DNA of 64,000 bases, taken from NCBI RefSeq assembly GCF_023336755.1, contig NZ_JALZWP010000008.1, positions 62,001 through 126,000 of the forward strand. Direction: 5' to 3'. Shown one piece after another: positions 1 to 64,000 of the stretch; positions within the stretch are counted from its first letter, which is position 1, and each line of letters begins with the position of its first letter. The notes under the pieces were generated by a model, which saw only the letters and a list, made by a program, of their open reading frames with translations, was not told the origin of the DNA and did no database searches. The stretch comes from Roseinatronobacter domitianus (lineage in GTDB: Bacteria > Pseudomonadota > Alphaproteobacteria > Rhodobacterales > Rhodobacteraceae). Both the position numbers and the translations under genes were made by a program.

Positions 1-1
1 T

Positions 2-733
2 GACCAGCTTGACCGAATGCGCGACCTGTCTGCCGGGCTGCGCGATCTGGCCGCAGCATTGCAAGACAGCGAGGGGACAAGGCGACGCCGCATCGTCATC
101 GCGTCGCAACATGCGATTGCAGCGACATCCACCCCTGAAATCATCGGCAGCTTTGCCGATCTTGACATCGATACACGGCTGAGATCCGCCAATCGCGATG
201 ATTGCCTTGCACAGATCATGACTCGGCGCGCCGATATCGCCTTCATTCACGACGTGATGGGCGCCGAAGAAATACCCGGTTCGGACTTTCTTGAAATCGC
301 GACGATTGGCGAAGAAACATTGATCCCCGTCTATGCGGGCGACAAGCTGGACGTTCTGAACGAGGCATATAGCCACGGGGAATTGCCCGTCATCGCCTAC
401 CCGTCTGACGTGTTTCTGGGGCAGGTGCAAAGGCGCATGATCTTTCCGCGCCTGATGCGCGTGGGCCGGGTCCGTCCCCGGCTTGAAACTGCGCTGACAC
501 TTGCCGCACTGGAATTTGCGCGCACCGGCTTTGCCATTGCATGGATACCTGAACCCCTTGCCAGAGACGAGATCAGGGACGGACGGTTGGTCGATCTGCG
601 CGCAACGCTGCCGGCCGTTCCGATGACATTGATCGCCGCCCGACTCAGCGACACGGTAACACCGATTGTCAGCGATGTATGGGAGCGGATCATCGCAAGC
701 GTCCATTCCCGAACAGCATTGGCGATATCTTGA
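2..733 (+). CDS. LysR-family regulator, C-terminal effector domain (5' end outside window)
   Basis: The reading frame is open from the first bases of the window, so the gene begins upstream and its HTH is missing. What remains is the LysR substrate-binding domain: a first half from about RRRRIVIASQHA through the Asp/Ala-rich strands, and a second half ending in the typical LARDEIRDGRLVDL segment, with a short helical tail. It reads toward preT, but 322 bases and a separate operator lie between them, so co-transcription with the pyrimidine genes is not implied. Family assignment is good; the ligand cannot be told. The frame closes at a TGA at 731-733. Confidence 0.8.
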   Translation, partial: DQLDRMRDLSAGLRDLAAALQDSEGTRRRRIVIASQHAIAATSTPEIIGSFADLDIDTRLRSANRDDCLAQIMTRRADIAFIHDVMGAEEIPGSDFLEIATIGEETLIPVYAGDKLDVLNEAYSHGELPVIAYPSDVFLGQVQRRMIFPRLMRVGRVRPRLETALTLAALEFARTGFAIAWIPEPLARDEIRDGRLVDLRATLPAVPMTLIAARLSDTVTPIVSDVWERIIASVHSRTALAIS

Positions 734-1055
734 GGGTTGCGCTGCTTGGCCGGATACCACCCCCAGCAGGCAAAAAAATCAGCGCAACGGACCACGCATG
801 ATCTGGTTCGGCGCGATTTCTGCACAGGAAATGAGCAGTTTCACGCAAGCGCCAGGATCATGCGCGCGTTGCTCTGACGGCAGGATAACAGGACGAAATC
901 CGTAGAAAATCGCTATTTCTCAAATTCTTGCGCTTGGAATCCAATGGCAATGCCCAACGCCGCGCTGAAATTTTACGGCCTTCCAAAAATTTTACCATCT
1001 GGTCAGATATCGTGAACTGTGTTGGATTGTAGGAAGTAGCCAACGGGAATCAGCC
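734..1055. promoter_or_regulatory. Intergenic region upstream of preT
   Basis: About 320 bases without a credible gene. The right-hand third is AT-richer and contains the RutR-like operator listed separately. No intrinsic terminator for the LysR gene was seen, and no clear sigma-70 promoter with correct spacing could be assigned. Confidence 0.5.
991..1006. promoter_or_regulatory. RutR-type operator upstream of preT
   Basis: TTTACCATCTGGTCAG matches 12 of the 14 specified positions of the RutR consensus TTGACCANNTGGTCAA, known from E. coli. It lies 50 bases before the preT start. A RutR-like repressor is encoded at 4664-5281 and a second box of equal quality lies in front of the amidohydrolase gene. 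This makes a local pyrimidine-responsive regulon likely; binding itself is inferred. Confidence 0.7.
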
Positions 1056-2390
1056 ATGACGACACCGCAGCGAAGCGACGGAGTGCAGCCGGGACGGCTG
1101 GCGCGATCCGCCTTAGATGAGAACTTCCGCGATGCTTATCCGCCACTTGATGCTCATGAAGCGATCGTGGCTGCGGACAGATGCTATTTTTGCCATGATG
1201 CCCCTTGCATCACGGCCTGCCCGACCGAAATCGACATTCCGCTTTTTATTCGGCAGATTGCGACGGGCACATCCGAAGCCGCCGCGCGCACGATCCTGAC
1301 CCAGAACATTCTGGGCGGCATGTGCGCCCGCGTCTGCCCTACCGAAACGCTTTGCGAGCAGGCTTGCGTGCGCGAAGCCGCCGAGGGCAAGCCTGTCGAG
1401 ATCGGGCAGTTGCAACGCTATGCGACCGATACGCTGATGGGTGCGGGTGTGCATCCGTTTACACGCGCCACCCCCACCGGCAAGACCGTAGCGATCGTGG
1501 GTGCCGGTCCCGCCGGGCTGGCCTGCGCGCACCGCTTGGCAATGTATGGCCACGACGTTGTTATCTTCGAAGCCCGGTCAAAGGGTGGTGGTCTGAACGA
1601 GTTCGGGATCGCCGCCTATAAATCGACCTTGGATTTCGCCCAGCGCGAATTGGAGTGGTTGTTGCAGATTGGCGGGATCGAGATTCGCCACAACCAGCGG
1701 CTTGGGCATGAGATCAGCTTGCAGGGTCTGCGGGAAGCCCATGACGCGGTTTTCCTTGGTATGGGGCTGGCCGGTGTAAACGCTCTTGGCGTTCCCGGCG
1801 AAGATAAGATTCATGCCGGGGATGCCGTGGATTTCATTGCAGAGCTGCGTCAGGCAGAGGACCTTGCGTCGCTGCCCATTGGCCGGCGGGTGGTGGTTAT
1901 CGGCGGCGGCATGACCGCGATAGATGCAGGCGTTCAGGCCAAACTTCTGGGCGCGGAAGACGTCAGCATTGTCTATCGTCGTGGTCAGGATGCGATGTCC
2001 GCGTCCCGGCACGAACAGGAACACGCGCAGCGCAAGGGTGTGCGCCTGATCTGCAATGCAGCACCTGTGGGGATTGAGGGCAATGGCAGTCTGACGGGTG
2101 TGAGGTTTGCTTATACCGAGACCCATGACGGCAAGCTTGTTGTCACCGACGACACCTTTACCCTACCCGCTGACCAAGTATTCAAAGCTATCGGCCAGAC
2201 GCTTGCCGGAGTGCCGGACGCGCTTGAGCTTGCCGGGCGCAAGATCGCTGTCTCTGAAACCGGCGCGACCTCGGTCAAGGACGTCTGGGCCGGGGGCGAT
2301 TGCGCCAGCGGCGGCGATGACCTGACCGTGACCGCCGTTGCAGAAGGGCGCGATGCGGCAGAGGATATTCACCGCCGCTTGATGATGTGA
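1056..2390 (+). CDS. preT: NAD(P)-dependent dihydropyrimidine dehydrogenase, subunit PreT
   Basis: Flavoprotein subunit that passes electrons between NAD(P)H and PreA in the first step of the reductive pathway, uracil/thymine to 5,6-dihydro derivatives. The 444-aa protein has the GltD-like layout. The N-terminal Fe-S domain carries Cys clusters CYFCHDAPC and CARVCPTETLCEQAC. An FAD-binding GxGxxG (VAIVGAGPAGLACAHR) follows around residue 148, then an NAD(P)-binding VVVIGGGMTAID. A C-terminal GGD segment (WAGGDC) completes the FAD site. The ATG follows a GGGAA-type ribosome site. preA follows after 111 bases that hold a REP pair. A RutR-type box precedes the gene. Only the chromosomal neighbourhood separates PreT from other GltD paralogues, and the adjacent preA decides it. 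Confidence 0.93.
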   Translation: MTTPQRSDGVQPGRLARSALDENFRDAYPPLDAHEAIVAADRCYFCHDAPCITACPTEIDIPLFIRQIATGTSEAAARTILTQNILGGMCARVCPTETLCEQACVREAAEGKPVEIGQLQRYATDTLMGAGVHPFTRATPTGKTVAIVGAGPAGLACAHRLAMYGHDVVIFEARSKGGGLNEFGIAAYKSTLDFAQRELEWLLQIGGIEIRHNQRLGHEISLQGLREAHDAVFLGMGLAGVNALGVPGEDKIHAGDAVDFIAELRQAEDLASLPIGRRVVVIGGGMTAIDAGVQAKLLGAEDVSIVYRRGQDAMSASRHEQEHAQRKGVRLICNAAPVGIEGNGSLTGVRFAYTETHDGKLVVTDDTFTLPADQVFKAIGQTLAGVPDALELAGRKIAVSETGATSVKDVWAGGDCASGGDDLTVTAVAEGRDAAEDIHRRLMM

Positions 2391-2395
2391 CACCC

Positions 2396-2452
2396 GTCCC
2401 GGACTTGATCCGGGACCCCGATGACCAAGAGGCCCCGGATCAGGTCCGGGGC
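2396..2452. repeat. Inverted pair of REP-like palindromes between preT and preA
   Basis: Two 22-base copies in opposite orientation, 2396-2417 and 2431-2452, each a hairpin with a 7-bp stem of the form CCCCGGA-TCAAG-TCCGGGG. The first copy is diverged (GTCCCGG..CCGGGAC) and the second has a loop change (TCAGG). Together they can also fold into one long cruciform. The same unit recurs at 6736-6799, 7137-7158 and 10313-10380. Confidence 0.85.
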
Positions 2453-2501
2453 GCGACACGCAAGGCCGAACCGACGCATCCACAGACAGGGAGTTGCCGC
2501 A

Positions 2502-3806
2502 ATGGCTGACCTAACCACGGACTTTCTGGGCATCAAAAGCCCCAACCCCTTCTGGCTGGCCTCGGCCCCGCCGACAGACAAGGAATACAATGTCCGACGC
2601 GCGTTCGAGGCTGGCTGGGGCGGCGTGGTTTGGAAAACGCTGGGCTCGGAAGGGCCACCGGTGGTCAATGTCAACGGCCCCCGCTACGGTGCGATCTGGG
2701 GTGCGGACCGGCGGCTTCTGGGCCTGAACAACATAGAGTTGATTACCGACCGCCCACTTGAAACCAACCTCGAAGAAATCGCGCGTGTGAAGGCCGACTA
2801 TCCGGACCGCGCGATGATCGTGTCGCTTATGGTGCCCTGCGACGAGGAGTCGTGGAAAGCCATTCTGCCGCGCGTGAGTGAGACCGGCGCGGACGGGATA
2901 GAGCTGAATTTCGGCTGCCCGCACGGCATGAGCGAGCGCGGCATGGGCGCCGCAGTCGGCCAGGTGCCCGAATATGTCGAGATGGTCACGCGCTGGTGCA
3001 AGATGTATTACGACAAGCCGGTGATCGTAAAGCTCACACCCAACATTGCTGATATTCGCGGCCCTGCGCGCGCAGCCAAGAACGGCGGTGCCGATGCGGT
3101 GTCGCTTATCAACACGATCAATTCCATCACATCGGTTAATCTGGACAGCATGAGCCCGGAACCCATGATCGATGGCCGCGGCACACATGGTGGCTATTGC
3201 GGCCCGGCGGTGAAACCCATTGCGCTGAATATGGTTGCGGAAATTGCGCGTGACGCCGAAACGCGCGGTCTGCCGATTTCCGGCATTGGCGGCGTGACGA
3301 CATGGCGCGACGCGGCGGAATTCATGGCGCTTGGCGCGGGCAATGTGCAGGTTTGCACCGCCGCCATGACCTACGGGTTCAAGATCGTGCAAGAAATGAT
3401 ATCCGGCCTCAGCCAGTGGATGGATGAGAAGGGCTACACCGACACCTCGCAGATTGTCGGACGTGCCGTGCCGAATGTGACCGATTGGCAATATCTGAAC
3501 CTGAACCACGTTACCAAGGCGCGGATCGACCAAGACCTTTGCATCAAATGCGGGCGCTGCTATGCCGCTTGCGAGGATACGTCGCATCAGGCGATTTCCA
3601 TGTCGCCTGACCGCGTATTCGAGGTGATGGACAATGAATGCGTGGCCTGTAACCTGTGTATCAACGTCTGTCCGGTAGAAGATTGCATCACTATGGAAGT
3701 GCTGGAACCCGGTCAGATCGATGAACGCACCGGCACTGTGGTAGAAGACACCTATGCCAACTGGACAACCCACCCGAACAACCCCATGGCAAAAGCTGCT
3801 GAATAG
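2502..3806 (+). CDS. preA: NAD(P)-dependent dihydropyrimidine dehydrogenase, catalytic subunit PreA
   Basis: FMN- and Fe-S-containing subunit that reduces uracil and thymine. The 434-aa chain starts MADLTTDFLG. A frame-open extension to 2421 exists but would run through the REP element, and the ATG at 2502 gives the usual family N-terminus. The dihydroorotate-dehydrogenase-like barrel carries the flexible active-site loop LNFGCPHGMSERGMG, in which Cys139 corresponds to the catalytic cysteine of mammalian DPD. A C-terminal 2x[4Fe-4S] ferredoxin module follows with CIKCGRCYAAC and CVACNLCINVCP. Pairs with preT upstream. Length and motifs are complete. Confidence 0.95.
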   Translation: MADLTTDFLGIKSPNPFWLASAPPTDKEYNVRRAFEAGWGGVVWKTLGSEGPPVVNVNGPRYGAIWGADRRLLGLNNIELITDRPLETNLEEIARVKADYPDRAMIVSLMVPCDEESWKAILPRVSETGADGIELNFGCPHGMSERGMGAAVGQVPEYVEMVTRWCKMYYDKPVIVKLTPNIADIRGPARAAKNGGADAVSLINTINSITSVNLDSMSPEPMIDGRGTHGGYCGPAVKPIALNMVAEIARDAETRGLPISGIGGVTTWRDAAEFMALGAGNVQVCTAAMTYGFKIVQEMISGLSQWMDEKGYTDTSQIVGRAVPNVTDWQYLNLNHVTKARIDQDLCIKCGRCYAACEDTSHQAISMSPDRVFEVMDNECVACNLCINVCPVEDCITMEVLEPGQIDERTGTVVEDTYANWTTHPNNPMAKAAE

Positions 3807-4698
3807 CTTGGCCGCTGAAACGCAAGGCCATGCAGCGATGTTGCTTTTCGCGCTGCTGGTCTCGCTCAGTTTCTTCTTCGGGCATTTCATCGCCGCTGAT
3901 ATTGAGCCCGGCGTCCTGATGGCGCTCCGTTTTGCCTTGGCGTCGGTCATGCTTTGGGGGCTGCTGTGGTGGTTGGGAGTGCGGCCAGTCTGGGCGCGGT
4001 TCTGGCGCTTCGCTCTCATCGGGGCGCTGATGGCGATCTATTTCATCACAATGTTCGAGGCGCTGGGTCGCACCACCGCTGTCTCGACCGCGGCTGTCTT
4101 TACCCTGACCCCGTTGATGGCTGCGGGATATGGCTGGTTGATCCTACGCCAGACGACTGGGCCATGGGTATTCTCGGCCCTGCTGATCGGGGCCATTGGC
4201 GCGGTCTGGGTTATCTTTCGCGCCGATCTGGCCGCTCTGATGCGCTTCGAGATCGGCGCGGGCGAAGCGATTTTCTTCTTCGGCGCTCTGGCCCATGCCG
4301 CCGTGCCCGCCTTGTTGCGCCGCTATTGCCAAGATGTTTCACCGTTGCAATCCTCGTTCGGCACCACCCTTGGCGCGCTTCTGGTCACATTGGTTTACGC
4401 CGCACCAGAGGCTGTGGTCACAGCCTTTGCCGAGCTGCCGGCCCGTGTCTGGTGGGTGCTGGCTTATCTGACAATTGTCACCACGGCGCTCACCTTTTTT
4501 CTGCTGCAATACGCATCCAAGCGCCTGCCGCCTGCCAAGGTCATGGCTTACACATATCTTGTGCCCTCCTGGGTCGTTTTATGGGAAATCAGCGCCGGGC
4601 GTTGGCCGGCAGCGCTGATCCTGCTGGGAGTCGCCGCCACGCTCGTGGCGCTTTTTATGCTGCTCAGGGCCGAAGCGCCCGCACGAAAAACTCTGTAA
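3754..4698 (+). CDS. EamA/DMT-family membrane transporter
   Basis: A 314-aa protein with about ten predicted membrane segments in two EamA-like halves, typical of the drug/metabolite transporter superfamily. The first ATG at 3754 overlaps the end of preA by 53 bases. TTG 3808 or ATG 3838 would remove the overlap and also lose little before the first membrane helix (AAMLLFALLVSLSFFFG), so the true start is uncertain. Co-directional overlap with preA suggests co-expression with pyrimidine reduction, perhaps export of a pathway product or analogue; substrate not predictable. Its 3' end overlaps the convergent rutR-like gene by 35 bases. Confidence 0.85.
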   Translation: MPTGQPTRTTPWQKLLNSLAAETQGHAAMLLFALLVSLSFFFGHFIAADIEPGVLMALRFALASVMLWGLLWWLGVRPVWARFWRFALIGALMAIYFITMFEALGRTTAVSTAAVFTLTPLMAAGYGWLILRQTTGPWVFSALLIGAIGAVWVIFRADLAALMRFEIGAGEAIFFFGALAHAAVPALLRRYCQDVSPLQSSFGTTLGALLVTLVYAAPEAVVTAFAELPARVWWVLAYLTIVTTALTFFLLQYASKRLPPAKVMAYTYLVPSWVVLWEISAGRWPAALILLGVAATLVALFMLLRAEAPARKTL

Positions 4699-5281
4699 GG
4701 AAGGCATCGGCTTCGTCATAAAGGCCCGCCTTACGGTCATCGCCCAGCACCGCTTCCACCTGAATATCGAAATCCGCGTAATGCTGTGTCATCGCCCAGA
4801 TCGAAAAGATCAGGTGATGCGGGTCGATCTTAGCAATTTTGCCCTCGGCGCTCCATCGCGCGATGAGCGCCGCTTTTTCATCGACCAGCGATTTCAGATC
4901 ACCCGATAATTGCTGGCGCATACGCGGCGCACCATGCAGGATTTCAGTGGCGAACATCTTGCTTTCGCGTGGCATGTCCTGGCTCATGCGCAGTTTGCGG
5001 CGCATATAGGTCAGGATCGCGGCCAGCGGATCGGCATCTTCCGACAGGTCGCGCAGGGGCTGCACCCAAACTTCCAGCAGGCTTTGCAACAGGTCGGTAT
5101 AGATCGCATCCTTGCTGCCAAAATAATACACCACATGCGGCTTTGACATGCCGGCCTTATCGGCAATCTTTTCCAGCGTTGCGCCGCGCAAGCCATCTTC
5201 GGCAAAAGCCTCCAGCGCGGCCGCCAAAATGACTTCGCGTTTCTCGCGTTGAATGCGGGTCACTTTGCGGGGGCTTGTCAT
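4664..5281 (-). CDS. rutR: RutR-like TetR-family transcriptional regulator
   Basis: A 205-aa repressor. Residues about 10-55 form a TetR HTH (LEKIADKAGMSKPHVVYYFG), followed by a helical ligand domain with the TetR_C features seen in RutR (WAMTQHYADFDIQVEAVLG near the end). RutR binds uracil or thymine and leaves TTGACCANNTGGTCAA-type operators. One such site lies 81 bases upstream of this start at 5362-5377, between this gene and the divergent amidohydrolase, and another precedes preT. The context of pyrimidine catabolic genes on both sides supports the call. The gene is convergent with the EamA gene, with overlapping stops. Confidence 0.85.
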   Translation of the reverse strand: MTSPRKVTRIQREKREVILAAALEAFAEDGLRGATLEKIADKAGMSKPHVVYYFGSKDAIYTDLLQSLLEVWVQPLRDLSEDADPLAAILTYMRRKLRMSQDMPRESKMFATEILHGAPRMRQQLSGDLKSLVDEKAALIARWSAEGKIAKIDPHHLIFSIWAMTQHYADFDIQVEAVLGDDRKAGLYDEADAFLTEFFVRALRP

Positions 5282-5361
5282 GCGGTCAGTCGCCTTTCAT
5301 GTTTACGCTGCCCAAGTTGAAAGCAGCTTTCAACCATTTCGCTGCTCCATCTACTGTTTTT

Positions 5362-5377
5362 CTGTCCAAATGGTCAA
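5362..5377. promoter_or_regulatory. RutR-type operator between rutR and the amidohydrolase gene
   Basis: CTGTCCAAATGGTCAA matches 12 of 14 specified positions of TTGACCANNTGGTCAA, the right half perfectly. A further perfect left half-site TTGACCA follows at 5384-5390, with a weak partner AGGCCAA at 5392-5398. The cluster sits in the divergent region between the rutR-like start (5281) and the amidohydrolase start (5468), consistent with autoregulation and control of the downstream operon. Confidence 0.75.
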
Positions 5378-5467
5378 AAATTGTTGACCAGAGGCCAAGT
5401 GCTGGCCCACGCTCGGCAAAGCCAGCGAACCCGGACTCGGATTCTCACCTGCCAAGAGGGACATGAC

Positions 5468-6715
5468 ATGCGCAACGGCCAGAATTTCCGCATTGATCCG
5501 GACAGGCTATGGGAGAGCCTGATGGAAATGGCCAAAATCGGTCCCGGCGTGGCCGGGGGCAATAACCGCCAGACCCTGACAGATGCAGATGCCGAAGGAC
5601 GCGCCTTGTTTCAGACCTGGTGCGAGGCGGCAGGCATGACCATGGGTTTGGACACGATGGGCAACATGTTTGCCACCCGTCCCGGCACCGACCCCGATGC
5701 GCTGCCGGTCTACATGGGCAGCCATCTGGATACCCAGCCAACCGGCGGAAAGTATGACGGCGTGCTGGGCGTTCTGGGCGGTCTGGAAGTTGTGCGCACG
5801 CTGAACGATCTGGACGTGCAGACCAAACACCCCATCGTCGTCGTGAACTGGACCAATGAAGAAGGAACGCGGTTTGCGCCTGCTATGCTGTCCTCTGGTG
5901 TGTTCATCGGCAAACATACGCAGGATTGGGCATATGACCGGACCGATGCCGAGGGCAAACGGTTTGGCGACGAACTGAAGCGCATCGGCTGGGTTGGAGA
6001 TGAGAACGTCGGCGCACGCAAGATGCACGCCATGTTCGAATTGCATATCGAACAGGGGCCTATTCTGGAGGCCGAGGGCAAGGATGTCGGCGTCGTGACA
6101 CACGGCCAAGGGCTGCGCTGGATTGAATGCACGGTGACGGGCAAGGAAAGCCATACCGGCTCTACCCCGATGAATATGCGCAAGAACGCCGGACGCGGCT
6201 TGGCGCTGGTGACAGAGCTTGTCCATGAGATCGCGATGGCAAACCAGCCGAACGCGGTCGGCGCGATCGGGCATATCGACGTTTTCCCGAATTCACGCAA
6301 CATCATCCCCGGAAAGGTCGTGTTCACGGTCGATATGCGCACGCATCTGCTGGAGAAACTGAACGCGATGGTCGCGGAGTTCATGGAACGCGCGCCAAAG
6401 TTGTGTGTGGATATCGGGGTGCAATTCGACTGCCACATCGTCGGCCAGTTCGACCCGCCTGCGTTTGACGAGGCTTGCGTGAAAGCGGTGCGCGATGCCG
6501 CCGAGGAATTGGGCTATAGCCATATGGATATCGTGTCGGGCGCGGGACATGATGCGTGCTGGATCAACGATGTGGCCCCCACGGCGATGATCATGTGCCC
6601 ATGCGTCGACGGGTTGTCGCATAACGAGGCCGAGGATATCACCAAAGACTGGGCGAAAGCCGGGGCGGATGTGCTGCTGCACGCGGTGTTGAACACGGCG
6701 GAGATTGTGGCGTGA
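5468..6715 (+). CDS. Zn-dependent M20-family amidohydrolase, probable beta-ureidopropionase
   Basis: Predicted to hydrolyse N-carbamoyl-beta-alanine (or the 3-aminoisobutyrate derivative) to the beta-amino acid, CO2 and ammonia, the third step of reductive pyrimidine breakdown. The 415-aa HyuC/AllC-type protein carries the metal-binding set GSHLDTQ and the TNEEGTRFAPAM glutamates. Further on are HIEQGP and GAGHDA, then a late HNEAED histidine. The ATG at 5468 gives the family N-terminus; the open frame upstream runs through the operator. Allantoate amidohydrolases and carbamoylases share these motifs, so the substrate is assigned from preTA and the dihydropyrimidinase beside it. An allE gene occurs at 22.3 kb, but far away. 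Confidence 0.88.
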   Translation: MRNGQNFRIDPDRLWESLMEMAKIGPGVAGGNNRQTLTDADAEGRALFQTWCEAAGMTMGLDTMGNMFATRPGTDPDALPVYMGSHLDTQPTGGKYDGVLGVLGGLEVVRTLNDLDVQTKHPIVVVNWTNEEGTRFAPAMLSSGVFIGKHTQDWAYDRTDAEGKRFGDELKRIGWVGDENVGARKMHAMFELHIEQGPILEAEGKDVGVVTHGQGLRWIECTVTGKESHTGSTPMNMRKNAGRGLALVTELVHEIAMANQPNAVGAIGHIDVFPNSRNIIPGKVVFTVDMRTHLLEKLNAMVAEFMERAPKLCVDIGVQFDCHIVGQFDPPAFDEACVKAVRDAAEELGYSHMDIVSGAGHDACWINDVAPTAMIMCPCVDGLSHNEAEDITKDWAKAGADVLLHAVLNTAEIVA

Positions 6716-6735
6716 CGCTGCACCTGGTACAGCGC

Positions 6736-6799
6736 GCCCCGGACTTGATCCGGGGCCTCTTGGCCAGTCGGGCGCAAGGCCCCGGATCAAGTCCGGGGC
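6736..6799. repeat. Inverted pair of REP-like palindromes after the amidohydrolase gene
   Basis: Copies at 6736-6757 and 6778-6799, both perfect to the 7-bp stem CCCCGGA/TCCGGGG and mutually inverted, separated by 20 bases. Located between the amidohydrolase stop and the GIY-YIG start. The pair could fold as one long hairpin. Confidence 0.9.
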
Positions 6800-6841
6800 G
6801 GGATTTACATTTGGTTAACCGCGATACGCCAAAGTCCGGGC

Positions 6842-7126
6842 ATGGCACATTACATCTACATCATGGCTTCGCGCCCTGTCGGCGCTCTTTACACCGGGCG
6901 CACGTCAGATTTGCGTCGCCAGATCGAAGCCCATCGCGCAGGGTTGAACACCCATACCGCCAAATACAACATCAAGACACTGGTCTGGTTCGAAGCGCAG
7001 GACGATTTCGAGCATTCCTTGCGCCGGGAGCGGGCGCTCAAACGCTGGCGGCGCGGCTGGAAGATCGCACTCATCACGGAATTCAACCCAAACTGGAAAG
7101 ACATGGCACATGCGATTCCGGGCTAA
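6842..7126 (+). CDS. Small GIY-YIG superfamily nuclease
   Basis: A 94-aa single-domain protein. Variant GIY and YIG strands appear as YIYIM and LYTGRT, followed by the conserved Arg-His helix (DLRRQIEAHRAG), a second strand with LVWFE, and an Arg/Lys-rich helix RRERALKRWRRGWK. This is the YhbQ-like class of stand-alone GIY-YIG proteins, often multicopy in alphaproteobacteria; cellular role unknown. REP-like palindromes flank it on both sides (36 bases after the left pair, 1 base before the right element), inside what otherwise looks like a continuous pyrimidine operon. This suggests insertion of a REP/GIY-YIG cassette. No clear ribosome site was recognised. Confidence 0.85.
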   Translation: MAHYIYIMASRPVGALYTGRTSDLRRQIEAHRAGLNTHTAKYNIKTLVWFEAQDDFEHSLRRERALKRWRRGWKIALITEFNPNWKDMAHAIPG

Positions 7127-7158
7127 GGGGCCATAAGGCCCCGGATCAAGTCCGGGGC
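7127..7158. repeat. REP-like palindrome after the GIY-YIG gene
   Basis: One full copy at 7137-7158 plus a truncated partner: GGGGCCATAAGGCCCC at 7127-7142 forms an overlapping inverted repeat. It ends 24 bases before the dihydropyrimidinase start and leaves the AGGAGG ribosome site intact. Confidence 0.85.
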
Positions 7159-7181
7159 GGGTGCCACGCAGGAGGCACCCC

Positions 7182-8639
7182 ATGACCACCACAGTCATCA
7201 AGAACGGTACCATCGTCACGCATGACCTGACCTACAAGGCCGATGTGCTGATCGAGGGCGGAAAGATCGTTGAGATCGGCCCGAACCTGAAGGGCGACAC
7301 CGAACTCGACGCCACCGACGCCTATGTCATGCCCGGCGGCATTGACCCGCATGTGCACTTGGAAATGCCCTTCATGGGCACTTATTCGACCGACGATTTC
7401 GAATCTGGCACCCGCGCCGCGCTGGCAGGCGGCACCACGATGGTGGTCGATTTCTGCCTGCCGAACCAAGGCGAGAGCCTGCTCGATGCGATCAAGCGCT
7501 GGGACAATAAATCCACCCGCGCGAATTGCGACTACTCGTTCCACATGGCCGTCACATGGTGGGGCGAACAGGTATTCAACGACATGAAGACCGTGATTGA
7601 AGACCGCGGCATCAACACCTTCAAGCATTTCCTTGCCTATAAAGGCGCGCTGATGGTCAATGACGACGAGTTGTATTCCTCGTTCAACCGTCTGGCCGAA
7701 CTGGGCGGCATTGCCATGGTTCACGCCGAAAACGGCGATGTGGTCGCCGAACTGTCCGCCAAGCTGCTGGCGGCAGGCAATACCGGGCCAGAGGCGCATG
7801 CCTATTCCCGCCCCCCGCAGGTCGAGGGTGAGGCTACCAATCGTGCCATCATGATTGCCGATATGGCCGGCGTGCCGCTTTATGTTGTCCACACCTCTTG
7901 CGAGGAAGCGCATGAAGCTATTCGCCGCGCCCGGCAACACGGCAAGCGCGTGTGGGGAGAGCCCCTGATCCAGCACCTTACGTTGGATGATAGTGAATAT
8001 TCCCATCCCGATTGGGACCATGCCGCGCGGCGCGTAATGTCGCCTCCCTTCCGCAACAAGCAGCACCAAGACAGCCTATGGGCCGGGCTGCAATCGGGGT
8101 CGTTGTCTGTGGTGGCTACGGATCACTGTGCCTTCACCACCGAACAGAAACGCTATGGCGTGGGTGACTTTACCAAAATCCCGAATGGCACCGGCGGGCT
8201 TGAAGACCGGATGCCCATGTTGTGGACACACGGGGTCGAAACCGGCCGGCTGACGATGAACGAGTTTGTTGCCGTCACCTCAACCAATATTGCGAAAATC
8301 CTGAACTGCTACCCGCGCAAGGGCGCAATCGCTGTAGGCGCAGATGCCGATATCGTGGTCTGGGACCCTGCAAAAACCAAGACCATAACCGCCAGCGCGC
8401 AGCAATCGGCCATTGATTACAACGTGTTTGAAGGAAAAGCGGTCAAGGGACTGCCGCGCTTCACGCTGACACGCGGGCAAGTTGCCATCCATGACGGAGA
8501 GGTGCGCACGCAGGAAGGCCACGGCCAGTTCATCAAGCGCGCCGGAAACGGCGTGACGAACCGGGCGCTAAGCACATGGAAAGACCTGACCGCGCCACGC
8601 CCCGTGCAGCGCTCGGGCATACCGGCAACGGGGGTGTGA
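7182..8639 (+). CDS. hydA: Dihydropyrimidinase (D-hydantoinase)
   Basis: Cyclic amidohydrolase that opens 5,6-dihydrouracil/dihydrothymine to N-carbamoyl-beta-amino acids, step two of the reductive pathway. The 485-aa protein shows the complete di-zinc set: GGIDPHVHLE, the carboxylated Lys in FKHFLAYKGALM, MVHAENG, YVVHTSC and the Asp in VATDHCAF. AGGAGG precedes the ATG at 7182. Its TGA overlaps the next gene's ATG (TGATG), indicating translational coupling. Full family length. Confidence 0.95.
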   Translation: MTTTVIKNGTIVTHDLTYKADVLIEGGKIVEIGPNLKGDTELDATDAYVMPGGIDPHVHLEMPFMGTYSTDDFESGTRAALAGGTTMVVDFCLPNQGESLLDAIKRWDNKSTRANCDYSFHMAVTWWGEQVFNDMKTVIEDRGINTFKHFLAYKGALMVNDDELYSSFNRLAELGGIAMVHAENGDVVAELSAKLLAAGNTGPEAHAYSRPPQVEGEATNRAIMIADMAGVPLYVVHTSCEEAHEAIRRARQHGKRVWGEPLIQHLTLDDSEYSHPDWDHAARRVMSPPFRNKQHQDSLWAGLQSGSLSVVATDHCAFTTEQKRYGVGDFTKIPNGTGGLEDRMPMLWTHGVETGRLTMNEFVAVTSTNIAKILNCYPRKGAIAVGADADIVVWDPAKTKTITASAQQSAIDYNVFEGKAVKGLPRFTLTRGQVAIHDGEVRTQEGHGQFIKRAGNGVTNRALSTWKDLTAPRPVQRSGIPATGV

Positions 8640-9523
8640 TGCTGGCAGGTCTTGCGGCCTTCACCCTTACGCCAATGGATGCGGATGGGGTGGTCGACAC
8701 CGACCATCTGGGTCGGCTTGTGGCGCGGCTTGCCGCGTCTGGAATGGACTCGATCGGTGTTTTGGGGTCCACCGGCAGCTATATGTATCTGAGCGCCACG
8801 CAGCGCGCTCGGGCCGTTGCGGCGGCAGTCGAGGCTGCGGGGAGCGTGCCTGTTCTAGCCGGGATCGGGGCATTACGCAGCTCTGATGTGATGATCCACC
8901 TGCGCGCGGCAGAGCGCGCGGGCGCAAGCGCCGCACTTCTGGCGCCGGTGTCTTACCTGCCTCTGTCAGAGGCCGATGTGACTGCACTGGTGGACAGCGT
9001 TGCAGCGGCCAGCAGCATTCCGATTTGCCTGTATAACAACCCCGCCACGACTCATTTTACAATGACCGAGGCGCTTGTAACCGCGCTGGCTGCCCATCCG
9101 CAGGTGGGCGCGGTGAAGAACCCGGCTCCGGCAACACTCGCAGCAGCAAAAGCTCAGATCGCGCATTTGCGCGCGCAGACGCGCGACGACTTCGTGCTAG
9201 GGTATTCCGGTGACGCACTGATAAACACGCCGCCCAAGGCTGGTGCAGATGCTTGGTATTCCGTGATCGCGGGTGCTTTACCGCAATTGGCGCAGGACAT
9301 CTGGGCCGCGCGCGGTGACGCGCAACGCCTCGACACACTGCACGCAGAACATGCTGCCCTCTGGGCTCTGTTCAAAGCTCATGGCGGCATTCGCGTGGTC
9401 CCGCATATTCTGGATCTGTTGAAGCTTGGCCCCGCCCCGCTGCCGCTTCCAGTTCAGCCACTTTCCACAGACATCGTCGCCCAGCTTGATGCAGCCCTCG
9501 ACAGAATGAAAGACCCCGCATGA
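8639..9523 (+). CDS. Dihydrodipicolinate synthase / N-acetylneuraminate lyase family protein
   Basis: A 294-aa class I aldolase-family protein. The Schiff-base lysine is visible in VGAVKNPAP and the conserved tyrosine in CLYNNPA; the early substrate-loop signature is diverged (GVLGSTGSYMYLS, instead of GTTGE). The ATG is chosen because it overlaps the dihydropyrimidinase stop in a TGATG, and its own stop overlaps the ABC ATPase start (ATGA), so it is embedded in the operon. True DapA enzymes condense pyruvate with aspartate semialdehyde, but no lysine genes are nearby. Here it may act on an oxo acid or semialdehyde from beta-alanine/beta-aminoisobutyrate breakdown; this is inference only. Confidence 0.85.
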   Translation: MLAGLAAFTLTPMDADGVVDTDHLGRLVARLAASGMDSIGVLGSTGSYMYLSATQRARAVAAAVEAAGSVPVLAGIGALRSSDVMIHLRAAERAGASAALLAPVSYLPLSEADVTALVDSVAAASSIPICLYNNPATTHFTMTEALVTALAAHPQVGAVKNPAPATLAAAKAQIAHLRAQTRDDFVLGYSGDALINTPPKAGADAWYSVIAGALPQLAQDIWAARGDAQRLDTLHAEHAALWALFKAHGGIRVVPHILDLLKLGPAPLPLPVQPLSTDIVAQLDAALDRMKDPA

Positions 9524-10296
9524 GCGCAGTCATCTCGGCCCAGAACCTGTCGCTGACCTTCCAGACCAACGATGGCCCGGTCCATGCCCTGAAAGATGTG
9601 GACTTGACCATAGAGCCGGGCGAATTCGTGTCCTTCATCGGGCCGTCCGGCTGCGGCAAGACGACTTTCTTGCGCTGCATCGCGGGACTGGAGACGCCGA
9701 CGGCGGGCATGCTCCGCGTTAATGGCATGACCCCGGACGAAGCGCGCCGCAACCGCGCCTATGGCTATGTGTTCCAGAGTGCTGGGCTTTATCCCTGGCG
9801 CACGATCGGCGGCAATATCCGCCTGCCGCTGGAGATTATGGGTTATGCCAAATCGGACATGGCCGACCGAGTGCAGCATGTGCTGAAACTGGTTGAACTT
9901 GACGGCTTCGAGAGAAAATTCCCCTGGCAGCTTTCGGGCGGAATGCAGCAGCGGGCTTCTATCGCGCGGGCGCTGGCCTTCGATGCCGATATTCTGCTGA
10001 TGGACGAGCCGTTCGGGGCGCTGGACGAAATCGTGCGGGACCACCTGAATGAACAGCTTCTGAAGCTCTGGGCCAAGACCGGCAAGACTGTGGGATTTGT
10101 GACGCACTCCATCCCGGAAGCGGTCTATCTGTCGACCAAGATTGTGGTCATGAGCCCAAGACCGGGGCGGATCACGGATGTCATCGAAAGTACGCTTCCG
10201 CGCGAACGACCATTGGATCTGCGCGAAACACCGGAATTTCTGGCGCTCTCGCACCGGGTGCGCGAAGGGCTGCGCGCGGGGCATAGCTATGATTGA
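9520..10296 (+). CDS. ABC transporter ATP-binding protein, NitT/TauT type
   Basis: The 258-aa ATPase of an importer. Walker A GPSGCGKTT, Q-loop in YVFQSAGLYPW, signature LSGGMQQRASIARAL, Walker B ILLMDEPFGALDE and the switch histidine in FVTHSIPEA are all present, in the arrangement of SsuB/TauB/ThiZ ATPases. It starts within an ATGA overlap with the aldolase-family gene. Two permeases and a periplasmic binding protein follow, making a complete importer. Expected at the inner face of the membrane. Confidence 0.93.
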   Translation: MSAVISAQNLSLTFQTNDGPVHALKDVDLTIEPGEFVSFIGPSGCGKTTFLRCIAGLETPTAGMLRVNGMTPDEARRNRAYGYVFQSAGLYPWRTIGGNIRLPLEIMGYAKSDMADRVQHVLKLVELDGFERKFPWQLSGGMQQRASIARALAFDADILLMDEPFGALDEIVRDHLNEQLLKLWAKTGKTVGFVTHSIPEAVYLSTKIVVMSPRPGRITDVIESTLPRERPLDLRETPEFLALSHRVREGLRAGHSYD

Positions 10297-10312
10297 CACA
10301 TATGCGATACCC

Positions 10313-10380
10313 GCCCCGGACTTGATCCGGGGCCTTTTGGCTCACGGCCGATCCATGAGGCCCCGGATCAAGTCCGGGGC
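10313..10380. repeat. Inverted pair of REP-like palindromes between ABC ATPase and permease genes
   Basis: Copies at 10313-10334 and 10359-10380 in opposite orientation, identical to the pair at 6736-6799 apart from the spacer. They fill the only large gap in the transporter operon; the second ends 12 bases before the permease ATG. Confidence 0.9.
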
Positions 10381-10391
10381 AGGGCGTGACC

Positions 10392-11324
10392 ATGCGTAAC
10401 TTCTTGCCCATTCTCGCCGTGTTGGGCGGAATCGTCTTGCTCTGGTATCTTGCCGTCGCGCCGATGAATATCCGCGTGGCACTGGACCAGGCTGAACGTG
10501 CGGGGGCTGTGATCGTTCCCGAAGGCTCGGTGGCGCGGCGCGCTGTGCCTGCCTTGAAACTGATGATCGACAATAGCGACCATGTCACCGCGGGCTACCA
10601 GCTTGACCGCCCACGCTTGCCGACGCCGGCACAGGTCGGGCAGGAATTCTGGAAAACCACGGGCGAGATGGCGCTCAATGGTCGCGCCTGGTCCAAGCGA
10701 TCGCTGATCTATCACGCGTGGATCACATTGCAATCCACGCTTTGGGGCTTTGCGCTGGGCACCACGATCGGCATTCTGGGCGCGGTCGCCATCGTCTACA
10801 GCCGCGTGGCCGATATGAGTCTGATGCCTTGGGCGATCATCAGCCAGACTATCCCCATTGTTGCCCTAGCGCCCATGATCATCGTCGTGTCTTCGCAATT
10901 GGGCGTCGACGGACGCGGGTTTCCCAAAGCGATCATCTCAGCCTATCTGTGCTTCTTCCCGGTCCTCGTGGGCATGGTCAAAGGGCTGCGCGCCCCGGAA
11001 ACCAGCCAGCTTGACCTGTTGAAAACCTATGACGCGAATGGATGGCAGAGCTTCTTCAAACTGCGCCTGCCAGCGTCCCTGCCGTTTCTGTTTACGTCGC
11101 TCAAGGTCGGGGTCGCGGCGGCGCTGGTCGGCACCATCGTTGGTGAGCTGCCGACCGGAGCGATTTCCGGTCTTGGGGCGCGTATCCTCATTGGCGATCA
11201 GTTCGGCACGCCGCTTGCGATATGGTCGGCCCTGTTTGCCGCGGCAATCCTTGCGGGCCTTCTGGTCACGCTGCTGGACCTCTTGCAACGCATCGCATTG
11301 GGCCGGATGGGGGCTCCTTCATGA
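10392..11324 (+). CDS. ABC transporter permease, NitT/TauT (ThiX-like) type, first
   Basis: A 310-aa inner-membrane permease with an N-terminal membrane anchor, a longer periplasmic stretch (residues about 25-95) and then the BPD_transp_1 core. The EAA-like loop reads DANGWQSFFKLRLPASLPFL. ATG 10392 has an AGGG ribosome site at good distance; an in-frame GTG at 10386 is the alternative. The stop overlaps the next permease start (ATGA). It forms the channel with the following gene. The periplasmic insertion is not typical of SsuC/TauC and could reflect a specialised substrate. Confidence 0.9.
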   Translation: MRNFLPILAVLGGIVLLWYLAVAPMNIRVALDQAERAGAVIVPEGSVARRAVPALKLMIDNSDHVTAGYQLDRPRLPTPAQVGQEFWKTTGEMALNGRAWSKRSLIYHAWITLQSTLWGFALGTTIGILGAVAIVYSRVADMSLMPWAIISQTIPIVALAPMIIVVSSQLGVDGRGFPKAIISAYLCFFPVLVGMVKGLRAPETSQLDLLKTYDANGWQSFFKLRLPASLPFLFTSLKVGVAAALVGTIVGELPTGAISGLGARILIGDQFGTPLAIWSALFAAAILAGLLVTLLDLLQRIALGRMGAPS

Positions 11325-12166
11325 TGGCCCTCATCCTTGCCTTGCTGTTTTGGATCGCGGCATGGGGCTGCAATATCTGGCTGGCCAATTCGCGCTGGCG
11401 CGGCACACGCGCAGTGCGGATTATCGTGCCAGTGCTGTTCGGTATAACCTTGCTGGTTCTGTGGGAAGGTATCGTGCGTGGGCTGGGGGTCAGCCAAGTG
11501 ATCTTGCCCGCGCCAAGCCTTGTCGCACAAACTTTCGCCACATCGCTCGACATTCTGTGGACCGACTTTGTGCAAACCGTGGTGAAAGGTGCCTTCCGGG
11601 GGTTCGCCATCGGGGCAATCGCGGCCGTCCTATGCGCGATCGCAATCGACCGCTCGGCCTTTCTGACCCGTGGCTTGCTGCCCATCGGAAATTTCCTCGC
11701 CGCGCTGCCCATCGTCGGGGTTGCACCTATCATGGTCAATTGGTTCGGCTTTGACTGGCAGTCGAAAGCTGCCGTGGTGGTGGTAATGGTGTTCTTCCCG
11801 ATCCTGGTGAACACCGTGCAGGGGCTGAAGGCCAGCGACACGATGCAGCGCGATCTGATGCGCACCTACGCGGCAAGCTATTTCCAGACCCTGCTCAAGC
11901 TGCGCCTGCCTGCGGCCATGCCGTTCATCTTCAACGGATTGAAAATTGCGACCACACTGGCGTTGATTGGCGCTATAGTTGCTGAATATTTCGGCTCTCC
12001 GACGCGCGGCATGGGTTTTCGCATCTCTACCGCCGTGGGCAGCTTGTCGATTGATCTGGTTTGGGCTGAAATTGCTGTCGCCGCGCTTGTGGGAACCAGC
12101 GCCTACGGCATTACAGCTTGGATCGAACGCAAGGTGACGTTCTGGCACCCATCTCATCGTAACTAA
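11321..12166 (+). CDS. ABC transporter permease, NitT/TauT (ThiX-like) type, second
   Basis: A 281-aa membrane permease with about six to seven helices and the EAA loop AASYFQTLLKLRLPAAMPFI, partner of the preceding permease. The start at 11321 uses the ATGA overlap with the upstream stop; a longer open frame back to 11222 lies inside the previous gene and is not credible. The binding-protein gene follows after 26 bases. Confidence 0.92.
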   Translation: MMALILALLFWIAAWGCNIWLANSRWRGTRAVRIIVPVLFGITLLVLWEGIVRGLGVSQVILPAPSLVAQTFATSLDILWTDFVQTVVKGAFRGFAIGAIAAVLCAIAIDRSAFLTRGLLPIGNFLAALPIVGVAPIMVNWFGFDWQSKAAVVVVMVFFPILVNTVQGLKASDTMQRDLMRTYAASYFQTLLKLRLPAAMPFIFNGLKIATTLALIGAIVAEYFGSPTRGMGFRISTAVGSLSIDLVWAEIAVAALVGTSAYGITAWIERKVTFWHPSHRN

Positions 12167-12192
12167 AACCATAACCAGCAAGGGGGAAGACC

Positions 12193-13176
12193 ATGAAACT
12201 GAAAACAACACTGACCGGGGCGGCGCTGTCGCTTGTCGCGGGCACGGCATTTGCCGATGACGTCACGCTGCAATTGAAATGGGTGACGCAAGCCCAGTTC
12301 GCGGGCTATTACGTCGCGCTTGAAAACGGCTTCTACGAAGAAGAAGGTCTGAATGTTACCATCCTTCCCGGTGGTCCCGACATTGCGCCGACACAGGTGC
12401 TGGCCGGTGGCGGCGCCGATGTAACGGTGGAATGGATGCCTGCCGCCTTGGCGGCGCGCGAAAAGGGCCTGCCAATGGTCAATATCGCGCAGCCCTTCAA
12501 GTCTTCGGGGATGATGCTGACCTGCCGCAAGGATGCCGGCATCGAAACCACAGAGGATTTCGCGGGCAACACGCTTGGCGTCTGGTTCTTCGGCAACGAA
12601 TTTCCATTCCTGAGCTGGATGAGCCAGCTTGGCATCTCGACCGAGGGCGGCGATGCCGGGGTCGAGGTTCTGCGCCAGGGGTTCAACGTAGACCCGCTGC
12701 TGAATGGTCAGGCGGCCTGTATCTCGACCATGACGTATAACGAATACTGGCAGGTGATCGACGGCGGCCTGACCCCGGACGATCTTGTTACTTTCAAATA
12801 TGAAGATCAGGGCGTCGCAACACTGGAAGACGGCCTGTATGTGCTGGAAGAGAACCTTGCCGATCCGGCTTTCGTGGACCGGATGGAACGGTTTGTGCGT
12901 GCCTCGATGCGCGGATGGAAATGGGCCGAAGTGAACCCCGAGGATGCGGCGATGATCGTGCTCGAATACGACCAGACCGGCGCGCAGACCGAACAGCATC
13001 AGGTGCGGATGATGGGTGAGGTCGCGAAGCTGACGGCCGGGTCCAACGGGGCGCTTGATCCTGCGGACTATGCGCGCACCGTTGCCTCGCTTCTGGCCGG
13101 TGGGTCTGATCCTGTCATCAGCCAAGAGCCGGAAGGTGCGTGGACCCACGCCATCACCGACGCGGCGCTGAACTAA
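12193..13176 (+). CDS. ABC transporter substrate-binding protein, NMT1/THI5-like
   Basis: A 327-aa periplasmic protein with a Sec signal peptide (Lys-rich start, Ala/Leu core, cleavage near GTAFA-DD). The NMT1/ThiY motif LQLKWVTQAQFAGYYVALE and GFYEEEGLNV..GG are clear. A GGGGGAA ribosome site precedes the ATG. Homologues bind hydroxymethylpyrimidine-type compounds (ThiY), riboflavin or other small molecules. Here the gene closes the RutR-linked pyrimidine operon, so a pyrimidine base or a hydantoin-like derivative is the first guess. However, a TPP-controlled thiamin salvage operon lies convergently 160 bases away, so HMP is a real alternative. Confidence 0.92.
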   Translation: MKLKTTLTGAALSLVAGTAFADDVTLQLKWVTQAQFAGYYVALENGFYEEEGLNVTILPGGPDIAPTQVLAGGGADVTVEWMPAALAAREKGLPMVNIAQPFKSSGMMLTCRKDAGIETTEDFAGNTLGVWFFGNEFPFLSWMSQLGISTEGGDAGVEVLRQGFNVDPLLNGQAACISTMTYNEYWQVIDGGLTPDDLVTFKYEDQGVATLEDGLYVLEENLADPAFVDRMERFVRASMRGWKWAEVNPEDAAMIVLEYDQTGAQTEQHQVRMMGEVAKLTAGSNGALDPADYARTVASLLAGGSDPVISQEPEGAWTHAITDAALN

Positions 13177-13185
13177 GATATGAGG

Positions 13186-13215
13186 GGGCGAGGGTCTGGA
13201 CCCTCGCCCGTTCTT
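13186..13215 (+). terminator. Hairpin at the end of the ABC transporter operon
   Basis: A perfect 11-bp stem GGGCGAGGGTC-TG-GACCCTCGCCC (13186-13209) followed by a short T-containing stretch, 10 bases after the binding-protein stop. The T-run is weak, but the position between two convergent operons suggests a terminator, perhaps acting on both strands. Confidence 0.7.
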
Positions 13216-13338
13216 GGCAAAGCAGTCACGCGCCAGCCTGCAACGGCAGCTTCTATGCAAGGATGGCGCGCCTGCCGACCAATGCGACGGTTGGGCGGTG
13301 GGCGTATCGCACCGCGCAGTATGCCGCCGGGCAGACTG

Positions 13339-14103
13339 TCAGTCGCAGACCAGCCCACCATCGACGACAAGGTTTTGTCCCGTCACTGCACGCGCCCAGG
13401 GGCTTGCAAAAAACAGCACCGCATCTGCCATGTCTTCGGGTGTTGTCACTTTGCCCAACGGTGTCTGCGCCGCGATCATGTCGAACACGGCATCGGGTGT
13501 CGCGGCACTGGCGTCGGTGGTGCGCAGCAACCCGCCCGAGACCATGTTGACGGTCACCCCCATCGGTCCAAGCTCCTTTGCCGCCGTGCGGGTGAACGCC
13601 AGCAGCGCGGCCTTGGCGGCGGTATAATCGTGATAGGGCACAACTGGGTTTTGCAGTAGGTTGGTGCCAATCGTGACCACGCGCCCGTGGCGCTGTTTCG
13701 TGAAATGCGGGAGCAGCGCCTGAATGCAGTTCAGCGCCCCACCTACTGCGGTTCTGGCCTGATCGTTCATTTGCGACCATGCCAGCCGGTCCAGAGTGCT
13801 GCGCGCATCGCCATTGAAGCTGTAATCAGACAGCGCGTTATGCACCAGAATATCGGGCGCCCCGAACCGTTCCGTGATGTGTTCGACCATCTCGGCCACT
13901 TGCGCGGGATCGGTAACATCGCCCTGAAATGCAGCCGCGCGCGGCCCAAGTTCTTGGGCCAGGGCTGCGGCAGATTCGGCGCTGCGGCGGTAGTTAATGG
14001 CAACGCGCGCGCCTTCTTTGGCAAATGCGCGCGCGATAGCGGCCCCAAGGCCACGGCCTGCGCCGGTGACAAGAACAGTCTGGTCTGACAAGGCGTGTGT
14101 CAT
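13339..14103 (-). CDS. Short-chain dehydrogenase/reductase, last gene of the thiamin salvage operon
   Basis: A 254-aa Rossmann-fold oxidoreductase, FabG-like. The nucleotide motif is VTGAGRGLG and the catalytic YxxxK is YTAAK. Thirteen residues before the tyrosine, where SDRs normally have the catalytic serine, the sequence reads IGTNLLQ, so Thr (or Asn) replaces it. The C-terminal GQNLVVDGG is normal. Its start overlaps the tenA stop (ATGA), placing it under the upstream TPP riboswitch. No thiamin enzyme of this type is established; oxidation or reduction of a pyrimidine or thiazole alcohol/aldehyde is a possible role. Confidence 0.85.
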   Translation of the reverse strand: MTHALSDQTVLVTGAGRGLGAAIARAFAKEGARVAINYRRSAESAAALAQELGPRAAAFQGDVTDPAQVAEMVEHITERFGAPDILVHNALSDYSFNGDARSTLDRLAWSQMNDQARTAVGGALNCIQALLPHFTKQRHGRVVTIGTNLLQNPVVPYHDYTAAKAALLAFTRTAAKELGPMGVTVNMVSGGLLRTTDASAATPDAVFDMIAAQTPLGKVTTPEDMADAVLFFASPWARAVTGQNLVVDGGLVCD

Positions 14104-14786
14104 GCAATCTCTCCGGTTAGGGTGGGGTTTGGCCATTCACGCATGGCCCATGCGCTGTCCCAAAAGCCCCACTCCAGCAATGTGCTGCGCGCATAGAGCG
14201 CATACATACTGTCGCGGGTCGGGTCAGTTGCCGCGTCATGCAGCCGCTCGGCCAGGGCGCAGGTCTGCTCCACCGCAGCGTCAAAACTGTCGCTGACATA
14301 GGTCTCTATCCAAGCGCGATAGGGATTATCGGGCGTGGCGCGCGCATGAATGTCGCGCCCCACGTCACGGTAAACCCAGAAACACGGCAGCACTGCCGCG
14401 ACGCTTTCGGCGGTGCTGCGTGTCGCGGCGGTGGCGATCAGAAAACTAGTGTAATGGTCGCAAGCCGGGCTGGGCCGGGTTGCCGCGAACTGGTCCTGAT
14501 CCACGCCGAAAAGGCCCATGTAATGGGCGTGCAGCTCGCGCTCTGCCTGCAAGGTGCCAGCAGCCGAGGCGGCAAGCTGGCATACGGCCTGCCCATCGGG
14601 CGCGCGCCCGGCAGCCAATGCCAAAGCCCGCGCGAAACCTTCCAGGTAATGCGCATCCTGAATAATGTAGTGCTGAAACGCAGCCCGCGGCAATGACCCA
14701 TCGGCAAGGCCGCGGTTAAAGGGCATGCCTCGGATCGTCTTGCAAAGCGGGGCGGTTTGGGCCAGCGCCCGTGTCATGAAGCTCAT
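14100..14786 (-). CDS. tenA: Aminopyrimidine aminohydrolase / thiaminase II (TenA)
   Basis: The 228-aa TenA-fold hydrolase converts aminomethyl-pyrimidine from degraded thiamin to HMP. Cys135 lies in AVLPCFWVY, matching the position of the nucleophile in Bacillus TenA, so this is the cysteine-containing class. The family opening (PFNRGLADGSLP, HYIIQDAHYL) and C-terminal ARSTLLEWGFWDSA helix are present. ATGA overlaps on both sides (thiD upstream, SDR downstream) show tight coupling. Confidence 0.94.
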   Translation of the reverse strand: MSFMTRALAQTAPLCKTIRGMPFNRGLADGSLPRAAFQHYIIQDAHYLEGFARALALAAGRAPDGQAVCQLAASAAGTLQAERELHAHYMGLFGVDQDQFAATRPSPACDHYTSFLIATAATRSTAESVAAVLPCFWVYRDVGRDIHARATPDNPYRAWIETYVSDSFDAAVEQTCALAERLHDAATDPTRDSMYALYARSTLLEWGFWDSAWAMREWPNPTLTGEIA

Positions 14787-15586
14787 GTCTGTGTAACTTT
14801 CAAAGCATGGAAATGGTGTGTCGGGCCGTGCCCTTGCCCGACCGAGAGTGCACCCGAATGGCGGATGGCCCCGGACACATAGGCTTTTGCCCCGATGCAG
14901 GCCTGAGGCAGCGCCTGTTTATGGCCCAACAAGGTGGCAAGTGCAGAGGACAGGGTGCAGCCGGTGCCATGCGTGCGCCGCGTGTCATGGCGCGGCCCCG
15001 GCAGCCACGTTTGCCCGTCTGCCGTTGCCAGAAGGTCCGGACAATCCCGGCCCGGCAGATGCCCGCCCTTCAGCAACACCGCCTTCGGCCCAAGCGCCAA
15101 TAGGGCTTGCGCCTGCGATTCCATCTGGTCGCGCGTGTCCGCTTCGGCCTGCCCTAGCAAGTCGGCGGCTTCTGGCAGGTTGGGGGTGATAACGCTGGCC
15201 ATGGATAGCGCCGCGCGCAAGGCTGCAACCGCATCGGCTTGCAGCAACCGGTCGCCGCCTTTGGCAACCATGACAGGGTCCAGAACCACGGGCACGTCAA
15301 GCCCGTCCAGCGCCAAGCGCGCCGTATTGACCATCTCGGCGCTGCCCAACATGCCGATCTTGACGGCATCTATGCGGATGTCGGCACGCAGGGCCGCGAT
15401 CTGTTGGGTGACGAAATCTGGCGCGACCATCTGGACTGCTTGCACGCCTTGGGTGTTCTGTGCCGTCAGGGCGGTGATTGCGGCCATGGCATACCCACCA
15501 TTTGCCGAAATCGCCTTGATATCGGCCTGTATACCGGCACCGCCGGACGGGTCCGACCCGGCAATGGACAAGATATTCGGGATCAT
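14783..15586 (-). CDS. thiD: Hydroxymethylpyrimidine/phosphomethylpyrimidine kinase
   Basis: Phosphorylates HMP and HMP-P in thiamin synthesis and salvage. The 267-aa ribokinase-fold protein begins MIPNILSIAGSDPSGGAGIQAD. It has the conserved NGGYAMAAITALTAQNT and the C-terminal anion hole in RTHGTGCTLSSALA. ATG 15586 gives an ATGA overlap with the thiE stop and is preferred to an in-frame ATG four codons earlier. Second step of the salvage route supplied by TenA. Confidence 0.95.
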   Translation of the reverse strand: MIPNILSIAGSDPSGGAGIQADIKAISANGGYAMAAITALTAQNTQGVQAVQMVAPDFVTQQIAALRADIRIDAVKIGMLGSAEMVNTARLALDGLDVPVVLDPVMVAKGGDRLLQADAVAALRAALSMASVITPNLPEAADLLGQAEADTRDQMESQAQALLALGPKAVLLKGGHLPGRDCPDLLATADGQTWLPGPRHDTRRTHGTGCTLSSALATLLGHKQALPQACIGAKAYVSGAIRHSGALSVGQGHGPTHHFHALKVTQT

Positions 15587-16191
15587 GCGGTATTCCACTC
15601 CCTCAACAGGTTGCTGGTTGCCATGGCAGGATCGGGCGCGCGGGTAACGGCAGACACCACGGCCATGCCCGCAGCACCGGCACGCCTTAGCGCCGCCCCA
15701 TCGCCCGGTTTAATGCCGCCAATCGCGTAGCAAGGCACAGGAACGGCAGCCGCGATTTGCGCCAGTCCGTCGAACCCGATTGGCGCGGCATGGTCCGGCT
15801 TGGTCGCGGTCGCACGCACCGGCCCCGCGCCAATATAGTCGATGCAATCGGGCAGGCGCTGCGCCTGCTCCAGCGTCTCTATGGACAGGCCAAAGATCAT
15901 GCCTTGTGGCAGGCGCGCGCGGATGTCTGTCGGGTCGCCATCGCCCTGACCGATATGCAGCCCATGTGCACCACTGCGCAGCGCCACCTCGACCCGGTCA
16001 TTGACAATCAAGGTAACGCCGCGCGCGGTCATTTCTGGCAGCAGCATGGCCACGAGAGCGATAAAATCGTCGTCATGCAGGGTCTTGTCACGGATCTGCA
16101 CCGCACCCGCACCGCCGCGCGCCGCAAGACGGGCCTGTTCGGCCACCGGATACGGCGCCATCGGGTCCGTGATAACATATACCGGTCCCAT
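15583..16191 (-). CDS. thiE: Thiamine-phosphate synthase
   Basis: Joins HMP-PP and the thiazole phosphate to thiamin monophosphate. The 202-aa TIM-barrel protein shows GAGAVQIRDK, LIVNDRVEVALRSGAHGLHIGQ and the phosphate-binding CYAIGGI. The long open frame upstream is out-of-frame shadow of thiM; the ATG at 16191 forms an ATGA-type overlap with the thiM stop and matches the family N-terminus (VYVITDP). Confidence 0.95.
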   Translation of the reverse strand: MGPVYVITDPMAPYPVAEQARLAARGGAGAVQIRDKTLHDDDFIALVAMLLPEMTARGVTLIVNDRVEVALRSGAHGLHIGQGDGDPTDIRARLPQGMIFGLSIETLEQAQRLPDCIDYIGAGPVRATATKPDHAAPIGFDGLAQIAAAVPVPCYAIGGIKPGDGAALRRAGAAGMAVVSAVTRAPDPAMATSNLLREWNTA

Positions 16192-16979
16192 CAGGCCGCC
16201 TGAACCTGCGCGCCCGTATCCAGCGCCTGCGGGGTCATGTTGTAAAGCGCGTCCAGAAACGCAGGTTGAAAACTGCCGGGACCATCGGCGCGTGCGCCTG
16301 CCTGTTCCCCGGCCAACCCGTAATAGGCCAAGGCAGAGACCGTCGCAGGCAGCGCCAGACCAACCGCCGCGAAAGCCGCAATAATCCCGTTGAGCGAGCA
16401 GCCCAGCGCAGTGATACGCGGCATCAGGGCATGTCCATTCGCCACGCGAAAAGCCTGCTGCCCGTCGGTCACGAAATCCTCCGGGCCAGAGACGGCGACC
16501 ACCGCACCGCTGCGTTGGGCAAGCGCCTGCGCGGCGTCTTCGGCGGCGGCCACACTGTCGGCGGCATCGGCACCGCGCCCGGTGGCAGCAGTCCCCGCCA
16601 GCGCCAATATCTCGGACGCATTGCCCCGAATGATGGTCGGGCGCAGCGCAACCAGTCCGGCACAAGCCTCTTGCCGGAACCGGGTCGCGCCCACACCGAC
16701 AGGGTCCAACACCCACGGCCGACCGGCCTCTGCCATAACTTGCGCGGCCATTTCCATGGCCTTCACCCAGTCCGGGTCTGCGGTGCCAATATTGACGGTA
16801 AGTGCCTGTGCCAACCCGGCGAATTCAGATACCTCTGCGTGGGCATGCACCATAGCAGGCGAGGCGCCCGCCGCCAGAAGCACGTTGGCCATGATATTCA
16901 TGGCAACGTAATTGGTGATATTATGCACCAGCGGCGCTTGGGCGCGCATCTGGTCCAGCCGTGTTCCGTGTTCGGTCAT
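16191..16979 (-). CDS. thiM: Hydroxyethylthiazole kinase
   Basis: Salvages hydroxyethylthiazole by phosphorylation. The 262-aa ribokinase-like protein has VHNITNYVAMNIMANVLLA near the start, WVLDPVGVGATRFR in the middle and a catalytic Cys in RITALGCSLNGIIAAF. A GGAGG site stands before ATG 16979; an upstream in-frame ATG at 17033 would extend it by 18 residues without similarity. First gene of the riboswitch-controlled operon. Confidence 0.95.
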   Translation of the reverse strand: MTEHGTRLDQMRAQAPLVHNITNYVAMNIMANVLLAAGASPAMVHAHAEVSEFAGLAQALTVNIGTADPDWVKAMEMAAQVMAEAGRPWVLDPVGVGATRFRQEACAGLVALRPTIIRGNASEILALAGTAATGRGADAADSVAAAEDAAQALAQRSGAVVAVSGPEDFVTDGQQAFRVANGHALMPRITALGCSLNGIIAAFAAVGLALPATVSALAYYGLAGEQAGARADGPGSFQPAFLDALYNMTPQALDTGAQVQAA

Positions 16980-17058
16980 GTCATCCTCCCGCCAAGCGCA
17001 AACGAGAGGAACGAGAAACCGCCAGATCCGCACGCGGCGACAGGTCGGTTTTCGCGAC

Positions 17059-17126
17059 TCCCTACGCCAGCATGATCTGGTTCAGGTTCGAAGGGTGCTT
17101 CTCAGCCCGCATGCGCGGACGCCCCT
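17059..17126 (-). promoter_or_regulatory. TPP riboswitch (THI element)
   Basis: Read on the minus strand, the conserved core is present: GGGGCG at the 5' end, GGGCTGAGA, ACCCTTCGAACCTGA, then CAGATCATGCTGGCGTAGGGA closing P1. The element lies 80 bases upstream of the thiM ATG and seven bases after the predicted transcription start. No T-run terminator follows, so control is probably at translation (or through Rho). It should switch off thiM-thiE-thiD-tenA-SDR when thiamin pyrophosphate is abundant. Confidence 0.95.
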
Positions 17127-17139
17127 GTCACTGCAACGA

Positions 17140-17168
17140 AACATCGTCTTGCAGCCCATGACTGTCAA
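17140..17168 (-). promoter_or_regulatory. Sigma-70-type promoter of the thiamin salvage operon
   Basis: On the minus strand TTGACA (17168-17163), a 17-base spacer and GATGTT (17145-17140). Predicted start near 17133, directly before the TPP riboswitch. The -35 matches consensus; the -10 is weaker. Confidence 0.6.
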
Positions 17169-17213
17169 GGGGGGCTGCGGAAAACCGATTCACCAAAGCT
17201 GTGCAGCCGGTCC

Positions 17214-20200
17214 CTAAATCTCGTGAAGGATTGGTGGTGTGTCGCAGACCCGTTGCGCGATCTCGACGACATGACGATGATGGGTCAGGTAAATCGCCTG
17301 ACCACTGCGCCCGATCTGCTCCATCACGCGGCAAGCGGCGCTTGTGCGATGCTCATCGAAGGTTTCAAAGATATCATCGCAAAAGAACGGCAAGCAGGTG
17401 CCCTGCGCGACCAGTTGCTCATGCGCGGCCGCCCGCAACGCCAAGTATAGCTGGAACCGCGTGCCTTTGGACATGTCGGCCACGCGCTTTGTCGCGCCCG
17501 CCGCGTCCACCGCAAGAAGCGTTTCGCCGTTGCCATCTGCTTGGCTGGTCAGCCGCGTATAGGCGCCTTGTGTCAACCCGGCAAAGCAACGTTCCGTCGC
17601 GGCCATCATGCCGCTGCGATGCGTATCGCGATAGCGCCGGATTGCCGTGTCGGCCAGACGATGGCCGAAAGACAGTTCAAGGTAATCGCGTGCGGCCTCT
17701 TGAAGCTGCAATTCCAACGTGGCCCGCTGTTCGGTCAGGCTGGCAATATCGGCATCGCCCGTGATCTGCGCGAGGGCTTGCAACGCCGTCACACGCGCTT
17801 CGGTCGCGGCAGTCCGGTGCTGTTCGGCCTGCGTCAGGTCATCCTTGCAGCGCCCGGCCTTGGCGTTGAGCGTGGCAAGGCTTTCTCCGTCCAATGCCGC
17901 TCGAGCGGAAACAAGATTATCGACGCCAAGTTCCGACAGAATGCTCAAGGCAAGCCCGGCCCGTCTCTGGCGCTTTTCTATCACGCTTGCCGCCTGTTTT
18001 GCGGTCGCGCGCAACGCATCAAGCGTGCCGATATCGGACCCGGTCGGAAACTCCGCCCCGTATACTTCGACGGTCCGAGCAATTTCATCCAGACGTTGAC
18101 TTGCCTCTTCCTGAAGATGCCGCGCAGTTTTGATCCGCGATTCCAGCTCATGTGCGCGTGTGTCGGCATGGCGCGCTGCATCAGATGCCGCGCGCAGCCT
18201 TGCGAAACTGTCCGCCGGCGTATCCCCCAGCGCAAGCCCGTGCGCCGCAGCAAGCGCTGCGACCTTTTCAGCGAACAGAGCCTGATCGCGTTCCATTGTG
18301 CCGACACGCTGCGCCGCTTCGGCACGCGTGGCATTCTGGGCGGCAAGGGCGCGCAATGGGTCTAATGTGGCCAACAACAGCTCCGGGGCGACCGCTGTGC
18401 CAAGCGCGTCAGTCACTGCGTTGCGCCATGCCGTTTCGGCCTGTGCCATGTCATGCTGGCAGGCCGCAAACCTGTCGGCCCGTTTTGCCAGATCAGCGTC
18501 CGCCCGTTGCAATGCATCTTTTGCGGCGGCAAGCCTTTCGCGCGCGTTGTGCTCTGCCTCTGCAAGGCGGCGCGCGGCGGCGACAGCACCTGCGACATCG
18601 GGCGCCGCTTGGTCCAGATGCGGCATAATCGCATCCAGCAAAGCCTGTGCGCGCTGAACTGTGGCCGCGTGGGTATCCCTCATTTGCGCGGCAGCCAATT
18701 CGGCCTCTTGCGCAGCCTTGTGCCGCAAGACCCAATCCAGCCATTCGCCGGGTTGAATCGGTGTGCGCAGCCCCGACGCGCTGGCCGCATCGTTCACCTG
18801 TGACAGAAGCGCCTCACGGTCGCGGTCAAGCTCTGCCAAACGGGTCTGGGCCTGATCGGCGCGCGCCTCGGCCTCTGCTATCGCTTGCGCGATCTGGCGC
18901 AATTGCCCAAGCTCCGCGGCATGGGCAATCCGGCTCTCTTGCGCGGCATCAAGGGCCTGCATCGCAGCTTCAAATTCCGCAGCCGTCGTTGCGGTCAGGG
19001 CGCTCAGATGAATTGTCCACAGGCGGTCACGCTCGGCGCGCAGCGCAACGATTCGGTCGTCAGGACAAACGTCGCTGTCGCTAAGCAAGGCATCGGCCTG
19101 CGCCCGCCGCGCGGCGGCATCGGCGCGGTGTGTGTCGCGCGCTGACCGTTGTTCGGAAATTTTCTGCCCGTTCGTCTCATACAGACCGGTCAATTCGCGG
19201 GCGCGGATCTCGGTCATGGAGCAGTCAGGAAGCGTTAAAAACCGTGTGCCGGGATGGGCAAGGCGTTCCAGCGCCACCCGCGCGGCTTGCTCTGCGCTTG
19301 TCATGGCTTGCAGCGCCGTTGCATGTGCGGGCATCAGCCTGTCTGAGTCATGCCGCGAAAGGATCGCGCCCAGCCCTGCACGCGCCGGGTTCTGCGCTGT
19401 CAGGCGATCAACCTCTGCTTTGGCGCGATCCCGGCGATCGGTCAGATCGGCCAGTTCTTGTGCTTCGGATTGCACAGCGGCCATGGTGGCACGCACGCGG
19501 TCGCGGGCCGCATCCAGACCCGATAGTTGCGCCTGTGTCGGCGCAAGGCGGCTTGGATCGCACGCCTCTGGCGCGCCAAGGTCACGGGCGGCATGAGCCA
19601 TCGCCGCTTCGGCACGGGCCAGTTGATCGCGGCGGCGCGGCAGGTCCAGCGCGTTCGACACATCGCGCGCCCGCAACTCTTCCAGCAGATCAAGGTCTTC
19701 GGACAGCGCCACAAGGTCGGGTGACAGGCGCAAAGTGTTTCGTTGCGTATCCAGTTCAGCCAACTCGGCATCAAGACGCTCGATTTCAGCTTCGATATGG
19801 CTTTGATCGGTCTTGAGGGTAACAAGCGTTTCCAAATCAAAGCCCAGATGGTCCGGGTATGCCGCAAAAGGCGCGACCTGTTGGTCGAGCGCGTCCATCT
19901 CGGCCAGAAGCGGCAAGGCGCGGCGCTGTCCCTCCAGTTCCGCGGCATCGGCCTGCAAGCGGTCTCGTGCGGCATTGGCATCGGCCTCGGCAGCGGTCGC
20001 GTCGACGGCGGCCTTTTTCAAGGACCGCCATGCACTTGCTGTCACGTCTTGCGCGCGGATATCCTTCTCGACCTCTGCCAGATCGCGTTTCAACGCAGCG
20101 ATCCGGGTCTTGGAGGACTTCTTGCGCCATACAGCATCGGCTTCTGCGCGAACACTGTCCAGCACGCTGCTCAGATGCGCGACACCCGCCGCCGCGCCAA

Positions 20201-20648
20201 ATAGCAGCCGCCCCGTATCGCTGCGCGCCTGCACAATTTCGTCACCGCCGCTTTCTATCGTGACATCGTCAAGGCATAGAAGGTTGCGATATTCGTCCTC
20301 GCCCATGCCGCCCAGATGCGCCGCGAGGGCCGCTTCGGGCAAAGGGTTGCCGTTGACGTCCACAAGATTGCCGCTGCGTTTGGAAAGGCGGGTGAAGCTG
20401 CGGAGCGTGCCGTCTATCTCGACCTCTCCGCTAACTTGCAGATTGGCCCGCTGATGCTTGAAGGCATAGGGTTCAACATGCTTAAACCCGTAGAACAGCC
20501 GCAAAACGGCTTCCATTGTGGTCGTCTTTCCTGCCTCGTTCGGGCCATAGACAATGTGGAAATCCGGGCGCGCGCCGGTCTCTCCGAAATCCAGCACCCG
20601 GTCGGTGAAATGGCCGAAGCGATCAAGCGAGAAACGTCTTAGCCGCAT
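17214..20648 (-). CDS. YhaN-like AAA/SbcC-type ATPase
   Basis: A 1144-aa SMC/Rad50-like protein. The N-terminal part has MRLRRFSLDRFGHFTD and Walker A YGPNEAGKTTT. A long Ala/Glu/Arg-rich coiled coil (about residues 180-960) follows. The C-terminal part carries Walker B CLPFFCDDIFETFDEHR and the H-loop YLTHHRHV. With the metallophosphoesterase gene just upstream it forms an SbcCD/YhaNO-type complex, expected to process DNA ends or structured DNA. ATG 20648 forms a TGATG overlap with the partner's stop (a GTG one codon earlier is possible). Confidence 0.88.
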   Translation of the reverse strand: MRLRRFSLDRFGHFTDRVLDFGETGARPDFHIVYGPNEAGKTTTMEAVLRLFYGFKHVEPYAFKHQRANLQVSGEVEIDGTLRSFTRLSKRSGNLVDVNGNPLPEAALAAHLGGMGEDEYRNLLCLDDVTIESGGDEIVQARSDTGRLLFGAAAGVAHLSSVLDSVRAEADAVWRKKSSKTRIAALKRDLAEVEKDIRAQDVTASAWRSLKKAAVDATAAEADANAARDRLQADAAELEGQRRALPLLAEMDALDQQVAPFAAYPDHLGFDLETLVTLKTDQSHIEAEIERLDAELAELDTQRNTLRLSPDLVALSEDLDLLEELRARDVSNALDLPRRRDQLARAEAAMAHAARDLGAPEACDPSRLAPTQAQLSGLDAARDRVRATMAAVQSEAQELADLTDRRDRAKAEVDRLTAQNPARAGLGAILSRHDSDRLMPAHATALQAMTSAEQAARVALERLAHPGTRFLTLPDCSMTEIRARELTGLYETNGQKISEQRSARDTHRADAAARRAQADALLSDSDVCPDDRIVALRAERDRLWTIHLSALTATTAAEFEAAMQALDAAQESRIAHAAELGQLRQIAQAIAEAEARADQAQTRLAELDRDREALLSQVNDAASASGLRTPIQPGEWLDWVLRHKAAQEAELAAAQMRDTHAATVQRAQALLDAIMPHLDQAAPDVAGAVAAARRLAEAEHNARERLAAAKDALQRADADLAKRADRFAACQHDMAQAETAWRNAVTDALGTAVAPELLLATLDPLRALAAQNATRAEAAQRVGTMERDQALFAEKVAALAAAHGLALGDTPADSFARLRAASDAARHADTRAHELESRIKTARHLQEEASQRLDEIARTVEVYGAEFPTGSDIGTLDALRATAKQAASVIEKRQRRAGLALSILSELGVDNLVSARAALDGESLATLNAKAGRCKDDLTQAEQHRTAATEARVTALQALAQITGDADIASLTEQRATLELQLQEAARDYLELSFGHRLADTAIRRYRDTHRSGMMAATERCFAGLTQGAYTRLTSQADGNGETLLAVDAAGATKRVADMSKGTRFQLYLALRAAAHEQLVAQGTCLPFFCDDIFETFDEHRTSAACRVMEQIGRSGQAIYLTHHRHVVEIAQRVCDTPPILHEI

Positions 20649-21892
20649 CACCCTTCGGCCCCTCTTAGCCGCGCAAGCACTTGACGCGCGCCGCTGCTCG
20701 ACAAGGTTTCTGTCAGAACCTCGACCGCGTCTTGATCGGTCAACAGCACGGAACGCACCGATGCGGGAAGATCCCCAAGCAGCTCTTCGATCTCGGCGCA
20801 GGCGGCGGCATGGAACGCGGGTTCTGTCGCGATCTCGTGCATCAGCTTCGTCAACTCGGTGGTTGCGGTGCCGCTTTGCGCGGCGCTGTCCGGAGCGTCA
20901 ATCTGTAGCAACAGCTTGTCCAGCCACAGCCTGCCACTGTCTTGCGCCATCGCGGCGACTGTCTCTGTCCAGATGTCCCGATCGCGCAGGATGTGCCAAT
21001 GGCGCGGCGGCCTGCCGGTCAAGGTCAGTCGCACCACGCCGGCGTTCGAAGCAAGGGTATCTGCCAGATGCTGCACATGGCGGCGCAGAGTCGCGCGCAA
21101 AGCGTCATCGTTCTGAATATCCGATATGTCGAGTGATGCGCTCGTGAACTCCACCACAGAGGTCGGCACCTGGGCCACGTCTATCCGCCCATCCGCGATG
21201 GTCAAAAGGCTTGCAGATTTCGGCCCAGCCTCGCCAATATCGCGGCCTTGCGGAATGCCGGGCATCACCACCCAAGGGTCGCGGGAATGCACCTTGCGTT
21301 TGTGGATATGGCCCAAGGCCCAGTAATCGAACCCCATGCCGCTCAGGTCGGCCAGACTGCACGGCGCGTAGGTGTCATGGCCTGCCGCCCCTGCCAAGGA
21401 TGTGTGCAACATTGCGATGTTGACGGCACCCGCAACGGGTTCGGAAAAGCGGGGCAGCAGGCTGTCGGGTGCTTCGGGCCGCGCAAAACTGACTCCGTGA
21501 ACCCAGAGATCCCCGGCCAGTTGCACGCGCCCGCCACGCGCATCAAAGACATGCACATTGTCAGGCAACTCCAGCGCGCCGGTAATCGGATTTTCGGCGT
21601 CATGATTGCCCTTAATGTAGAAGACCCGAATATCCGCACGGCGTAACCGGTCAAGCTGCGCGGTCAGGAACGCTGCGGTTCGCGCACTTCGGGCACGCCC
21701 ATCAAACAGGTCGCCCGCGATCAGAACCGCCAGAACCTGCTCGGACAGGGCTGTGTCGACCAGTTGGGCAAAGGCCGTGCGCGTGGCGGCCTGAACCTTG
21801 TCGCGCAGGGTTTCGTCCCGCAGCGCCAGCGACCGCAACGGAGAGTCGAGATGAATATCGGCTGTGTGCAGGATTTTTTGCAATGCGGCCAC
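20648..21892 (-). CDS. YhaO-like DNA repair exonuclease, metallophosphoesterase
   Basis: A 414-aa Mre11/SbcD-like nuclease. Metal-binding blocks are in order: ILHTADIHLDSP, LIAGDLFDG, IKGNHDAEN, IAMLHTSL and WALGHIHK. The start appears to be a GTG at 21892. The C-terminal helical domain probably docks on the ATPase encoded by the overlapping next gene. The pair is the only DNA-repair operon in this part of the window. Upstream, 190 bases separate it from the tRNA-Ser terminator. Confidence 0.9.
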   Translation of the reverse strand: MAALQKILHTADIHLDSPLRSLALRDETLRDKVQAATRTAFAQLVDTALSEQVLAVLIAGDLFDGRARSARTAAFLTAQLDRLRRADIRVFYIKGNHDAENPITGALELPDNVHVFDARGGRVQLAGDLWVHGVSFARPEAPDSLLPRFSEPVAGAVNIAMLHTSLAGAAGHDTYAPCSLADLSGMGFDYWALGHIHKRKVHSRDPWVVMPGIPQGRDIGEAGPKSASLLTIADGRIDVAQVPTSVVEFTSASLDISDIQNDDALRATLRRHVQHLADTLASNAGVVRLTLTGRPPRHWHILRDRDIWTETVAAMAQDSGRLWLDKLLLQIDAPDSAAQSGTATTELTKLMHEIATEPAFHAAACAEIEELLGDLPASVRSVLLTDQDAVEVLTETLSSSGARQVLARLRGAEG

Positions 21893-22084
21893 GATCTGCT
21901 GACAATCCCCAAACCATGCCCATGCAGCGCGCCCGGAACAACCTTAAAATTATCAGCATAAGACAAGCAAGGGTATTGCCCGACCGCGTGACCTTTCTTG
22001 CGATAAGCACGCCCTTGGGCGTGTTTGCATCCACAGCGGCCTGCAAGCGTTTGTCCATGTGGGGTTTTATCTTGGGTGAATCAA

Positions 22085-22122
22085 AAAAGAATCCCATTTT
22101 ATCCATTAAAATCAATGGGATT
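22085..22122 (-). terminator. Intrinsic terminator after tRNA-Ser
   Basis: On the minus strand, directly after the encoded CCA, AATCCCAT...ATGGGATT encloses an inner ATTTTA-ATGGA-TAAAAT stem and is followed by CTTTTTTG. A good Rho-independent terminator for the tRNA transcript. Confidence 0.85.
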
Positions 22123-22212
22123 TGGCGGACAGTGAGGGATTCGAACCCTCGAGACGGTTCCCCGCCTACACACTTTCCAGGCGTGCGCCTTCGACCACTC
22201 GGCCAACTGTCC
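22123..22212 (-). tRNA. tRNA-Ser (anticodon GGA)
   Basis: A 90-base class II tRNA with CCA encoded. Acceptor GGACAGT pairs with ACTGTCC, the anticodon stem CACGC/GTGTG encloses loop CTGGAAA with GGA at the anticodon, a long variable arm follows, and the T-arm contains GGTTCGAATCC. Confidence 0.97.
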
Positions 22213-22263
22213 GGCGTGCGCGTCTTAGCGCGGTGCCATTGGGGGCGCAAGTCCAGTTTTGGT

Positions 22264-23094
22264 TTATGGCAGAGCGGCGTGGCGGTTCACGTCTTTATAG
22301 AGCAGGTAACGAAACGGTTCCGGGCCGCCCGCATAGCAGGCTTGTGGGCAGAAGGCGCGTAGCCACATGAAATCGCCTGCTTCTACCTCGACCCATCGCT
22401 GGTTCAGATGGTAGACGCCTTTTCCCTGCAACACATACAGCCCGTGCTCCATAACATGCGTTTCATCGAACGGAATGACCGCGCCCGGTTGCAGCGTCAC
22501 GATGGTGATGTGCATGTCGTGGCGCAGGTCGGTCGGGTCCATGAAGCGGGTGGTCGCCCAACCGCCGTTGGTGTCGGGCATCTCGGACGGGGCGATGTCG
22601 TGTTCCTGCGTGAAGAAGGCATCGGGTGCGGGCAACCCTTCGACCGCGATGTAGCGTTTGCGAATCCAGTGAAAGACTGCGCCCTTGGTTGCGCGGATGG
22701 TCCATTTGGCACCGGCGGGGATATAGGCAAAGCCGCCCTCGGTCAGGCTATGGGTGGCGCCCTCTAGCGTGATCTCGACTGCACCTTCGACCGCAAAGAT
22801 CGCGCCTTCGGCATTGGGATCGGTTTCGGGCCGGTCGCTGCCGCCGCCCGCGCCCAACTCGACAATATATTGCGAGAACGTCTCGGCAAAGCCGCTGAGC
22901 GGGCGGGCCAGAACCCAGAAACGCGCCTTGTCCCAAAACGGCAGCGCGCTGGTCACGATGTCCGACAACACGCCACGCGGAATAACGGCAAAGGCTTCGG
23001 TAAACATCGCGCGGTCTGTCACAAGCTGCGATTGCGGGGGCAGGCCGCCTTTGGGCACGAAATAGTTGCGGGCGGGTTTGGGTTTGTCTGTCAT
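22264..23094 (-). CDS. allE: (S)-ureidoglycine aminohydrolase
   Basis: Releases ammonia from (S)-ureidoglycine during allantoin/purine breakdown. The 276-aa bicupin starts with the typical NYFVPKGGLPPQ. It has an N-terminal cupin with FAYIPAGAKWTIR and a C-terminal cupin with HDMHITIVTLQPGAVIPFDETHV split over two strands, ending CYAGGPEPFRYLLYKDVNRH. Metal ligands (H, H, E/Q, H) are visible in the second cupin. No other ureide gene is adjacent, although the M20 amidohydrolase at 5.5 kb belongs to a family that includes allantoate amidohydrolase. Confidence 0.92.
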   Translation of the reverse strand: MTDKPKPARNYFVPKGGLPPQSQLVTDRAMFTEAFAVIPRGVLSDIVTSALPFWDKARFWVLARPLSGFAETFSQYIVELGAGGGSDRPETDPNAEGAIFAVEGAVEITLEGATHSLTEGGFAYIPAGAKWTIRATKGAVFHWIRKRYIAVEGLPAPDAFFTQEHDIAPSEMPDTNGGWATTRFMDPTDLRHDMHITIVTLQPGAVIPFDETHVMEHGLYVLQGKGVYHLNQRWVEVEAGDFMWLRAFCPQACYAGGPEPFRYLLYKDVNRHAALP

Positions 23095-23193
23095 TCTCGG
23101 CCATTGTCCATCTGCTGCAGAATCACCCTAGCCCCGTCCTGCCCTCGCGACTAGCGTGGAAAGCCGACAGGTGCTTTCGGCATTTCCGGGCAA

Positions 23194-24318
23194 TCAGGAT
23201 GCGGGGCGCAGCCGGATCAGTTTGCCGTCCTCGCCATCGGTCAGGACATAGATAAACCCGTCATCCGGCCCGACGACCACATCGCGGATGCGCCATCCTT
23301 CGCCCTCCAGAAGGCGTGCAACTGGGGTGATCTGGCCGTTCTCCTCACTGTAAAGCCCAAGGTAGCGGTGCAGCAGGTTGCCGATCAGCAGGTGTCCATC
23401 CCAGTCTGGAAAGGCCGCACCGTCATAGAACGCCATGCCCGAGGGTGGGTTGTGGTCGCTGCGCCCGGCGGGCCAATGGAAAACGGGCGCGACGAACCCG
23501 TCACCGGGGCTATGCGGGGGCGCGAATTCGTCGCCGCCGCGATAGGTTACGCCATGTGATACCAAGGGCCAGCCGTAATTGCCGCCGCGCTCAATGATAT
23601 TTACCTCGTCGCCGCCGGCTTCGCCATGTTCGGCCAGCCATAGCGCGCCGGTGCCGGGATGAACCGTCATGCCCTGAATGTTACGGTGGCCGTAGGACCA
23701 GATCGCGCCCGCTGCGCCAGCCTGGCCGACAAAGGGGTTATCGGCGGGGATGTCACCGTCCAGCGTCAGACGAATGACCGAGCCATTCTCGCTGCTCAGG
23801 TCTTGGGCGATGTGGTCGGGCCCGAAATTCTTGAAGCCCCGGTCGCCAAAGCCTGCGAAAACATGGTCATCGGCAAAGGCAATGCGCGAGCCAAAATGTG
23901 CGCCGCTGTCAATGCCGGGGTGGACCGCGTGCAGCACTTCCAGATCGCGCAGGGCCATGCCGTCCAGCCGCGCGCGGCCCAGATGCGTGGTGGTGCCATC
24001 TTCTGCCGCGCCGGTCCATGTCATGTATAGCCAGCCGCTCTCTGCAAAGTCGGGGGCGGGGGCAATGTCCAGAAGCCCGCCTTGGCCACCGAATACGACA
24101 TCAGGCCCGCCCGACAACGCGACCAGCCCATCGGGATGCCACAGCAACACGTCCCCGCCGCGCTGCGTTAGCGCAATGCGGTTTGTTCCGGGCAGAAAGG
24201 CCAGCGCCCAAGGGCGGTCAAGGTTGTCTTGCAAGACTTCGACTGTGTAGTCCTGCCCGAATGCTGGGCTGACAAACGCAAGGCTGGCGGCGAAGAGCGG
24301 GGCGAGATGGCGGGTCAT
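23194..24318 (-). CDS. PQQ-dependent aldose sugar dehydrogenase (YliI-like), periplasmic
   Basis: A 374-aa soluble glucose dehydrogenase-type beta-propeller. A signal peptide precedes Gln-Asp at FVSPAFGQDY. Family blocks are DRPWALAFLPG, GGQGGLLDIA, SYGHRNIQG, EHGEAGGDEVN, GGNYGWPLVSHG and the C-terminal RIRDVVVGPDDGFIYVLTD. These include the His and Arg residues expected around PQQ and Ca. The ATG at 24318 (MTRHLAP) is favoured because it begins the signal peptide; an in-frame start nine codons earlier exists. It oxidises aldoses in the periplasm in characterised members. Divergent from ffh. Confidence 0.88.
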   Translation of the reverse strand: MTRHLAPLFAASLAFVSPAFGQDYTVEVLQDNLDRPWALAFLPGTNRIALTQRGGDVLLWHPDGLVALSGGPDVVFGGQGGLLDIAPAPDFAESGWLYMTWTGAAEDGTTTHLGRARLDGMALRDLEVLHAVHPGIDSGAHFGSRIAFADDHVFAGFGDRGFKNFGPDHIAQDLSSENGSVIRLTLDGDIPADNPFVGQAGAAGAIWSYGHRNIQGMTVHPGTGALWLAEHGEAGGDEVNIIERGGNYGWPLVSHGVTYRGGDEFAPPHSPGDGFVAPVFHWPAGRSDHNPPSGMAFYDGAAFPDWDGHLLIGNLLHRYLGLYSEENGQITPVARLLEGEGWRIRDVVVGPDDGFIYVLTDGEDGKLIRLRPAS

Positions 24319-24398
24319 GGCGTCTCCTTCTTTGTGGCAAGACAAAAGCCGGAACGGATGAATTTCAACTCACGATCGCGCGGGATGGCCCGTTTTGC

Positions 24399-24427
24399 TT
24401 GACTCTGGTCGCACAGAAGCCTATCCG
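24399..24427 (+). promoter_or_regulatory. Sigma-70-type promoter upstream of ffh
   Basis: TTGACT (24399-24404), 17-base spacer, TATCCG (24422-24427). The predicted leader of about 120 bases contains a 7-bp hairpin CCGGAAG-CGTTAGC-CTTCCGG at 24440-24460 without a T-run. No conserved SRP RNA core is present here. Confidence 0.5.
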
Positions 24428-24555
24428 CCAACGCAATACCCGGAAGCGTTAGCCTTCCGGTCCTATGCCTGTGGCAAGGATCGCCACCCACCAGCGCGTT
24501 GCGCCCGTGGGTGCAGAACCGGTTTGAATGGCCCTTTGGGGCGGGAGAGATGCGC

Positions 24556-26028
24556 ATGTTCGAGAACCTGTCAGACCGGCTGTCCGGTGTCTTTGACCGG
24601 CTGACCAAACAGGGTGCCTTGTCCGAAGATGACGTTCGTGCCGCCCTGCGCGAGGTGCGCGTGGCGCTTCTGGAGGCGGATGTTTCGCTGCCCGTGACGC
24701 GTGATTTCGTCAAGCGGGTGCAGAAAAAGGCCACCGGCGCATCTGTCACCAAGTCGATCACGCCGGGCCAGCAGGTTGTCAAGATCGTGCATGACGAACT
24801 GATCGCCATGCTGGAAGGCGAGGGCGATCCGGGTGCACTGAAAATCGACAACCCACCCGCGCCGGTTCTGATGGTGGGCTTGCAGGGTTCTGGCAAAACC
24901 ACCACCACCGCGAAACTGGCCCGCCGCCTGTCCGAGCGTGAGGGCAAGCGTGTTCTGATGGCATCGCTTGACACCAACCGCCCGGCGGCCATGGAGCAGT
25001 TGGCGATCCTCGGCACTCAAATCGGGGTCGATACGCTGCCTATCGTCAAAGGCCAATCGGCGGTTGATATTGCCAAACGCGCCAAGCAACAGGCCACTTT
25101 GGGCGGCTATGACGTGTACCTGCTGGATACCGCAGGCCGGTTGCATATTGACGAAACCCTGATGGATGAAGTGCTGGCCGTCCGCAACGCTGTCAGCCCG
25201 CGCGAAACACTGCTGGTTGTCGATGGCCTGACCGGGCAAGACGCCGTCAACGTGGCTGCTGAATTCGATGGCAAGATTGGCGTAACTGGCGTGGTCCTGA
25301 CCCGCATGGATGGCGACGGGCGCGGCGGTGCTGCGCTGTCCATGCGCGCTGTGACCGGCAAGCCCATTCGCTTCGTGGGCTTGGGCGAAAAGACCGATGC
25401 GCTGGAAACTTTTGACCCCAAGCGTGTCGCAGGCCGCATCTTGGGCATGGGCGACATCGTTGCGCTGGTGGAAAAAGCGCAGGAAGTGCTGGAGGTCGAA
25501 CAGGCCGAACGCATGATGAAGCGCTTCCAGAAAGGTCTGTTCAACATGAACGACCTGAAGATGCAGCTTGACCAGATGTTGAAGATGGGTGGCATGCAAG
25601 GCGTGATGGGCATGATGCCGGGCATGGGCAAAATGTCCAAGCAGGTCGAGGCCGCAGGCTTTGACGACGGCATGTTGCGCCAGCAGATCGCCCTTATCAA
25701 TTCCATGACCAAGAAAGAACGCGCCAACCCCGCGTTGTTGCAGGCCAGCCGCAAGAAGCGCATTGCCAAGGGTGCCGGGCTGGACGTGTCGGACCTGAAC
25801 AAACTGCTGAAGCAACATCGCCAGATGGCCGACATGATGAAGACGATGGGCAAGAAGGGGATGCTGAAACAGGCTATGGGGGGCATGTTCGGCAAGGGCA
25901 AAGGGGCCGATGCCATGCCCGACCCCGGCCAGTTGGACCCCAAATTGGTGCAAATGGCCGAACGGCAGATGATGGGCGGTGGCGGTGGCCTGCCCGGTGG
26001 CCTGTCTGGGATGTTCAAGAAAAAATGA
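24556..26028 (+). CDS. ffh: Signal recognition particle protein Ffh
   Basis: GTPase that binds signal sequences with 4.5S RNA and delivers nascent chains to FtsY. The 490-aa protein starts MFENLSDRLSG, with an N helical domain. G-domain motifs are GLQGSGKTTTTAKLA, DTNRPAA, LLDTAGRL and TRMDGDGRGGAALS. A Met-rich M domain from about residue 320 (MQLDQMLKMGG, MMPGMGKM) ends in a Gly-rich tail. ATG 24556 is at the right distance from GGGAGAG; an ATG two codons earlier is also in frame. Chorismate mutase and rpsP follow on the same strand. Confidence 0.97.
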   Translation: MFENLSDRLSGVFDRLTKQGALSEDDVRAALREVRVALLEADVSLPVTRDFVKRVQKKATGASVTKSITPGQQVVKIVHDELIAMLEGEGDPGALKIDNPPAPVLMVGLQGSGKTTTTAKLARRLSEREGKRVLMASLDTNRPAAMEQLAILGTQIGVDTLPIVKGQSAVDIAKRAKQQATLGGYDVYLLDTAGRLHIDETLMDEVLAVRNAVSPRETLLVVDGLTGQDAVNVAAEFDGKIGVTGVVLTRMDGDGRGGAALSMRAVTGKPIRFVGLGEKTDALETFDPKRVAGRILGMGDIVALVEKAQEVLEVEQAERMMKRFQKGLFNMNDLKMQLDQMLKMGGMQGVMGMMPGMGKMSKQVEAAGFDDGMLRQQIALINSMTKKERANPALLQASRKKRIAKGAGLDVSDLNKLLKQHRQMADMMKTMGKKGMLKQAMGGMFGKGKGADAMPDPGQLDPKLVQMAERQMMGGGGGLPGGLSGMFKKK

Positions 26029-26076
26029 CCCACCTCGAAACGGGCTTTGCCCGATGTCTTTCAGGGATGACCGACC

Positions 26077-26373
26077 ATGAGTGATGACAGCGCCCGCGCC
26101 GCCGAAGTTTTGGCCAACCACCGCGACAGCATCGACCGGCTGGACGCGATCCTTGTCTATACGCTGGGCGAGCGGTTCAAGCACACCCAAGCCGTGGGCC
26201 GCCTGAAAGCGCAACATGATCTTCCCCCGTCCGACCCTGCGCGCGAAGAGCGCCAGATCGAACGGCTGGAATGGTTGGCGCAAGAAGCCGACCTCGACCC
26301 GGAATTCGCCAAGAAATTCCTGAACTTCGTGATTTCGGAAGTCATCCGGCACCACGAGAATTTACAACGCTAA
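26077..26373 (+). CDS. Chorismate mutase, AroQ class
   Basis: A 98-aa all-helical protein. [34 protein letters not shown] and [13 protein letters not shown] carry the conserved Arg, Lys, Glu and Arg of the active site. The C-terminal helix is [17 protein letters not shown]. It converts chorismate to prephenate for phenylalanine and tyrosine. It stands between ffh and rpsP with gaps of under 50 bases, so it is likely cotranscribed. Confidence 0.93.
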
Positions 26374-26420
26374 ACCGGCGGGCCACATGCCCGCCCGCCA
26401 GTCTTGAAGGAGAAACTGAC

Positions 26421-26780
26421 ATGGCAACGAAGATCCGTCTGGCCCGTGGTGGGTCCAAGAAGCGCCCGCATTACGCGATTGTGGCCTCTGATTCGCGCAT
26501 GCCGCGCGATGGCCGCTTTCTGGAAAAGCTGGGCACCTACAACCCGCTGCTGCCCAAAGACAGCGAAGACCGCGTAAAAATGGACATGGAGCGCGTGCAG
26601 CACTGGCTGGACCATGGCGCCCAGCCGACCGACCGTATCGCGCGCTTCTTGGAAGCTGCGGGCGTTCGTGAAAAGGCTACCCGCGCCAACATGAAGAAAG
26701 CCCAGCCCGGCAAGAAGGCGCTGGAACGCGCCAAGGAAAAGGCCGCCAAGGCCGAAACCGCTGGCGAAGCTGCCGAATAA
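26421..26780 (+). CDS. rpsP: 30S ribosomal protein S16
   Basis: The 119-aa S16 protein: [20 protein letters not shown] at the start, with the middle [13 protein letters not shown] and [15 protein letters not shown]. The Lys/Ala-rich C-terminal extension is common in alphaproteobacteria. AAGGAG lies 10 bases upstream of the ATG. Usually first in rpsP-rimM-trmD-rplS; here a glycosyltransferase gene intervenes before rimM. Confidence 0.98.
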
Positions 26781-26794
26781 CGGCATATGCCGCG

Positions 26795-26817
26795 ACCGGG
26801 CAGCCCGTCTGCCCGGT
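26795..26817. terminator. Inverted repeat after rpsP
   Basis: ACCGGGCAG-CCCGT-CTGCCCGGT, a perfect 9-bp stem 14 bases after the rpsP stop. It lacks a T-run, so it may be a partial or Rho-assisted terminator, or protect the 3' end. Confidence 0.5.
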
Positions 26818-26897
26818 CATCATTGTGAACTTTCTACTATTGGACGCTGCCGATTGGGTTTAGACTCTCTTTCGTGTAGTTTGCCGGGTACTGGTTC

Positions 26898-28127
26898 ATG
26901 AAAATCTTGATCGTCGGAGAGAACGCGTCTGCCCGCAAAGGTGGCGAAGCTATCCTTCCGCTGAAATACGCCGTTATGATGCAAGAACGGGGACATGATG
27001 TCGCTCTTGTCACGCATGCCCGCAACCGCGACGAGATAACCACCGATTATCCGACCCTTGCTCCCGTCACTTCTTATATTGAGGATGCGCCAAGCCATCG
27101 TTGGCTATGGGCCGTTGGGGAACGGTTTCCAGCCGGGGTGCAGGACCAGTTATTCGGCGGGCTGATCCATATCCTGACCGCCCTCGACATGCGCAAACTG
27201 GTGCGCGCGGCGCTTTCGCAGGACAGGTTCGACGTGGTGCATCAGCCGATCCCGGTATCGCCCATGGCCCCGTCGCCGCTGCATGGGCTAAACGTGCCGC
27301 TGGTCATTGGCCCGATGAATGGTGGCATGTCCTATCCTCCCGGCTATGGTGAGCGTGAAGGCATCATCCTGCGAATGTTTCTGAAGCTGGGACGACTGAC
27401 GATGCGGTTTGCCAACCGTTTGTGGGCGGGAAAGCTGCAAGCCGCTGTGCTGCTGGTGGCCAATGAGCGGACGCGGCGCGCGTTGCCGTTGGACCATGAC
27501 CGGATCATCACGATGACCGAGAACGCGGTGGACCTGCGTGTCTGGAAGCTGCCCGCAGAGCAACCCGACGCTGGCCAGCGCCACGGGTTCCGGCTGACAT
27601 TCATCGGGAGGATGATCCCTCTTAAGGGGTTGGACCTGACCTTGCAGGCCATGCTGATCGTTCGGGCCAGCCGTCCCGATCTGAACATCACGCTGGATAT
27701 TCTGGGCGACGGCCCGGAACGCGCATGGATCGAACAGCGTGCAATTCCGGGGGTTTATGTCCACGGCTTGTTGACGCAGGCAGAATGCGCGGCGCGGCTG
27801 GCCGGTGCGGATGCGCTGATCCTGAATTCCCTGCGCGAATGCGGTGGTGCGGTGATCTTGGAGGCAATGGCGCTGGGCGTGCCGGTCATTGCATCGGATT
27901 GGGGCGGGCCGGCAGAATATGTCACGCCCGAAACCGGCTTGCTGGTCCACCCATCGCCGCCTCAGACCTTTCCGAAGCGGCTGGCCGCCGCGATCCTGCA
28001 ACTTGCCGACAATCCCGATTTGGCACAGCGTATGGGCGCGGCAGGCGTCGCGCGCGTGGCTGCGCATTTCGATTGGGAAGATCAGGCAGACCGCATGGAA
28101 GAGATTTACAACTCGGTCCGGGCTTGA
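26898..28127 (+). CDS. Family 4 glycosyltransferase
   Basis: A 409-aa GT-B enzyme. The N-terminal half begins [18 protein letters not shown] and contains the acceptor-side loop [15 protein letters not shown]. The C-terminal half has [13 protein letters not shown] and the nucleotide-sugar EX7E region around [20 protein letters not shown]. It probably transfers a hexose to a cell-surface polysaccharide or lipid; donor and acceptor cannot be told. It lies between rpsP and rimM, breaking the usual order, 117 bases after rpsP and 61 before rimM, with no other surface-polysaccharide genes nearby. Confidence 0.88.
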
Positions 28128-28188
28128 CTTGCAATCCCTTGCGGAATTTGAACAAGGCTGGGGCGCAATCAGTGCACGGGGCAGCATC

Positions 28189-28725
28189 ATGACACGGCCA
28201 TCAGGGTCACAACGCAACAAGTCGGAACGGGTCTGCGTGGGCGCGGTCGCCGGGGCCTACGGGGTGCGCGGCGAGGTTCGGCTGAAAAGCTTTTGCGCCG
28301 AAGCCGAGGCGATCGGCAGTTACGGCCCGCTTTGGTCCGAGGACGGAACGCGCAGCTTTGAGATCACCTTGGGCGCGGCGGTGGCGCAGGGGTTCGCCGC
28401 GCGTCTGAGCGGTGTGCAGTCCCGCGAGCAGGCCGATGCGCTGCGTGGTCTGCGGCTGTTCGTGGATCGTGCCCGCCTGCCCAGCTTGCCGGATGATGAA
28501 TTCTACCACGCCGACCTGATTGGCCTAGAGGTGTTCGACACTGGCGGCACGTCGCTTGGCCGGGTCAAGGCTGTGCTGAACCATGGCGCCAGCGACCTTC
28601 TGGAGCTTGTCAGCCCCGGTCGCAAGGGCGCGGTTCTGCTGCCATTTACACAGGCAATTGTGCCGACGGTGGACCTTGCAGCAGGGCGAATCATTGCGGA
28701 CCCGCCCGAAGGGTTGCTGGAATGA
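28189..28725 (+). CDS. rimM: 16S rRNA processing protein RimM
   Basis: 30S maturation factor that binds S19. The 178-aa protein has the family start [20 protein letters not shown] and the PRC-barrel half [18 protein letters not shown], ending [11 protein letters not shown]. The longer open frame upstream lies inside the glycosyltransferase gene, so ATG 28189 is used. The stop overlaps trmD (ATGA). Confidence 0.95.
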
Positions 28726-29531
28726 GCGCATCGCCGCCACGCCGCGCAGCGGGCCGCCTTGCGGTGACGCCGTCTTTGGCACCGCGCGATCTTGCGCGCC
28801 CGCGCCCGCCCGCAATGGCGTGGCAGGCGCGTATTATTACCCTGTTTCCCGAAGCCTTTCCCGGCATTCTTGGCCTGTCTTTGACCGGACGCGCCCTGAA
28901 AGAAGGCCGCTGGGGGCTAGAGACGTTCGACCTGCGCCCCTTCGGCATCGGCAAACACCGCAACGTCGACGACACGCCTGCCGGGGGCGGCGCGGGCATG
29001 GTGCTGCGCGCCGATGTGCTGGATCGCGCCATAGACACCGCGCAGCGCGGTGCACCCGCTGACCGGGCCGATTGGCCGCTGGTCTATCTGTCGCCGCGCG
29101 GTCGGCCCTTTACCCAAACCATGGCGCGGGATTGGTCGCGCGCGAAGGGTGTCACGATGCTGTGTGGCCGGTTCGAGGGCGTCGATCAGCGCGTGCTGGA
29201 CCATCACCGCGTTGAGGAAGTGTCTTTGGGCGATTTCGTCCTGACCGGCGGCGAATTGGCCGCGCAAGCGATGATCGATGCCACGGTGCGGCTGTTGCCC
29301 GATGTGTTGGGCAACGCGGCCTCGACCGAGGAAGAGAGCTTCAGCGCGGGGTTGCTGGAGCATCCGCAATACACCAAGCCTGCCGAGTGGAATGGGCTTG
29401 GTATTCCGCCGGTGCTGCTATCGGGCAACCATGCAGAGATTGACCGCTGGCGGCAGGAGCAGGCGGAAACAATTACCCGCGCCCGGCGCCCGGATTTATG
29501 GGCGGCGTGGACGGATGGCAAGCCGGATTAG
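28722..29531 (+). CDS. trmD: tRNA (guanine-37-N1)-methyltransferase
   Basis: Methylates G37 of tRNAs reading CNN codons. From [17 protein letters not shown] on it is a standard SPOUT knot enzyme: [38 protein letters not shown]-like [12 protein letters not shown] and VLTGGELAA. The ATG at 28722 overlaps the rimM stop and adds a 31-residue Pro/Arg/Ala-rich extension; ATG 28815 would give the normal N-terminus. rplS, which normally follows, is absent here. Confidence 0.95.
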
Positions 29532-29592
29532 GGGGCTTTGCCCCCGCCGCGCGTGCCGCGCGTCTCCCCCAGGATATTTAGGCAAGGATGAA
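29531..29592. repeat. Short hairpin-containing element after trmD
   Basis: GGGGGC-TTT-GCCCCC (29531-29545) directly follows the trmD stop, then a CGCGCG-rich stretch and CCCCCAGGATATTTA. From general familiarity, similar C-rich-plus-GGATATTT modules recur between genes in Rhodobacterales; this is not verified here. It may act as a terminator between trmD and the convergent dnaE2. Confidence 0.4.
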
Positions 29593-29597
29593 CGGGA

Positions 29598-32500
29598 TTA
29601 GTGAAAATCCCGGCTGGGGAAGAGTTTGCGCGCCTGTTCGCGGGGATGGCGCGCGCCGGATGTGCCGGGGGCCATGCTTGGAACGGCGCGGCGCACCTCG
29701 TCGCCGCGCCCGTCATTGGCGGGCAGCGGCGCGGGGCCACCGAGTTGTGACAGCATGGGCGAGATGTCGTCGATTTGCTCGGCGATGACATGGATCACTG
29801 CCCCGTCGCGCTGCACCCGGCCCGTGACTTGTAGCAACCGCCCGCCAATGACCGCGCGGCGAAAGCGGTCATACATGGTTTTCCAGACCACGACATTGGC
29901 GCAGCCGGTTTCATCTTCGAGTGTGAGGAACACCACGCCCGACGCTGTGCCGGGGCGCTGGCGCGTGATGACCAGCCCCGCGATACTGACGCGGCGCGTG
30001 GCCTGTGGCAGCTTGTCATGCGGCAGGGTGCTGGCCAAGCGTGGGCGCAGAAGTTCCAGCGGATGCGCGCGCAAGGACAGGCGTAGCGCGAGGTAATCTT
30101 CGACCACCGCTTCGCCCAGTGACATGTCGGGCAGGGTGACGGTGGGTTCCACGCCGCCTTCGCCATCCATGCCGAACAAGGGCAGCGGCGCGGGGGCACG
30201 CAAGGCCCGCACTTGCCAGAGAGCCGTGCGGCGGGGCAGCCCGATGCCCGTGAACGCATCGCCTTCGGCCAGCCGTTCCAGCGTGTCGGGGGCGACACCT
30301 GCGCGCCGCCACAGGCTGTCTATGTCGGGGTAGCCATTGCCGCGCGCGGCCACGATCCAGTCGGCATCATCCTGCCCCACGCCTTTGATTTGGCGAAAGC
30401 CCAAGCGCAGGGCAAGGGTGCCATCCGCGCGGGATTCCAGCGTGCAATTCCAGTCGGAATGGTTGACAGAGACGGGGCGAATTTCGACGCCATGCTCGCG
30501 CGCGTCGCGCACCAGTTGGGCCGGGGCGTAGAACCCCATGGGCTGACTGTTGAGCAGCGCGCAGGTGAAGACCGCCGGATGGTGGCATTTCAGCCAGGCC
30601 GAGATATAGACCAGCCGCGCAAAGCTGGCGGCATGGCTTTCGGGAAAGCCGTAGCTGCCGAAGCCTTCGATCTGGGCAAAGCAGCGCGCCGCGAAATCGG
30701 GGTCATAGCCGCGCGAGAGCATGCCGCTGATGAAGCGGTCGCGGAAGCCGCCGATCGTGCCCATGCGTTTGAAGGTCGCGAGTGCGCGACGCAGTTGGTC
30801 GGCCTCTGACGGGGTGAAGCCCGCCGCGACCACGGCAATCTGCATGGCCTGTTCCTGAAACAGCGGCACGCCGTAGGTGTGGCCCAGAACCTCCATCATC
30901 GCGGGGCCAAGGTCTTCGACCGGTTCCTTGCCTTGGCGGCGGTTGATGAACGGATGCACCATGCCGCCCTGAATGGGGCCGGGGCGCACGATGGCCACCT
31001 CGCAGACCAGATCGTAGAATGCGCGCGGGCGCATGCGGGGCAGAAAGTTCAACTGCGCGCGGCTTTCGACCTGAAACACGCCAATCGCATCGGCACGGCA
31101 GAGCATGTCGTAGACGGCAGGGTCTTCGGGCGGGACATTGGCCAAGTCCAGCTTTTGCCCCCGATGTTGCGCCAGCAGGCCAAAGGATTTGCGGATCGCG
31201 GTGAGCATGCCCAGCGCCAGCACATCGACCTTCAGCAGCCCCAGCGTGTCGATATCGTCCTTGTCCCATTCGATGATGGTGCGGTCCTCCATCGCCGCGT
31301 TTTCAATCGGGCACAGGTCATCCAGCCGCCCCTTGGTGATGACAAACCCGCCCACATGCTGCGACAGGTGGCGGGGGAAGCCGATAATTTCTGCAATCAG
31401 TGCCAACGCCTGCCCCATGCGGCGGTCATCCGGGTCCAGCCCGGCTTCGCGCAGGCGCTCCGCATCGGGGGGCGCGGCGGACCAGCCCCAAAGCTGGCCC
31501 GACAGCCGCCCGATCACATCGGCGCTCAAGCCCATGACCTTGCCGACCTCGCGGATGGCGGCGCGGGTGCGGAAATGGATGACGGTCGCGGTCAGCCCGG
31601 CGCGGTCCCGCCCGTAGCGGTTGTAAATCCACTGGATGACCTCTTCGCGGCGCTCATGTTCGAAATCCACGTCAATGTCGGGCGGTTCGCCGCGTTCCTT
31701 GGAAATGAACCGCTCGAAAATAAGCGTAATCGATTCGGGCGGCACTTCGGTCACGCCCAGCAGGTAGCACACGACCGAATTGGCGGCAGACCCGCGCCCT
31801 TGGCATAGGATACCGCGCGAGCGGGCGAAGGCGACAATGTCATGCACGGTCAGGAAATAGGGGGCGTAATCCAGATCGGCGATCAGGCGCAATTCGCGGG
31901 TCGTGCGTTCGACAATCTTGGGCGGCGCGCCTGCGGGGTAGCGTTTGCGCAGCCCTTCGCCCGCCAGCCTTTCCAGCCGGGCTTGGGCGGGCTCATCGTT
32001 CTGCGCTTCGTCGGGGTATTGGTAGCGTAACTCGTCCAAGCCAAAGGCGCAGGCATCGGCAATCTGGAGGGTGCGGCGGATGGCGGCAGGGTGCGCGCGG
32101 AACATATGCGCCATTTCCGCGCTGCCTTTCAGCCGGTGTTCGGCATGGGGCAGGCGATGCTGGCCGATGGTGTCTATGGTCAGGCCAAGGCGCAGACAGG
32201 TCAGCACATCGGCCAAGGGGCGGCGCTGGGCCGTGTGCATGACGGCGTCGCCCAAGGCGACCAAGGGCAGGCCGGTTGCCTGCGCCCATGCGCCAAGCTG
32301 GGCCAGCCGCGCCGGGTCGCGCCCGTCATAGCGGGGGGCGGCACCAAGGTAGCATTGGCCGGGGAAGTGGTTAAGCATGTCGCGCAGGTCAGGGGGTGCC
32401 GCGTTTTGCAGCGGGTCTGGCGGCAGGGCGATCAGGATCATGCCGTGGCAACCGGCATAGAGGTCAGCGCGCGCAAGGTGGCATTCCCCCTTCGGCGCGC

Positions 32501-32927
32501 GGCGTTTACCAAGGGTCAGCAGCCGCGTCAGCCGCGACCATGCAGGCAGGTCCGTGGGCAGAGCCAGCCACTCGGTCGCGCTGTCGGTCAGCACCAAACG
32601 CGCGCCGGGGATAAGCCGGGGCAGGGGGCGGTCGGGGAGGGCCGCAGGCATTGCATCGGGCGTGGTGGTCTGGCGGCTGGACGGGTCGGTCTGGCGCTGG
32701 GCGCGCACACCTGCCGCATGGGCCAGCCCTTCGGCCCGCAGCCGTGCCAGTTCTTTCAGCGCCGCATAGGCCCGCACCACGCCTGCGACGGAATTGCGGT
32801 CTGTGATGGCGATGGCGTGCAATCCCAGTTCGGCGGCGCGCGTGACCAGTTCTTCGGGGTGGGATGCCCCGCGCAGAAAGCTGAAATTCGTGGTCACGCA
32901 AAGCTCTGCATAAGCGTGGTCTGACAT
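29598..32927 (-). CDS. dnaE2: Error-prone DNA polymerase DnaE2 (ImuC)
   Basis: Damage-inducible translesion C-family polymerase alpha subunit. The 1109-aa protein has an N-terminal PHP domain (CVTTNFSFLRGASHPEELV, AITDRNSVAGVVRAY). The polymerase core has the active-site acidic motif PPDIDVDFEHERREEV and GFVITKGRLDDLCPIENA. GSYGFPESHAASFARLVY follows, and a C-terminal OB fold carries VFLTLEDETGCANVVVW. ATG 32927 is chosen because the SOS box lies immediately upstream; more distal starts at 32960 and 33005 would place the box inside the coding region. imuA and imuB, its usual partners, are not next to it. Confidence 0.96.
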   Translation of the reverse strand: MSDHAYAELCVTTNFSFLRGASHPEELVTRAAELGLHAIAITDRNSVAGVVRAYAALKELARLRAEGLAHAAGVRAQRQTDPSSRQTTTPDAMPAALPDRPLPRLIPGARLVLTDSATEWLALPTDLPAWSRLTRLLTLGKRRAPKGECHLARADLYAGCHGMILIALPPDPLQNAAPPDLRDMLNHFPGQCYLGAAPRYDGRDPARLAQLGAWAQATGLPLVALGDAVMHTAQRRPLADVLTCLRLGLTIDTIGQHRLPHAEHRLKGSAEMAHMFRAHPAAIRRTLQIADACAFGLDELRYQYPDEAQNDEPAQARLERLAGEGLRKRYPAGAPPKIVERTTRELRLIADLDYAPYFLTVHDIVAFARSRGILCQGRGSAANSVVCYLLGVTEVPPESITLIFERFISKERGEPPDIDVDFEHERREEVIQWIYNRYGRDRAGLTATVIHFRTRAAIREVGKVMGLSADVIGRLSGQLWGWSAAPPDAERLREAGLDPDDRRMGQALALIAEIIGFPRHLSQHVGGFVITKGRLDDLCPIENAAMEDRTIIEWDKDDIDTLGLLKVDVLALGMLTAIRKSFGLLAQHRGQKLDLANVPPEDPAVYDMLCRADAIGVFQVESRAQLNFLPRMRPRAFYDLVCEVAIVRPGPIQGGMVHPFINRRQGKEPVEDLGPAMMEVLGHTYGVPLFQEQAMQIAVVAAGFTPSEADQLRRALATFKRMGTIGGFRDRFISGMLSRGYDPDFAARCFAQIEGFGSYGFPESHAASFARLVYISAWLKCHHPAVFTCALLNSQPMGFYAPAQLVRDAREHGVEIRPVSVNHSDWNCTLESRADGTLALRLGFRQIKGVGQDDADWIVAARGNGYPDIDSLWRRAGVAPDTLERLAEGDAFTGIGLPRRTALWQVRALRAPAPLPLFGMDGEGGVEPTVTLPDMSLGEAVVEDYLALRLSLRAHPLELLRPRLASTLPHDKLPQATRRVSIAGLVITRQRPGTASGVVFLTLEDETGCANVVVWKTMYDRFRRAVIGGRLLQVTGRVQRDGAVIHVIAEQIDDISPMLSQLGGPAPLPANDGRGDEVRRAVPSMAPGTSGARHPREQARKLFPSRDFH

Positions 32928-32943
32928 GGCGGGCCTTGAGTTT

Positions 32944-32958
32944 GTTCTTGTTTTGTTC
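32944..32958 (-). promoter_or_regulatory. LexA (SOS) box of dnaE2
   Basis: GTTC-TTGTTTT-GTTC (minus strand GAAC-N7-GAAC), a perfect match to the direct-repeat LexA box known from Rhodobacter and other alphaproteobacteria. It ends 17 bases before the dnaE2 ATG. Confidence 0.9.
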
Positions 32959-33010
32959 ATATATCTGTAATTAGCTTCAAGTCGAGTCCCGACGCCAATG
33001 TGCAAACCCC

Positions 33011-33039
33011 TTGCGTTCGGGCGCGCATGCGCCTATATC
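33011..33039 (+). promoter_or_regulatory. Sigma-70-type promoter of rimP-nusA-infB
   Basis: TTGCGT (33011-33016), 17-base spacer, TATATC (33034-33039). A transcript starting near 33046 would meet the terminator-like hairpin at 33084 after about 40 bases. Confidence 0.55.
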
Positions 33040-33083
33040 ACTTGCAACAGCGGCGTATCGAAAGATGCACCACCGGAATTTTC

Positions 33084-33110
33084 AACGGGCCGCACGGCCC
33101 GTTTTTTGTT
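33084..33110 (+). terminator. Leader terminator / putative attenuator before rimP
   Basis: AACGGGCC-GCAC-GGCCCGTT followed by TTTTG and TTTTC: a strong intrinsic terminator on the coding strand, ending 23 bases before the rimP ATG. There is no gene between the upstream promoter and this site, so it most likely attenuates the rimP-nusA-ylxR-infB transcript or ends a small leader RNA. Confidence 0.8.
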
Positions 33111-33132
33111 TTCTGAACCCCAAGGAGGGGTC

Positions 33133-33729
33133 ATGAGCGACCTGATCGCGAAAACTACGCTCGACCAGCGGCTGGCAGCCATTGTGGCCCCGGTCATCGA
33201 AGGTCTGGGCTTCGAGTTGGTGCGCCTGCGCGTCATGTCGGGCAAAAGCCGGACATTGCAGATCATGGCGGATCGGGCCGATGGCGGCATAGAGGTGCAG
33301 GATTGCGCCGATATTTCGACTGCCGTGTCGGCGGTGCTGGATGTCGAAGACCCGCTGGAAGATGCCTATACGCTGGAAGTGTCCAGCCCCGGCATTGACC
33401 GCCCCTTGACCCGGCTGAAAGACTTCGATGCCTGGAACGGCTACGAAGCGCGGATTGAAACCACCGAACTGATCGACGGGCGCCGCCGCTTTCGCGGCAT
33501 TTTGGCGGGCGTCGAGGGTGACGAAGTGCTGATCGAGCTGGAAGAGGGTGGCGAACCTGTCACCATCGGCCTGCAATTCGACTGGTTGTCAGACGCAAAG
33601 CTGGTCCTGACCGACGAGCTGATCGCGGAAATGCTGCGCGCCCGCAAAGCCAGCGGCGCGATAGACGAATCGCAATTCGACGAGATTGAAACCGACGCGC
33701 CGGAGACCGCGCGCCCCGAGGAGAGCTGA
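33133..33729 (+). CDS. rimP: Ribosome maturation factor RimP
   Basis: 30S assembly factor, first gene of the nusA operon. The 198-aa protein has [37 protein letters not shown] and the signature [20 protein letters not shown], followed by an Sm-like C-terminal barrel and an acidic tail. AAGGAGGGG precedes ATG 33133; the upstream open frame runs through the terminator hairpin and is not used. Confidence 0.96.
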
Positions 33730-33731
33730 GC

Positions 33732-35363
33732 ATGGCCATCACATCTGCAAACCAGTTGGAACTGCTGCAAACCGCCGAAGCTGTGGCGCGCGAAAAGATG
33801 ATCGACGCCGAGTTGGTGATCGAAGCGATGGAAGACAGCCTCGCCCGTGCCGCAAAGTCGCGCTACGGGGCCGATATGGACATCCGCGTGGCCATTGACC
33901 GCAAGACCGGGGTTGCCACCTTTACCCGCGTGCGCACCGTGGTCGAGGATGACCTGCTGGAAAACCACCATGCTGAACTAACCGTCAAGCAGGCCGCGCC
34001 CTATCTGGATGATCCCAAGATCGGGGATGAGATCATCGACGAGGTGCCCCCCGTGGAACTGGGCCGGATTGCTGCGCAATCGGCCAAGCAGGTCATCTTG
34101 CAGCGTGTCCGCGAAGCTGAGCGTGATCGCCAGTATGAGGAATTCAAGGACCGCGCCCACACCATCATCAACGGTGTGGTCAAGCGCGAGGAATATGGCA
34201 ACATCATCGTTGATGTGGGTGCTGGTGAAGCGATCCTGCGCCGCAATGAGAAGATTGGCCGGGAAAGCTATCGCAACGGCGACCGCATTCGCTGCTACGT
34301 GAAAGACGTGCGCCGCGAAGCGCGCGGGCCGCAGATATTCCTGTCGCGCACCGCGCCCGAATTCATGGCCGAACTGTTCAAGATGGAAGTGCCGGAAATT
34401 TATGATGGCATCATCGAGATCAAGGCCGTCGCCCGTGACCCCGGTTCGCGCGCCAAGATCGGCGTCATCTCCTATGATTCGGGGATTGACCCGGTCGGCG
34501 CTTGCGTTGGTATGCGCGGCAGCCGCGTGCAGGCCGTTGTGAATGAATTGCAGGGCGAAAAGATCGACATCATCCCCTGGACCGAAGATCAGGCCACATT
34601 CCTTGTGAATGCGCTGCAACCGGCAGAAGTCAGCAAGGTTGTGATCGACGAGGAAGCCGGCAAGATCGAGGTCGTGGTGCCCGATGAACAGCTGTCGCTG
34701 GCAATTGGTCGTCGCGGTCAGAACGTGCGTTTGGCAAGCCAGTTGACCGCGTTGGATATCGACATTCTGACCGAATCGGACGAATCAGCACGCCGTCAGG
34801 CCGAATTTGCGGCCCGCACCAAGCTGTTCATGGATGAATTGGACATTGACGAGATGATGGCCCAGCTTCTGGTCGCAGAAGAATTTACCGCGCTGGAAGA
34901 GGTCGCCTATGTCGAGCTTGACGAGTTGCTGGCCATTGACGGCTTCGACGAAGAGACCGCCGAAGAACTGCAAACCCGCGCCCGCGAACGTCTGGAAGCG
35001 GTTGCCGCCGCAGCCTTGGCCGCCGCGCGCGAATTGGGGGTGGAAGACAGCCTGATCGAATTCGATGGCCTGACCCCGCAGATGGTGGAAGCATTGGCGA
35101 AAGACGGCATCAAGACGCTGGAAGACTTTGCGACCTGCGCCGACTGGGAATTGGCGGGTGGCTGGACCACCGTCAATGGCGAGCGTGTGAAGGACGAAGG
35201 GCTTCTGGAACCTTTCGACATGAGCCTTGAAGAAGCACAAACCTTGGTCATGACCGCACGGGTTCTGCTGGGTTGGGTTGACCCGACCGAGATGGAGACT
35301 GCGGCTGACGAAGACGAGGCCGAAGAGGCCTCGGACGACGAGGTTCAGGAAGAAACGCGCTAG
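33732..35363 (+). CDS. nusA: Transcription termination/antitermination protein NusA
   Basis: RNA polymerase-associated factor affecting pausing, termination and antitermination. The 543-aa protein has an N-terminal RNAP-binding domain, then S1 (VVKREEYGNIIVDVGAGEA) and KH1 (GACVGMRGSRVQAVVNEL). KH2 (AIGRRGQNVRLASQL) and two helix-hairpin-helix acidic repeats (residues about 355-525) follow, with a Glu/Asp-rich end. It begins 2 bases after rimP. NusA is a plausible sensor for the terminator in this operon's own leader. Confidence 0.97.
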   Translation: MAITSANQLELLQTAEAVAREKMIDAELVIEAMEDSLARAAKSRYGADMDIRVAIDRKTGVATFTRVRTVVEDDLLENHHAELTVKQAAPYLDDPKIGDEIIDEVPPVELGRIAAQSAKQVILQRVREAERDRQYEEFKDRAHTIINGVVKREEYGNIIVDVGAGEAILRRNEKIGRESYRNGDRIRCYVKDVRREARGPQIFLSRTAPEFMAELFKMEVPEIYDGIIEIKAVARDPGSRAKIGVISYDSGIDPVGACVGMRGSRVQAVVNELQGEKIDIIPWTEDQATFLVNALQPAEVSKVVIDEEAGKIEVVVPDEQLSLAIGRRGQNVRLASQLTALDIDILTESDESARRQAEFAARTKLFMDELDIDEMMAQLLVAEEFTALEEVAYVELDELLAIDGFDEETAEELQTRARERLEAVAAAALAAARELGVEDSLIEFDGLTPQMVEALAKDGIKTLEDFATCADWELAGGWTTVNGERVKDEGLLEPFDMSLEEAQTLVMTARVLLGWVDPTEMETAADEDEAEEASDDEVQEETR

Positions 35364-35373
35364 GATCAACCAG

Positions 35374-36006
35374 ATGGCACGCGGCGGGCGCAAGGAAGAA
35401 CGCGACGGGCCCGAGCGGCGCTGCATCGCCACCGGGGACAGCCAGCCTGCGCGCGGGCTGATCCGCTTCGTGGTTGGGCCAGACGGGCAGATCGTGCCGG
35501 ATGTGGCTGGCAAACTGCCGGGGCGTGGCATCTGGGTCAGCGCCGACCGTGCGGCGCTGGACCTTGCGGTGAAGAAAAAGCTCTTCGCGCGTGCGGCGCG
35601 GCAAGCTGTCATGGTGCCAGAGGGCTTGGCTGATCTGGTTACAGCGCTTGTTCGGCAGCGGGTGATCGACCTGCTGTCCTTGGCGCGCAAAAGCGGGCAA
35701 GCGATCGCCGGTTATGAAAAATGCCGCGAGTTGGCCATGGCCGATGAGATGGCGGTGCTGATCCAGGCTGCCGACGGATCGCCTCGCGGCAAGACGAAAC
35801 TGCGCCCCCCAGAGGGCGAGAAGACCTATATCGACTGGTTGTCGGCTCAGGAATTGGGTTTGGCATTCGGCCGTGAACATGTGATACATGCCGCGCTTCG
35901 TGCTGGCGGATTGCGGCGACCTGTTGTAGAGGAAGCCGCAAGACTGGCAGGACTGCGCACAGATATCGGTGGATATGCCACCGGAGAGGACAAGACGGAC
36001 GCATGA
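35374..36006 (+). CDS. YlxR (DUF448)-L7Ae fusion RNA-binding protein
   Basis: A 210-aa protein. Residues about 10-80 form a YlxR domain ([32 protein letters not shown]). Residues about 95-165 form an L7Ae/L30e-like domain ([20 protein letters not shown]). ATG 35374 is 10 bases after nusA; the stop overlaps infB (ATGA). YlxR-type proteins sit in nusA-infB operons in many bacteria and are thought to act in RNA metabolism; here the usual two-gene pair is fused, as commonly seen in alphaproteobacteria. Confidence 0.92.
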
Positions 36007-38507
36007 GCGATACAGACGGTAAAAAGACACTCGGACTGGGCGGACAAGGCGGTCAGGTGAAGCAAAGCTTCAGCCATGGGCGCACGAAATCGGTCGTGGT
36101 CGAGAAGAAGCGCAAGCGCGTTGTCGTGCCGAAGGCGGCAGGGCAGCCCGGCGCTGGTGCAGGCAAACCGTCCGGCACGCCGAAATCGGACCCGTCGCGT
36201 CGTCCCGCCGGCATTTCCGAAGCCGAGATGGAGCGCCGCCTGAAGGCGCTTGCCGCCGCCAAGGCGCGTGAGACCGAAGAAGCTGCTGCCCGGCTGGCAG
36301 AGGAAAAGGCCCGCGAGGAAGAACGCCAGCGCCGCCGTGACGAGGCCGAGGCTCGCGAGCGCGAAGAGCGTGAACGCGAAGAAGCCCTGCGCGCCAAGGA
36401 AGAAGAAGACGCCCGCGCCAAGGCTGAAGCCGAAGAGCGCAAAGCGCGCAAGGCCGCCCCTGCGCCTGCTCCGGAGCCTTCGGCCCCTGCTGCGCCCGAG
36501 GCGCCATTGTCCGAACGTGCCCGCCCCGCGGGTGGAGATGCTCGTAAACCGGCAAAGCGCGATGATGAGCGTGGCGGGCGCCCGGCGAAACCGCGTGAAG
36601 ATGGCGGCCGTCGCTCTGGCAAGCTGACCTTGAATGATGCTTTGACTGGTGGCGGTGGACGGCAACGCTCCATGGCTGCGATGAAGCGCAAGCAGGAAAA
36701 GGCCCGCCAAAAAGCGATGGGGCAAGCCCAGTCGCGCGAAAAAGTCGTGCGTGAAGTGCAACTGCCCGAAACCATTGTGGTGCAGGAATTGGCCAACCGT
36801 ATGGCCGAGCGCGCCGCCGATGTGGTCAAGTCCTTGATGAAAATGGGCGTCATGGCCACCATGAACCAATCCATTGACGCTGACACCGCCGAACTGGTGA
36901 TCGAGGAATTCGGTCACAAGATGGTTCGTGTGTCCGATGCCGATGTGGAACAGGTGATTGAACAAGTCGCGGATAACCCCGACGACCTGCAATCGCGTCC
37001 GCCGATCATCACGATCATGGGGCATGTCGACCACGGTAAAACTTCGTTGCTGGATGCGATTCGCAAGACCAACGTGGTCTCGGGCGAGGCCGGTGGCATC
37101 ACCCAGCATATCGGTGCCTATCAGGTTACGACCGAAAGCGGCGCGGTTTTGTCCTTCCTCGATACGCCGGGCCACGCTGCTTTTACCAGCATGCGCGCAC
37201 GCGGTGCGAATGTGACCGACGTCGTCGTGTTGGTCGTGGCTGCCGATGATTCGGTCATGCCGCAGACCATTGAGGCGATCAATCACGCCCGCGCCGCCAA
37301 GGTGCCGATGATCGTGGCGATCAACAAATGTGACCGCCCCGCCGCCGACCCCAACAAGGTCCGCACCCAGCTTTTGCAGCATGAAGTTGTTGTCGAAGCC
37401 ATGTCTGGCGATGTGCAGGATGTGGAAGTTTCGGCAGTGACGGGTGCAGGTCTGGACGAATTGCTGGAAGCTATCGCGCTTCAGGCCGAAATTCTGGAAC
37501 TGAAGGCCAATCCAGACCGTTCTGCTATGGGTGCCGTGATCGAAGCGCAGCTTGATGTGGGCCGTGGTCCCGTCGCGACTGTCCTTGTGCAGAACGGCAC
37601 GCTTCGCCAAGGCGATATCTTCGTTGTGGGCGAGCAATGGGGCAAGGTCCGGGCGTTGCAAAACGATCAGGGCGCACGCGTCAAGGAAGCTGGCCCCTCT
37701 GTTCCGGTAGAGGTGTTGGGCCTGAACGGCACGCCCGAAGCCGGTGACGTGCTGAACGTGGTCGAAACCGAAGCCCAAGCGCGCGAAATTGCCGAATACC
37801 GCCAGCAAGCGGCCAAGGACAAGCGCGCTGCCGCCGGTGCTGCCACCACGCTGGAACAGCTTATGGCCAAGGCCAAGGAAGACAAGGACGTGGCCGAGCT
37901 GCCCGTGCTGGTCAAGGCTGACGTGCAGGGGTCTGCCGAGGCGATCGTTCAGGCACTGGAAAAGATCGGCAACGAGGAAGTGCGCGTGCGCGTGCTGCAT
38001 TACGGTGTCGGCGCGATCACTGATTCGGATGTGGGTCTGGCCGAGGCCTCGGGCGCGCCCATCATCGGCTTCAACGTTCGTGCCAACGCGACTGCGCGGG
38101 GCTCAGCCCAGCAGAAGGGTGTCGAGATTCGGTATTACTCGATCATCTATGATCTGATCGACGACATCAAAGCCGCAGCCTCTGGTCTGCTATCGGCGGA
38201 AGTGCGCGAAAACTTCATCGGCTATGCCGAGATTCGCGAAGTGTTCAAGGTTACGGGTGTGGGCAAGGTTGCCGGCTGTCTTGTGACCGAAGGCATTGCG
38301 CGTCGCTCTGCCGGGGTCCGTTTGCTGCGCGACAACGTGGTCATCCACGAAGGCACGCTGAAAACCCTCAAGCGCTTCAAGGACGAGGTCAAGGAAGTGC
38401 AATCGGGTCAGGAATGCGGCATGGCGTTCGAGAATTACGACGATATCCGACCGAAGGATGTCATCGAAATCTTCGAGCGCGAAGAGATCGAACGCAACCT
38501 GACCTAA
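36003..38507 (+). CDS. infB: Translation initiation factor IF-2
   Basis: The 834-aa GTPase that positions initiator tRNA. A Lys/Arg/Glu/Ala-rich N-terminal extension (residues about 20-215, coiled coil with [19 protein letters not shown]) precedes the IF2_N segment. G1 is [11 protein letters not shown] at about residue 340, G3 DTPGHAAF and G4 INKCDRP. Domains II to IV follow, with [20 protein letters not shown]. Begins within the ylxR stop. rbfA, often next, is absent; a terminator follows. Confidence 0.98.
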
Positions 38508-38521
38508 GGGTAATGAATACG

Positions 38522-38553
38522 AAAAAAGGGGCGCCGGTAGGTGCCCCTTTTTT
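38522..38553. terminator. Bidirectional terminator after infB
   Basis: AAAAAA-GGGGCGCC-GGTA-GGTGCCCC-TTTTTT, a stem with one G-T pair and T-runs in both directions, between infB and the convergent haemoglobin gene. Confidence 0.93.
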
Positions 38554-38573
38554 AATGGCCGCTTCGGGATGGT

Positions 38574-38966
38574 TTATGTGCCGGGCGCGTTGACCAATCG
38601 TAGCGCCACCCGGCGCAATGTTGCGTTCAAGCGGTCAATTTCTGGTCCTGAATGACCGCAATCAGCAATGGCGCGGACCATGCATAACAGCCAGTTTTCG
38701 GCATCTTCCGCACGCACCGGCACATGGGCGTGAATCTCTTTCAGGTCCATATGCCCATGATGTTCTGCATAGTATCGCCGCCCGCCAAAGAACCCGCATA
38801 AAAAGGCGAATTGTTCGGTGCGGGCATTCGCCATGCCTTGCCCGCGCTCATGCAACAGGCGCAGATGCGCGCCCTCTGGCAAGGTCTCCATCAGGTCGTA
38901 AAACGCTTCGACCAAAGCGCGCACGGCCTCCTCGCCGCCCAACTGGTCTATCAGCGGTTTTTGCAT
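38574..38966 (-). CDS. Group II truncated haemoglobin
   Basis: A 130-aa 2/2 globin. It has the opening LIDQLGGEEAVRALVEAFYDLM, LLHERGQGMANARTEQFAFLCGFFGG, and the proximal histidine region YYAEHHGHMDLKEIHAHVPV. AENWLLCMVRAI is the G helix with Trp, typical of group II. Such proteins bind O2, NO or peroxide at haem. ATG 38966 is used because the preceding gene stops only 4 bases upstream, giving an operon with the DUF1989-GcvT fusion gene; its frame further upstream lies inside that gene. Confidence 0.88.
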   Translation of the reverse strand: MQKPLIDQLGGEEAVRALVEAFYDLMETLPEGAHLRLLHERGQGMANARTEQFAFLCGFFGGRRYYAEHHGHMDLKEIHAHVPVRAEDAENWLLCMVRAIADCGHSGPEIDRLNATLRRVALRLVNAPGT

Positions 38967-38970
38967 AGGC

Positions 38971-41340
38971 TTAGGACCGGGGCCGTTCCTTTTTCGGGTC
39001 GTAATGCGCAAATGGGACAATCCGCGCGGGCAGGCGTTTCTGATGCCCGTCCAGCTTGCCAATTTCCACCTCTGTCCCGATTTCGGCACAGGCCACATCC
39101 ACCCGTGCCAGCGCGATGGTTTTACCCAGTAGCGGCGAGCGCATGGCGGACGTCACCTCGCCGACCTGCGCGCGCCCGATATGGACGCAGTCGCCATGGC
39201 CCACCTCTGCATTGCTATCAATGTCCAGCCCCACCAGCTTGCGGGCCGGGTGTTCCTTGCGGCGGATCAGCGCGTCTCTGCCAATAAAGTCGTCAGTTTT
39301 GGATTTCAACGGCACGGTAAAGCCGATGCCCGCCTCAAAAGGGTCGGTCTGGTCGCTGAAATCATAGCCTGCAAAGATCAGCCCGGCCTCTATCCGAACC
39401 ATGTCCAACGCCTCTAGCCCGAAAGGGGTAAGGCCATGATCTTGGCCCGCCTCCCAGATCGCGTCGAACACGGCGGCACAGTCGCGGGGGTGGCACATCA
39501 CTTCGTAGCCCAGCTCGCCCGTGTAGCCGGTGCGTGACACGACAATCGGCACGCCATCTGGTCCGTGTAGCCGCGCGGGCGTAAAGCGAAACCAGTCCAA
39601 TTGGTCAAATGTCGGGCGGTGCGGAGCGGTCCAGACGACTTTGCGCAGCAGGTCGCGGCTTTCCGGCCCCTGCACCGCGACATTGTGCAACTGGTCCGTC
39701 GAAGACCGCACCAGCACGTTCAGCCCCGCCTTCTCGGCCTGCTCGCGGATCCATTCGCCGCCGTAATCGCTTCCGCCGATCCAGCGGAAATTGTCGCGCC
39801 CCAACCGGAACAGCGTTCCGTCGTCGATCATGCCACCATGCGGGTAGCACATTGCAGTATAGACAACCGCGCCTTCGGCCATGGTTTTCACGTTGCGGGT
39901 GAAAATGTAGTGGCACAGCGACTCTGCATCCGGGCCGGTAATCTCAAACTTGCGCAGCGGCGACAGGTCCATGATGACGGCTTTTTGCCGGCAGGCCCAA
40001 TATTCCTGAATGGTGCCCGCCGTGGCAAAGGAACTGGCCAACCAATAGCCGTTATATTCCACGAAATTACCAGTGAATTTCGCAAAACTGGCGTGGAAGC
40101 CGGTTTCTTTGGTCATCTTTGGCTCCGAATCTGGGGTGGCGCGGATCGCGATCGCGCGTTTGAAAGGTTCCGTGCCGCTATAGGTGCGCACATGAATGTC
40201 GGTCGGGTTCCAGCCATTGGCGGCGGTGGTGTCGTCGGGGCAGGCGGAACTGACGCAGACCAGATCGGTCAGTGCGCGCAGCAGCACATAGTCACCGGGG
40301 CGCGACCACGGCTCGTCGGTATAGAGCACGCCGTGGTCATCCAGCCCGGTGTTGAAGAAGAAGTTGATCGCCATCCAGCCGGGGCGCGGATCGGCGCCGA
40401 ACCCGGCCAGCGCGCCGTTGAAATTGTCGGTGCAGTTCACATGGCCGGGATAGCCGATATCGTCATAGTATTTTGCGGCGCAGGCCATGGCAAAAGCATC
40501 GTGCCGCCCGCAGGTGTCTTGGATCACCTCGACCAGCGGGGTCATGTCCTGATCGTAGTATTTCGCGTGCAGGCCCGGCATGGGGTAGGCGTGCCCCATC
40601 AGCGTGCGGGTGGTTGTCACGTCCAGCGGGCGTTGCAGGCCGCGATCCAGCTTGCGCGCATCGAAACACTGGAAGTCGGTGCATTGGCGGCCATCGACAT
40701 CAAGGATTTGGATGAAGTCACCCGCCTTGACGAAATAAGCTTCTGCCGTCGTGGAGTGCACGCGGATATCGGCCAGCGGATCTGCCAGCGGGTCGGGCAG
40801 ATCGAACCCGGCGCGCGGGCGCAGCTTGGCGCGGGTAATCAGAATTGCCAGCGGGGTAAGCGTGTCTTGCGCATGCGGCGACATCGCATTTCCCGGTGCG
40901 GCAATCAGCAGATGCGCGTCGCGGGTGGCGGTAAACTCTTCCGAGACACCGGCCTTGGTGGTGCTATCGAACAAGCGCAGGCTGGGGGCATGGGCAAGAT
41001 CTGCGCCCAACTGCGTCAGCTTTTGCCGCACACGGTGCAGCGATGCCGCGTCCGAGGACAGAACCGCACGTATCCCCTCTGTCTGCGCATTTGCGGGGGC
41101 ACCAAGCGCGCCTATGTCGCACTTCCCCTCTGCACCAACGGCCAGCAACTCCGCGGCTTGTCCGCCTTCCATGTTGCGGATATTCACCCGATCGCCCTGA
41201 TGAAGCTGCACTAGGATCGCGCCGCCACCTTCTACCTGGTAGCGTTCCACCCCGGCGGGCAAGGTCAGCCCTTGCGGCAGACGCACTGCGCTGGGCCGTG
41301 GCGCGCCGGGCGTGACCTTGGGGTAGCTGTCAAGCGGCAT
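38971..41340 (-). CDS. DUF1989 - GcvT-like aminomethyltransferase fusion
   Basis: A 789-aa two-module protein. Residues about 20-400 resemble the DUF1989/urea-carboxylase-associated family in two parts, the second with VKAGDFIQILDVDGRQCTDF, HAKYYDQDMTPLVEVIQDTCG and HVNCTDNFNGAL (several Cys and His). Residues about 415-785 are a GcvT/DMGDH-type folate-binding domain: FVEYNGYWLASSFATAGTIQ, FEITGPDAESL, RTGYTGELGYEVM and LDMVRIEAG. It likely moves a one-carbon or aminomethyl group to tetrahydrofolate, with the DUF1989 part releasing or binding a urea/amine-type substrate; the reaction is unknown. GGAGG eight bases before ATG 41340 sets the start. The truncated haemoglobin gene follows after 4 bases. 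Confidence 0.9.
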   Translation of the reverse strand: MPLDSYPKVTPGAPRPSAVRLPQGLTLPAGVERYQVEGGGAILVQLHQGDRVNIRNMEGGQAAELLAVGAEGKCDIGALGAPANAQTEGIRAVLSSDAASLHRVRQKLTQLGADLAHAPSLRLFDSTTKAGVSEEFTATRDAHLLIAAPGNAMSPHAQDTLTPLAILITRAKLRPRAGFDLPDPLADPLADIRVHSTTAEAYFVKAGDFIQILDVDGRQCTDFQCFDARKLDRGLQRPLDVTTTRTLMGHAYPMPGLHAKYYDQDMTPLVEVIQDTCGRHDAFAMACAAKYYDDIGYPGHVNCTDNFNGALAGFGADPRPGWMAINFFFNTGLDDHGVLYTDEPWSRPGDYVLLRALTDLVCVSSACPDDTTAANGWNPTDIHVRTYSGTEPFKRAIAIRATPDSEPKMTKETGFHASFAKFTGNFVEYNGYWLASSFATAGTIQEYWACRQKAVIMDLSPLRKFEITGPDAESLCHYIFTRNVKTMAEGAVVYTAMCYPHGGMIDDGTLFRLGRDNFRWIGGSDYGGEWIREQAEKAGLNVLVRSSTDQLHNVAVQGPESRDLLRKVVWTAPHRPTFDQLDWFRFTPARLHGPDGVPIVVSRTGYTGELGYEVMCHPRDCAAVFDAIWEAGQDHGLTPFGLEALDMVRIEAGLIFAGYDFSDQTDPFEAGIGFTVPLKSKTDDFIGRDALIRRKEHPARKLVGLDIDSNAEVGHGDCVHIGRAQVGEVTSAMRSPLLGKTIALARVDVACAEIGTEVEIGKLDGHQKRLPARIVPFAHYDPKKERPRS

Positions 41341-41364
41341 GGCCGCGTCCTCCATGAAAAGAAA

Positions 41365-41379
41365 GGAATATTTATTTCC
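41365..41379. promoter_or_regulatory. Near-palindrome GGAATATTTATTTCC upstream of the DUF1989-GcvT gene
   Basis: GGAA-N7-TTCC in an AT-rich stretch 25 bases before the start codon; GAATATTT recurs at 41386-41393. It resembles the perfect palindrome upstream of aroQ/cysG (58391-58404). Possible operator; the regulator is unknown. Confidence 0.35.
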
Positions 41380-41500
41380 CATGAAGAATATTTGGAAACA
41401 CCCTGTCAGGCAAGACAATTCTGGAAACTGCGCGCACGCCATTGCCTAGGCAACTCCTTATCGACTATCGCAAGAGGCGCGACCATGCGGATAATCGCCA

Positions 41501-42445
41501 ATGACCTTTGCCTTGATGATGCTACTGGCTTGCTTGATCGACCTTGCTATCGGCTGGCCTGATGGGCTGTATCGTCGGGTCGGGCACCCTGTTACATGGC
41601 TGGGGCGCGCAGTTGCGTTCATGGAGCGGCGCTGGAACCGGGGCGGACGTGCGGCGCGGCTTGGGCTGGGTGCGCTGACGGTTATTTTGGTTGTCGGCGG
41701 CGCCTTGCTGCTTGGCTTCGCGATGCAGTCGCTTTTGCCGCAGGGCTGGCCAGGCGTTGCGATCGGGGCGGTGCTGGCATGGCCCTTGGTTGCATTACGG
41801 TCGATGCAGGACCATGTTCGCGCGGTCGAACTTCCGCTGGTGCAGGGTGATCTGTCGACCGCGCGCCATGCCGTGTCTATGATTGTCGGGCGCGATGTCT
41901 CTCAGGCAGATGACGCCGCGATCAGCCGCGCCGCTTTGGAGAGCTTGGCGGAAAATAGCGCCGACGGAATTGTGGCGCCAGTCTTCTGGGGCGTGGTCGC
42001 CGGTCTGCCGGGGATACTGGCCTATAAGGCGATCAATACGCTCGATTCCATGATCGGCCATCGCAATGAGCGGTATGAGGCGTTTGGGAAGGTTGCTGCA
42101 AGGCTGGATGATGTGGCAAACCTGATCCCGGCTCGGTTGACAGGTTTGTTCTTCGCGCTTGTGGGGGGGCGGCCTTTGCGTGCTTTGCGCATCATGTGGC
42201 ACGACGCCCGCGCGCATCGCTCACCCAATGCAGGGTGGCCGGAAGCGGCTATGGCAGCCAGTCTGGATGTGCGCCTGTCTGGGCCACGGCAATATGGTGC
42301 TACGGTTACGCAAGAGCCGTGGTTGCATGGCGACGGGGCAGAGGCCAAGCCCGCCAGTCTGACACAAGGTCTGATACTGTATCGCCGAATGCTGGCACTG
42401 ATGCTTGCAGTTCTGGCCCTGATCGGGGGGATTATCTATGCGTGA
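41501..42445 (+). CDS. cbiB: Adenosylcobinamide-phosphate synthase (CbiB)
   Basis: Membrane enzyme attaching the aminopropanol linker to adenosylcobyric acid. The 314-aa protein has LIDLAIGWPDGLYRRVGHPVTWLG at the start (split over the first helix). It has the conserved RDVSQ..ALESLAENSADGIVAPVFW, INTLDSMIGHRNERYEAFGKVAARLDD in two blocks, and membrane helices throughout. Overlaps cobC by 8 bases. It stands divergent from the DUF1989-GcvT gene with 160 bases between; no B12-box was found there. Confidence 0.95.
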   Translation: MTFALMMLLACLIDLAIGWPDGLYRRVGHPVTWLGRAVAFMERRWNRGGRAARLGLGALTVILVVGGALLLGFAMQSLLPQGWPGVAIGAVLAWPLVALRSMQDHVRAVELPLVQGDLSTARHAVSMIVGRDVSQADDAAISRAALESLAENSADGIVAPVFWGVVAGLPGILAYKAINTLDSMIGHRNERYEAFGKVAARLDDVANLIPARLTGLFFALVGGRPLRALRIMWHDARAHRSPNAGWPEAAMAASLDVRLSGPRQYGATVTQEPWLHGDGAEAKPASLTQGLILYRRMLALMLAVLALIGGIIYA

Positions 42446-43412
42446 CCATGGCGGTGATCTGGCGCGCGCGCAGGCGCTGTATGGGGCGGGCGATTGGCTG
42501 GACCTGTCCACGGGCATTAACCCGCTTGCCTATCCCATGCCCCACCTGTCGCCCTATGTGATGACACGTTTGCCGGAGTCGACCGACTTGGCCATGCTGG
42601 AGGCTATTGCGCAAGACTGCTACGGCACAGCCGCGTCCGTGGTGCCGTTGGCAGGCGCGCAAGCCGCGATCCAGCTTGTGCCGCGACTGCGTGTCCCCGG
42701 TGTCGCGCGGGTGCTGGGGCCGACCTATAACGAACATGCCGGAGCCTTGGCCGCGCAGGGCTGGCAGGTCAAGCAAGTGCAATCGCCCGATGAACTGGCG
42801 GGTGCCGATCTGGCCGTGGTCGTAAACCCCAATAACCCCGATGGGCGAGTTCTGTCGCCTGACGCGCTTCTCGCGCTGCGTGACCGTGTCGGTCTGTTGG
42901 TGGTCGATGAAAGTTTTGTCGATGTGATGCCCCAAGCCTCGATTGCCCCGCTCATGACACTGGCAGAAGACCGGATGATCCTGCTGCGCTCTTTCGGGAA
43001 GTTCTATGGGCTGGCGGGGCTGCGCTTGGGCTTTGCCATTGCAGGCGAGGGCCATGCACGGGTGTTGCGCGATCTGGCTGGCCCTTGGGCGGTCAGCGGC
43101 CCGGCGCTTGTGGCGGGACAAGCCGCGCTGGCAGATCGTGACTGGCAGGACGCCACCCGCGCCCGCCTGTCGCAAGACGCCGCGCGCATGGATGCCTTGG
43201 CGCTCCGGGCGGGCTGGGGCTTGGTTGGGGGAACATCCCTGTTTCGCACCTATCACACGCCCGATGCCACAGCGGCGCAAGCGCAACTGGCGCACGGTCA
43301 TATCTGGTCGCGGATCTTTCCGTATTCGGGCCATTGGGTGCGGCTGGGGTTGCCTGCGCCGGATGCTTGGGGCCAGTTGGAGCAGGCAATTCTGACCGGG
43401 ACGGGATCATGA
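42438..43412 (+). CDS. cobC: PLP-dependent threonine-phosphate decarboxylase (CobC/CobD-like)
   Basis: Makes (R)-1-amino-2-propanol phosphate for the CbiB reaction. The 324-aa class I aminotransferase-fold protein opens with HGGDLARAQALYG and WLDLSTGINPLAYP. It has VNPNNPDGR, the PLP Asp in LLVVDESFVDV and the Schiff-base lysine in LLRSFGKFYGLAGLRLGFA. Start overlaps cbiB, and its stop overlaps the DUF599 gene (ATGA), so the three are translationally linked. Confidence 0.93.
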   Translation: MRDHGGDLARAQALYGAGDWLDLSTGINPLAYPMPHLSPYVMTRLPESTDLAMLEAIAQDCYGTAASVVPLAGAQAAIQLVPRLRVPGVARVLGPTYNEHAGALAAQGWQVKQVQSPDELAGADLAVVVNPNNPDGRVLSPDALLALRDRVGLLVVDESFVDVMPQASIAPLMTLAEDRMILLRSFGKFYGLAGLRLGFAIAGEGHARVLRDLAGPWAVSGPALVAGQAALADRDWQDATRARLSQDAARMDALALRAGWGLVGGTSLFRTYHTPDATAAQAQLAHGHIWSRIFPYSGHWVRLGLPAPDAWGQLEQAILTGTGS

Positions 43413-44122
43413 ATTTCTTCGGCGACACAAGCAATCTGGACATGGTCGACGCCGCTTCGGTCGCTGTGTTCCTAGCCGTGTGGCTGTGGCTAGGATGGCG
43501 GATCGGGCACCCGTCTGCGGCCAAGCCTTCGGTCACGGTTCTGATGCAAGAATACCGGCTGCAATGGATGCAGATGATGGCGGCGCGCGATCCCCGCATT
43601 TTCGACGCGCAAATCATGATGAGCCTGCGGCAGAGCACGTCGTTCTTCGCCTCTACCTGTTTGCTTGCAATGGGGGGGCTTCTGGCGCTGATCGGCAATG
43701 TCGACCCGCTGCAAGGTGTGGCGACGCGCTTGACCAATATGGAAAGCGCCAGTGCGGTGCTTCAGGTCAAGCTGTTTTTGCCCCTGTTCATGCTGGGCAA
43801 TGCGTTTCTGAAATTCGTGTGGTCGAATCGTGTTTTCGGTTATTGCTCTGTTATCATGGGGGCTGTCCCGAATGACCCCGCCGACCCGCAAACCCTGCCT
43901 ATGGCCCTGAAAGCCGGGCATTTGAATGCCCGCGCTGCGCTGAATTTCAACGCAGGTCTACGGTCAATGTATTTCGCGCTTTGCGCGCTGGCATGGGTCG
44001 CGGGGGCGTGGTTGTTGCTGCTGGGCGTTGCGGTCACGGCCTGGGTTGTCTGGAGCCGGGAATTCGCCTCCGCCTCGCGCGAAATTATCATGGCGCGCAA
44101 GGAAAACAGCGAAGAGCCGTGA
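43409..44122 (+). CDS. DUF599 family membrane protein
   Basis: A 237-aa protein with about four membrane segments. Features are an N-terminal helix AVFLAVWLWLGWRIG, the soluble stretch MQEYRLQWMQMMAARDPRIFDAQIMM, and a C-terminal hairpin LCALAWVAGAWLLLLGVAVTA. It belongs to the DUF599 family, whose role is unknown. Start ATG 43409 overlaps the cobC stop, so it is made with the cobalamin pair; a link to cobalamin is possible but unproven. The convergent tRNA-Val follows after 24 bases. Confidence 0.8.
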   Translation: MNFFGDTSNLDMVDAASVAVFLAVWLWLGWRIGHPSAAKPSVTVLMQEYRLQWMQMMAARDPRIFDAQIMMSLRQSTSFFASTCLLAMGGLLALIGNVDPLQGVATRLTNMESASAVLQVKLFLPLFMLGNAFLKFVWSNRVFGYCSVIMGAVPNDPADPQTLPMALKAGHLNARAALNFNAGLRSMYFALCALAWVAGAWLLLLGVAVTAWVVWSREFASASREIIMARKENSEEP

Positions 44123-44146
44123 GCGATACGCTAAAACCATATGGAA

Positions 44147-44222
<76 letters not shown>

Positions 44223-44276
44223 GATGCGGCGCGATGTAACCTCTTTCGCGCAGGGGCGCAAGATCGCTTGACGCGG

Positions 44277-45143
44277 TCAGCCTGTCAAAAGTTCGGATAC
44301 CAGCGGGTTCGGGAAGCGGCGCGTGCGGGTGATGGCCAGAAAGGTTTCGTCAATTCCGTCAAGCTGTTTTAGCTCGACCAGCAGCCCTTGGCGCAATTCG
44401 TCCTTGACGGCAATTGGTGGCAGCACCGCGAACCCGGCATCGGCCCGCGCCAAAAGACGCAACATTGCCATGTCATCCGCTTCCGCGGCAATATTGGGGG
44501 TAATCCCAAGTTGGTCGATCAACCCGTCAAAGGCGGCGCGTAAAGCGGTTTCCGGCGTGGGCAACACCAGCGGCGCATAGGTTAGCAGTTCGGGCAAGCT
44601 AAGCGGCGCCCGCGCGGCGCGCAGGGGTGTCCCGATCAGGCTGACAGGCTGCGAGGCCAGCCGCTGAACCCGCCACGGGCTGGCCGCATCCCGCGCCGGT
44701 GCAAGGTTGGTCAGCACCACGTCATAGGCCATCGCATCAAGGCCGCGCAAAAGATCGGCCTGATTGCCGGACCGCAGGATCACTTCGACATCGGGACGAC
44801 CGACCAGAGGTTCCAGAAACTGCATCTGGAAGTTGCGCGACAGCGTTGCCAGCGCGCCGACACGCAAGGCCCGGCGCACCTGCCCGCGTTCGCGCAGGGT
44901 GGCGGACAAGTCCTCGGCGGTGCGGAAGATGGTTTCGGCATGTTCCAGCGCAATGCGCCCGGCTTCGGTCATGACCAGCCCGCGCCCGCGCCGTTCAAAC
45001 AGGTCATGGCCCAAGGCAGCCTCTAGCGCCTTGATCTGTGTGGACAGGGCCGATTGTGACAGATTCAGACGGCTGGCCGCGCCGGTCAAGGTTCCGTCGG
45101 TTGCGACCGCACGAAACAGGCGCAGATGGTGCAGGTTCAGCAT
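44277..45143 (-). CDS. LysR-family regulator, probable activator of dabBA
   Basis: A 288-aa LTTR. HTH residues 1-60 read LHHLRLFRAVATDGTLTGAA and LNLSQSALSTQIKALE. The effector domain follows (RALRVGALATLSRNFQMQFL, VLPTPETALRAAFD). It is transcribed away from dabB with 98 bases between. An inverted repeat ATTACA-N9-TGTAAT lies in that gap. LysR proteins related to CbbR control inorganic-carbon genes in many autotrophs, so CO2/bicarbonate-responsive control of dabBA is likely by context. Confidence 0.88.
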   Translation of the reverse strand: MLNLHHLRLFRAVATDGTLTGAASRLNLSQSALSTQIKALEAALGHDLFERRGRGLVMTEAGRIALEHAETIFRTAEDLSATLRERGQVRRALRVGALATLSRNFQMQFLEPLVGRPDVEVILRSGNQADLLRGLDAMAYDVVLTNLAPARDAASPWRVQRLASQPVSLIGTPLRAARAPLSLPELLTYAPLVLPTPETALRAAFDGLIDQLGITPNIAAEADDMAMLRLLARADAGFAVLPPIAVKDELRQGLLVELKQLDGIDETFLAITRTRRFPNPLVSELLTG

Positions 45144-45162
45144 AGTTTCACCAAATAGAACG

Positions 45163-45183
45163 ATTACACAGAAAATATGTAAT
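45163..45183. promoter_or_regulatory. Putative LysR operator between the regulator and dabB
   Basis: ATTACA-N9-TGTAAT contains the T-N11-A core expected for LysR proteins and sits 20-40 bases from the regulator start and 59 bases from dabB. Confidence 0.55.
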
Positions 45184-45241
45184 TTTTTGAAAGTTTGGCA
45201 AGTGCTATCTGCGGCGCAGCATTTTCATCTCGGAGGCCGAC

Positions 45242-46792
45242 ATGACCACCTTGTTTCCATTGGGCCAACTTGCCCCGCTGCTTGTTCTGGCAGCAGCAAT
45301 CTTGGGCTTCGTCCGCCCTGGCCGTCGCCCTGCCTATGTGCCGCAACTGGCCGAGGCCGCGGCGCTCGGCGCGCTGGCGCTTGCGGCATTGGGTGCCGTG
45401 CAGCTTGTGATGGGCAGCGCCCAGACCACCGGCGCGGGCGCATTTTTGCTGCGGCTGGATGCAGCGAGCGCGACAATGACCCTGCTTGTCGCTTTCGTCG
45501 GCTGGGTCGTCGTGCGGTATTCGCGCAGCTATCTTGACGGCGAAGCGCAGGAGGGCCGGTTTCATGGGCTGATGCTGACTGCTCTGGCTGCTGTTCTTGT
45601 GCTGGTTCAATCGGGTAGCCTGCCGGTCTTGATCGCATCCTTCATCGCCATCGGCGTGGTGTTGCGGCAACTGCTACTGTTCTATGATGATCGGGCCGAG
45701 GCGCGGCGCGCGGCCACGAAATTCACCCTTGTCTGGGGTGCTGGCGATCTGGCCTTGGTGTTGGCGGCGGTGTTCCTGTGGCAGGCCTTCGGCACGGTCG
45801 ATGTCGTGGCGCTGGGCGCGGCCGCGCAAGACGGTCTGCCACTTGCAGGGCATCTGGCGGCGGCGTTCCTTGTGCTTGCCGCCGCGCTGAAAACCGCGTC
45901 GTTCCCGTTACATGGCTGGTTGACCGAAGTGATGGAAGCGCCGACGCCGGTTTCTGCGCTGCTGCACGCAGGTATCATCAATGCGGGCGGGTTTCTTCTG
46001 ATCCGCAATGCCGAACTGGTGCAGGCCAGCCCCGGTGCCTTGGCGGCACTTGTCATGCTGGGCGGGTTCACCGCGTTGTTCGGCGCCATGGTTATGCTGA
46101 CGCAAAGTGCAGTCAAAACCGCGTTGGCATGGTCCACCGTCAGCCAGATGGGGTTCATGTTGCTGCAATGTGGCCTGGGCCTCTGGGCGCTGGCGCTGCT
46201 GCATATCGTGGCACATTCGCTGTATAAGGCGCATGCGTTCCTTGCCTCTGGTAATGCTGTGCGCGCGGTTGTCAGTATCAACCGTCCCGGTGCGATCGCG
46301 GTGCCTGGCCTTGGCGCTGTGGCGCGGGCTTTCTTGCTGGCGCTGGCGATCTATGCGGTGGTGGCGCTGGGCTTCGGCGCGGTAGCCGGTGCGAAATCGG
46401 CACAGGCGCTGGCCCTTGGTGCAATCCTGATCTTTGGGGTGGCCTATCTGGTCGCCCAAGGCTTGGCAGATGCCGCGCCGCGCGCGCTGACGCAGCGCAC
46501 GGCCTTGGCCTCGCTTGCTGCCGCTGTCGCCTATTTCGCGCTGCATGTCATCGCGGGTGCGCTCTGGGGGCCGCACTTGCCCGCGCCCCCTGTGCCCGGC
46601 GCGCTGGAATGGGCATTGATCGTGCTGGCACTGGCGTCATTCGGCCTGATCGCGGTGGCGCAAGCGCTGTTCCCGCTTTGGGCGCACCACCCAGCCACCG
46701 CAGGGTTGCGGGTGCATATTGCCAATGGCCTGTATCTGAATGCCGTGTTGGACCGTCTGATCGGCGGCCTGCGGACCACCATCAAAGCGTAA
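45242..46792 (+). CDS. dabB: DAB inorganic-carbon accumulation complex, membrane subunit DabB (NuoL-like)
   Basis: A 516-aa proton-transporting subunit with about 13 membrane helices, related to NuoL/MrpA. The conserved piece LKTASFPLHGWLTEVMEAPT then PVSALLHAGIINAGGFLLIR marks the antiporter-like core. A later histidine-rich helix is LLHIVAHSLYKAHAFLASG. It pairs with DabA just downstream (12 bases). In characterised DAB systems the pair couples cation flow to unidirectional hydration of CO2 to bicarbonate in the cytoplasm. A GGAGG site precedes the ATG. Absence of other nuo genes supports DabB over complex I. Confidence 0.93.
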   Translation: MTTLFPLGQLAPLLVLAAAILGFVRPGRRPAYVPQLAEAAALGALALAALGAVQLVMGSAQTTGAGAFLLRLDAASATMTLLVAFVGWVVVRYSRSYLDGEAQEGRFHGLMLTALAAVLVLVQSGSLPVLIASFIAIGVVLRQLLLFYDDRAEARRAATKFTLVWGAGDLALVLAAVFLWQAFGTVDVVALGAAAQDGLPLAGHLAAAFLVLAAALKTASFPLHGWLTEVMEAPTPVSALLHAGIINAGGFLLIRNAELVQASPGALAALVMLGGFTALFGAMVMLTQSAVKTALAWSTVSQMGFMLLQCGLGLWALALLHIVAHSLYKAHAFLASGNAVRAVVSINRPGAIAVPGLGAVARAFLLALAIYAVVALGFGAVAGAKSAQALALGAILIFGVAYLVAQGLADAAPRALTQRTALASLAAAVAYFALHVIAGALWGPHLPAPPVPGALEWALIVLALASFGLIAVAQALFPLWAHHPATAGLRVHIANGLYLNAVLDRLIGGLRTTIKA

Positions 46793-46804
46793 GGGAAAGA
46801 ACCG

Positions 46805-49183
46805 ATGTTTCACAAGCAAGACCAGTTCACGCCCGCGCATATCTCGGGCATTCTGAAAGCCGCCGAAGCTGCGGCGCGCGACATTCCACCCGCCTTTCCG
46901 CTGGACGCCACGGTTGCCGTGAACCCGTTCATGGGGCAGGTGGCCGAGGATCTGGCCACCGCCAGCGCCCGGCTGGCGCGTGTGGCCGGTGTGCGGATTA
47001 CCCGTGAGCGGGCGGACTATGCCCGTGCGGTGGCTGAGGGGATCATTACGGATGATGATCTGACCGACGCGCTTGCCGCCTGCCCCCACGGCACCAAACC
47101 CGCCGATCTGGCCGCGCTGAAAAGCCAGCTTGCCACCGACAGCCCTGCGCCGCGTGCATTGCCCACGGTCGCAGATCTGGCCGCGACCGCGACGGGCACC
47201 GATTGGCCCGCGCTGATCGACCGGTGTTTCGGGCTGTGGGCAGCAGGGTATTTCGACCGGGGCCAAGCGCTCTGGACGCCCGCGCCGGGCCATTCGGCCT
47301 TTGCCGGCTGGCGCGAATGGGCCACACATGACCTGACGCCCGAAATTGCCGGTCTGACCGGGTTTTGCGCGCATGTCGCCAGTGCCCCCGACACGCCGGA
47401 ACGCGCCATTCTGCGCGCCGCCGACCGGCTTGGCCTGGGCGAGGATGTCGCAGAATCGGTATTCCACCGGCTGTTGATGGATATTGGCGGTTGGTCGCAG
47501 CACGCGCGCTGGTTGCTGTGGCAGGCAGAGCTTGCGGGCAGCACCGACGCCACCATCACCGACCTTCTGGCCATCCGGCTGGTCTGGGAAGAAGCGCTGC
47601 TGGACCTAGCGCCGCAAGCTGCCCAACCTTGGGCGCAGACCCGTGCCGCCCATGCCGCACCGTTGGCTCCCAGTCCAGCGCAGGTGGTCGATGCTGTGCT
47701 GCAAGAGGCCGCCGAGCGCGCGCATCAGCGCGGCCTGACCGCTGCGATGACCGGGCTGGAAGCCACTGAACGGCGGCCAGAGGTGCAAGCCGCGTTCTGT
47801 ATCGACGTGCGGTCTGAAGTGTTCCGCCGCGCGTTCGAAGCGCAGGATGCCGCCATCGACACGATCGGGTTTGCCGGTTTCTTCGGTCTGCCGTTGGCGC
47901 ATCGGCCCCACGGCACCGACCAGACGCAAATCCATTTGCCGGTATTGCTGAACCCCGCGCTGACCGCGTGCAGCCATGCCGCGCCCAAGGCAGAGGAAGA
48001 CGCGCGCATCGCTGCGCGGGCGTCGCGGGCTTGGGGCCGGTTCCGGCAGGCGGCGGTGTCATCCTTTGCCTTTGTCGAATCCGCAGGCCCGCTTTATGGC
48101 TGGAAGCTGATCAAGAGTGCCATGGGGCTGGACGGGGTGAAGCCCGTGAAATCCCCCGCTCCGCAAATTGAAGGCGGGCTGACGCCAGAGCAAAAGGCTG
48201 ATATCGGTGCCAAGGTGCTGACCGCGATGAGCATGACCAAGGGCCATGCGCCGCTGGTGCTGCTGCTGGGCCATGGCGCGAGCGTGACCAACAACCCGCA
48301 TGAAAGTGCCTATCATTGCGGAGCTTGCGCGGGGCAAACTGGCGAGATGTCGGCGCGGATGCTGGCCATTCTGCTCAATGATCCAGACACGCGTGCCGGT
48401 CTGCCGGAGCATGGGATAACCGTGGCAGAGGATGTGCTGTTTGTCGCTGGTCTGCATGACACAACAACGGATGAGATCACGCTTTACGACGATTGCCCGG
48501 CTGCCGCCCATAAGGATCGGCTGGCGCAAACCCGTCGTTGGCTGAACGCGGCGGGCGCGCAGGCGCGGGCGGAACGTGCTGTGCGCTTACCGGGGGCGAC
48601 CGCGCAAAGCGTGACCGCGCGCGCCGCCAACTGGGCCGAACTGCGCCCCGAATGGGGGCTTGCGGGCTGTGCGGCCTTTATCGCCGCCCCGCGTGGTGTG
48701 ACGCGCCGCGCTGACCTGCAAGGCCGGGCGTTCCTGCACAGCTACGATTGGCAGGATGATGCGGGTTTCGGCACGCTGGAATTGATTCTGACAGCGCCCG
48801 TTGTGGTCGCAAGCTGGATCAGCCTGCAATATTACGGGTCAAGCGTGGCACCGCAGGCTTTCGGCGGCGGCAACAAGCTGATCCACAATGTTGTGGGGGG
48901 TATTGGCGTGATGCAAGGTAACGGCGGCGTATTGCGCCCCGGTTTGCCGTGGCAAAGCATCCATGACGGCGAGGCGCTGGCGCATGACCCGTTGCGCTTG
49001 TCGGTGATGGTGGAGGCGCCGCAGCAGGCGATTTCCGACATTCTGGAAAAGCACCCAGACGTACAGGCGCTGTTCGATAATGGCTGGCTGCATCTATTCG
49101 CACTGGAAGGTGGCAAAGTCGCCGCGCGTTACCGTCCCGGACGGGTCTGGGACGAGGCTGCGCCGCAGGCCCAAGCCGCCTGA
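46805..49183 (+). CDS. dabA: DAB inorganic-carbon accumulation complex, catalytic subunit DabA (DUF2309)
   Basis: A 792-aa cytoplasmic beta-carbonic-anhydrase-like subunit. The zinc ligands are visible: Cys332 and Asp334 in FCIDVRSEVF, His490 in LLGHGAS and Cys505 in YHCGAC. The spacing from His to Cys (15) is as in the Halothiobacillus protein. The N-terminal DATVAVNPFMG and C-terminal VVASWISLQYYGSSVAP / NKLIHNVVGGIGVMQGN are family hallmarks. With DabB it traps CO2 as bicarbonate, useful for carboxylases in low-CO2 or alkaline water. Confidence 0.95.
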   Translation: MFHKQDQFTPAHISGILKAAEAAARDIPPAFPLDATVAVNPFMGQVAEDLATASARLARVAGVRITRERADYARAVAEGIITDDDLTDALAACPHGTKPADLAALKSQLATDSPAPRALPTVADLAATATGTDWPALIDRCFGLWAAGYFDRGQALWTPAPGHSAFAGWREWATHDLTPEIAGLTGFCAHVASAPDTPERAILRAADRLGLGEDVAESVFHRLLMDIGGWSQHARWLLWQAELAGSTDATITDLLAIRLVWEEALLDLAPQAAQPWAQTRAAHAAPLAPSPAQVVDAVLQEAAERAHQRGLTAAMTGLEATERRPEVQAAFCIDVRSEVFRRAFEAQDAAIDTIGFAGFFGLPLAHRPHGTDQTQIHLPVLLNPALTACSHAAPKAEEDARIAARASRAWGRFRQAAVSSFAFVESAGPLYGWKLIKSAMGLDGVKPVKSPAPQIEGGLTPEQKADIGAKVLTAMSMTKGHAPLVLLLGHGASVTNNPHESAYHCGACAGQTGEMSARMLAILLNDPDTRAGLPEHGITVAEDVLFVAGLHDTTTDEITLYDDCPAAAHKDRLAQTRRWLNAAGAQARAERAVRLPGATAQSVTARAANWAELRPEWGLAGCAAFIAAPRGVTRRADLQGRAFLHSYDWQDDAGFGTLELILTAPVVVASWISLQYYGSSVAPQAFGGGNKLIHNVVGGIGVMQGNGGVLRPGLPWQSIHDGEALAHDPLRLSVMVEAPQQAISDILEKHPDVQALFDNGWLHLFALEGGKVAARYRPGRVWDEAAPQAQAA

Positions 49184-49241
49184 GCTTGCCGCCCGCGCCT
49201 TGCCGCGCTACCGCTTTCGGCAAGATGCAAAGGGGACGGTG

Positions 49242-49910
49242 ATGAGTGACGATACGACACCGGGGCGGGCCGATCTGGCTTGCCCCGTGTGCTTTGGCCC
49301 CGCAAAGGATTTCATGACCGTCGCCGCGCGGCGCTACTATCGCTGTCCAACCTGTCAGGCGCGGTTTCTGGACCCGGCGCATTTTCTGAGCGTGGCTCAG
49401 GAACGGGCGCACTACCTGACCCATCAAAACCTTGTTGATGATCCCGGTTATCGGGGGTTCCTGTCGAAATTGGTGGAGCCTTTATTGCAACGATTGCCGC
49501 CGGGGGCGCAGGGTCTTGATTACGGCTGTGGTCCCGGCCCGGCCTTGGTGGCCATGTTGCAAGAGGCGGGGCACAGTGTAGCAGTTTACGACCCATGTTT
49601 CGCGCCGGACCCAACTCCCTTGGCGCAAACCTATCATTTCGTCACCTGCACAGAGGTAGCCGAGCATTTTCATCACCCTGTTGCCGAATTCGCCCGGCTG
49701 CGTGGTTTGGTTCGGCCCGGTGGCTGGTTGGCGGTGATGACCTGTTTCCAGACCGATGACGCACGCTTTGCAGGCTGGCAATATCGGGCAGACCCGACGC
49801 ATGTGGTATTCTACCGCGACTCCACATTCCGCTATCTGGCGCAGCTATGGGGTTGGCGCTGCGAGATCCCGATCAAAGATGTGGCGCTGCTACAACGACC
49901 GTTAGTTTAG
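49242..49910 (+). CDS. Zinc-ribbon class I SAM-dependent methyltransferase
   Basis: A 222-aa protein. The N-terminal Cys4 ribbon is CPVCFGPAKDF...YRCPTCQARFLDP. The Rossmann methyltransferase has motif I LDYGCGPGPALVAMLQ, an acidic strand end (VAVYDPCF) and FVTCTEVAEHFHHP. It resembles zinc-ribbon methyltransferases of unknown or varied substrate. It is 58 bases after dabA on the same strand, so it may be read through, though no functional link is evident. AGGGGA precedes ATG 49242. Its end overlaps the convergent MFS gene by 9 bases. Confidence 0.88.
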   Translation: MSDDTTPGRADLACPVCFGPAKDFMTVAARRYYRCPTCQARFLDPAHFLSVAQERAHYLTHQNLVDDPGYRGFLSKLVEPLLQRLPPGAQGLDYGCGPGPALVAMLQEAGHSVAVYDPCFAPDPTPLAQTYHFVTCTEVAEHFHHPVAEFARLRGLVRPGGWLAVMTCFQTDDARFAGWQYRADPTHVVFYRDSTFRYLAQLWGWRCEIPIKDVALLQRPLV

Positions 49911-51122
49911 CTCTTGGTCCAGCCGTCGCGCGACCCAGACACAGCCCACCGCCAGCGTCAGGCACCAGAGGCCCATGGCCAGTGTTTGCGTGGGAAAGTC
50001 GACCCCTGCATCTATCAGAACGCCGGTTATGCCCGGCCCGATCGCGGTGGAAAACACCATGATCGTGGTGCCCAGCGACCGGATCGCGCCCAGATGCCGT
50101 GTGCCATAAACTGCCGGAAACAAGACACCCCATAGCGCGCTGGCCGTGCCTTGGGTCATGCCGATAACGCCAAGCGCCACATACCACATGAGGACATTCT
50201 CGGCGGGTCCGATCAGCGCCACGCCCAAGCCCATCGGCACCAGCAACACTGGCAACAGGCGATGCGCACCGAACCGGTCCGCCGCCCAGCCTGCGATGAA
50301 AGAGGATGCGACTGTCGCCGTGGCAAAGGCCGAATAGCCCGGTGCCATTTGTGCCAGCGTCCAGCCCTTCACGCCCGCGATATGGACTTGGTGGAAGAAG
50401 ACCACGGTGCCGATGAAACCCGGCGTCAGAAGCACTGGCAAAAGGGCGGGAAACAGCCAATGGCGCAACGCATCGGCGCGGGTCCAGTGACGCGCTTGCA
50501 GGCCGGTCATGCTGTCGGATGTGGCCATGCCGTGCGGAGTGCGGTCATGGCGCAGGCTGGCCCACAGCACGGGGACCACGACCAGTGCCAACACCAGCGC
50601 GACCAATCCCCAAGAGGGCCGCCAGCCGATCCCGGCGATCAGCGCGACCACCAGTAGCGGGATGGTGATTTCGCTGGCCGGGTGGCCCAGATTGGCGATG
50701 GCCACGGCACGCCCGCGCGTGGCATCAAACCAGCGGCCCATCGCGGTCATGGCCATATGGGTGAACATGCCTTGGCCGCAAAAGCGCAACAGGAACACTG
50801 TCACACCCAGCAGCCAGAGCGACTGCCCGGTTGCCATCATCAGCGCCGCACCCGCGAAAAGCAACGCCATGAGCGGGGCAAGGCGCGACAGTGCCACTGT
50901 ATCCGCCAAAGACCCACGCCAGAACAAAAGCGCGGCGGAACAGAGCGTGGCGAGGGTATACAGGCTACCCCAAGCCCCATCGCTCAGCCCGTAGACGGCT
51001 TTGATTTCGCCCGCGAATAGCGAGATAAACCACGTCTGACCAAAGGCGGAGGCGAAGGTCAGCAAGAACCCCACGCCGAGCCAACGCAAGTTGGTTTTAA
51101 GAAACTGCAAAGCGCTGTGCAT
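49902..51122 (-). CDS. MFS transporter
   Basis: A 406-aa protein with twelve predicted membrane helices in two halves. The loop between helices 2 and 3 has WRGSLADTVALSRL, and the equivalent in the second half is AGWAADRFGAHRLLP. WISLFAGEIKAVYGLSDGAWG near the start is typical of the oxalate/formate- and nitrate-type MFS branch. Substrate unknown. ATG 51122 (MHSALQFLKTN) is used; a 20-codon longer frame lacks similarity. Confidence 0.87.
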   Translation of the reverse strand: MHSALQFLKTNLRWLGVGFLLTFASAFGQTWFISLFAGEIKAVYGLSDGAWGSLYTLATLCSAALLFWRGSLADTVALSRLAPLMALLFAGAALMMATGQSLWLLGVTVFLLRFCGQGMFTHMAMTAMGRWFDATRGRAVAIANLGHPASEITIPLLVVALIAGIGWRPSWGLVALVLALVVVPVLWASLRHDRTPHGMATSDSMTGLQARHWTRADALRHWLFPALLPVLLTPGFIGTVVFFHQVHIAGVKGWTLAQMAPGYSAFATATVASSFIAGWAADRFGAHRLLPVLLVPMGLGVALIGPAENVLMWYVALGVIGMTQGTASALWGVLFPAVYGTRHLGAIRSLGTTIMVFSTAIGPGITGVLIDAGVDFPTQTLAMGLWCLTLAVGCVWVARRLDQELN

Positions 51123-51213
51123 GAGACGGCCTGACTTCCAGACGCGGCAATCCGTCCGGGCATAAACGAAGATGCTTAACATGTGTCATACCGCCCTGAG
51201 CGGCGCAAGCGGT

Positions 51214-52068
51214 TTAGCGCATCAGGATGACGGGCACTTTGCAGGTGCGCACCATTTCAGTGGTGCTGGACCCGATGACAAGGCTACGAATGCGCGAATG
51301 GCCATATGCCCCCATTACGACCATGCCGAAGCCCTCGGCCTCGACCAGTTTGCCAAGCTCGGTTTCGGGCTGGCCGGGAATAACGCGGGTTTCGGCGCTG
51401 ATCCCGGCCGCGCTCAGAAGGGCTTTCGCATCCGCCAGCCCTTTCGTGTTCTCCGCACTCTCGGCCCCGACAGTCACGACCGTGACCGCCAGTTCCGCAA
51501 AAAGCGGGCTGCGCGCGATATGGTCCACGGCTTTCATGGCAGAGCGCCCGCCATCATAGGCCACCAGCACCGACGTGATAGGTTGGAACGCGCGCGATGC
51601 CACGAAAACAGGCTTTGTCGCGGCGCGCACGATACGTTCAAGGTTTGACCCCAGATGCCCCTTGGCGAAATCCGCCGCTTCGCCGCGCTTGCCGACAAGG
51701 ATGACGCGGGCGTCGGCCTCGATCTCGGAAATCGCCTCGACCACATCGCCATGGCGCAGGCGGGTGGTGATGTCGGTTACGCCATCCTGATCGACAATGG
51801 CGCGCGCATCTTCCAGCACGGCGCGGCCCCGATGGTTCATCAGCTTGGCGCGCTGGGCGTCCAGATTGGCTAGTTCTTCCATCAGCGCGCTGCGCGCCCC
51901 CAGCCGGATTGCGCCGGACAGATCGCGCTGTTCTGGCGCGTCGCGGCGGCCCAGAACATGGATCAGTTCAACCGGCGCGCCCGTTGCCTTGGCGATCCAG
52001 GCGGCATGGTGGCAGACGCTTTCAGAATAGATAGAGCCGTCGACCAATGCGATAATCTTCTGTGTCAT
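51214..52068 (-). CDS. Tandem-domain universal stress protein (UspA family)
   Basis: A 284-aa protein with two Usp domains. The first begins KIIALVDGSIYSESV; the second starts at about residue 165 (TSVLVAYDGGRSAMKAVDHI). The second ends in GMVVMGAYGHSRIRSLVIGSS...VPVILMR, with the ATP-binding GxxGH-like loop. The first domain's loop is LVGKRGEAADFAKGHLGSNLERI. It lies 13 bases after the SulP gene and is probably cotranscribed; such Usp-SulP pairs are frequent and may modulate transport. Confidence 0.9.
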   Translation of the reverse strand: MTQKIIALVDGSIYSESVCHHAAWIAKATGAPVELIHVLGRRDAPEQRDLSGAIRLGARSALMEELANLDAQRAKLMNHRGRAVLEDARAIVDQDGVTDITTRLRHGDVVEAISEIEADARVILVGKRGEAADFAKGHLGSNLERIVRAATKPVFVASRAFQPITSVLVAYDGGRSAMKAVDHIARSPLFAELAVTVVTVGAESAENTKGLADAKALLSAAGISAETRVIPGQPETELGKLVEAEGFGMVVMGAYGHSRIRSLVIGSSTTEMVRTCKVPVILMR

Positions 52069-52081
52069 GGGTGCGATCCTC

Positions 52082-53572
52082 TCAGTGGTCCATCAACTTG
52101 TCCATGGCGCCCGGCTTGTCATGGATGGCAAGCTTGTCGACCAGCGTTTCGGTGGCGTCGTTCATGCCGATCACCTCGACCTCTGCACCGTCGCGGCGGA
52201 ATTTCAGGATCGCCATGTCCAGCGCCTGAACCGACGAAATATCCCAGATATGCGCGCGGGTCACGTCGATGACAACACGTTCGGGCGCTTCCTTGAAGTC
52301 GAACGCATTCATGAAATCCTCGACCGAGCCATAAAACAACTGCCCTTCGATGTGATAAGTCCGCTCGCGCCCGTCGCGGCTCATCTCCGAGCGGACGGTG
52401 AAAAGCTGCGCGATCTTGCCCGCAAAGAAGATGCCCGACAACAGCACGCCGACCAGCACACCAATCGCAAGGTTATGGGTGTAAACCACCGTGACAACCG
52501 TCGCGATCATCACGATGGATGACGAGCGCGGATGCGTTTTCAGGTTGCCGATGGAGGACCACGAAAATGTCCCGATAGAGACCATTATCATGATCGCGAC
52601 CAGCGCGGGCATGGGGATAATGCTGACCAGATCGCCCAATCCAACCACGAGGATCAGCAGGAAAACCCCGGCCACAAAACACGACAGACGCCCCCGCCCG
52701 CCGGATTTGACGTTGATGATGGATTGCCCGATCATCGCGCACCCGGCCATCCCGCCGATAAACCCGGTCGCAGTATTGGCAATGCCTTGGCCGATGCATT
52801 CCTGATTGCGGTCCGATTTGGTATCGGTCAGGTCATCGACAATGTTCTGTGTCATCAGGCTCTCCAGCAGGCCGACCACGGCGACTGCTATGGAATAGGG
52901 CAGGATGATGAGCAGGGTGTCCAGCGTCAGTGGAATATCCGGGATCAGGAAGACCGGCAGCGTATCTGGCAAGTCGCCCATATCGCCAACAGTGCGCACA
53001 TCCAGCCCCAACGCGATGGTCAGCACCGTCAGCACGATGATTGTCACAAGCGGCGACGGGATCGCTTTGGTCAGCAGCGGAAACAGGTAAATTATGCCCA
53101 GCCCCAGCGCCACAAGCGCATAGGTCAGCCATGTCACGTTGCGCGGGTCCAGTTCGGGCAGTTGCGCCATGAAAATCAGGATTGCCAGTGCGTTCACGAA
53201 CCCGGTCATCACCGATTTCGACACATAGCGCATGACGAAACCCAGCTTCAGGATACCCGCCGCAATCTGCAACAGCCCCGCCAGCACGGTCGCGGCCAGC
53301 AGGTATTGCAACCCGTGTTCCTTGACCAATGTCACCATCAGCACGGCGGTAGCGGCGGTTGCCGCCGAAATCATGCCGGGCCGTCCGCCGGTGATCGCCA
53401 CCAGCACGGCAATTGAGAAACTGGCATACAGCCCCACCTTGGGGTCGACACCGGCGATAATGGAAAAGGCAATCGCTTCGGGAATGAGTGCCAGCGCCAC
53501 CACCAGCCCAGCCAGCAGGTCGGCGCGAATATTGCCCAGCCATTGGCTGCGATAGGCATCGAAGGTCATCAT
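52082..53572 (-). CDS. SulP-family inorganic anion transporter with STAS domain
   Basis: A 496-aa protein: an N-terminal membrane domain with the SulP signature region ([29 protein letters not shown]) and ten or more helices. The C-terminal STAS domain begins about residue 395 ([18 protein letters not shown]), ends near [15 protein letters not shown] and has DISSVQALD. It carries sulfate or bicarbonate with Na+ or H+. The sulfate-assimilation operon immediately upstream points to sulfate, while dabBA nearby keeps bicarbonate possible. Start is ATG 53572 or 53569. Confidence 0.92.
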
Positions 53573-53797
53573 GAGTTTTAGTTCCGTTATCGGCAGTCGC
53601 GCGGGGCGCGGGCCTGTCGTGATCCGGCGGATAGGCGGCCGGAAGAGCCACCCGAAGCTGCCTTCGGGTCCATGTGAGCTGCGAAGGCGGGTAATGGGTT
53701 CAACCCGAAAGGGCAATATGGTTTTGCAAATCGCAATCGCGCGCGGCCTTTCTGCCGCGCGCCTGCGTGTTGTTCGCCTGTTAAAACGTCACATTGC
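53573..53797 (-). promoter_or_regulatory. Structured leader of the SulP gene
   Basis: 225 bases between the DUF934 stop and the SulP start. On the minus strand it contains GCGCGCGGC-AGAAAG-GCCGCGCGC (about 53738-53763, strong 9-bp hairpin without T-run). Then come GGGTTGAACCC and CCCGAAGGCAGCTTCGGG, and a GC-rich stretch close to the ATG. Such stacked hairpins could form a cis-regulatory RNA. A sul1-type RNA motif upstream of SulP genes in alphaproteobacteria is known from the literature, but I cannot confirm a match. Confidence 0.4.
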
Positions 53798-54181
53798 CTA
53801 CACTTGCGCCAGACGCACTTGGTAGCTGCCTGATTGCCAAGCGGAACGCGCCAACCAATCGGCTTCGGGCTGGCGGGCGGCGCGGGCGTCGTCAATCTCG
53901 ACCTCGTCAAAGCCTACGCGGCGGGCCATGGCGTATTGGTCTGGCATGATCTGCCCGCAAGCGCGCAAACGCCCTGCATAGCCCACCCGCCGCAAACAGC
54001 GCGCGATGGTAAAGCCGCGCCCATCGGCCACGCCGGGAAATGCGATCCGCACCAGGGTGATGCCATCAAGGGACTGCGGCAATGCATCGGGGTCTGTCTC
54101 TGGCCCAAGGCTCAGCACTTGGGCCGGGTTGTTCGGCTGGTCGACAGGCGCAAAGCCCTGATCTGTCACAAGAACGCTCAT
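53798..54181 (-). CDS. DUF934 protein associated with sulfite reductase
   Basis: A 127-aa protein of the DUF934 family, found beside cysI/cysH in alpha- and betaproteobacteria. Recognisable pieces are VRIAFPGVADGRGFTIA, LRRVGYAGRLRACG and MARRVGFDEVEID. Start ATG 54181 overlaps the cysH stop. Probable helper of the sulfite reductase route; mechanism unknown. Confidence 0.85.
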   Translation of the reverse strand: MSVLVTDQGFAPVDQPNNPAQVLSLGPETDPDALPQSLDGITLVRIAFPGVADGRGFTIARCLRRVGYAGRLRACGQIMPDQYAMARRVGFDEVEIDDARAARQPEADWLARSAWQSGSYQVRLAQV

Positions 54182-54897
54182 GCCGCGTTGTCCTTTCGCC
54201 TGGATTGCGGCATCCCGCCGATGAAATGAATCCCGCATTCTGTCTTGTCCGATCCGCGCCAGCGGCCTGCGCGCGTATCTTCGCCAGTGCGCACCGGGCT
54301 GGTGCAGGGCTGGCAACCGATGGAGGGATAGCCGCGCGCGACAAGCGGATGGCGTGGCAAGCCATGGTGGTCCAGATAGGCGGCGATCTCTGCTGCGCGC
54401 CACCCGGCCAAAGGGTTCAGCCGAATGCGCCCGGTGCCCGGTTCGTGTTCGACCGGGGCAAGGCTGGCGCGGGTGTCGGCCTGAAACCTTTTGCGCCCGG
54501 TGATCCAGCCATCAAACCCTTGCAAGGCGCGTTCCAGCGGTTCCGCCTTGCGCAATTGGCAGCAGCTTTCGCGGTCCGACAGGTGCAGCAGCGCATCCGG
54601 GTCGCGAGTGAACAAGGCGTTTCGGTCCGGGGTAATGCGCCGAATATCGGTCAGGCCCAGATGCGCGGCCAGATCGCGCTGATAGGCCAAGGTTTCGGGA
54701 AACAGCGCCAGCGTGTCGATAAAGATTACCGGAAGCGCCCGGTCGATCTGCGCGACCATATGCAAAAGCACCGCCGAATCCGCCCCGAAGGACGACACCA
54801 TCGCCACGCGCCCCACGCGCGGGATGGCGCGCGCAAGGAAATCTGGCGCGGGCAGATGGGCCAACGCCTGTAAGGCTTCGTCAGGCAGCGCGGACAT
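54178..54897 (-). CDS. cysH: Phosphoadenylyl/adenylyl-sulfate reductase (APS type)
   Basis: Reduces activated sulfate to sulfite with thioredoxin. The 239-aa protein has a PP-loop-like VSSFGADSAVLLHMV, the [4Fe-4S] cysteine pairs RESCCQLRK and IGCQPCT, which mark the APS-using class, and a C-terminal ECGIHF catalytic Cys. ATG 54897 follows AGAGAAG and overlaps the cysI stop by 17 bases; an ATG at 54912 is also in frame. Confidence 0.93.
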   Translation of the reverse strand: MSALPDEALQALAHLPAPDFLARAIPRVGRVAMVSSFGADSAVLLHMVAQIDRALPVIFIDTLALFPETLAYQRDLAAHLGLTDIRRITPDRNALFTRDPDALLHLSDRESCCQLRKAEPLERALQGFDGWITGRKRFQADTRASLAPVEHEPGTGRIRLNPLAGWRAAEIAAYLDHHGLPRHPLVARGYPSIGCQPCTSPVRTGEDTRAGRWRGSDKTECGIHFIGGMPQSRRKDNAA

Positions 54898-56542
54898 CGG
54901 CTTCTCTTTCATAAAGCGCGGCCTTGAATGGATCGTGCCCAAGGCGGCGCAGCGTGTCGATAAACGACTCCGATGGCCCGGAACGCAGCGCCAGATAGGC
55001 ATTTACCAGCCGGTCCAGCGCCGGGATGATTTGGTCATGCGCAAAGCCCGGCCCGGTGCGTTGGCCGAGTGCGGCGCTTTCCGTGGCGTCGCCGCCAAGT
55101 GTGATCTGGTAATTTTCCACGCCAGCGCGATCCAACCCCAGAATGCCGATATGGCCAAGGTGATGGTGGCCGCAGGCGTTGATGCAGCCGGAAATCTTGA
55201 TCTTCATCGCGCCGATATCCAACTCGCGCGCCTTGAAATGCTGCGCGATTTCTTGCGCGACCGGGATGGACCGGGCGGTCGCCAACGCGCAGTAATCCAT
55301 GCCGGGGCAGGCGATGATGTCCGAGATCAGCCCGATATTCGCCGTGGCCAACCCCTCGGCGCGCAGCCGCGCGTGCAACGCGGGCAGGTCGGATTTATGC
55401 ACATGCGGCAAGATCACGTTCTGCTCATGGCTGATGCGCAATTCGCCATGGCCATAGGTTTCGGCCAGATCGGCCAGCGCCCGCATCTGCGCGCTTGTCG
55501 CGTCGCCCGGTGTGGCGCCATGCGCTTTCAGGCTGACGGTGACAATGGCGTATCCGGGTGCGCGGTGGGCGTGCAGGTTGGTATCGGCCCAAGCGCGAAA
55601 CAACGGGTCAGCGCCATAGGCGGCGTCGTGACCCTTGGTCGAAGCTGTGCGAAACTCGGGTGGCGCGAAATCCGCCTGCAATGCCCGCAGGATCGCGCGG
55701 TCGGCCCCCTGCCATTCGGCCCGCAGCGTGTTGAATCGCCGCTCGACGCGGGTGCGAACCTCATCCACGCCCAATTCCTGCACCATGATCTTGATGCGCG
55801 CCTTATACTTGTTATCGCGCCGACCATAGCTGTTATAGGCGCTCAGGATTGCCTCTATATAGGGCAGCAAATCGGCTTCCGGCAGAAACGGCGTCAAAAC
55901 CTGCCCGATGATGGGTGTGCGCCCCAGACCGCCACCCACGGACACTTCGAACCCCGGTTTCCCGTCCCGCAGGACCATCCGCAAGCCAATGTCATGCGCG
56001 CGCGTTGCAGCACGGTCGCGCGGGCTGCCGCTGATGGCAATCTTGAACTTGCGCGGCAGGAATTGAAACTCCGGGTGGTCGGTGGACCATTGGCGCAGCA
56101 ATTCCGCAACCGGGCGCGGGTCTGCGATCTCATCCGCCGCAGCCCCCGCGAAATGATCCGCCGTCACGTTGCGCACGCAGTTGCCCGACGTCTGGATCGC
56201 GTGCAGCCCAACCGTGGCCAGCGCATCCAGCATATCGGGCACGTCGCGCAGGCGCGGCCAGTTGAACTGGATGTTCTGGCGCGTGGTGAAATGGCCGTAG
56301 CCCTTGTCCCAGCGGTCGGCCACATCGGCAAACTTGCGAATTTGCGCGGCCGACAGCGTGCCATAGGGAATGGCCACGCGCAGCATGTAGGCATGCAGTT
56401 GCAGATAGAGGCCATTCATCAGGCGCAGGGGCTTGAATTCATCTTCGGTCAAAGCTCCGGACAGGCGGCGATCCACCTGCGCGCGGAACTGAGCGTTGCG
56501 GGTTTTCAAGAAATCATGGTCGAATTCGGTGTAGCGATACAT
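54881..56542 (-). CDS. cysI: Assimilatory sulfite (nitrite-type) reductase haemoprotein
   Basis: Siroheme/[4Fe-4S] enzyme reducing sulfite to sulfide. The 553-aa chain has the repeated ferredoxin-like halves HFTTRQNIQFNW and LRISHEQNVILP. The cluster-siroheme cysteines lie in IACPGMDYCALA and ISGCINACGHHH. A SGNCVRNVTAD strand is typical of the NirA/CysI family. ATG 56542 fits the normal N-terminus. It lies between DUF2849/cysG and cysH, so sulfite is the likely substrate. Confidence 0.94.
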   Translation of the reverse strand: MYRYTEFDHDFLKTRNAQFRAQVDRRLSGALTEDEFKPLRLMNGLYLQLHAYMLRVAIPYGTLSAAQIRKFADVADRWDKGYGHFTTRQNIQFNWPRLRDVPDMLDALATVGLHAIQTSGNCVRNVTADHFAGAAADEIADPRPVAELLRQWSTDHPEFQFLPRKFKIAISGSPRDRAATRAHDIGLRMVLRDGKPGFEVSVGGGLGRTPIIGQVLTPFLPEADLLPYIEAILSAYNSYGRRDNKYKARIKIMVQELGVDEVRTRVERRFNTLRAEWQGADRAILRALQADFAPPEFRTASTKGHDAAYGADPLFRAWADTNLHAHRAPGYAIVTVSLKAHGATPGDATSAQMRALADLAETYGHGELRISHEQNVILPHVHKSDLPALHARLRAEGLATANIGLISDIIACPGMDYCALATARSIPVAQEIAQHFKARELDIGAMKIKISGCINACGHHHLGHIGILGLDRAGVENYQITLGGDATESAALGQRTGPGFAHDQIIPALDRLVNAYLALRSGPSESFIDTLRRLGHDPFKAALYEREADVRAA

Positions 56543-56555
56543 GGCGTTGCTCCTG

Positions 56556-56855
56556 CTATGCTTCGGCCTGTTTGCCATGGGCGTAGTTGGATGGGCCTTG
56601 CGCGCGGAACGCCTCGCGGAAATGGCCGGGCGCGGGACCATCGGGACCGGGCTGCGCCGGGGCAAGATAGGCTCCCACAAGCCGGTCTTGTTGGCCTTCG
56701 GCCATGTCCAGCGCTTCTGCGGCATTGCTGGCATCGGTGAACAGATATGCTTGGGCCAGATCGCGCACCCAAAGCCCGGATGGGGCCAGATAGATCACAT
56801 CGCCATCCAGCAGGTCATTTGCGGTCAGAACAGAAGGCGTAAATTCGCGGCTCAT
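56556..56855 (-). CDS. DUF2849 protein
   Basis: A 99-aa protein of the DUF2849 family, which accompanies sulfite reductase in alphaproteobacteria. Visible features are TANDLLDGDVIYLAPSGLWV and YLAPAQPGPDGPAPGHFREA. Start overlaps the cysG stop by 4 bases; 13 bases to cysI. Often proposed as a small helper of sulfite reduction; unproven. Confidence 0.85.
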   Translation of the reverse strand: MSREFTPSVLTANDLLDGDVIYLAPSGLWVRDLAQAYLFTDASNAAEALDMAEGQQDRLVGAYLAPAQPGPDGPAPGHFREAFRAQGPSNYAHGKQAEA

Positions 56856-58228
56856 AGTGCTAGCTCCGTTTCGGTTTGGGTCTGTTGCGCGCGGCGTGGG
56901 GACAGGCCCAGAAGAATTATGGCCGGGCCGCGCAACTTCGCGGCGGCGTGTGGCAGGTCGTTCAACGTGGTCTGAAGGCGTGTCTCATCGGGACAGGACG
57001 CGCTTTCCACGATCGCCACATCCATATTCGGGCTGGCACCGTGCATCAGTAGCCGTCCTTGCACGAACCGTGCGGCGCGTTTGCCCATGTATAGGGCTGT
57101 GATCGCTCCGGGTGCGGCCAAAGCGCGCCAATCGGCTTCGGCAAAGCCCTGCATGTCATGCGCCGTAACCAGCCGCAGGTCGCGATTGCGTCCGCGCCGT
57201 GTCAGGCTTTGGCCAAGGCCGGCAGCAGCGGCGCTGGCGCTGGTAACTCCGGGGATGACCTGCCAGCCGATACCTGCGGCGTCGAGCGCGTGTGTCTCCT
57301 CGTCCAGCCGACCGAATATGCTGGCATCTCCCCCTTTCAGACGCACCACATGTGCGCCCTGTGCAGCATGGTTGACCAGCAGCGTGTTGATATCGGATTG
57401 CGACGCAGATGGGCCGTAGCCCTCTTTTCCAACGCCAATGATCTGCGCTTCACGCCGCACCAGTTCAAGAATGCCGATGCTGACAAGACGGTCATGGATG
57501 ACCACATCGGCGCGGTCCAAGAGCTTGCGCGCTTTCAGCGTCAGAAGCTCGGGATCACCCGGCCCGGCACTGACGAAATCGACATGTCCGGGCGCGGGGT
57601 CTTTTGCCAAATGGCGGGACAGCAGGGTGTCGAGCGTTTCGCGCACGGCATCTTCACCGGCGGCCAGCGCGCTAGGCCCGGCCCGGTCGTAGAACTCTGC
57701 CCAGAAATCGCGTCGCGCGGCCCCTTTGGGCAAATGCTCTGCCATTGCGCGGAACCCTTTGCCAATGCGCGCCAGCGTGCCAAGCTCGGCGGGCAATTCG
57801 CTTTCCAGCCGCGCCTTGATCTTGCGCGCCAGAACCGGAGCGGCGCCTTCGGTCCCGATGGCGACCACAACCGGGTCGCGGTCCACGATGGCCGGGGTGA
57901 TGAATTCTGACGCTGCAAGATTGTCCACCACGTTGACAAGCACACCCGCCTGTTGCCCGATCACGCGGATGCGGGCATCTTCGGCATCATCTTCAGTGGC
58001 GGCATAGACCAGCCGCGCCCCATGCAGATCGCAGCCCAGCAGGGGGCGCCGCACCAGCGTCACGCGAGGACGAAATGCGCTGATCTCTGGCAGGAACGCG
58101 GGCGCGCAGAGCGTGATCCGCGCCTCTGTCTTGAGAAGCAGGCGCAGCTTTGCAAAGGCAGCGTCACCCCCGCCGCCAATGACGACATGCGCGCCGCGCA
58201 GGTTCAGGAATATCGGGAAATGCTGCAT
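56852..58228 (-). CDS. cysG: Siroheme synthase CysG (multifunctional)
   Basis: Makes siroheme from uroporphyrinogen III for the sulfite reductase in the same operon. The 458-aa protein has two parts. The N-terminal one is a precorrin-2 dehydrogenase/ferrochelatase (IGGGGDAAFAKLRLLLKT, VNVVDNLAASEF), residues 1-200. The C-terminal one is the SAM-dependent methyltransferase (VDFVSAGPGDPELLTLKA, VVRLKGGDASIFGRL, VIPGVTSASAAAAG). It is the first gene of the operon and is preceded by AT-rich inverted repeats. Confidence 0.95.
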   Translation of the reverse strand: MQHFPIFLNLRGAHVVIGGGGDAAFAKLRLLLKTEARITLCAPAFLPEISAFRPRVTLVRRPLLGCDLHGARLVYAATEDDAEDARIRVIGQQAGVLVNVVDNLAASEFITPAIVDRDPVVVAIGTEGAAPVLARKIKARLESELPAELGTLARIGKGFRAMAEHLPKGAARRDFWAEFYDRAGPSALAAGEDAVRETLDTLLSRHLAKDPAPGHVDFVSAGPGDPELLTLKARKLLDRADVVIHDRLVSIGILELVRREAQIIGVGKEGYGPSASQSDINTLLVNHAAQGAHVVRLKGGDASIFGRLDEETHALDAAGIGWQVIPGVTSASAAAAGLGQSLTRRGRNRDLRLVTAHDMQGFAEADWRALAAPGAITALYMGKRAARFVQGRLLMHGASPNMDVAIVESASCPDETRLQTTLNDLPHAAAKLRGPAIILLGLSPRRAQQTQTETELAL

Positions 58229-58261
58229 GGTCTGCCTCTTGGGTTACAAGGCAGTTATGAA

Positions 58262-58278
58262 ATTATTTCCCGAATAAT
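58262..58278. promoter_or_regulatory. Inverted repeat upstream of cysG
   Basis: ATTATT-TCCCG-AATAAT, 34 bases before the cysG start in an AT-rich stretch that breaks with the GC-rich surroundings. Candidate operator or promoter element. Confidence 0.4.
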
Positions 58279-58390
58279 GCCATATATCCACAAAAAGAAG
58301 GAACTTTGTATTCTTAATCAGAGGGATTTTCGCATATCTTCCGCTACATTGCCTTTGGGGTTAAACCTGTTCCAAAGGGGGGCGGATGCT

Positions 58391-58404
58391 GGAATAATTA
58401 TTCC
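58391..58404. promoter_or_regulatory. Perfect palindrome GGAATAATTATTCC between cysG and aroQ
   Basis: A 14-base perfect palindrome in the gap between aroQ (stop side at 58452) and cysG. It shares the TTATTC/GAATAA half-sites with the repeat at 58262-58278, so a single regulator may use both. Confidence 0.45.
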
Positions 58405-58451
58405 GGGCGTGACCAGCCAATTTCGGACAGCGCCCACATGCTGCGGGCAGT

Positions 58452-58889
58452 TCAGCCCAGCAAATGCGCCATGTGCCGAAGCGCCAGTTCGTAGCCTTGC
58501 ACGCCAAATCCCGCCATGACAGCATCTGCGCGCTGGCTGACATAGGAATGCTGGCGGAACGATTCGCGTTTATGAACTTGGCTTATATGCAGCTCTATGA
58601 CAGGGCCGTCGAACATGTTTAGCGCATCCAGCACCGCGACAGAGGTATGCGTCAGCGCCGCCGGATTAATGATGATCCCCGCCGCCACACCGCGCGATTC
58701 TTGCACCCAATCCACGATTTGCCCTTCATGGTTGGTCTGGTCAAACGACACGTCCAGCCCAAGGTCGGTGCCAAGCGCGCGGCAAGCGCGTTCCACGTCG
58801 GCCAAGGTTGCACGACCGTAAATCTCTGGCTCGCGCTGGCCTAGCAGGTTCAGGTTGGGGCCGTTCAGAATACGGATAAGGCTGGGCAT
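58452..58889 (-). CDS. aroQ: 3-dehydroquinate dehydratase, type II
   Basis: Shikimate-pathway enzyme. The 145-aa protein has the opening [19 protein letters not shown], the lid tyrosine region, [25 protein letters not shown] and [20 protein letters not shown] with the catalytic His. Full length. Same strand as cysG but separated by 223 bases. Confidence 0.97.
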
Positions 58890-58961
58890 ACGTCATGTCC
58901 TTTCGCGGCGCGTGGCGATTTTGTAACTCCGGATCGCACGCAAGGCCATGTTAAAGATACC

Positions 58962-59984
58962 TCAGCGCCGCAGGAACAACGGAATAAGCAAGACAAGCGC
59001 GAATAGTCGGAAAACGTGATGTGCGGCGACAAAGGCCGGTTCCAGCCCGGTTTCGATGGCGAGCGCGGCCATTATTTCGACCCCGCCGGGGGCAAATGCC
59101 AGAAGCAGCGCCGCCGCCGGAATGTCGACAATCCTTGCTGCAAGTAACGCGCCCCCTGCCGCAACGGCACAGGCGATCACGGTGGTGATACTACCTGCCA
59201 ACAGGGCACCGGGCAGTGCGCGCCGATCAAAGCCGCGGAACCGCGTCCCGATGAGCGACCCCATGCAGATGAAGGCACCCATAAGCAGCGGTTGGGGCAG
59301 CGTGCCCGGCGTCAGGTTGCTGCCATGCCCCAAGGCCGATACCGCCATGGCGGCGATCAACAGGGCCGCTGGTACTCGCAGGCGTTTGAACACGAGCCCC
59401 AACCCAAGCGCGAGCAGGAACAGTATCGACAGAGAAATTGAGCCAATCTGGCCTGCATCTGCAAGCCTGCTTGTCCCCTCGACGCCCCACAGCACAATCA
59501 GCACCGGCACAAGCAGCGTCAGCAGCAAAACGCGCACGGTCTGCACAAGGGCGATGCGGGGGACATCGACTTTCAAGTCCGTTGAAATGGCAAGCACAAA
59601 GCTTAAATGCCCCGGCATGGCCGCAAGTGTTGCGGTGCTGCGATCATAGCGAAACCCATGTTGCAACACCCTTCGGGCCGCGAAAACAATGGCCGCCAGA
59701 GTGGCGATCAGAATCGCAAAAGAGACGGGCCATGCCAGGGCGGTTTCCAGAACTTCCGGTGTGACCGTGCTGCCGATGGATAGCCCGATCACGACAAAGA
59801 CGGTGTCTCGCAACAAGGGCGGTATCAGGGTTGGCGCGCCCATGATCGTTGCCAGCGATACCGCCGTCGCCGGTCCTGTCAGCGGATAGGCCGGAAATCC
59901 GATGGCCCAGAACAAAGCAGCGCCGGCGACCCCGATGGCCAGTGTCAGCAGCGTTTGCAGCGCCGTGCTATTTGTCAGCATCAT
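58962..59984 (-). CDS. AbrB-family membrane protein
   Basis: A 340-aa protein with about ten hydrophobic helices in two repeats. The signature pieces MPGHLSFVLAISTDLKVDVPRIAL and FAPGGVEIMAALAIE are typical of the AbrB duplication family (often misannotated as ammonia monooxygenase). It overlaps the citryl-CoA-lyase-like gene by 17 bases. Function unknown; its place after the tricarboxylate cluster hints at an organic-acid role. ATG 59984 or 59981. Confidence 0.85.
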   Translation of the reverse strand: MMLTNSTALQTLLTLAIGVAGAALFWAIGFPAYPLTGPATAVSLATIMGAPTLIPPLLRDTVFVVIGLSIGSTVTPEVLETALAWPVSFAILIATLAAIVFAARRVLQHGFRYDRSTATLAAMPGHLSFVLAISTDLKVDVPRIALVQTVRVLLLTLLVPVLIVLWGVEGTSRLADAGQIGSISLSILFLLALGLGLVFKRLRVPAALLIAAMAVSALGHGSNLTPGTLPQPLLMGAFICMGSLIGTRFRGFDRRALPGALLAGSITTVIACAVAAGGALLAARIVDIPAAALLLAFAPGGVEIMAALAIETGLEPAFVAAHHVFRLFALVLLIPLFLRR

Positions 59985-60750
59985 AGGTCCACCTGTAACC
60001 CGGCGGGGTTGGCCCCTTGTTGCGCCCGCCCTGTTCGGTCTGTTCCCACGCATGGGCCAATAAACCAACGCTGCGCGACAGGCCGAAAAAACCGCGTGCC
60101 AGTGGTGGGGGGCAGCCCAGTTCAGCATAGATGACCGCTGTGGCGCCGTCGATATTCATCGGCACGGGTTTGCCGCGCTCTAGCGCCAGATGTGCTTCTA
60201 TGGCGCGGGCAATCATGGCGAAGCGTCCCCCGACCGCGCCGCTCTGCGCTGCCTCATCGACCAATGCCAGAAGGCGCGGCGCGCGCGGGTCCACGGGCTT
60301 GTGGAACCTATGGCCAAATCCGGGCAGGAAGCGGCCATGTTCGCTGCGCCATTGGTCAAGCGTTTGCCCCAGCGTGTCTGGCCCTGCTGTCAGGGCTTGT
60401 TGGTAAAGCGCCCCCGCCTGCTCGCCCGCGCCGCCATGCACGTTGCCCAGCATGTTCAGCCCTGTCGCCATGGCCGATTGCAGCCCGACGCCGCAGGTCG
60501 CCGCCATGCGCGCGGCGGCGATAGAGGGGGCTTGTGGGCCGTGGTCAACCGCCGCGACCAGAGCCGCCTCGAACAGGGCCGCGCGCGGGCCGTCGATGCG
60601 TTCTCCCATAACCATGAGCCAGATCATTTGGGCGAAACCTGTTGTGCCGATCAACTCTTGCACCGGATGTCCGCGCAGATGGATGCGCCCCGGCTCCATG
60701 TCGATGATCGCAGTGCGCCACCAATCTGCCACATCGTTTCTGTCTGTCAT
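59968..60750 (-). CDS. Citrate synthase-fold citryl-CoA lyase-like protein
   Basis: A 260-aa shortened citrate synthase homologue. The catalytic blocks are retained: NVHGGAGEQAGALY (His) and FLPGFGHRFHKPVDPR (His and Arg). The usual N-terminal domain of citrate synthase is missing, as in citryl-CoA lyases. It overlaps the CoA-transferase gene by 4 bases and follows a tricarboxylate transporter. A route acid to acyl-CoA to acetyl-CoA plus oxo acid is therefore plausible; the actual substrate (citrate, citramalate or similar) is not established. Confidence 0.85.
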   Translation of the reverse strand: MTDRNDVADWWRTAIIDMEPGRIHLRGHPVQELIGTTGFAQMIWLMVMGERIDGPRAALFEAALVAAVDHGPQAPSIAAARMAATCGVGLQSAMATGLNMLGNVHGGAGEQAGALYQQALTAGPDTLGQTLDQWRSEHGRFLPGFGHRFHKPVDPRAPRLLALVDEAAQSGAVGGRFAMIARAIEAHLALERGKPVPMNIDGATAVIYAELGCPPPLARGFFGLSRSVGLLAHAWEQTEQGGRNKGPTPPGYRWTYDADK

Positions 60751-61943
60751 GTCACACCTTCTGCGCGCAACCTGTCGATCTCTTGATCGCTATACCCCAA
60801 GCCGCCGAGGATGTCGGCACTATTTGCCCCCAAGGCAGGTGGCGGCGTGGCAACAGACGGGCGCGCACCGTCAATCAGCGCGCCGATGCGCATGACGTCA
60901 ATTGCGCGACCGACGCCGGGGGCGTGCTTGAACCGCGCCAGCAGATCGCGTTCAGTGATTTGCGGGTGCGCCAGAACCTCTGGCACCGTCATCACGGCAC
61001 CGGCAGGCACACCGATCGCGTTCAGCTCTTCGGCCCATGCCCCGGCGGGGCGGGTGGTGAGCACGGTTTCCAACTCTGCCCGCAGGCGCAGGCGGTTGCG
61101 TTTGCGGTCCTCGCGCGTGGCGTAATCGGGATGGTCCAGCAGGTCGGTGCGGCCCAGATGACGCGCCAGAACTTGCCATTGCTCGTCTTTGTTGGCGGCA
61201 ATGTTCAACAGCCCATCGGCGCATTGGAACGCGCCAGAGGGGGCAGAGGTCGGGTTCTCATTGCCTTGTCGTTCGGGCATGACCCTGCCAATCAGGTGGT
61301 TCGATACGACCCAGCCCATTGTGGCCAGAACCGAATCGACCATCGGCACATCTATGAATGCGCCGCGCGGGTTGGCGTTCAACGCTGCGCAAATTGTCAT
61401 CGCGGCGGTTAGCCCGCCGACCGTGTCGGCCAACGGGTAGCCCACGCGGGTGGGCGTGCCATCCGCCTCGCCTGTCACCGACATTACCCCCGATGCGCCT
61501 TGCACGATCTGGTCATAGGCAGGGCGATCAGCCCATGGCCCGGTTTGTCCAAAGCCCGATATCGCGCAATAGATCAGGTTTGGATTTTCCGCCTTGAGAG
61601 CGCCATACCCAAGCCCCAGCCGGTCCATCACACCGGGGCGGAAGTTTTCGACCAGCACATCGGCAGTCCGCACCAGTCGTTTCAGCACGTCCTTGCCGCG
61701 CGCGTCTTTCAGGTTCAGCGTGATCGACCGTTTCCCTGCATTCTGGGCCAGAAAGCTGATGCCCATGCCGCGCGCCGACAGTTCCGGGTCCGCGCCAAGG
61801 TTGCGGGCCAGATCGCCCCGGCCCACGGCCTCTACCTTGATGACATCGGCTCCCAGATGCGCCAACTGGTGGCAGGCAAACGGTCCGGCCAGAACATTCG
61901 TCAGGTCCAGAACCGTAATGCCTGCCAGCGGATCAGTCGCCAT
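60747..61943 (-). CDS. CaiB/BaiF family CoA-transferase
   Basis: A 398-aa class III CoA-transferase. It has VLDLTNVLAGPFACHQLAHLGADVIKVE split by the first helix, the catalytic Asp region (GRGDLARNLG), FRPGVMDRLGLGY, YCAISGFGQTGPWADRPAYD and QGASGVMSVTGEADGTPTRVG. Expected to pass CoA to a dicarboxylic or tricarboxylic acid. Overlaps tctA by 11 bases and the lyase-like gene by 4, forming one operon. Confidence 0.9.
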   Translation of the reverse strand: MATDPLAGITVLDLTNVLAGPFACHQLAHLGADVIKVEAVGRGDLARNLGADPELSARGMGISFLAQNAGKRSITLNLKDARGKDVLKRLVRTADVLVENFRPGVMDRLGLGYGALKAENPNLIYCAISGFGQTGPWADRPAYDQIVQGASGVMSVTGEADGTPTRVGYPLADTVGGLTAAMTICAALNANPRGAFIDVPMVDSVLATMGWVVSNHLIGRVMPERQGNENPTSAPSGAFQCADGLLNIAANKDEQWQVLARHLGRTDLLDHPDYATREDRKRNRLRLRAELETVLTTRPAGAWAEELNAIGVPAGAVMTVPEVLAHPQITERDLLARFKHAPGVGRAIDVMRIGALIDGARPSVATPPPALGANSADILGGLGYSDQEIDRLRAEGVT

Positions 61944-63447
61944 CGGCTACTCCCTCTGCCCGTTTGCGTGCGCGATAGGTGCGGAAACTGGGCAATAGCA
62001 CCAGAAGTGCTGCCAGCACCAGTAGGCCCAGCGTCATCGGGCGTTCCAGAATGAATCCGAAACCGCGATAAAGCTGCATGGCACGGGCGAAGTTGTCTTC
62101 CAACATGGTGCCCAGAATAAACCCGATCAGCAGCGGCGCCAGCGGATAATCGGCAAAGCGCAGGATCGTCGCAACCACGCCAAAGCCCACGAGGATCAGA
62201 AGTTCCGTGGAATTGTTCTGCCCCAGATAGCTGCCCATCAGCGTGAAGAACAGGATGAAGGGGATCAGGAAACTGCGCGGTATGGTCAGGATCTTGGCGA
62301 TGTAAGGGATCAGCGGCAGGTTCAGGATCAGCAGCACCAGATTGCCGATATACATGGAAATGATAACCGCCCAGAACACGTCTGGCGTGTCGGTCATCAG
62401 CCGTGGCCCGGGCGTGACATTCAGCGCCAGCAACGCGCCCAGCAGAATGGCGGTGGTGCCGGAACCGGGAATGCCCAGCGTCAGCAGCGGCACGAAAGAC
62501 CCTGTGCAAGCCGCGTTATTGGCGGTTTCGGGTGCGGCCAGGCCCTTGATAGAACCTTTGCCAAATTCAGCCTGCTCTTCCTTGGTGGCGATGTTGCGTT
62601 CGACCGCGTAGCCCAGAAAGCTGGCAATGGTCGCGCCCGCACCGGGTAGAACCCCGATAAAAAAGCCTTGCACCGATTGCCGCCCGATGACGGGGGCGAT
62701 GGATTTGGCTTCGTCTTTGCTGATACGCAGGTTGTCGATTTTCCCGCTATCGCCGGTTGCGGCGCGGGCGGGGTTCATGACCAAAAACAAGGCTTCGGGC
62801 AAGGCGAACATGGCCATGGCAAGCGTGATGAAGGAAAAGCCCGATTGCAATTCCATCATCCCGAAGGTGAAGCGCGGCATGTTCGACAATGCGCCTTCGC
62901 CCACGGTGCCAAGGATCAGGCCCAGAATGGTCATCATCAACGCCTTGGCGACCTGGCCGGTGCCCGCAAAAGCCGCGATGGCCGACAGGCCCACGACCAT
63001 CAGCGCGAAATATTCCGCCGAATGGAACAGCAGCGCGACCGATGACAGCGCGGGCGCGAAGATCATCAGTAGCACCGCGCCGATGGTGCCGCCCGCGAAA
63101 CTGGCGATGGCGGCAATGGTCAGCGCCTTGCCCGCTTGGCCCTTGCGCGCCATCGGGTAGCCGTCGAAGGAGCTGGCGACGGTTCCCGCCACCCCCGGTG
63201 CATTCAGCAGGATGGAACTGGTCGAGCCGCCAAAGATCGCGCCATAATAGACGCCCGACAGCAGGATCAGCGCTGCCGTGGGGTCGCCAATACCGATGGC
63301 AACCGGGATCATGATGGCGATGATGGACATTGGCCCCAGACCCGGCAACATCCCGATCAGGGTGCCGATCAGGCAGCCCATGACCACCATCATCAGGTTG
63401 AACGGGGAAATCGCCGCAGACAGGCCGATTAGCAAACCTTCAAGCAT
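61933..63447 (-). CDS. tctA: Tripartite tricarboxylate transporter, large membrane subunit TctA
   Basis: A 504-aa protein with about 11-12 helices. Family motifs are GLGPMSIIAIMIPVAIG, YYGAIFGGSTSSILLNAPG, GFFIGVLPGAGATIASFLGY and TLGIPGSGTTAILLGALLAL. With TctB and a periplasmic TctC (outside the window) it imports citrate or related acids using an ion gradient. TctB lies 12 bases upstream. Confidence 0.94.
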   Translation of the reverse strand: MLEGLLIGLSAAISPFNLMMVVMGCLIGTLIGMLPGLGPMSIIAIMIPVAIGIGDPTAALILLSGVYYGAIFGGSTSSILLNAPGVAGTVASSFDGYPMARKGQAGKALTIAAIASFAGGTIGAVLLMIFAPALSSVALLFHSAEYFALMVVGLSAIAAFAGTGQVAKALMMTILGLILGTVGEGALSNMPRFTFGMMELQSGFSFITLAMAMFALPEALFLVMNPARAATGDSGKIDNLRISKDEAKSIAPVIGRQSVQGFFIGVLPGAGATIASFLGYAVERNIATKEEQAEFGKGSIKGLAAPETANNAACTGSFVPLLTLGIPGSGTTAILLGALLALNVTPGPRLMTDTPDVFWAVIISMYIGNLVLLILNLPLIPYIAKILTIPRSFLIPFILFFTLMGSYLGQNNSTELLILVGFGVVATILRFADYPLAPLLIGFILGTMLEDNFARAMQLYRGFGFILERPMTLGLLVLAALLVLLPSFRTYRARKRAEGVADGD

Positions 63448-63459
63448 TGTGGTGCCCCC

Positions 63460-63948
63460 TTACATGAACATTGCAGGCCAAGGGCGCAGGAATATCCCCA
63501 ACACCTCTTGCACCAGATACCAGATCGCACCGACGGCAATGCCGGCGACGGGAAGCAGGATATGAAACCGTCGCTCACCCAGCAGGACAGAGCCAAGGAC
63601 CAGAAAGCCAATGGTCGAGCCGACAAAGCCCAGCGGGCGCAGCGTCAGCGCATAGGCCACCATCAGCACAAGAAGCGCCAAAGCCTGCCAGATGTGGTAA
63701 TCGCCCAGACGGGTCAGGTCGATTGCGCCGTCTTTGGGCGCGGCATTTGACTTGGGTTTCGGGGTGAACAGCACCACCAGCCCGACGATCAGCCCCAGAA
63801 TTGTCAGGATCTTGGGGAAGGTCGACGGCCAGATCGGGTTGCGCCGCAAGATCGGCGGCAGGCTGTCATCCATGGTAAAGAAAGCCGCGTAGCCATACAC
63901 GCACACAAGCGCGATGAAGGCCAGCGCGATCCAGCGATCGAGCGCCAT
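63460..63948 (-). CDS. tctB: Tripartite tricarboxylate transporter, small membrane subunit TctB
   Basis: A 162-aa protein with four to five membrane helices: IALAFIALVCVYGYAAFFTM near the start, a middle helix IWQALALLVLMVAYALTLRPLG and TIGFLVLGSVLLGERRF towards the end. Size and place next to tctA fit TctB. The 52 bases to the window end are non-coding and probably lead to tctC upstream. Confidence 0.88.
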   Translation of the reverse strand: MALDRWIALAFIALVCVYGYAAFFTMDDSLPPILRRNPIWPSTFPKILTILGLIVGLVVLFTPKPKSNAAPKDGAIDLTRLGDYHIWQALALLVLMVAYALTLRPLGFVGSTIGFLVLGSVLLGERRFHILLPVAGIAVGAIWYLVQEVLGIFLRPWPAMFM

Positions 63949-64000
63949 CTGTCATCCCCTTTTTCGATTTCAAGAAATGAGATGCGGCTGGCCCAACCAT

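Follow-up and report, generated by a model that had tools for sequence, protein, structure and literature searches.

In the 64,000-nucleotide stretch of Roseinatronobacter domitianus DNA analysed here (the window), a truncated haemoglobin gene lies directly behind tdm, the predicted gene for trimethylamine N-oxide (TMAO) demethylase. Comparative genomics shows that the globin belongs to a distinct family of predicted group II truncated haemoglobins, whose genes sit behind tdm or inside methylamine clusters. We read the pair as a putative operon of aerobic TMA/TMAO degradation in which the globin would be an accessory, probably at the step of dimethylamine oxidation by dimethylamine monooxygenase (Dmm), and we give this assignment a somewhat better than even chance of being right. 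Almost all genomes in which the family was found also have Dmm, and among Tdm-bearing genomes the globin tracks Dmm rather than Tdm.

The tdm-globin locus and its two proteins

Both genes are encoded on the minus strand. The tdm reading frame (positions 38,971 to 41,340, 789 amino acids) begins with an N-terminal stretch that has no Pfam match, followed by a zinc DUF1989 domain (residues 194-361) and a GcvT domain (GCV_T, residues 420-674, and GCV_T_C, residues 700-781). Its ATG at 41,340 fits the place where the solved homologue begins, and a likely ribosome-binding site, GGAGGA, was recognized by eye 5' of it (41,341 to 41,360, minus strand). Direct reading of the sequence gave four bases between the tdm stop and the globin ATG (38,967 to 38,970), confirming the spacing reported in an earlier, sequence-only reading of this DNA; a gap of this size makes translational coupling of tdm and the globin gene probable. 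The globin gene (38,574 to 38,966, 130 amino acids) converges with infB, and a likely two-way terminator hairpin was found by eye between them at 38,522 to 38,553, with a stem of eight pairs including one G-T, a loop of four, and flanking runs of A and T. This hairpin was not listed by a consensus promoter/terminator scan, the output of which was at chance level. The pair is located on contig C8, flanked by cobD and infB, and Roseibaca ekhonensis has the identical site (cobD-tdm-globin-infB) with 94% identity for infB and 93% for Tdm.

Sequence comparison shows the first gene product to be a TMAO demethylase, predicted to split TMAO into dimethylamine and formaldehyde; O2 is not needed in its relatives, and Zhu in 2016 reportedly described an O2-independent Tdm. 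The protein scored 1223.1 bits against the NCBIfam equivalog NF053776 (trimethylamine N-oxide demethylase, cut-off 1100) over profile positions 5-762 of 763, and two PDB entries deposited under the name TMAO demethylase, 9q59 and 9q5a, matched residues 5-789 at about 1190 bits. The same domains and a near full-length match were found for the Tdm of Methylocella silvestris and Ruegeria pomeroyi (SPO1562, 9q59). For the M. silvestris enzyme, the available text of PMC12560246 gives C263, C279, and C343 as zinc cysteines, proposes H276, D198, and D346 as iron-site residues, and describes F487 and L618 as two GcvT-domain substitutions at folate-contacting residues. All eight of these published key residues are kept in the window protein at a constant offset of +24, the six zinc/iron-site residues as C287, C303, C367, H300, D222, and D370, and the two substitutions as F511 and L642. 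The metal site had been placed in residues 200-310 from sequence; D222, C287, H300, and C303 indeed fall there, whereas C367 and D370 lie outside.

Other assignments for the fusion were rejected. It is not an ordinary glycine-cleavage T-protein, an identity that would have refuted the sequence-only reading, since it scored below all GcvT cut-offs (TIGR00528, 204.5 bits against 235.85; NF001567, 243 against 300; NF010093, 144 against 459). A second Tdm in the genome was likewise rejected because only one match was over the cut-off, the other seven being partial and far below it. The N-methyl substrate and the formaldehyde or one-carbon product foreseen in that reading both agree with the predicted Tdm function, the relatives of which give formaldehyde. 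Its proposal of an undescribed breakdown with no characterised pathway did not hold, Tdm being a described enzyme with solved structures, and the route through a urea-like or ureido compound was dropped with it, as the fusion passes the Tdm equivalog cut-off and matches 9q59 and 9q5a.

By sequence and structural model, the second gene product is a group II truncated haemoglobin with predicted binding of haem, O2, and NO. The Pfam domain Bac_globin covers residues 6-122, and the best match among solved sequences is 2xyk, the 2-on-2 haemoglobin of Agrobacterium tumefaciens (titled group II). The AlphaFold model (mean pLDDT 95) also returned 2xyk first by fold, with a TM-score of 0.92 at 33% identity. 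These matches and the Pfam domains of the fusion support the original description of the locus as a DUF1989-GcvT fusion with a group II globin. In the sequence alignment with the window globin, the A. tumefaciens protein has two fewer residues ahead of helix E and carries Phe in the Gln E11 column. Tyr B10, Gln E11, His F8 (H79 in the window globin), His F10, and Trp G8 (W92) do not vary across the 27 aligned family members; we take the position names B10, E11, F8, and G8 to follow mycobacterial trHbO. No other Bac_globin was found in the window genome beyond the tdm-linked one.

The remaining pathway genes are elsewhere in the same genome. Contig C17 carries tmm (837 bits, cut-off 675) together with gmaS, mgs genes, dmmD, dmmA, dmmB, an HODM-like dmmC, an AraC regulator, and mgd genes, where the mgs genes and mgdC/mgdD were assigned through their resemblance to clusters whose names come from other loci. 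Thus, tmm, tdm, dmmDABC, gmaS, mgs, and mgd, the set for aerobic TMA/TMAO degradation, are all present, and the window Tdm, with no other Tdm, stands between Tmm and Dmm as its adjoining pathway steps. Unlike the known Tdm system, the window tdm has a globin gene 3' of it and occupies the cobD/infB site, away from the other pathway genes, such that globin and dmm are on different contigs (C8 and C17). The sole genome of the same genus in our sample (G179) gave no match for Tdm, Bac_globin, DmmA, or Tmm at the thresholds used, among the matches listed.

Genomic neighbourhoods of the globin family

A family profile was built from matches to the window globin. At the loci examined, members scored 180-212 bits against this profile and the next globin 29 bits, and 20 further globin loci reached at most 30 bits; one member broken into two frames (in G191) gave pieces of 111 and 90 bits, and another (in G228) diverges from the rest at its two ends. 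An empty range from 30 to 180 bits is a property of the 394-genome sample and not of all bacteria, because outer relatives on plasmids scored 127-141 bits (five of seven plasmid loci examined). Among the matches listed for this bacterial family sample, Bac_globin is present in at least 132 of the 394 genomes and the window-globin family in at least 29; lower-scoring Bac_globin matches lay outside the family scoring, and a few distant members could be missed.

The 29 carriers found comprise 20 tdm-globin pairs, six genomes in which the globin neighbours gmaS, mgs, mgd, or dmm genes (five of these six have dmm genes nearby in that stretch), and three (G010, G104, and G288) with no tdm or gmaS/mgs/mgd/dmm gene beside the globin within the stretch examined. 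Viewed from Tdm, 104 of 106 places were used as loci and 98 of 99 genomes entered the tree, a Tdm gene of G390 that is split into two fragments having been left out. At 20 of these 104 loci, the window included, tdm is followed on its own strand by a family globin, directly in 18 cases and after one small gene in two. At one further Tdm locus, the globin is about 6 kb away. We also used the best 80 of 238 named loci on genome contigs, which partly overlap the 394-genome sample, and tdm was 5' of the globin within 1.3 kb at 65 of them. With 20 of 104 Tdm loci and 65 of the best 80 of 238 named loci, the tdm-globin adjacency is not chance. Whether the two genes are adjacent in other genomes had been offered as a check on the first reading: adjacency proved common from the globin side (20 of 29 carriers and the same 65 named loci), but it is a minority arrangement among Tdm loci. 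The pairing seems to extend beyond one bacterial family, because the named pair loci include records from Pseudaminobacter soli, Aurantimonas coralicida (MAG), and Robiginitomaculum (MAG).

Similar arrangements were found on plasmids, for which 39 records matched and seven, from 20 matches listed, were examined. A Ruegeria conchae plasmid encodes a globin of 207 bits beside gmaS-mgs and folD, and no tdm was found in the stretch examined. Among the outer relatives, those of Paracoccus sp. MA and Methylobacterium sp. DM1 belong to methylamine clusters and that of a P. alcaliphilus plasmid comes after tdm and amt, whereas no methylamine genes were found beside the related globin in the stretches examined of Aminobacter and Paraburkholderia plasmids. 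Paracoccus aminophilus plasmid pAMI6 carries dmmDABC, a regulator, and tdm, followed 10 bases on by a family globin (195 bits). The paper on this plasmid names tdm and dmm (PMC4543880), and the words globin and hemoglobin are absent from its main text. The proposal that the globin is tied to this N-methyl chemistry is borne out.

Association of the globin with the Dmm step

Tdm was detected in 28 of the 29 carriers found (99 of 394 genomes overall), DmmA in 27 (52 of 394), and Tmm in 25 (81 of 394; Fisher tests). DmmA was not found in carriers G228 and G335, nor Tdm in G086; a weak DmmA match in G096 fell below the cut-off and was left out of the counts. Of the 99 Tdm genomes, 49 have Dmm and 26 of these carry the globin, versus 2 of the 50 without Dmm (Fisher p = 2e-8), and restricting the set to genomes that are at least 90% complete (n = 90) gave 26 of 45 versus 1 of 45. 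No such link was detected for Tmm in the same 99 genomes, in which the globin accompanies Tmm in 24 of 78 and is found without it in 4 of 21 (p = 0.22). One Tdm clade of 35 has the globin in four of its five Dmm genomes and in none of the 30 others; tmo transporter genes were present at 25 of the 35 loci of this clade.

A minimum of 15 changes of the globin and nine of Dmm are needed on the Tdm tree (98 genomes). Nine independent pairs that differ in Dmm could be drawn on this tree, and on average the globin differed the same way in 3.9, the opposite way in 0.1, and not at all in 5.0. The trend between globin and Dmm therefore holds on the Tdm tree, but the tree-aware pair test does not by itself reach significance (median p = 0.125, nine pairs), for which reason the Fisher values could be inflated by shared ancestry.

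The named loci gave a similar picture, with DmmA in 76 of the best 80 carriers of 238; Tdm was found in 14 of the 17 of these that were checked for it, and two of the three without Tdm have DmmA. The genes for globin and DmmA are 3-28 kb apart on a single contig in 22 of the 27 DmmA-bearing carriers. The globin is absent from 25 of the 52 Dmm-bearing genomes, and therefore Dmm works without it. We also asked whether two small genes, u23 and u30, replace the globin where Dmm is present, a reading that was dropped because both also occur together with the globin.

Proposed role of the globin and its alternatives

In the scheme that we favour, Tdm would release dimethylamine, which would next be oxidised by Dmm with the use of O2 and NADPH. 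The Pfam family name of DmmC points to haem, and we take DmmC to bind haem and Dmm hence to be of the haem type. The globin would serve the Dmm step and not Tdm itself. Its task there would be to deal with reactive ligands, most likely by removing peroxide from uncoupled turnover or else by buffering O2, and co-expression with tdm would make it available at the moment dimethylamine arises. That the globin delivers O2 to the fusion enzyme, as suggested by the sequence-only reading, is unlikely, and O2 supply to Tdm was rejected as a role, because Tdm is active with or without oxygen according to the available text of PMC12560246. Peroxide or O2 handling for a haem-type Dmm is favoured by the peroxidase data on a related globin and by the distribution of nitrite reductases, both described below.

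That globin is GlbO of Roseobacter denitrificans (RD1_4240), for which the available text of PMC4319818 reports peroxidase activity in vitro (kcat/Km of 3.1e4 per M per s at pH 8), a moderate increase in transcript with peroxide, and peroxidase activity as a property common to other group II globins. The activity may differ from the cellular role of the globin. GlbO resembles the window family in being a group II globin whose pocket has Tyr B10, Gln E11, His F8, and Trp G8, and the glbO qPCR primers given in the same paper translate to DIMETD and HMNLRE, matching FYD.METDP and GHMNLRE, the signature stretches of the family. Judged from these two primer peptides and the pocket residues, GlbO looks like a family member; it is described with Phe at CD1 (PMC4319818), a column that is uncertain in the window family. 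The glbO gene of Roseobacters was reported at or in a cluster with glutamate synthase, glutamine synthetase, an amidotransferase, and an ammonium transporter, a setting read there as nitrogen metabolism (PMC4319818). From this published description of the locus, we infer that the neighbours are the methylamine genes mgs-gmaS-amt. Our methylamine reading thus differs from the description of GlbO as a globin of nitrogen metabolism and oxidative stress in the available text.

A stronger version of this role would make the globin a working part of dimethylamine oxidation that consumes the peroxide from Dmm uncoupling, or passes O2 or electrons, and that could even demethylate amines with peroxide; we consider this version improbable but conceivable. 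Storage or delivery of O2 for both pathway oxygenases is a doubtful but conceivable role as well. Dmm and Tmm are monooxygenases, and the distal Tyr and Gln together with Trp G8, invariant in all 27 aligned members, are compatible with tight O2 binding, with which these residues go in the group II fold. However, O2 release from group II globins is usually slow, and the globin is linked to Dmm and not to Tmm.

Protection from NO, by a reaction like that of an NO dioxygenase that would guard the Dmm haem and the Tdm iron site, is the classic role of a globin and was proposed as NO detoxification for the R. denitrificans protein in the available text of PMC4319818. The reductase part of DmmB is also weakly similar to the flavohaemoglobin reductase domain (82 bits, cut-off 432). 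We nevertheless regard this role as unlikely. NirK or NirS is encoded in 9 of the 27 Dmm genomes with the globin versus 5 of the 25 without (p = 0.36, 52 Dmm genomes), and neither gene is present in the window genome. A tie between the globin and nitrite reductases of the same genome was rejected, and their failure to separate Dmm genomes by globin makes a role in handling self-made NO less likely, although NO from outside may be a target.

It is similarly improbable that a general stress globin has hitchhiked in a mobile methylamine cluster without a functional tie to one step. The cluster genes do travel together, plasmids included, nearly half of the Dmm genomes (25 of 52) do without the globin, and the plasmid relatives of Aminobacter and Paraburkholderia have no methylamine neighbours in the stretch examined. 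Against this, the globin recurs 3' of tdm across differently arranged clusters, follows dmm or gmaS where tdm is elsewhere, and is absent from 48 of 50 Tdm genomes that have no Dmm. Finally, TMAO demethylation by the fusion is a prediction and tdm lies apart from the remaining pathway genes, but a fusion that has left TMAO for another N-methyl or ureido compound is highly improbable given its score above the equivalog cut-off, its eight conserved key residues, and its position as the only Tdm in a genome that also has Tmm and Dmm for the preceding and following steps.

Tdm, the methylamine pathway, and group II globins are already known; new, as far as we searched, is the link of the globin to tdm and Dmm. 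A literature search, with subscription journals mostly outside its range, found no report tying a globin to tdm or dmm, the nearest being PMC4319818. If the globin does act in dimethylamine oxidation, it would, within the literature searched, be the first globin with an assigned place in methylamine catabolism, and a knock-out is feasible in strains that already serve dmm genetics, such as Paracoccus aminophilus JCM 7686, for which dmm mutants exist (PMC4543880). The methylamine link would also offer a physiological context for a peroxidase globin that has been studied biochemically. Methylated amines form part of the dissolved nitrogen in the sea, and dimethylamine oxidation, which follows the Tdm reaction, is called a bottleneck in the title of the paper whose available text we cite here (PMC5520151). 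The globin is thus a candidate accessory factor for this bottleneck Dmm step across Alphaproteobacteria.

Globin genes without tdm or with unusual sequences

At five loci (L257, L268, L281, L283 and L297), the methylamine-cluster globin gene is found with its usual neighbours (folD, MOFRL/HpcH or gmaS genes), but the gene for trimethylamine N-oxide demethylase (tdm) is missing from among them, an arrangement that loss or relocation of tdm with retention of the globin would leave. A related globin gene adjoins a 5-formyltetrahydrofolate cyclo-ligase gene on plasmid pAA01 of Aminobacter aminovorans (L293 7959-8366), the species that PMC5520151 gives as the source of a purified dimethylamine monooxygenase (Dmm).

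In two sampled genomes the globin sequence is unusual. The globin of G228 (L191 9346-9867) diverges from the family at both ends, and a search of that genome for the Dmm subunit DmmA found none. In the Dmm-bearing genome G191, the globin 3′ of tdm is spread across two frames (L129 5949-7328), reflecting either a broken gene or a sequencing error.

Genes flanking tdm

Two families of small, secreted-looking proteins without a Pfam match, u23 and u30, are encoded near tdm. Within the next three genes 3′ of tdm or tdm-globin, u23 was observed at 11 of the 104 Tdm loci (L042 9246-9689 and like places in others) and u30 at eight (L120 6321-6740, similarly placed elsewhere).

Directly upstream of tdm, 34/104 loci have a divergent gene for an EamA-family permease (L056 3465-4406, with like places in other loci), which the window locus lacks. 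This permease may be an amine or osmolyte transporter.
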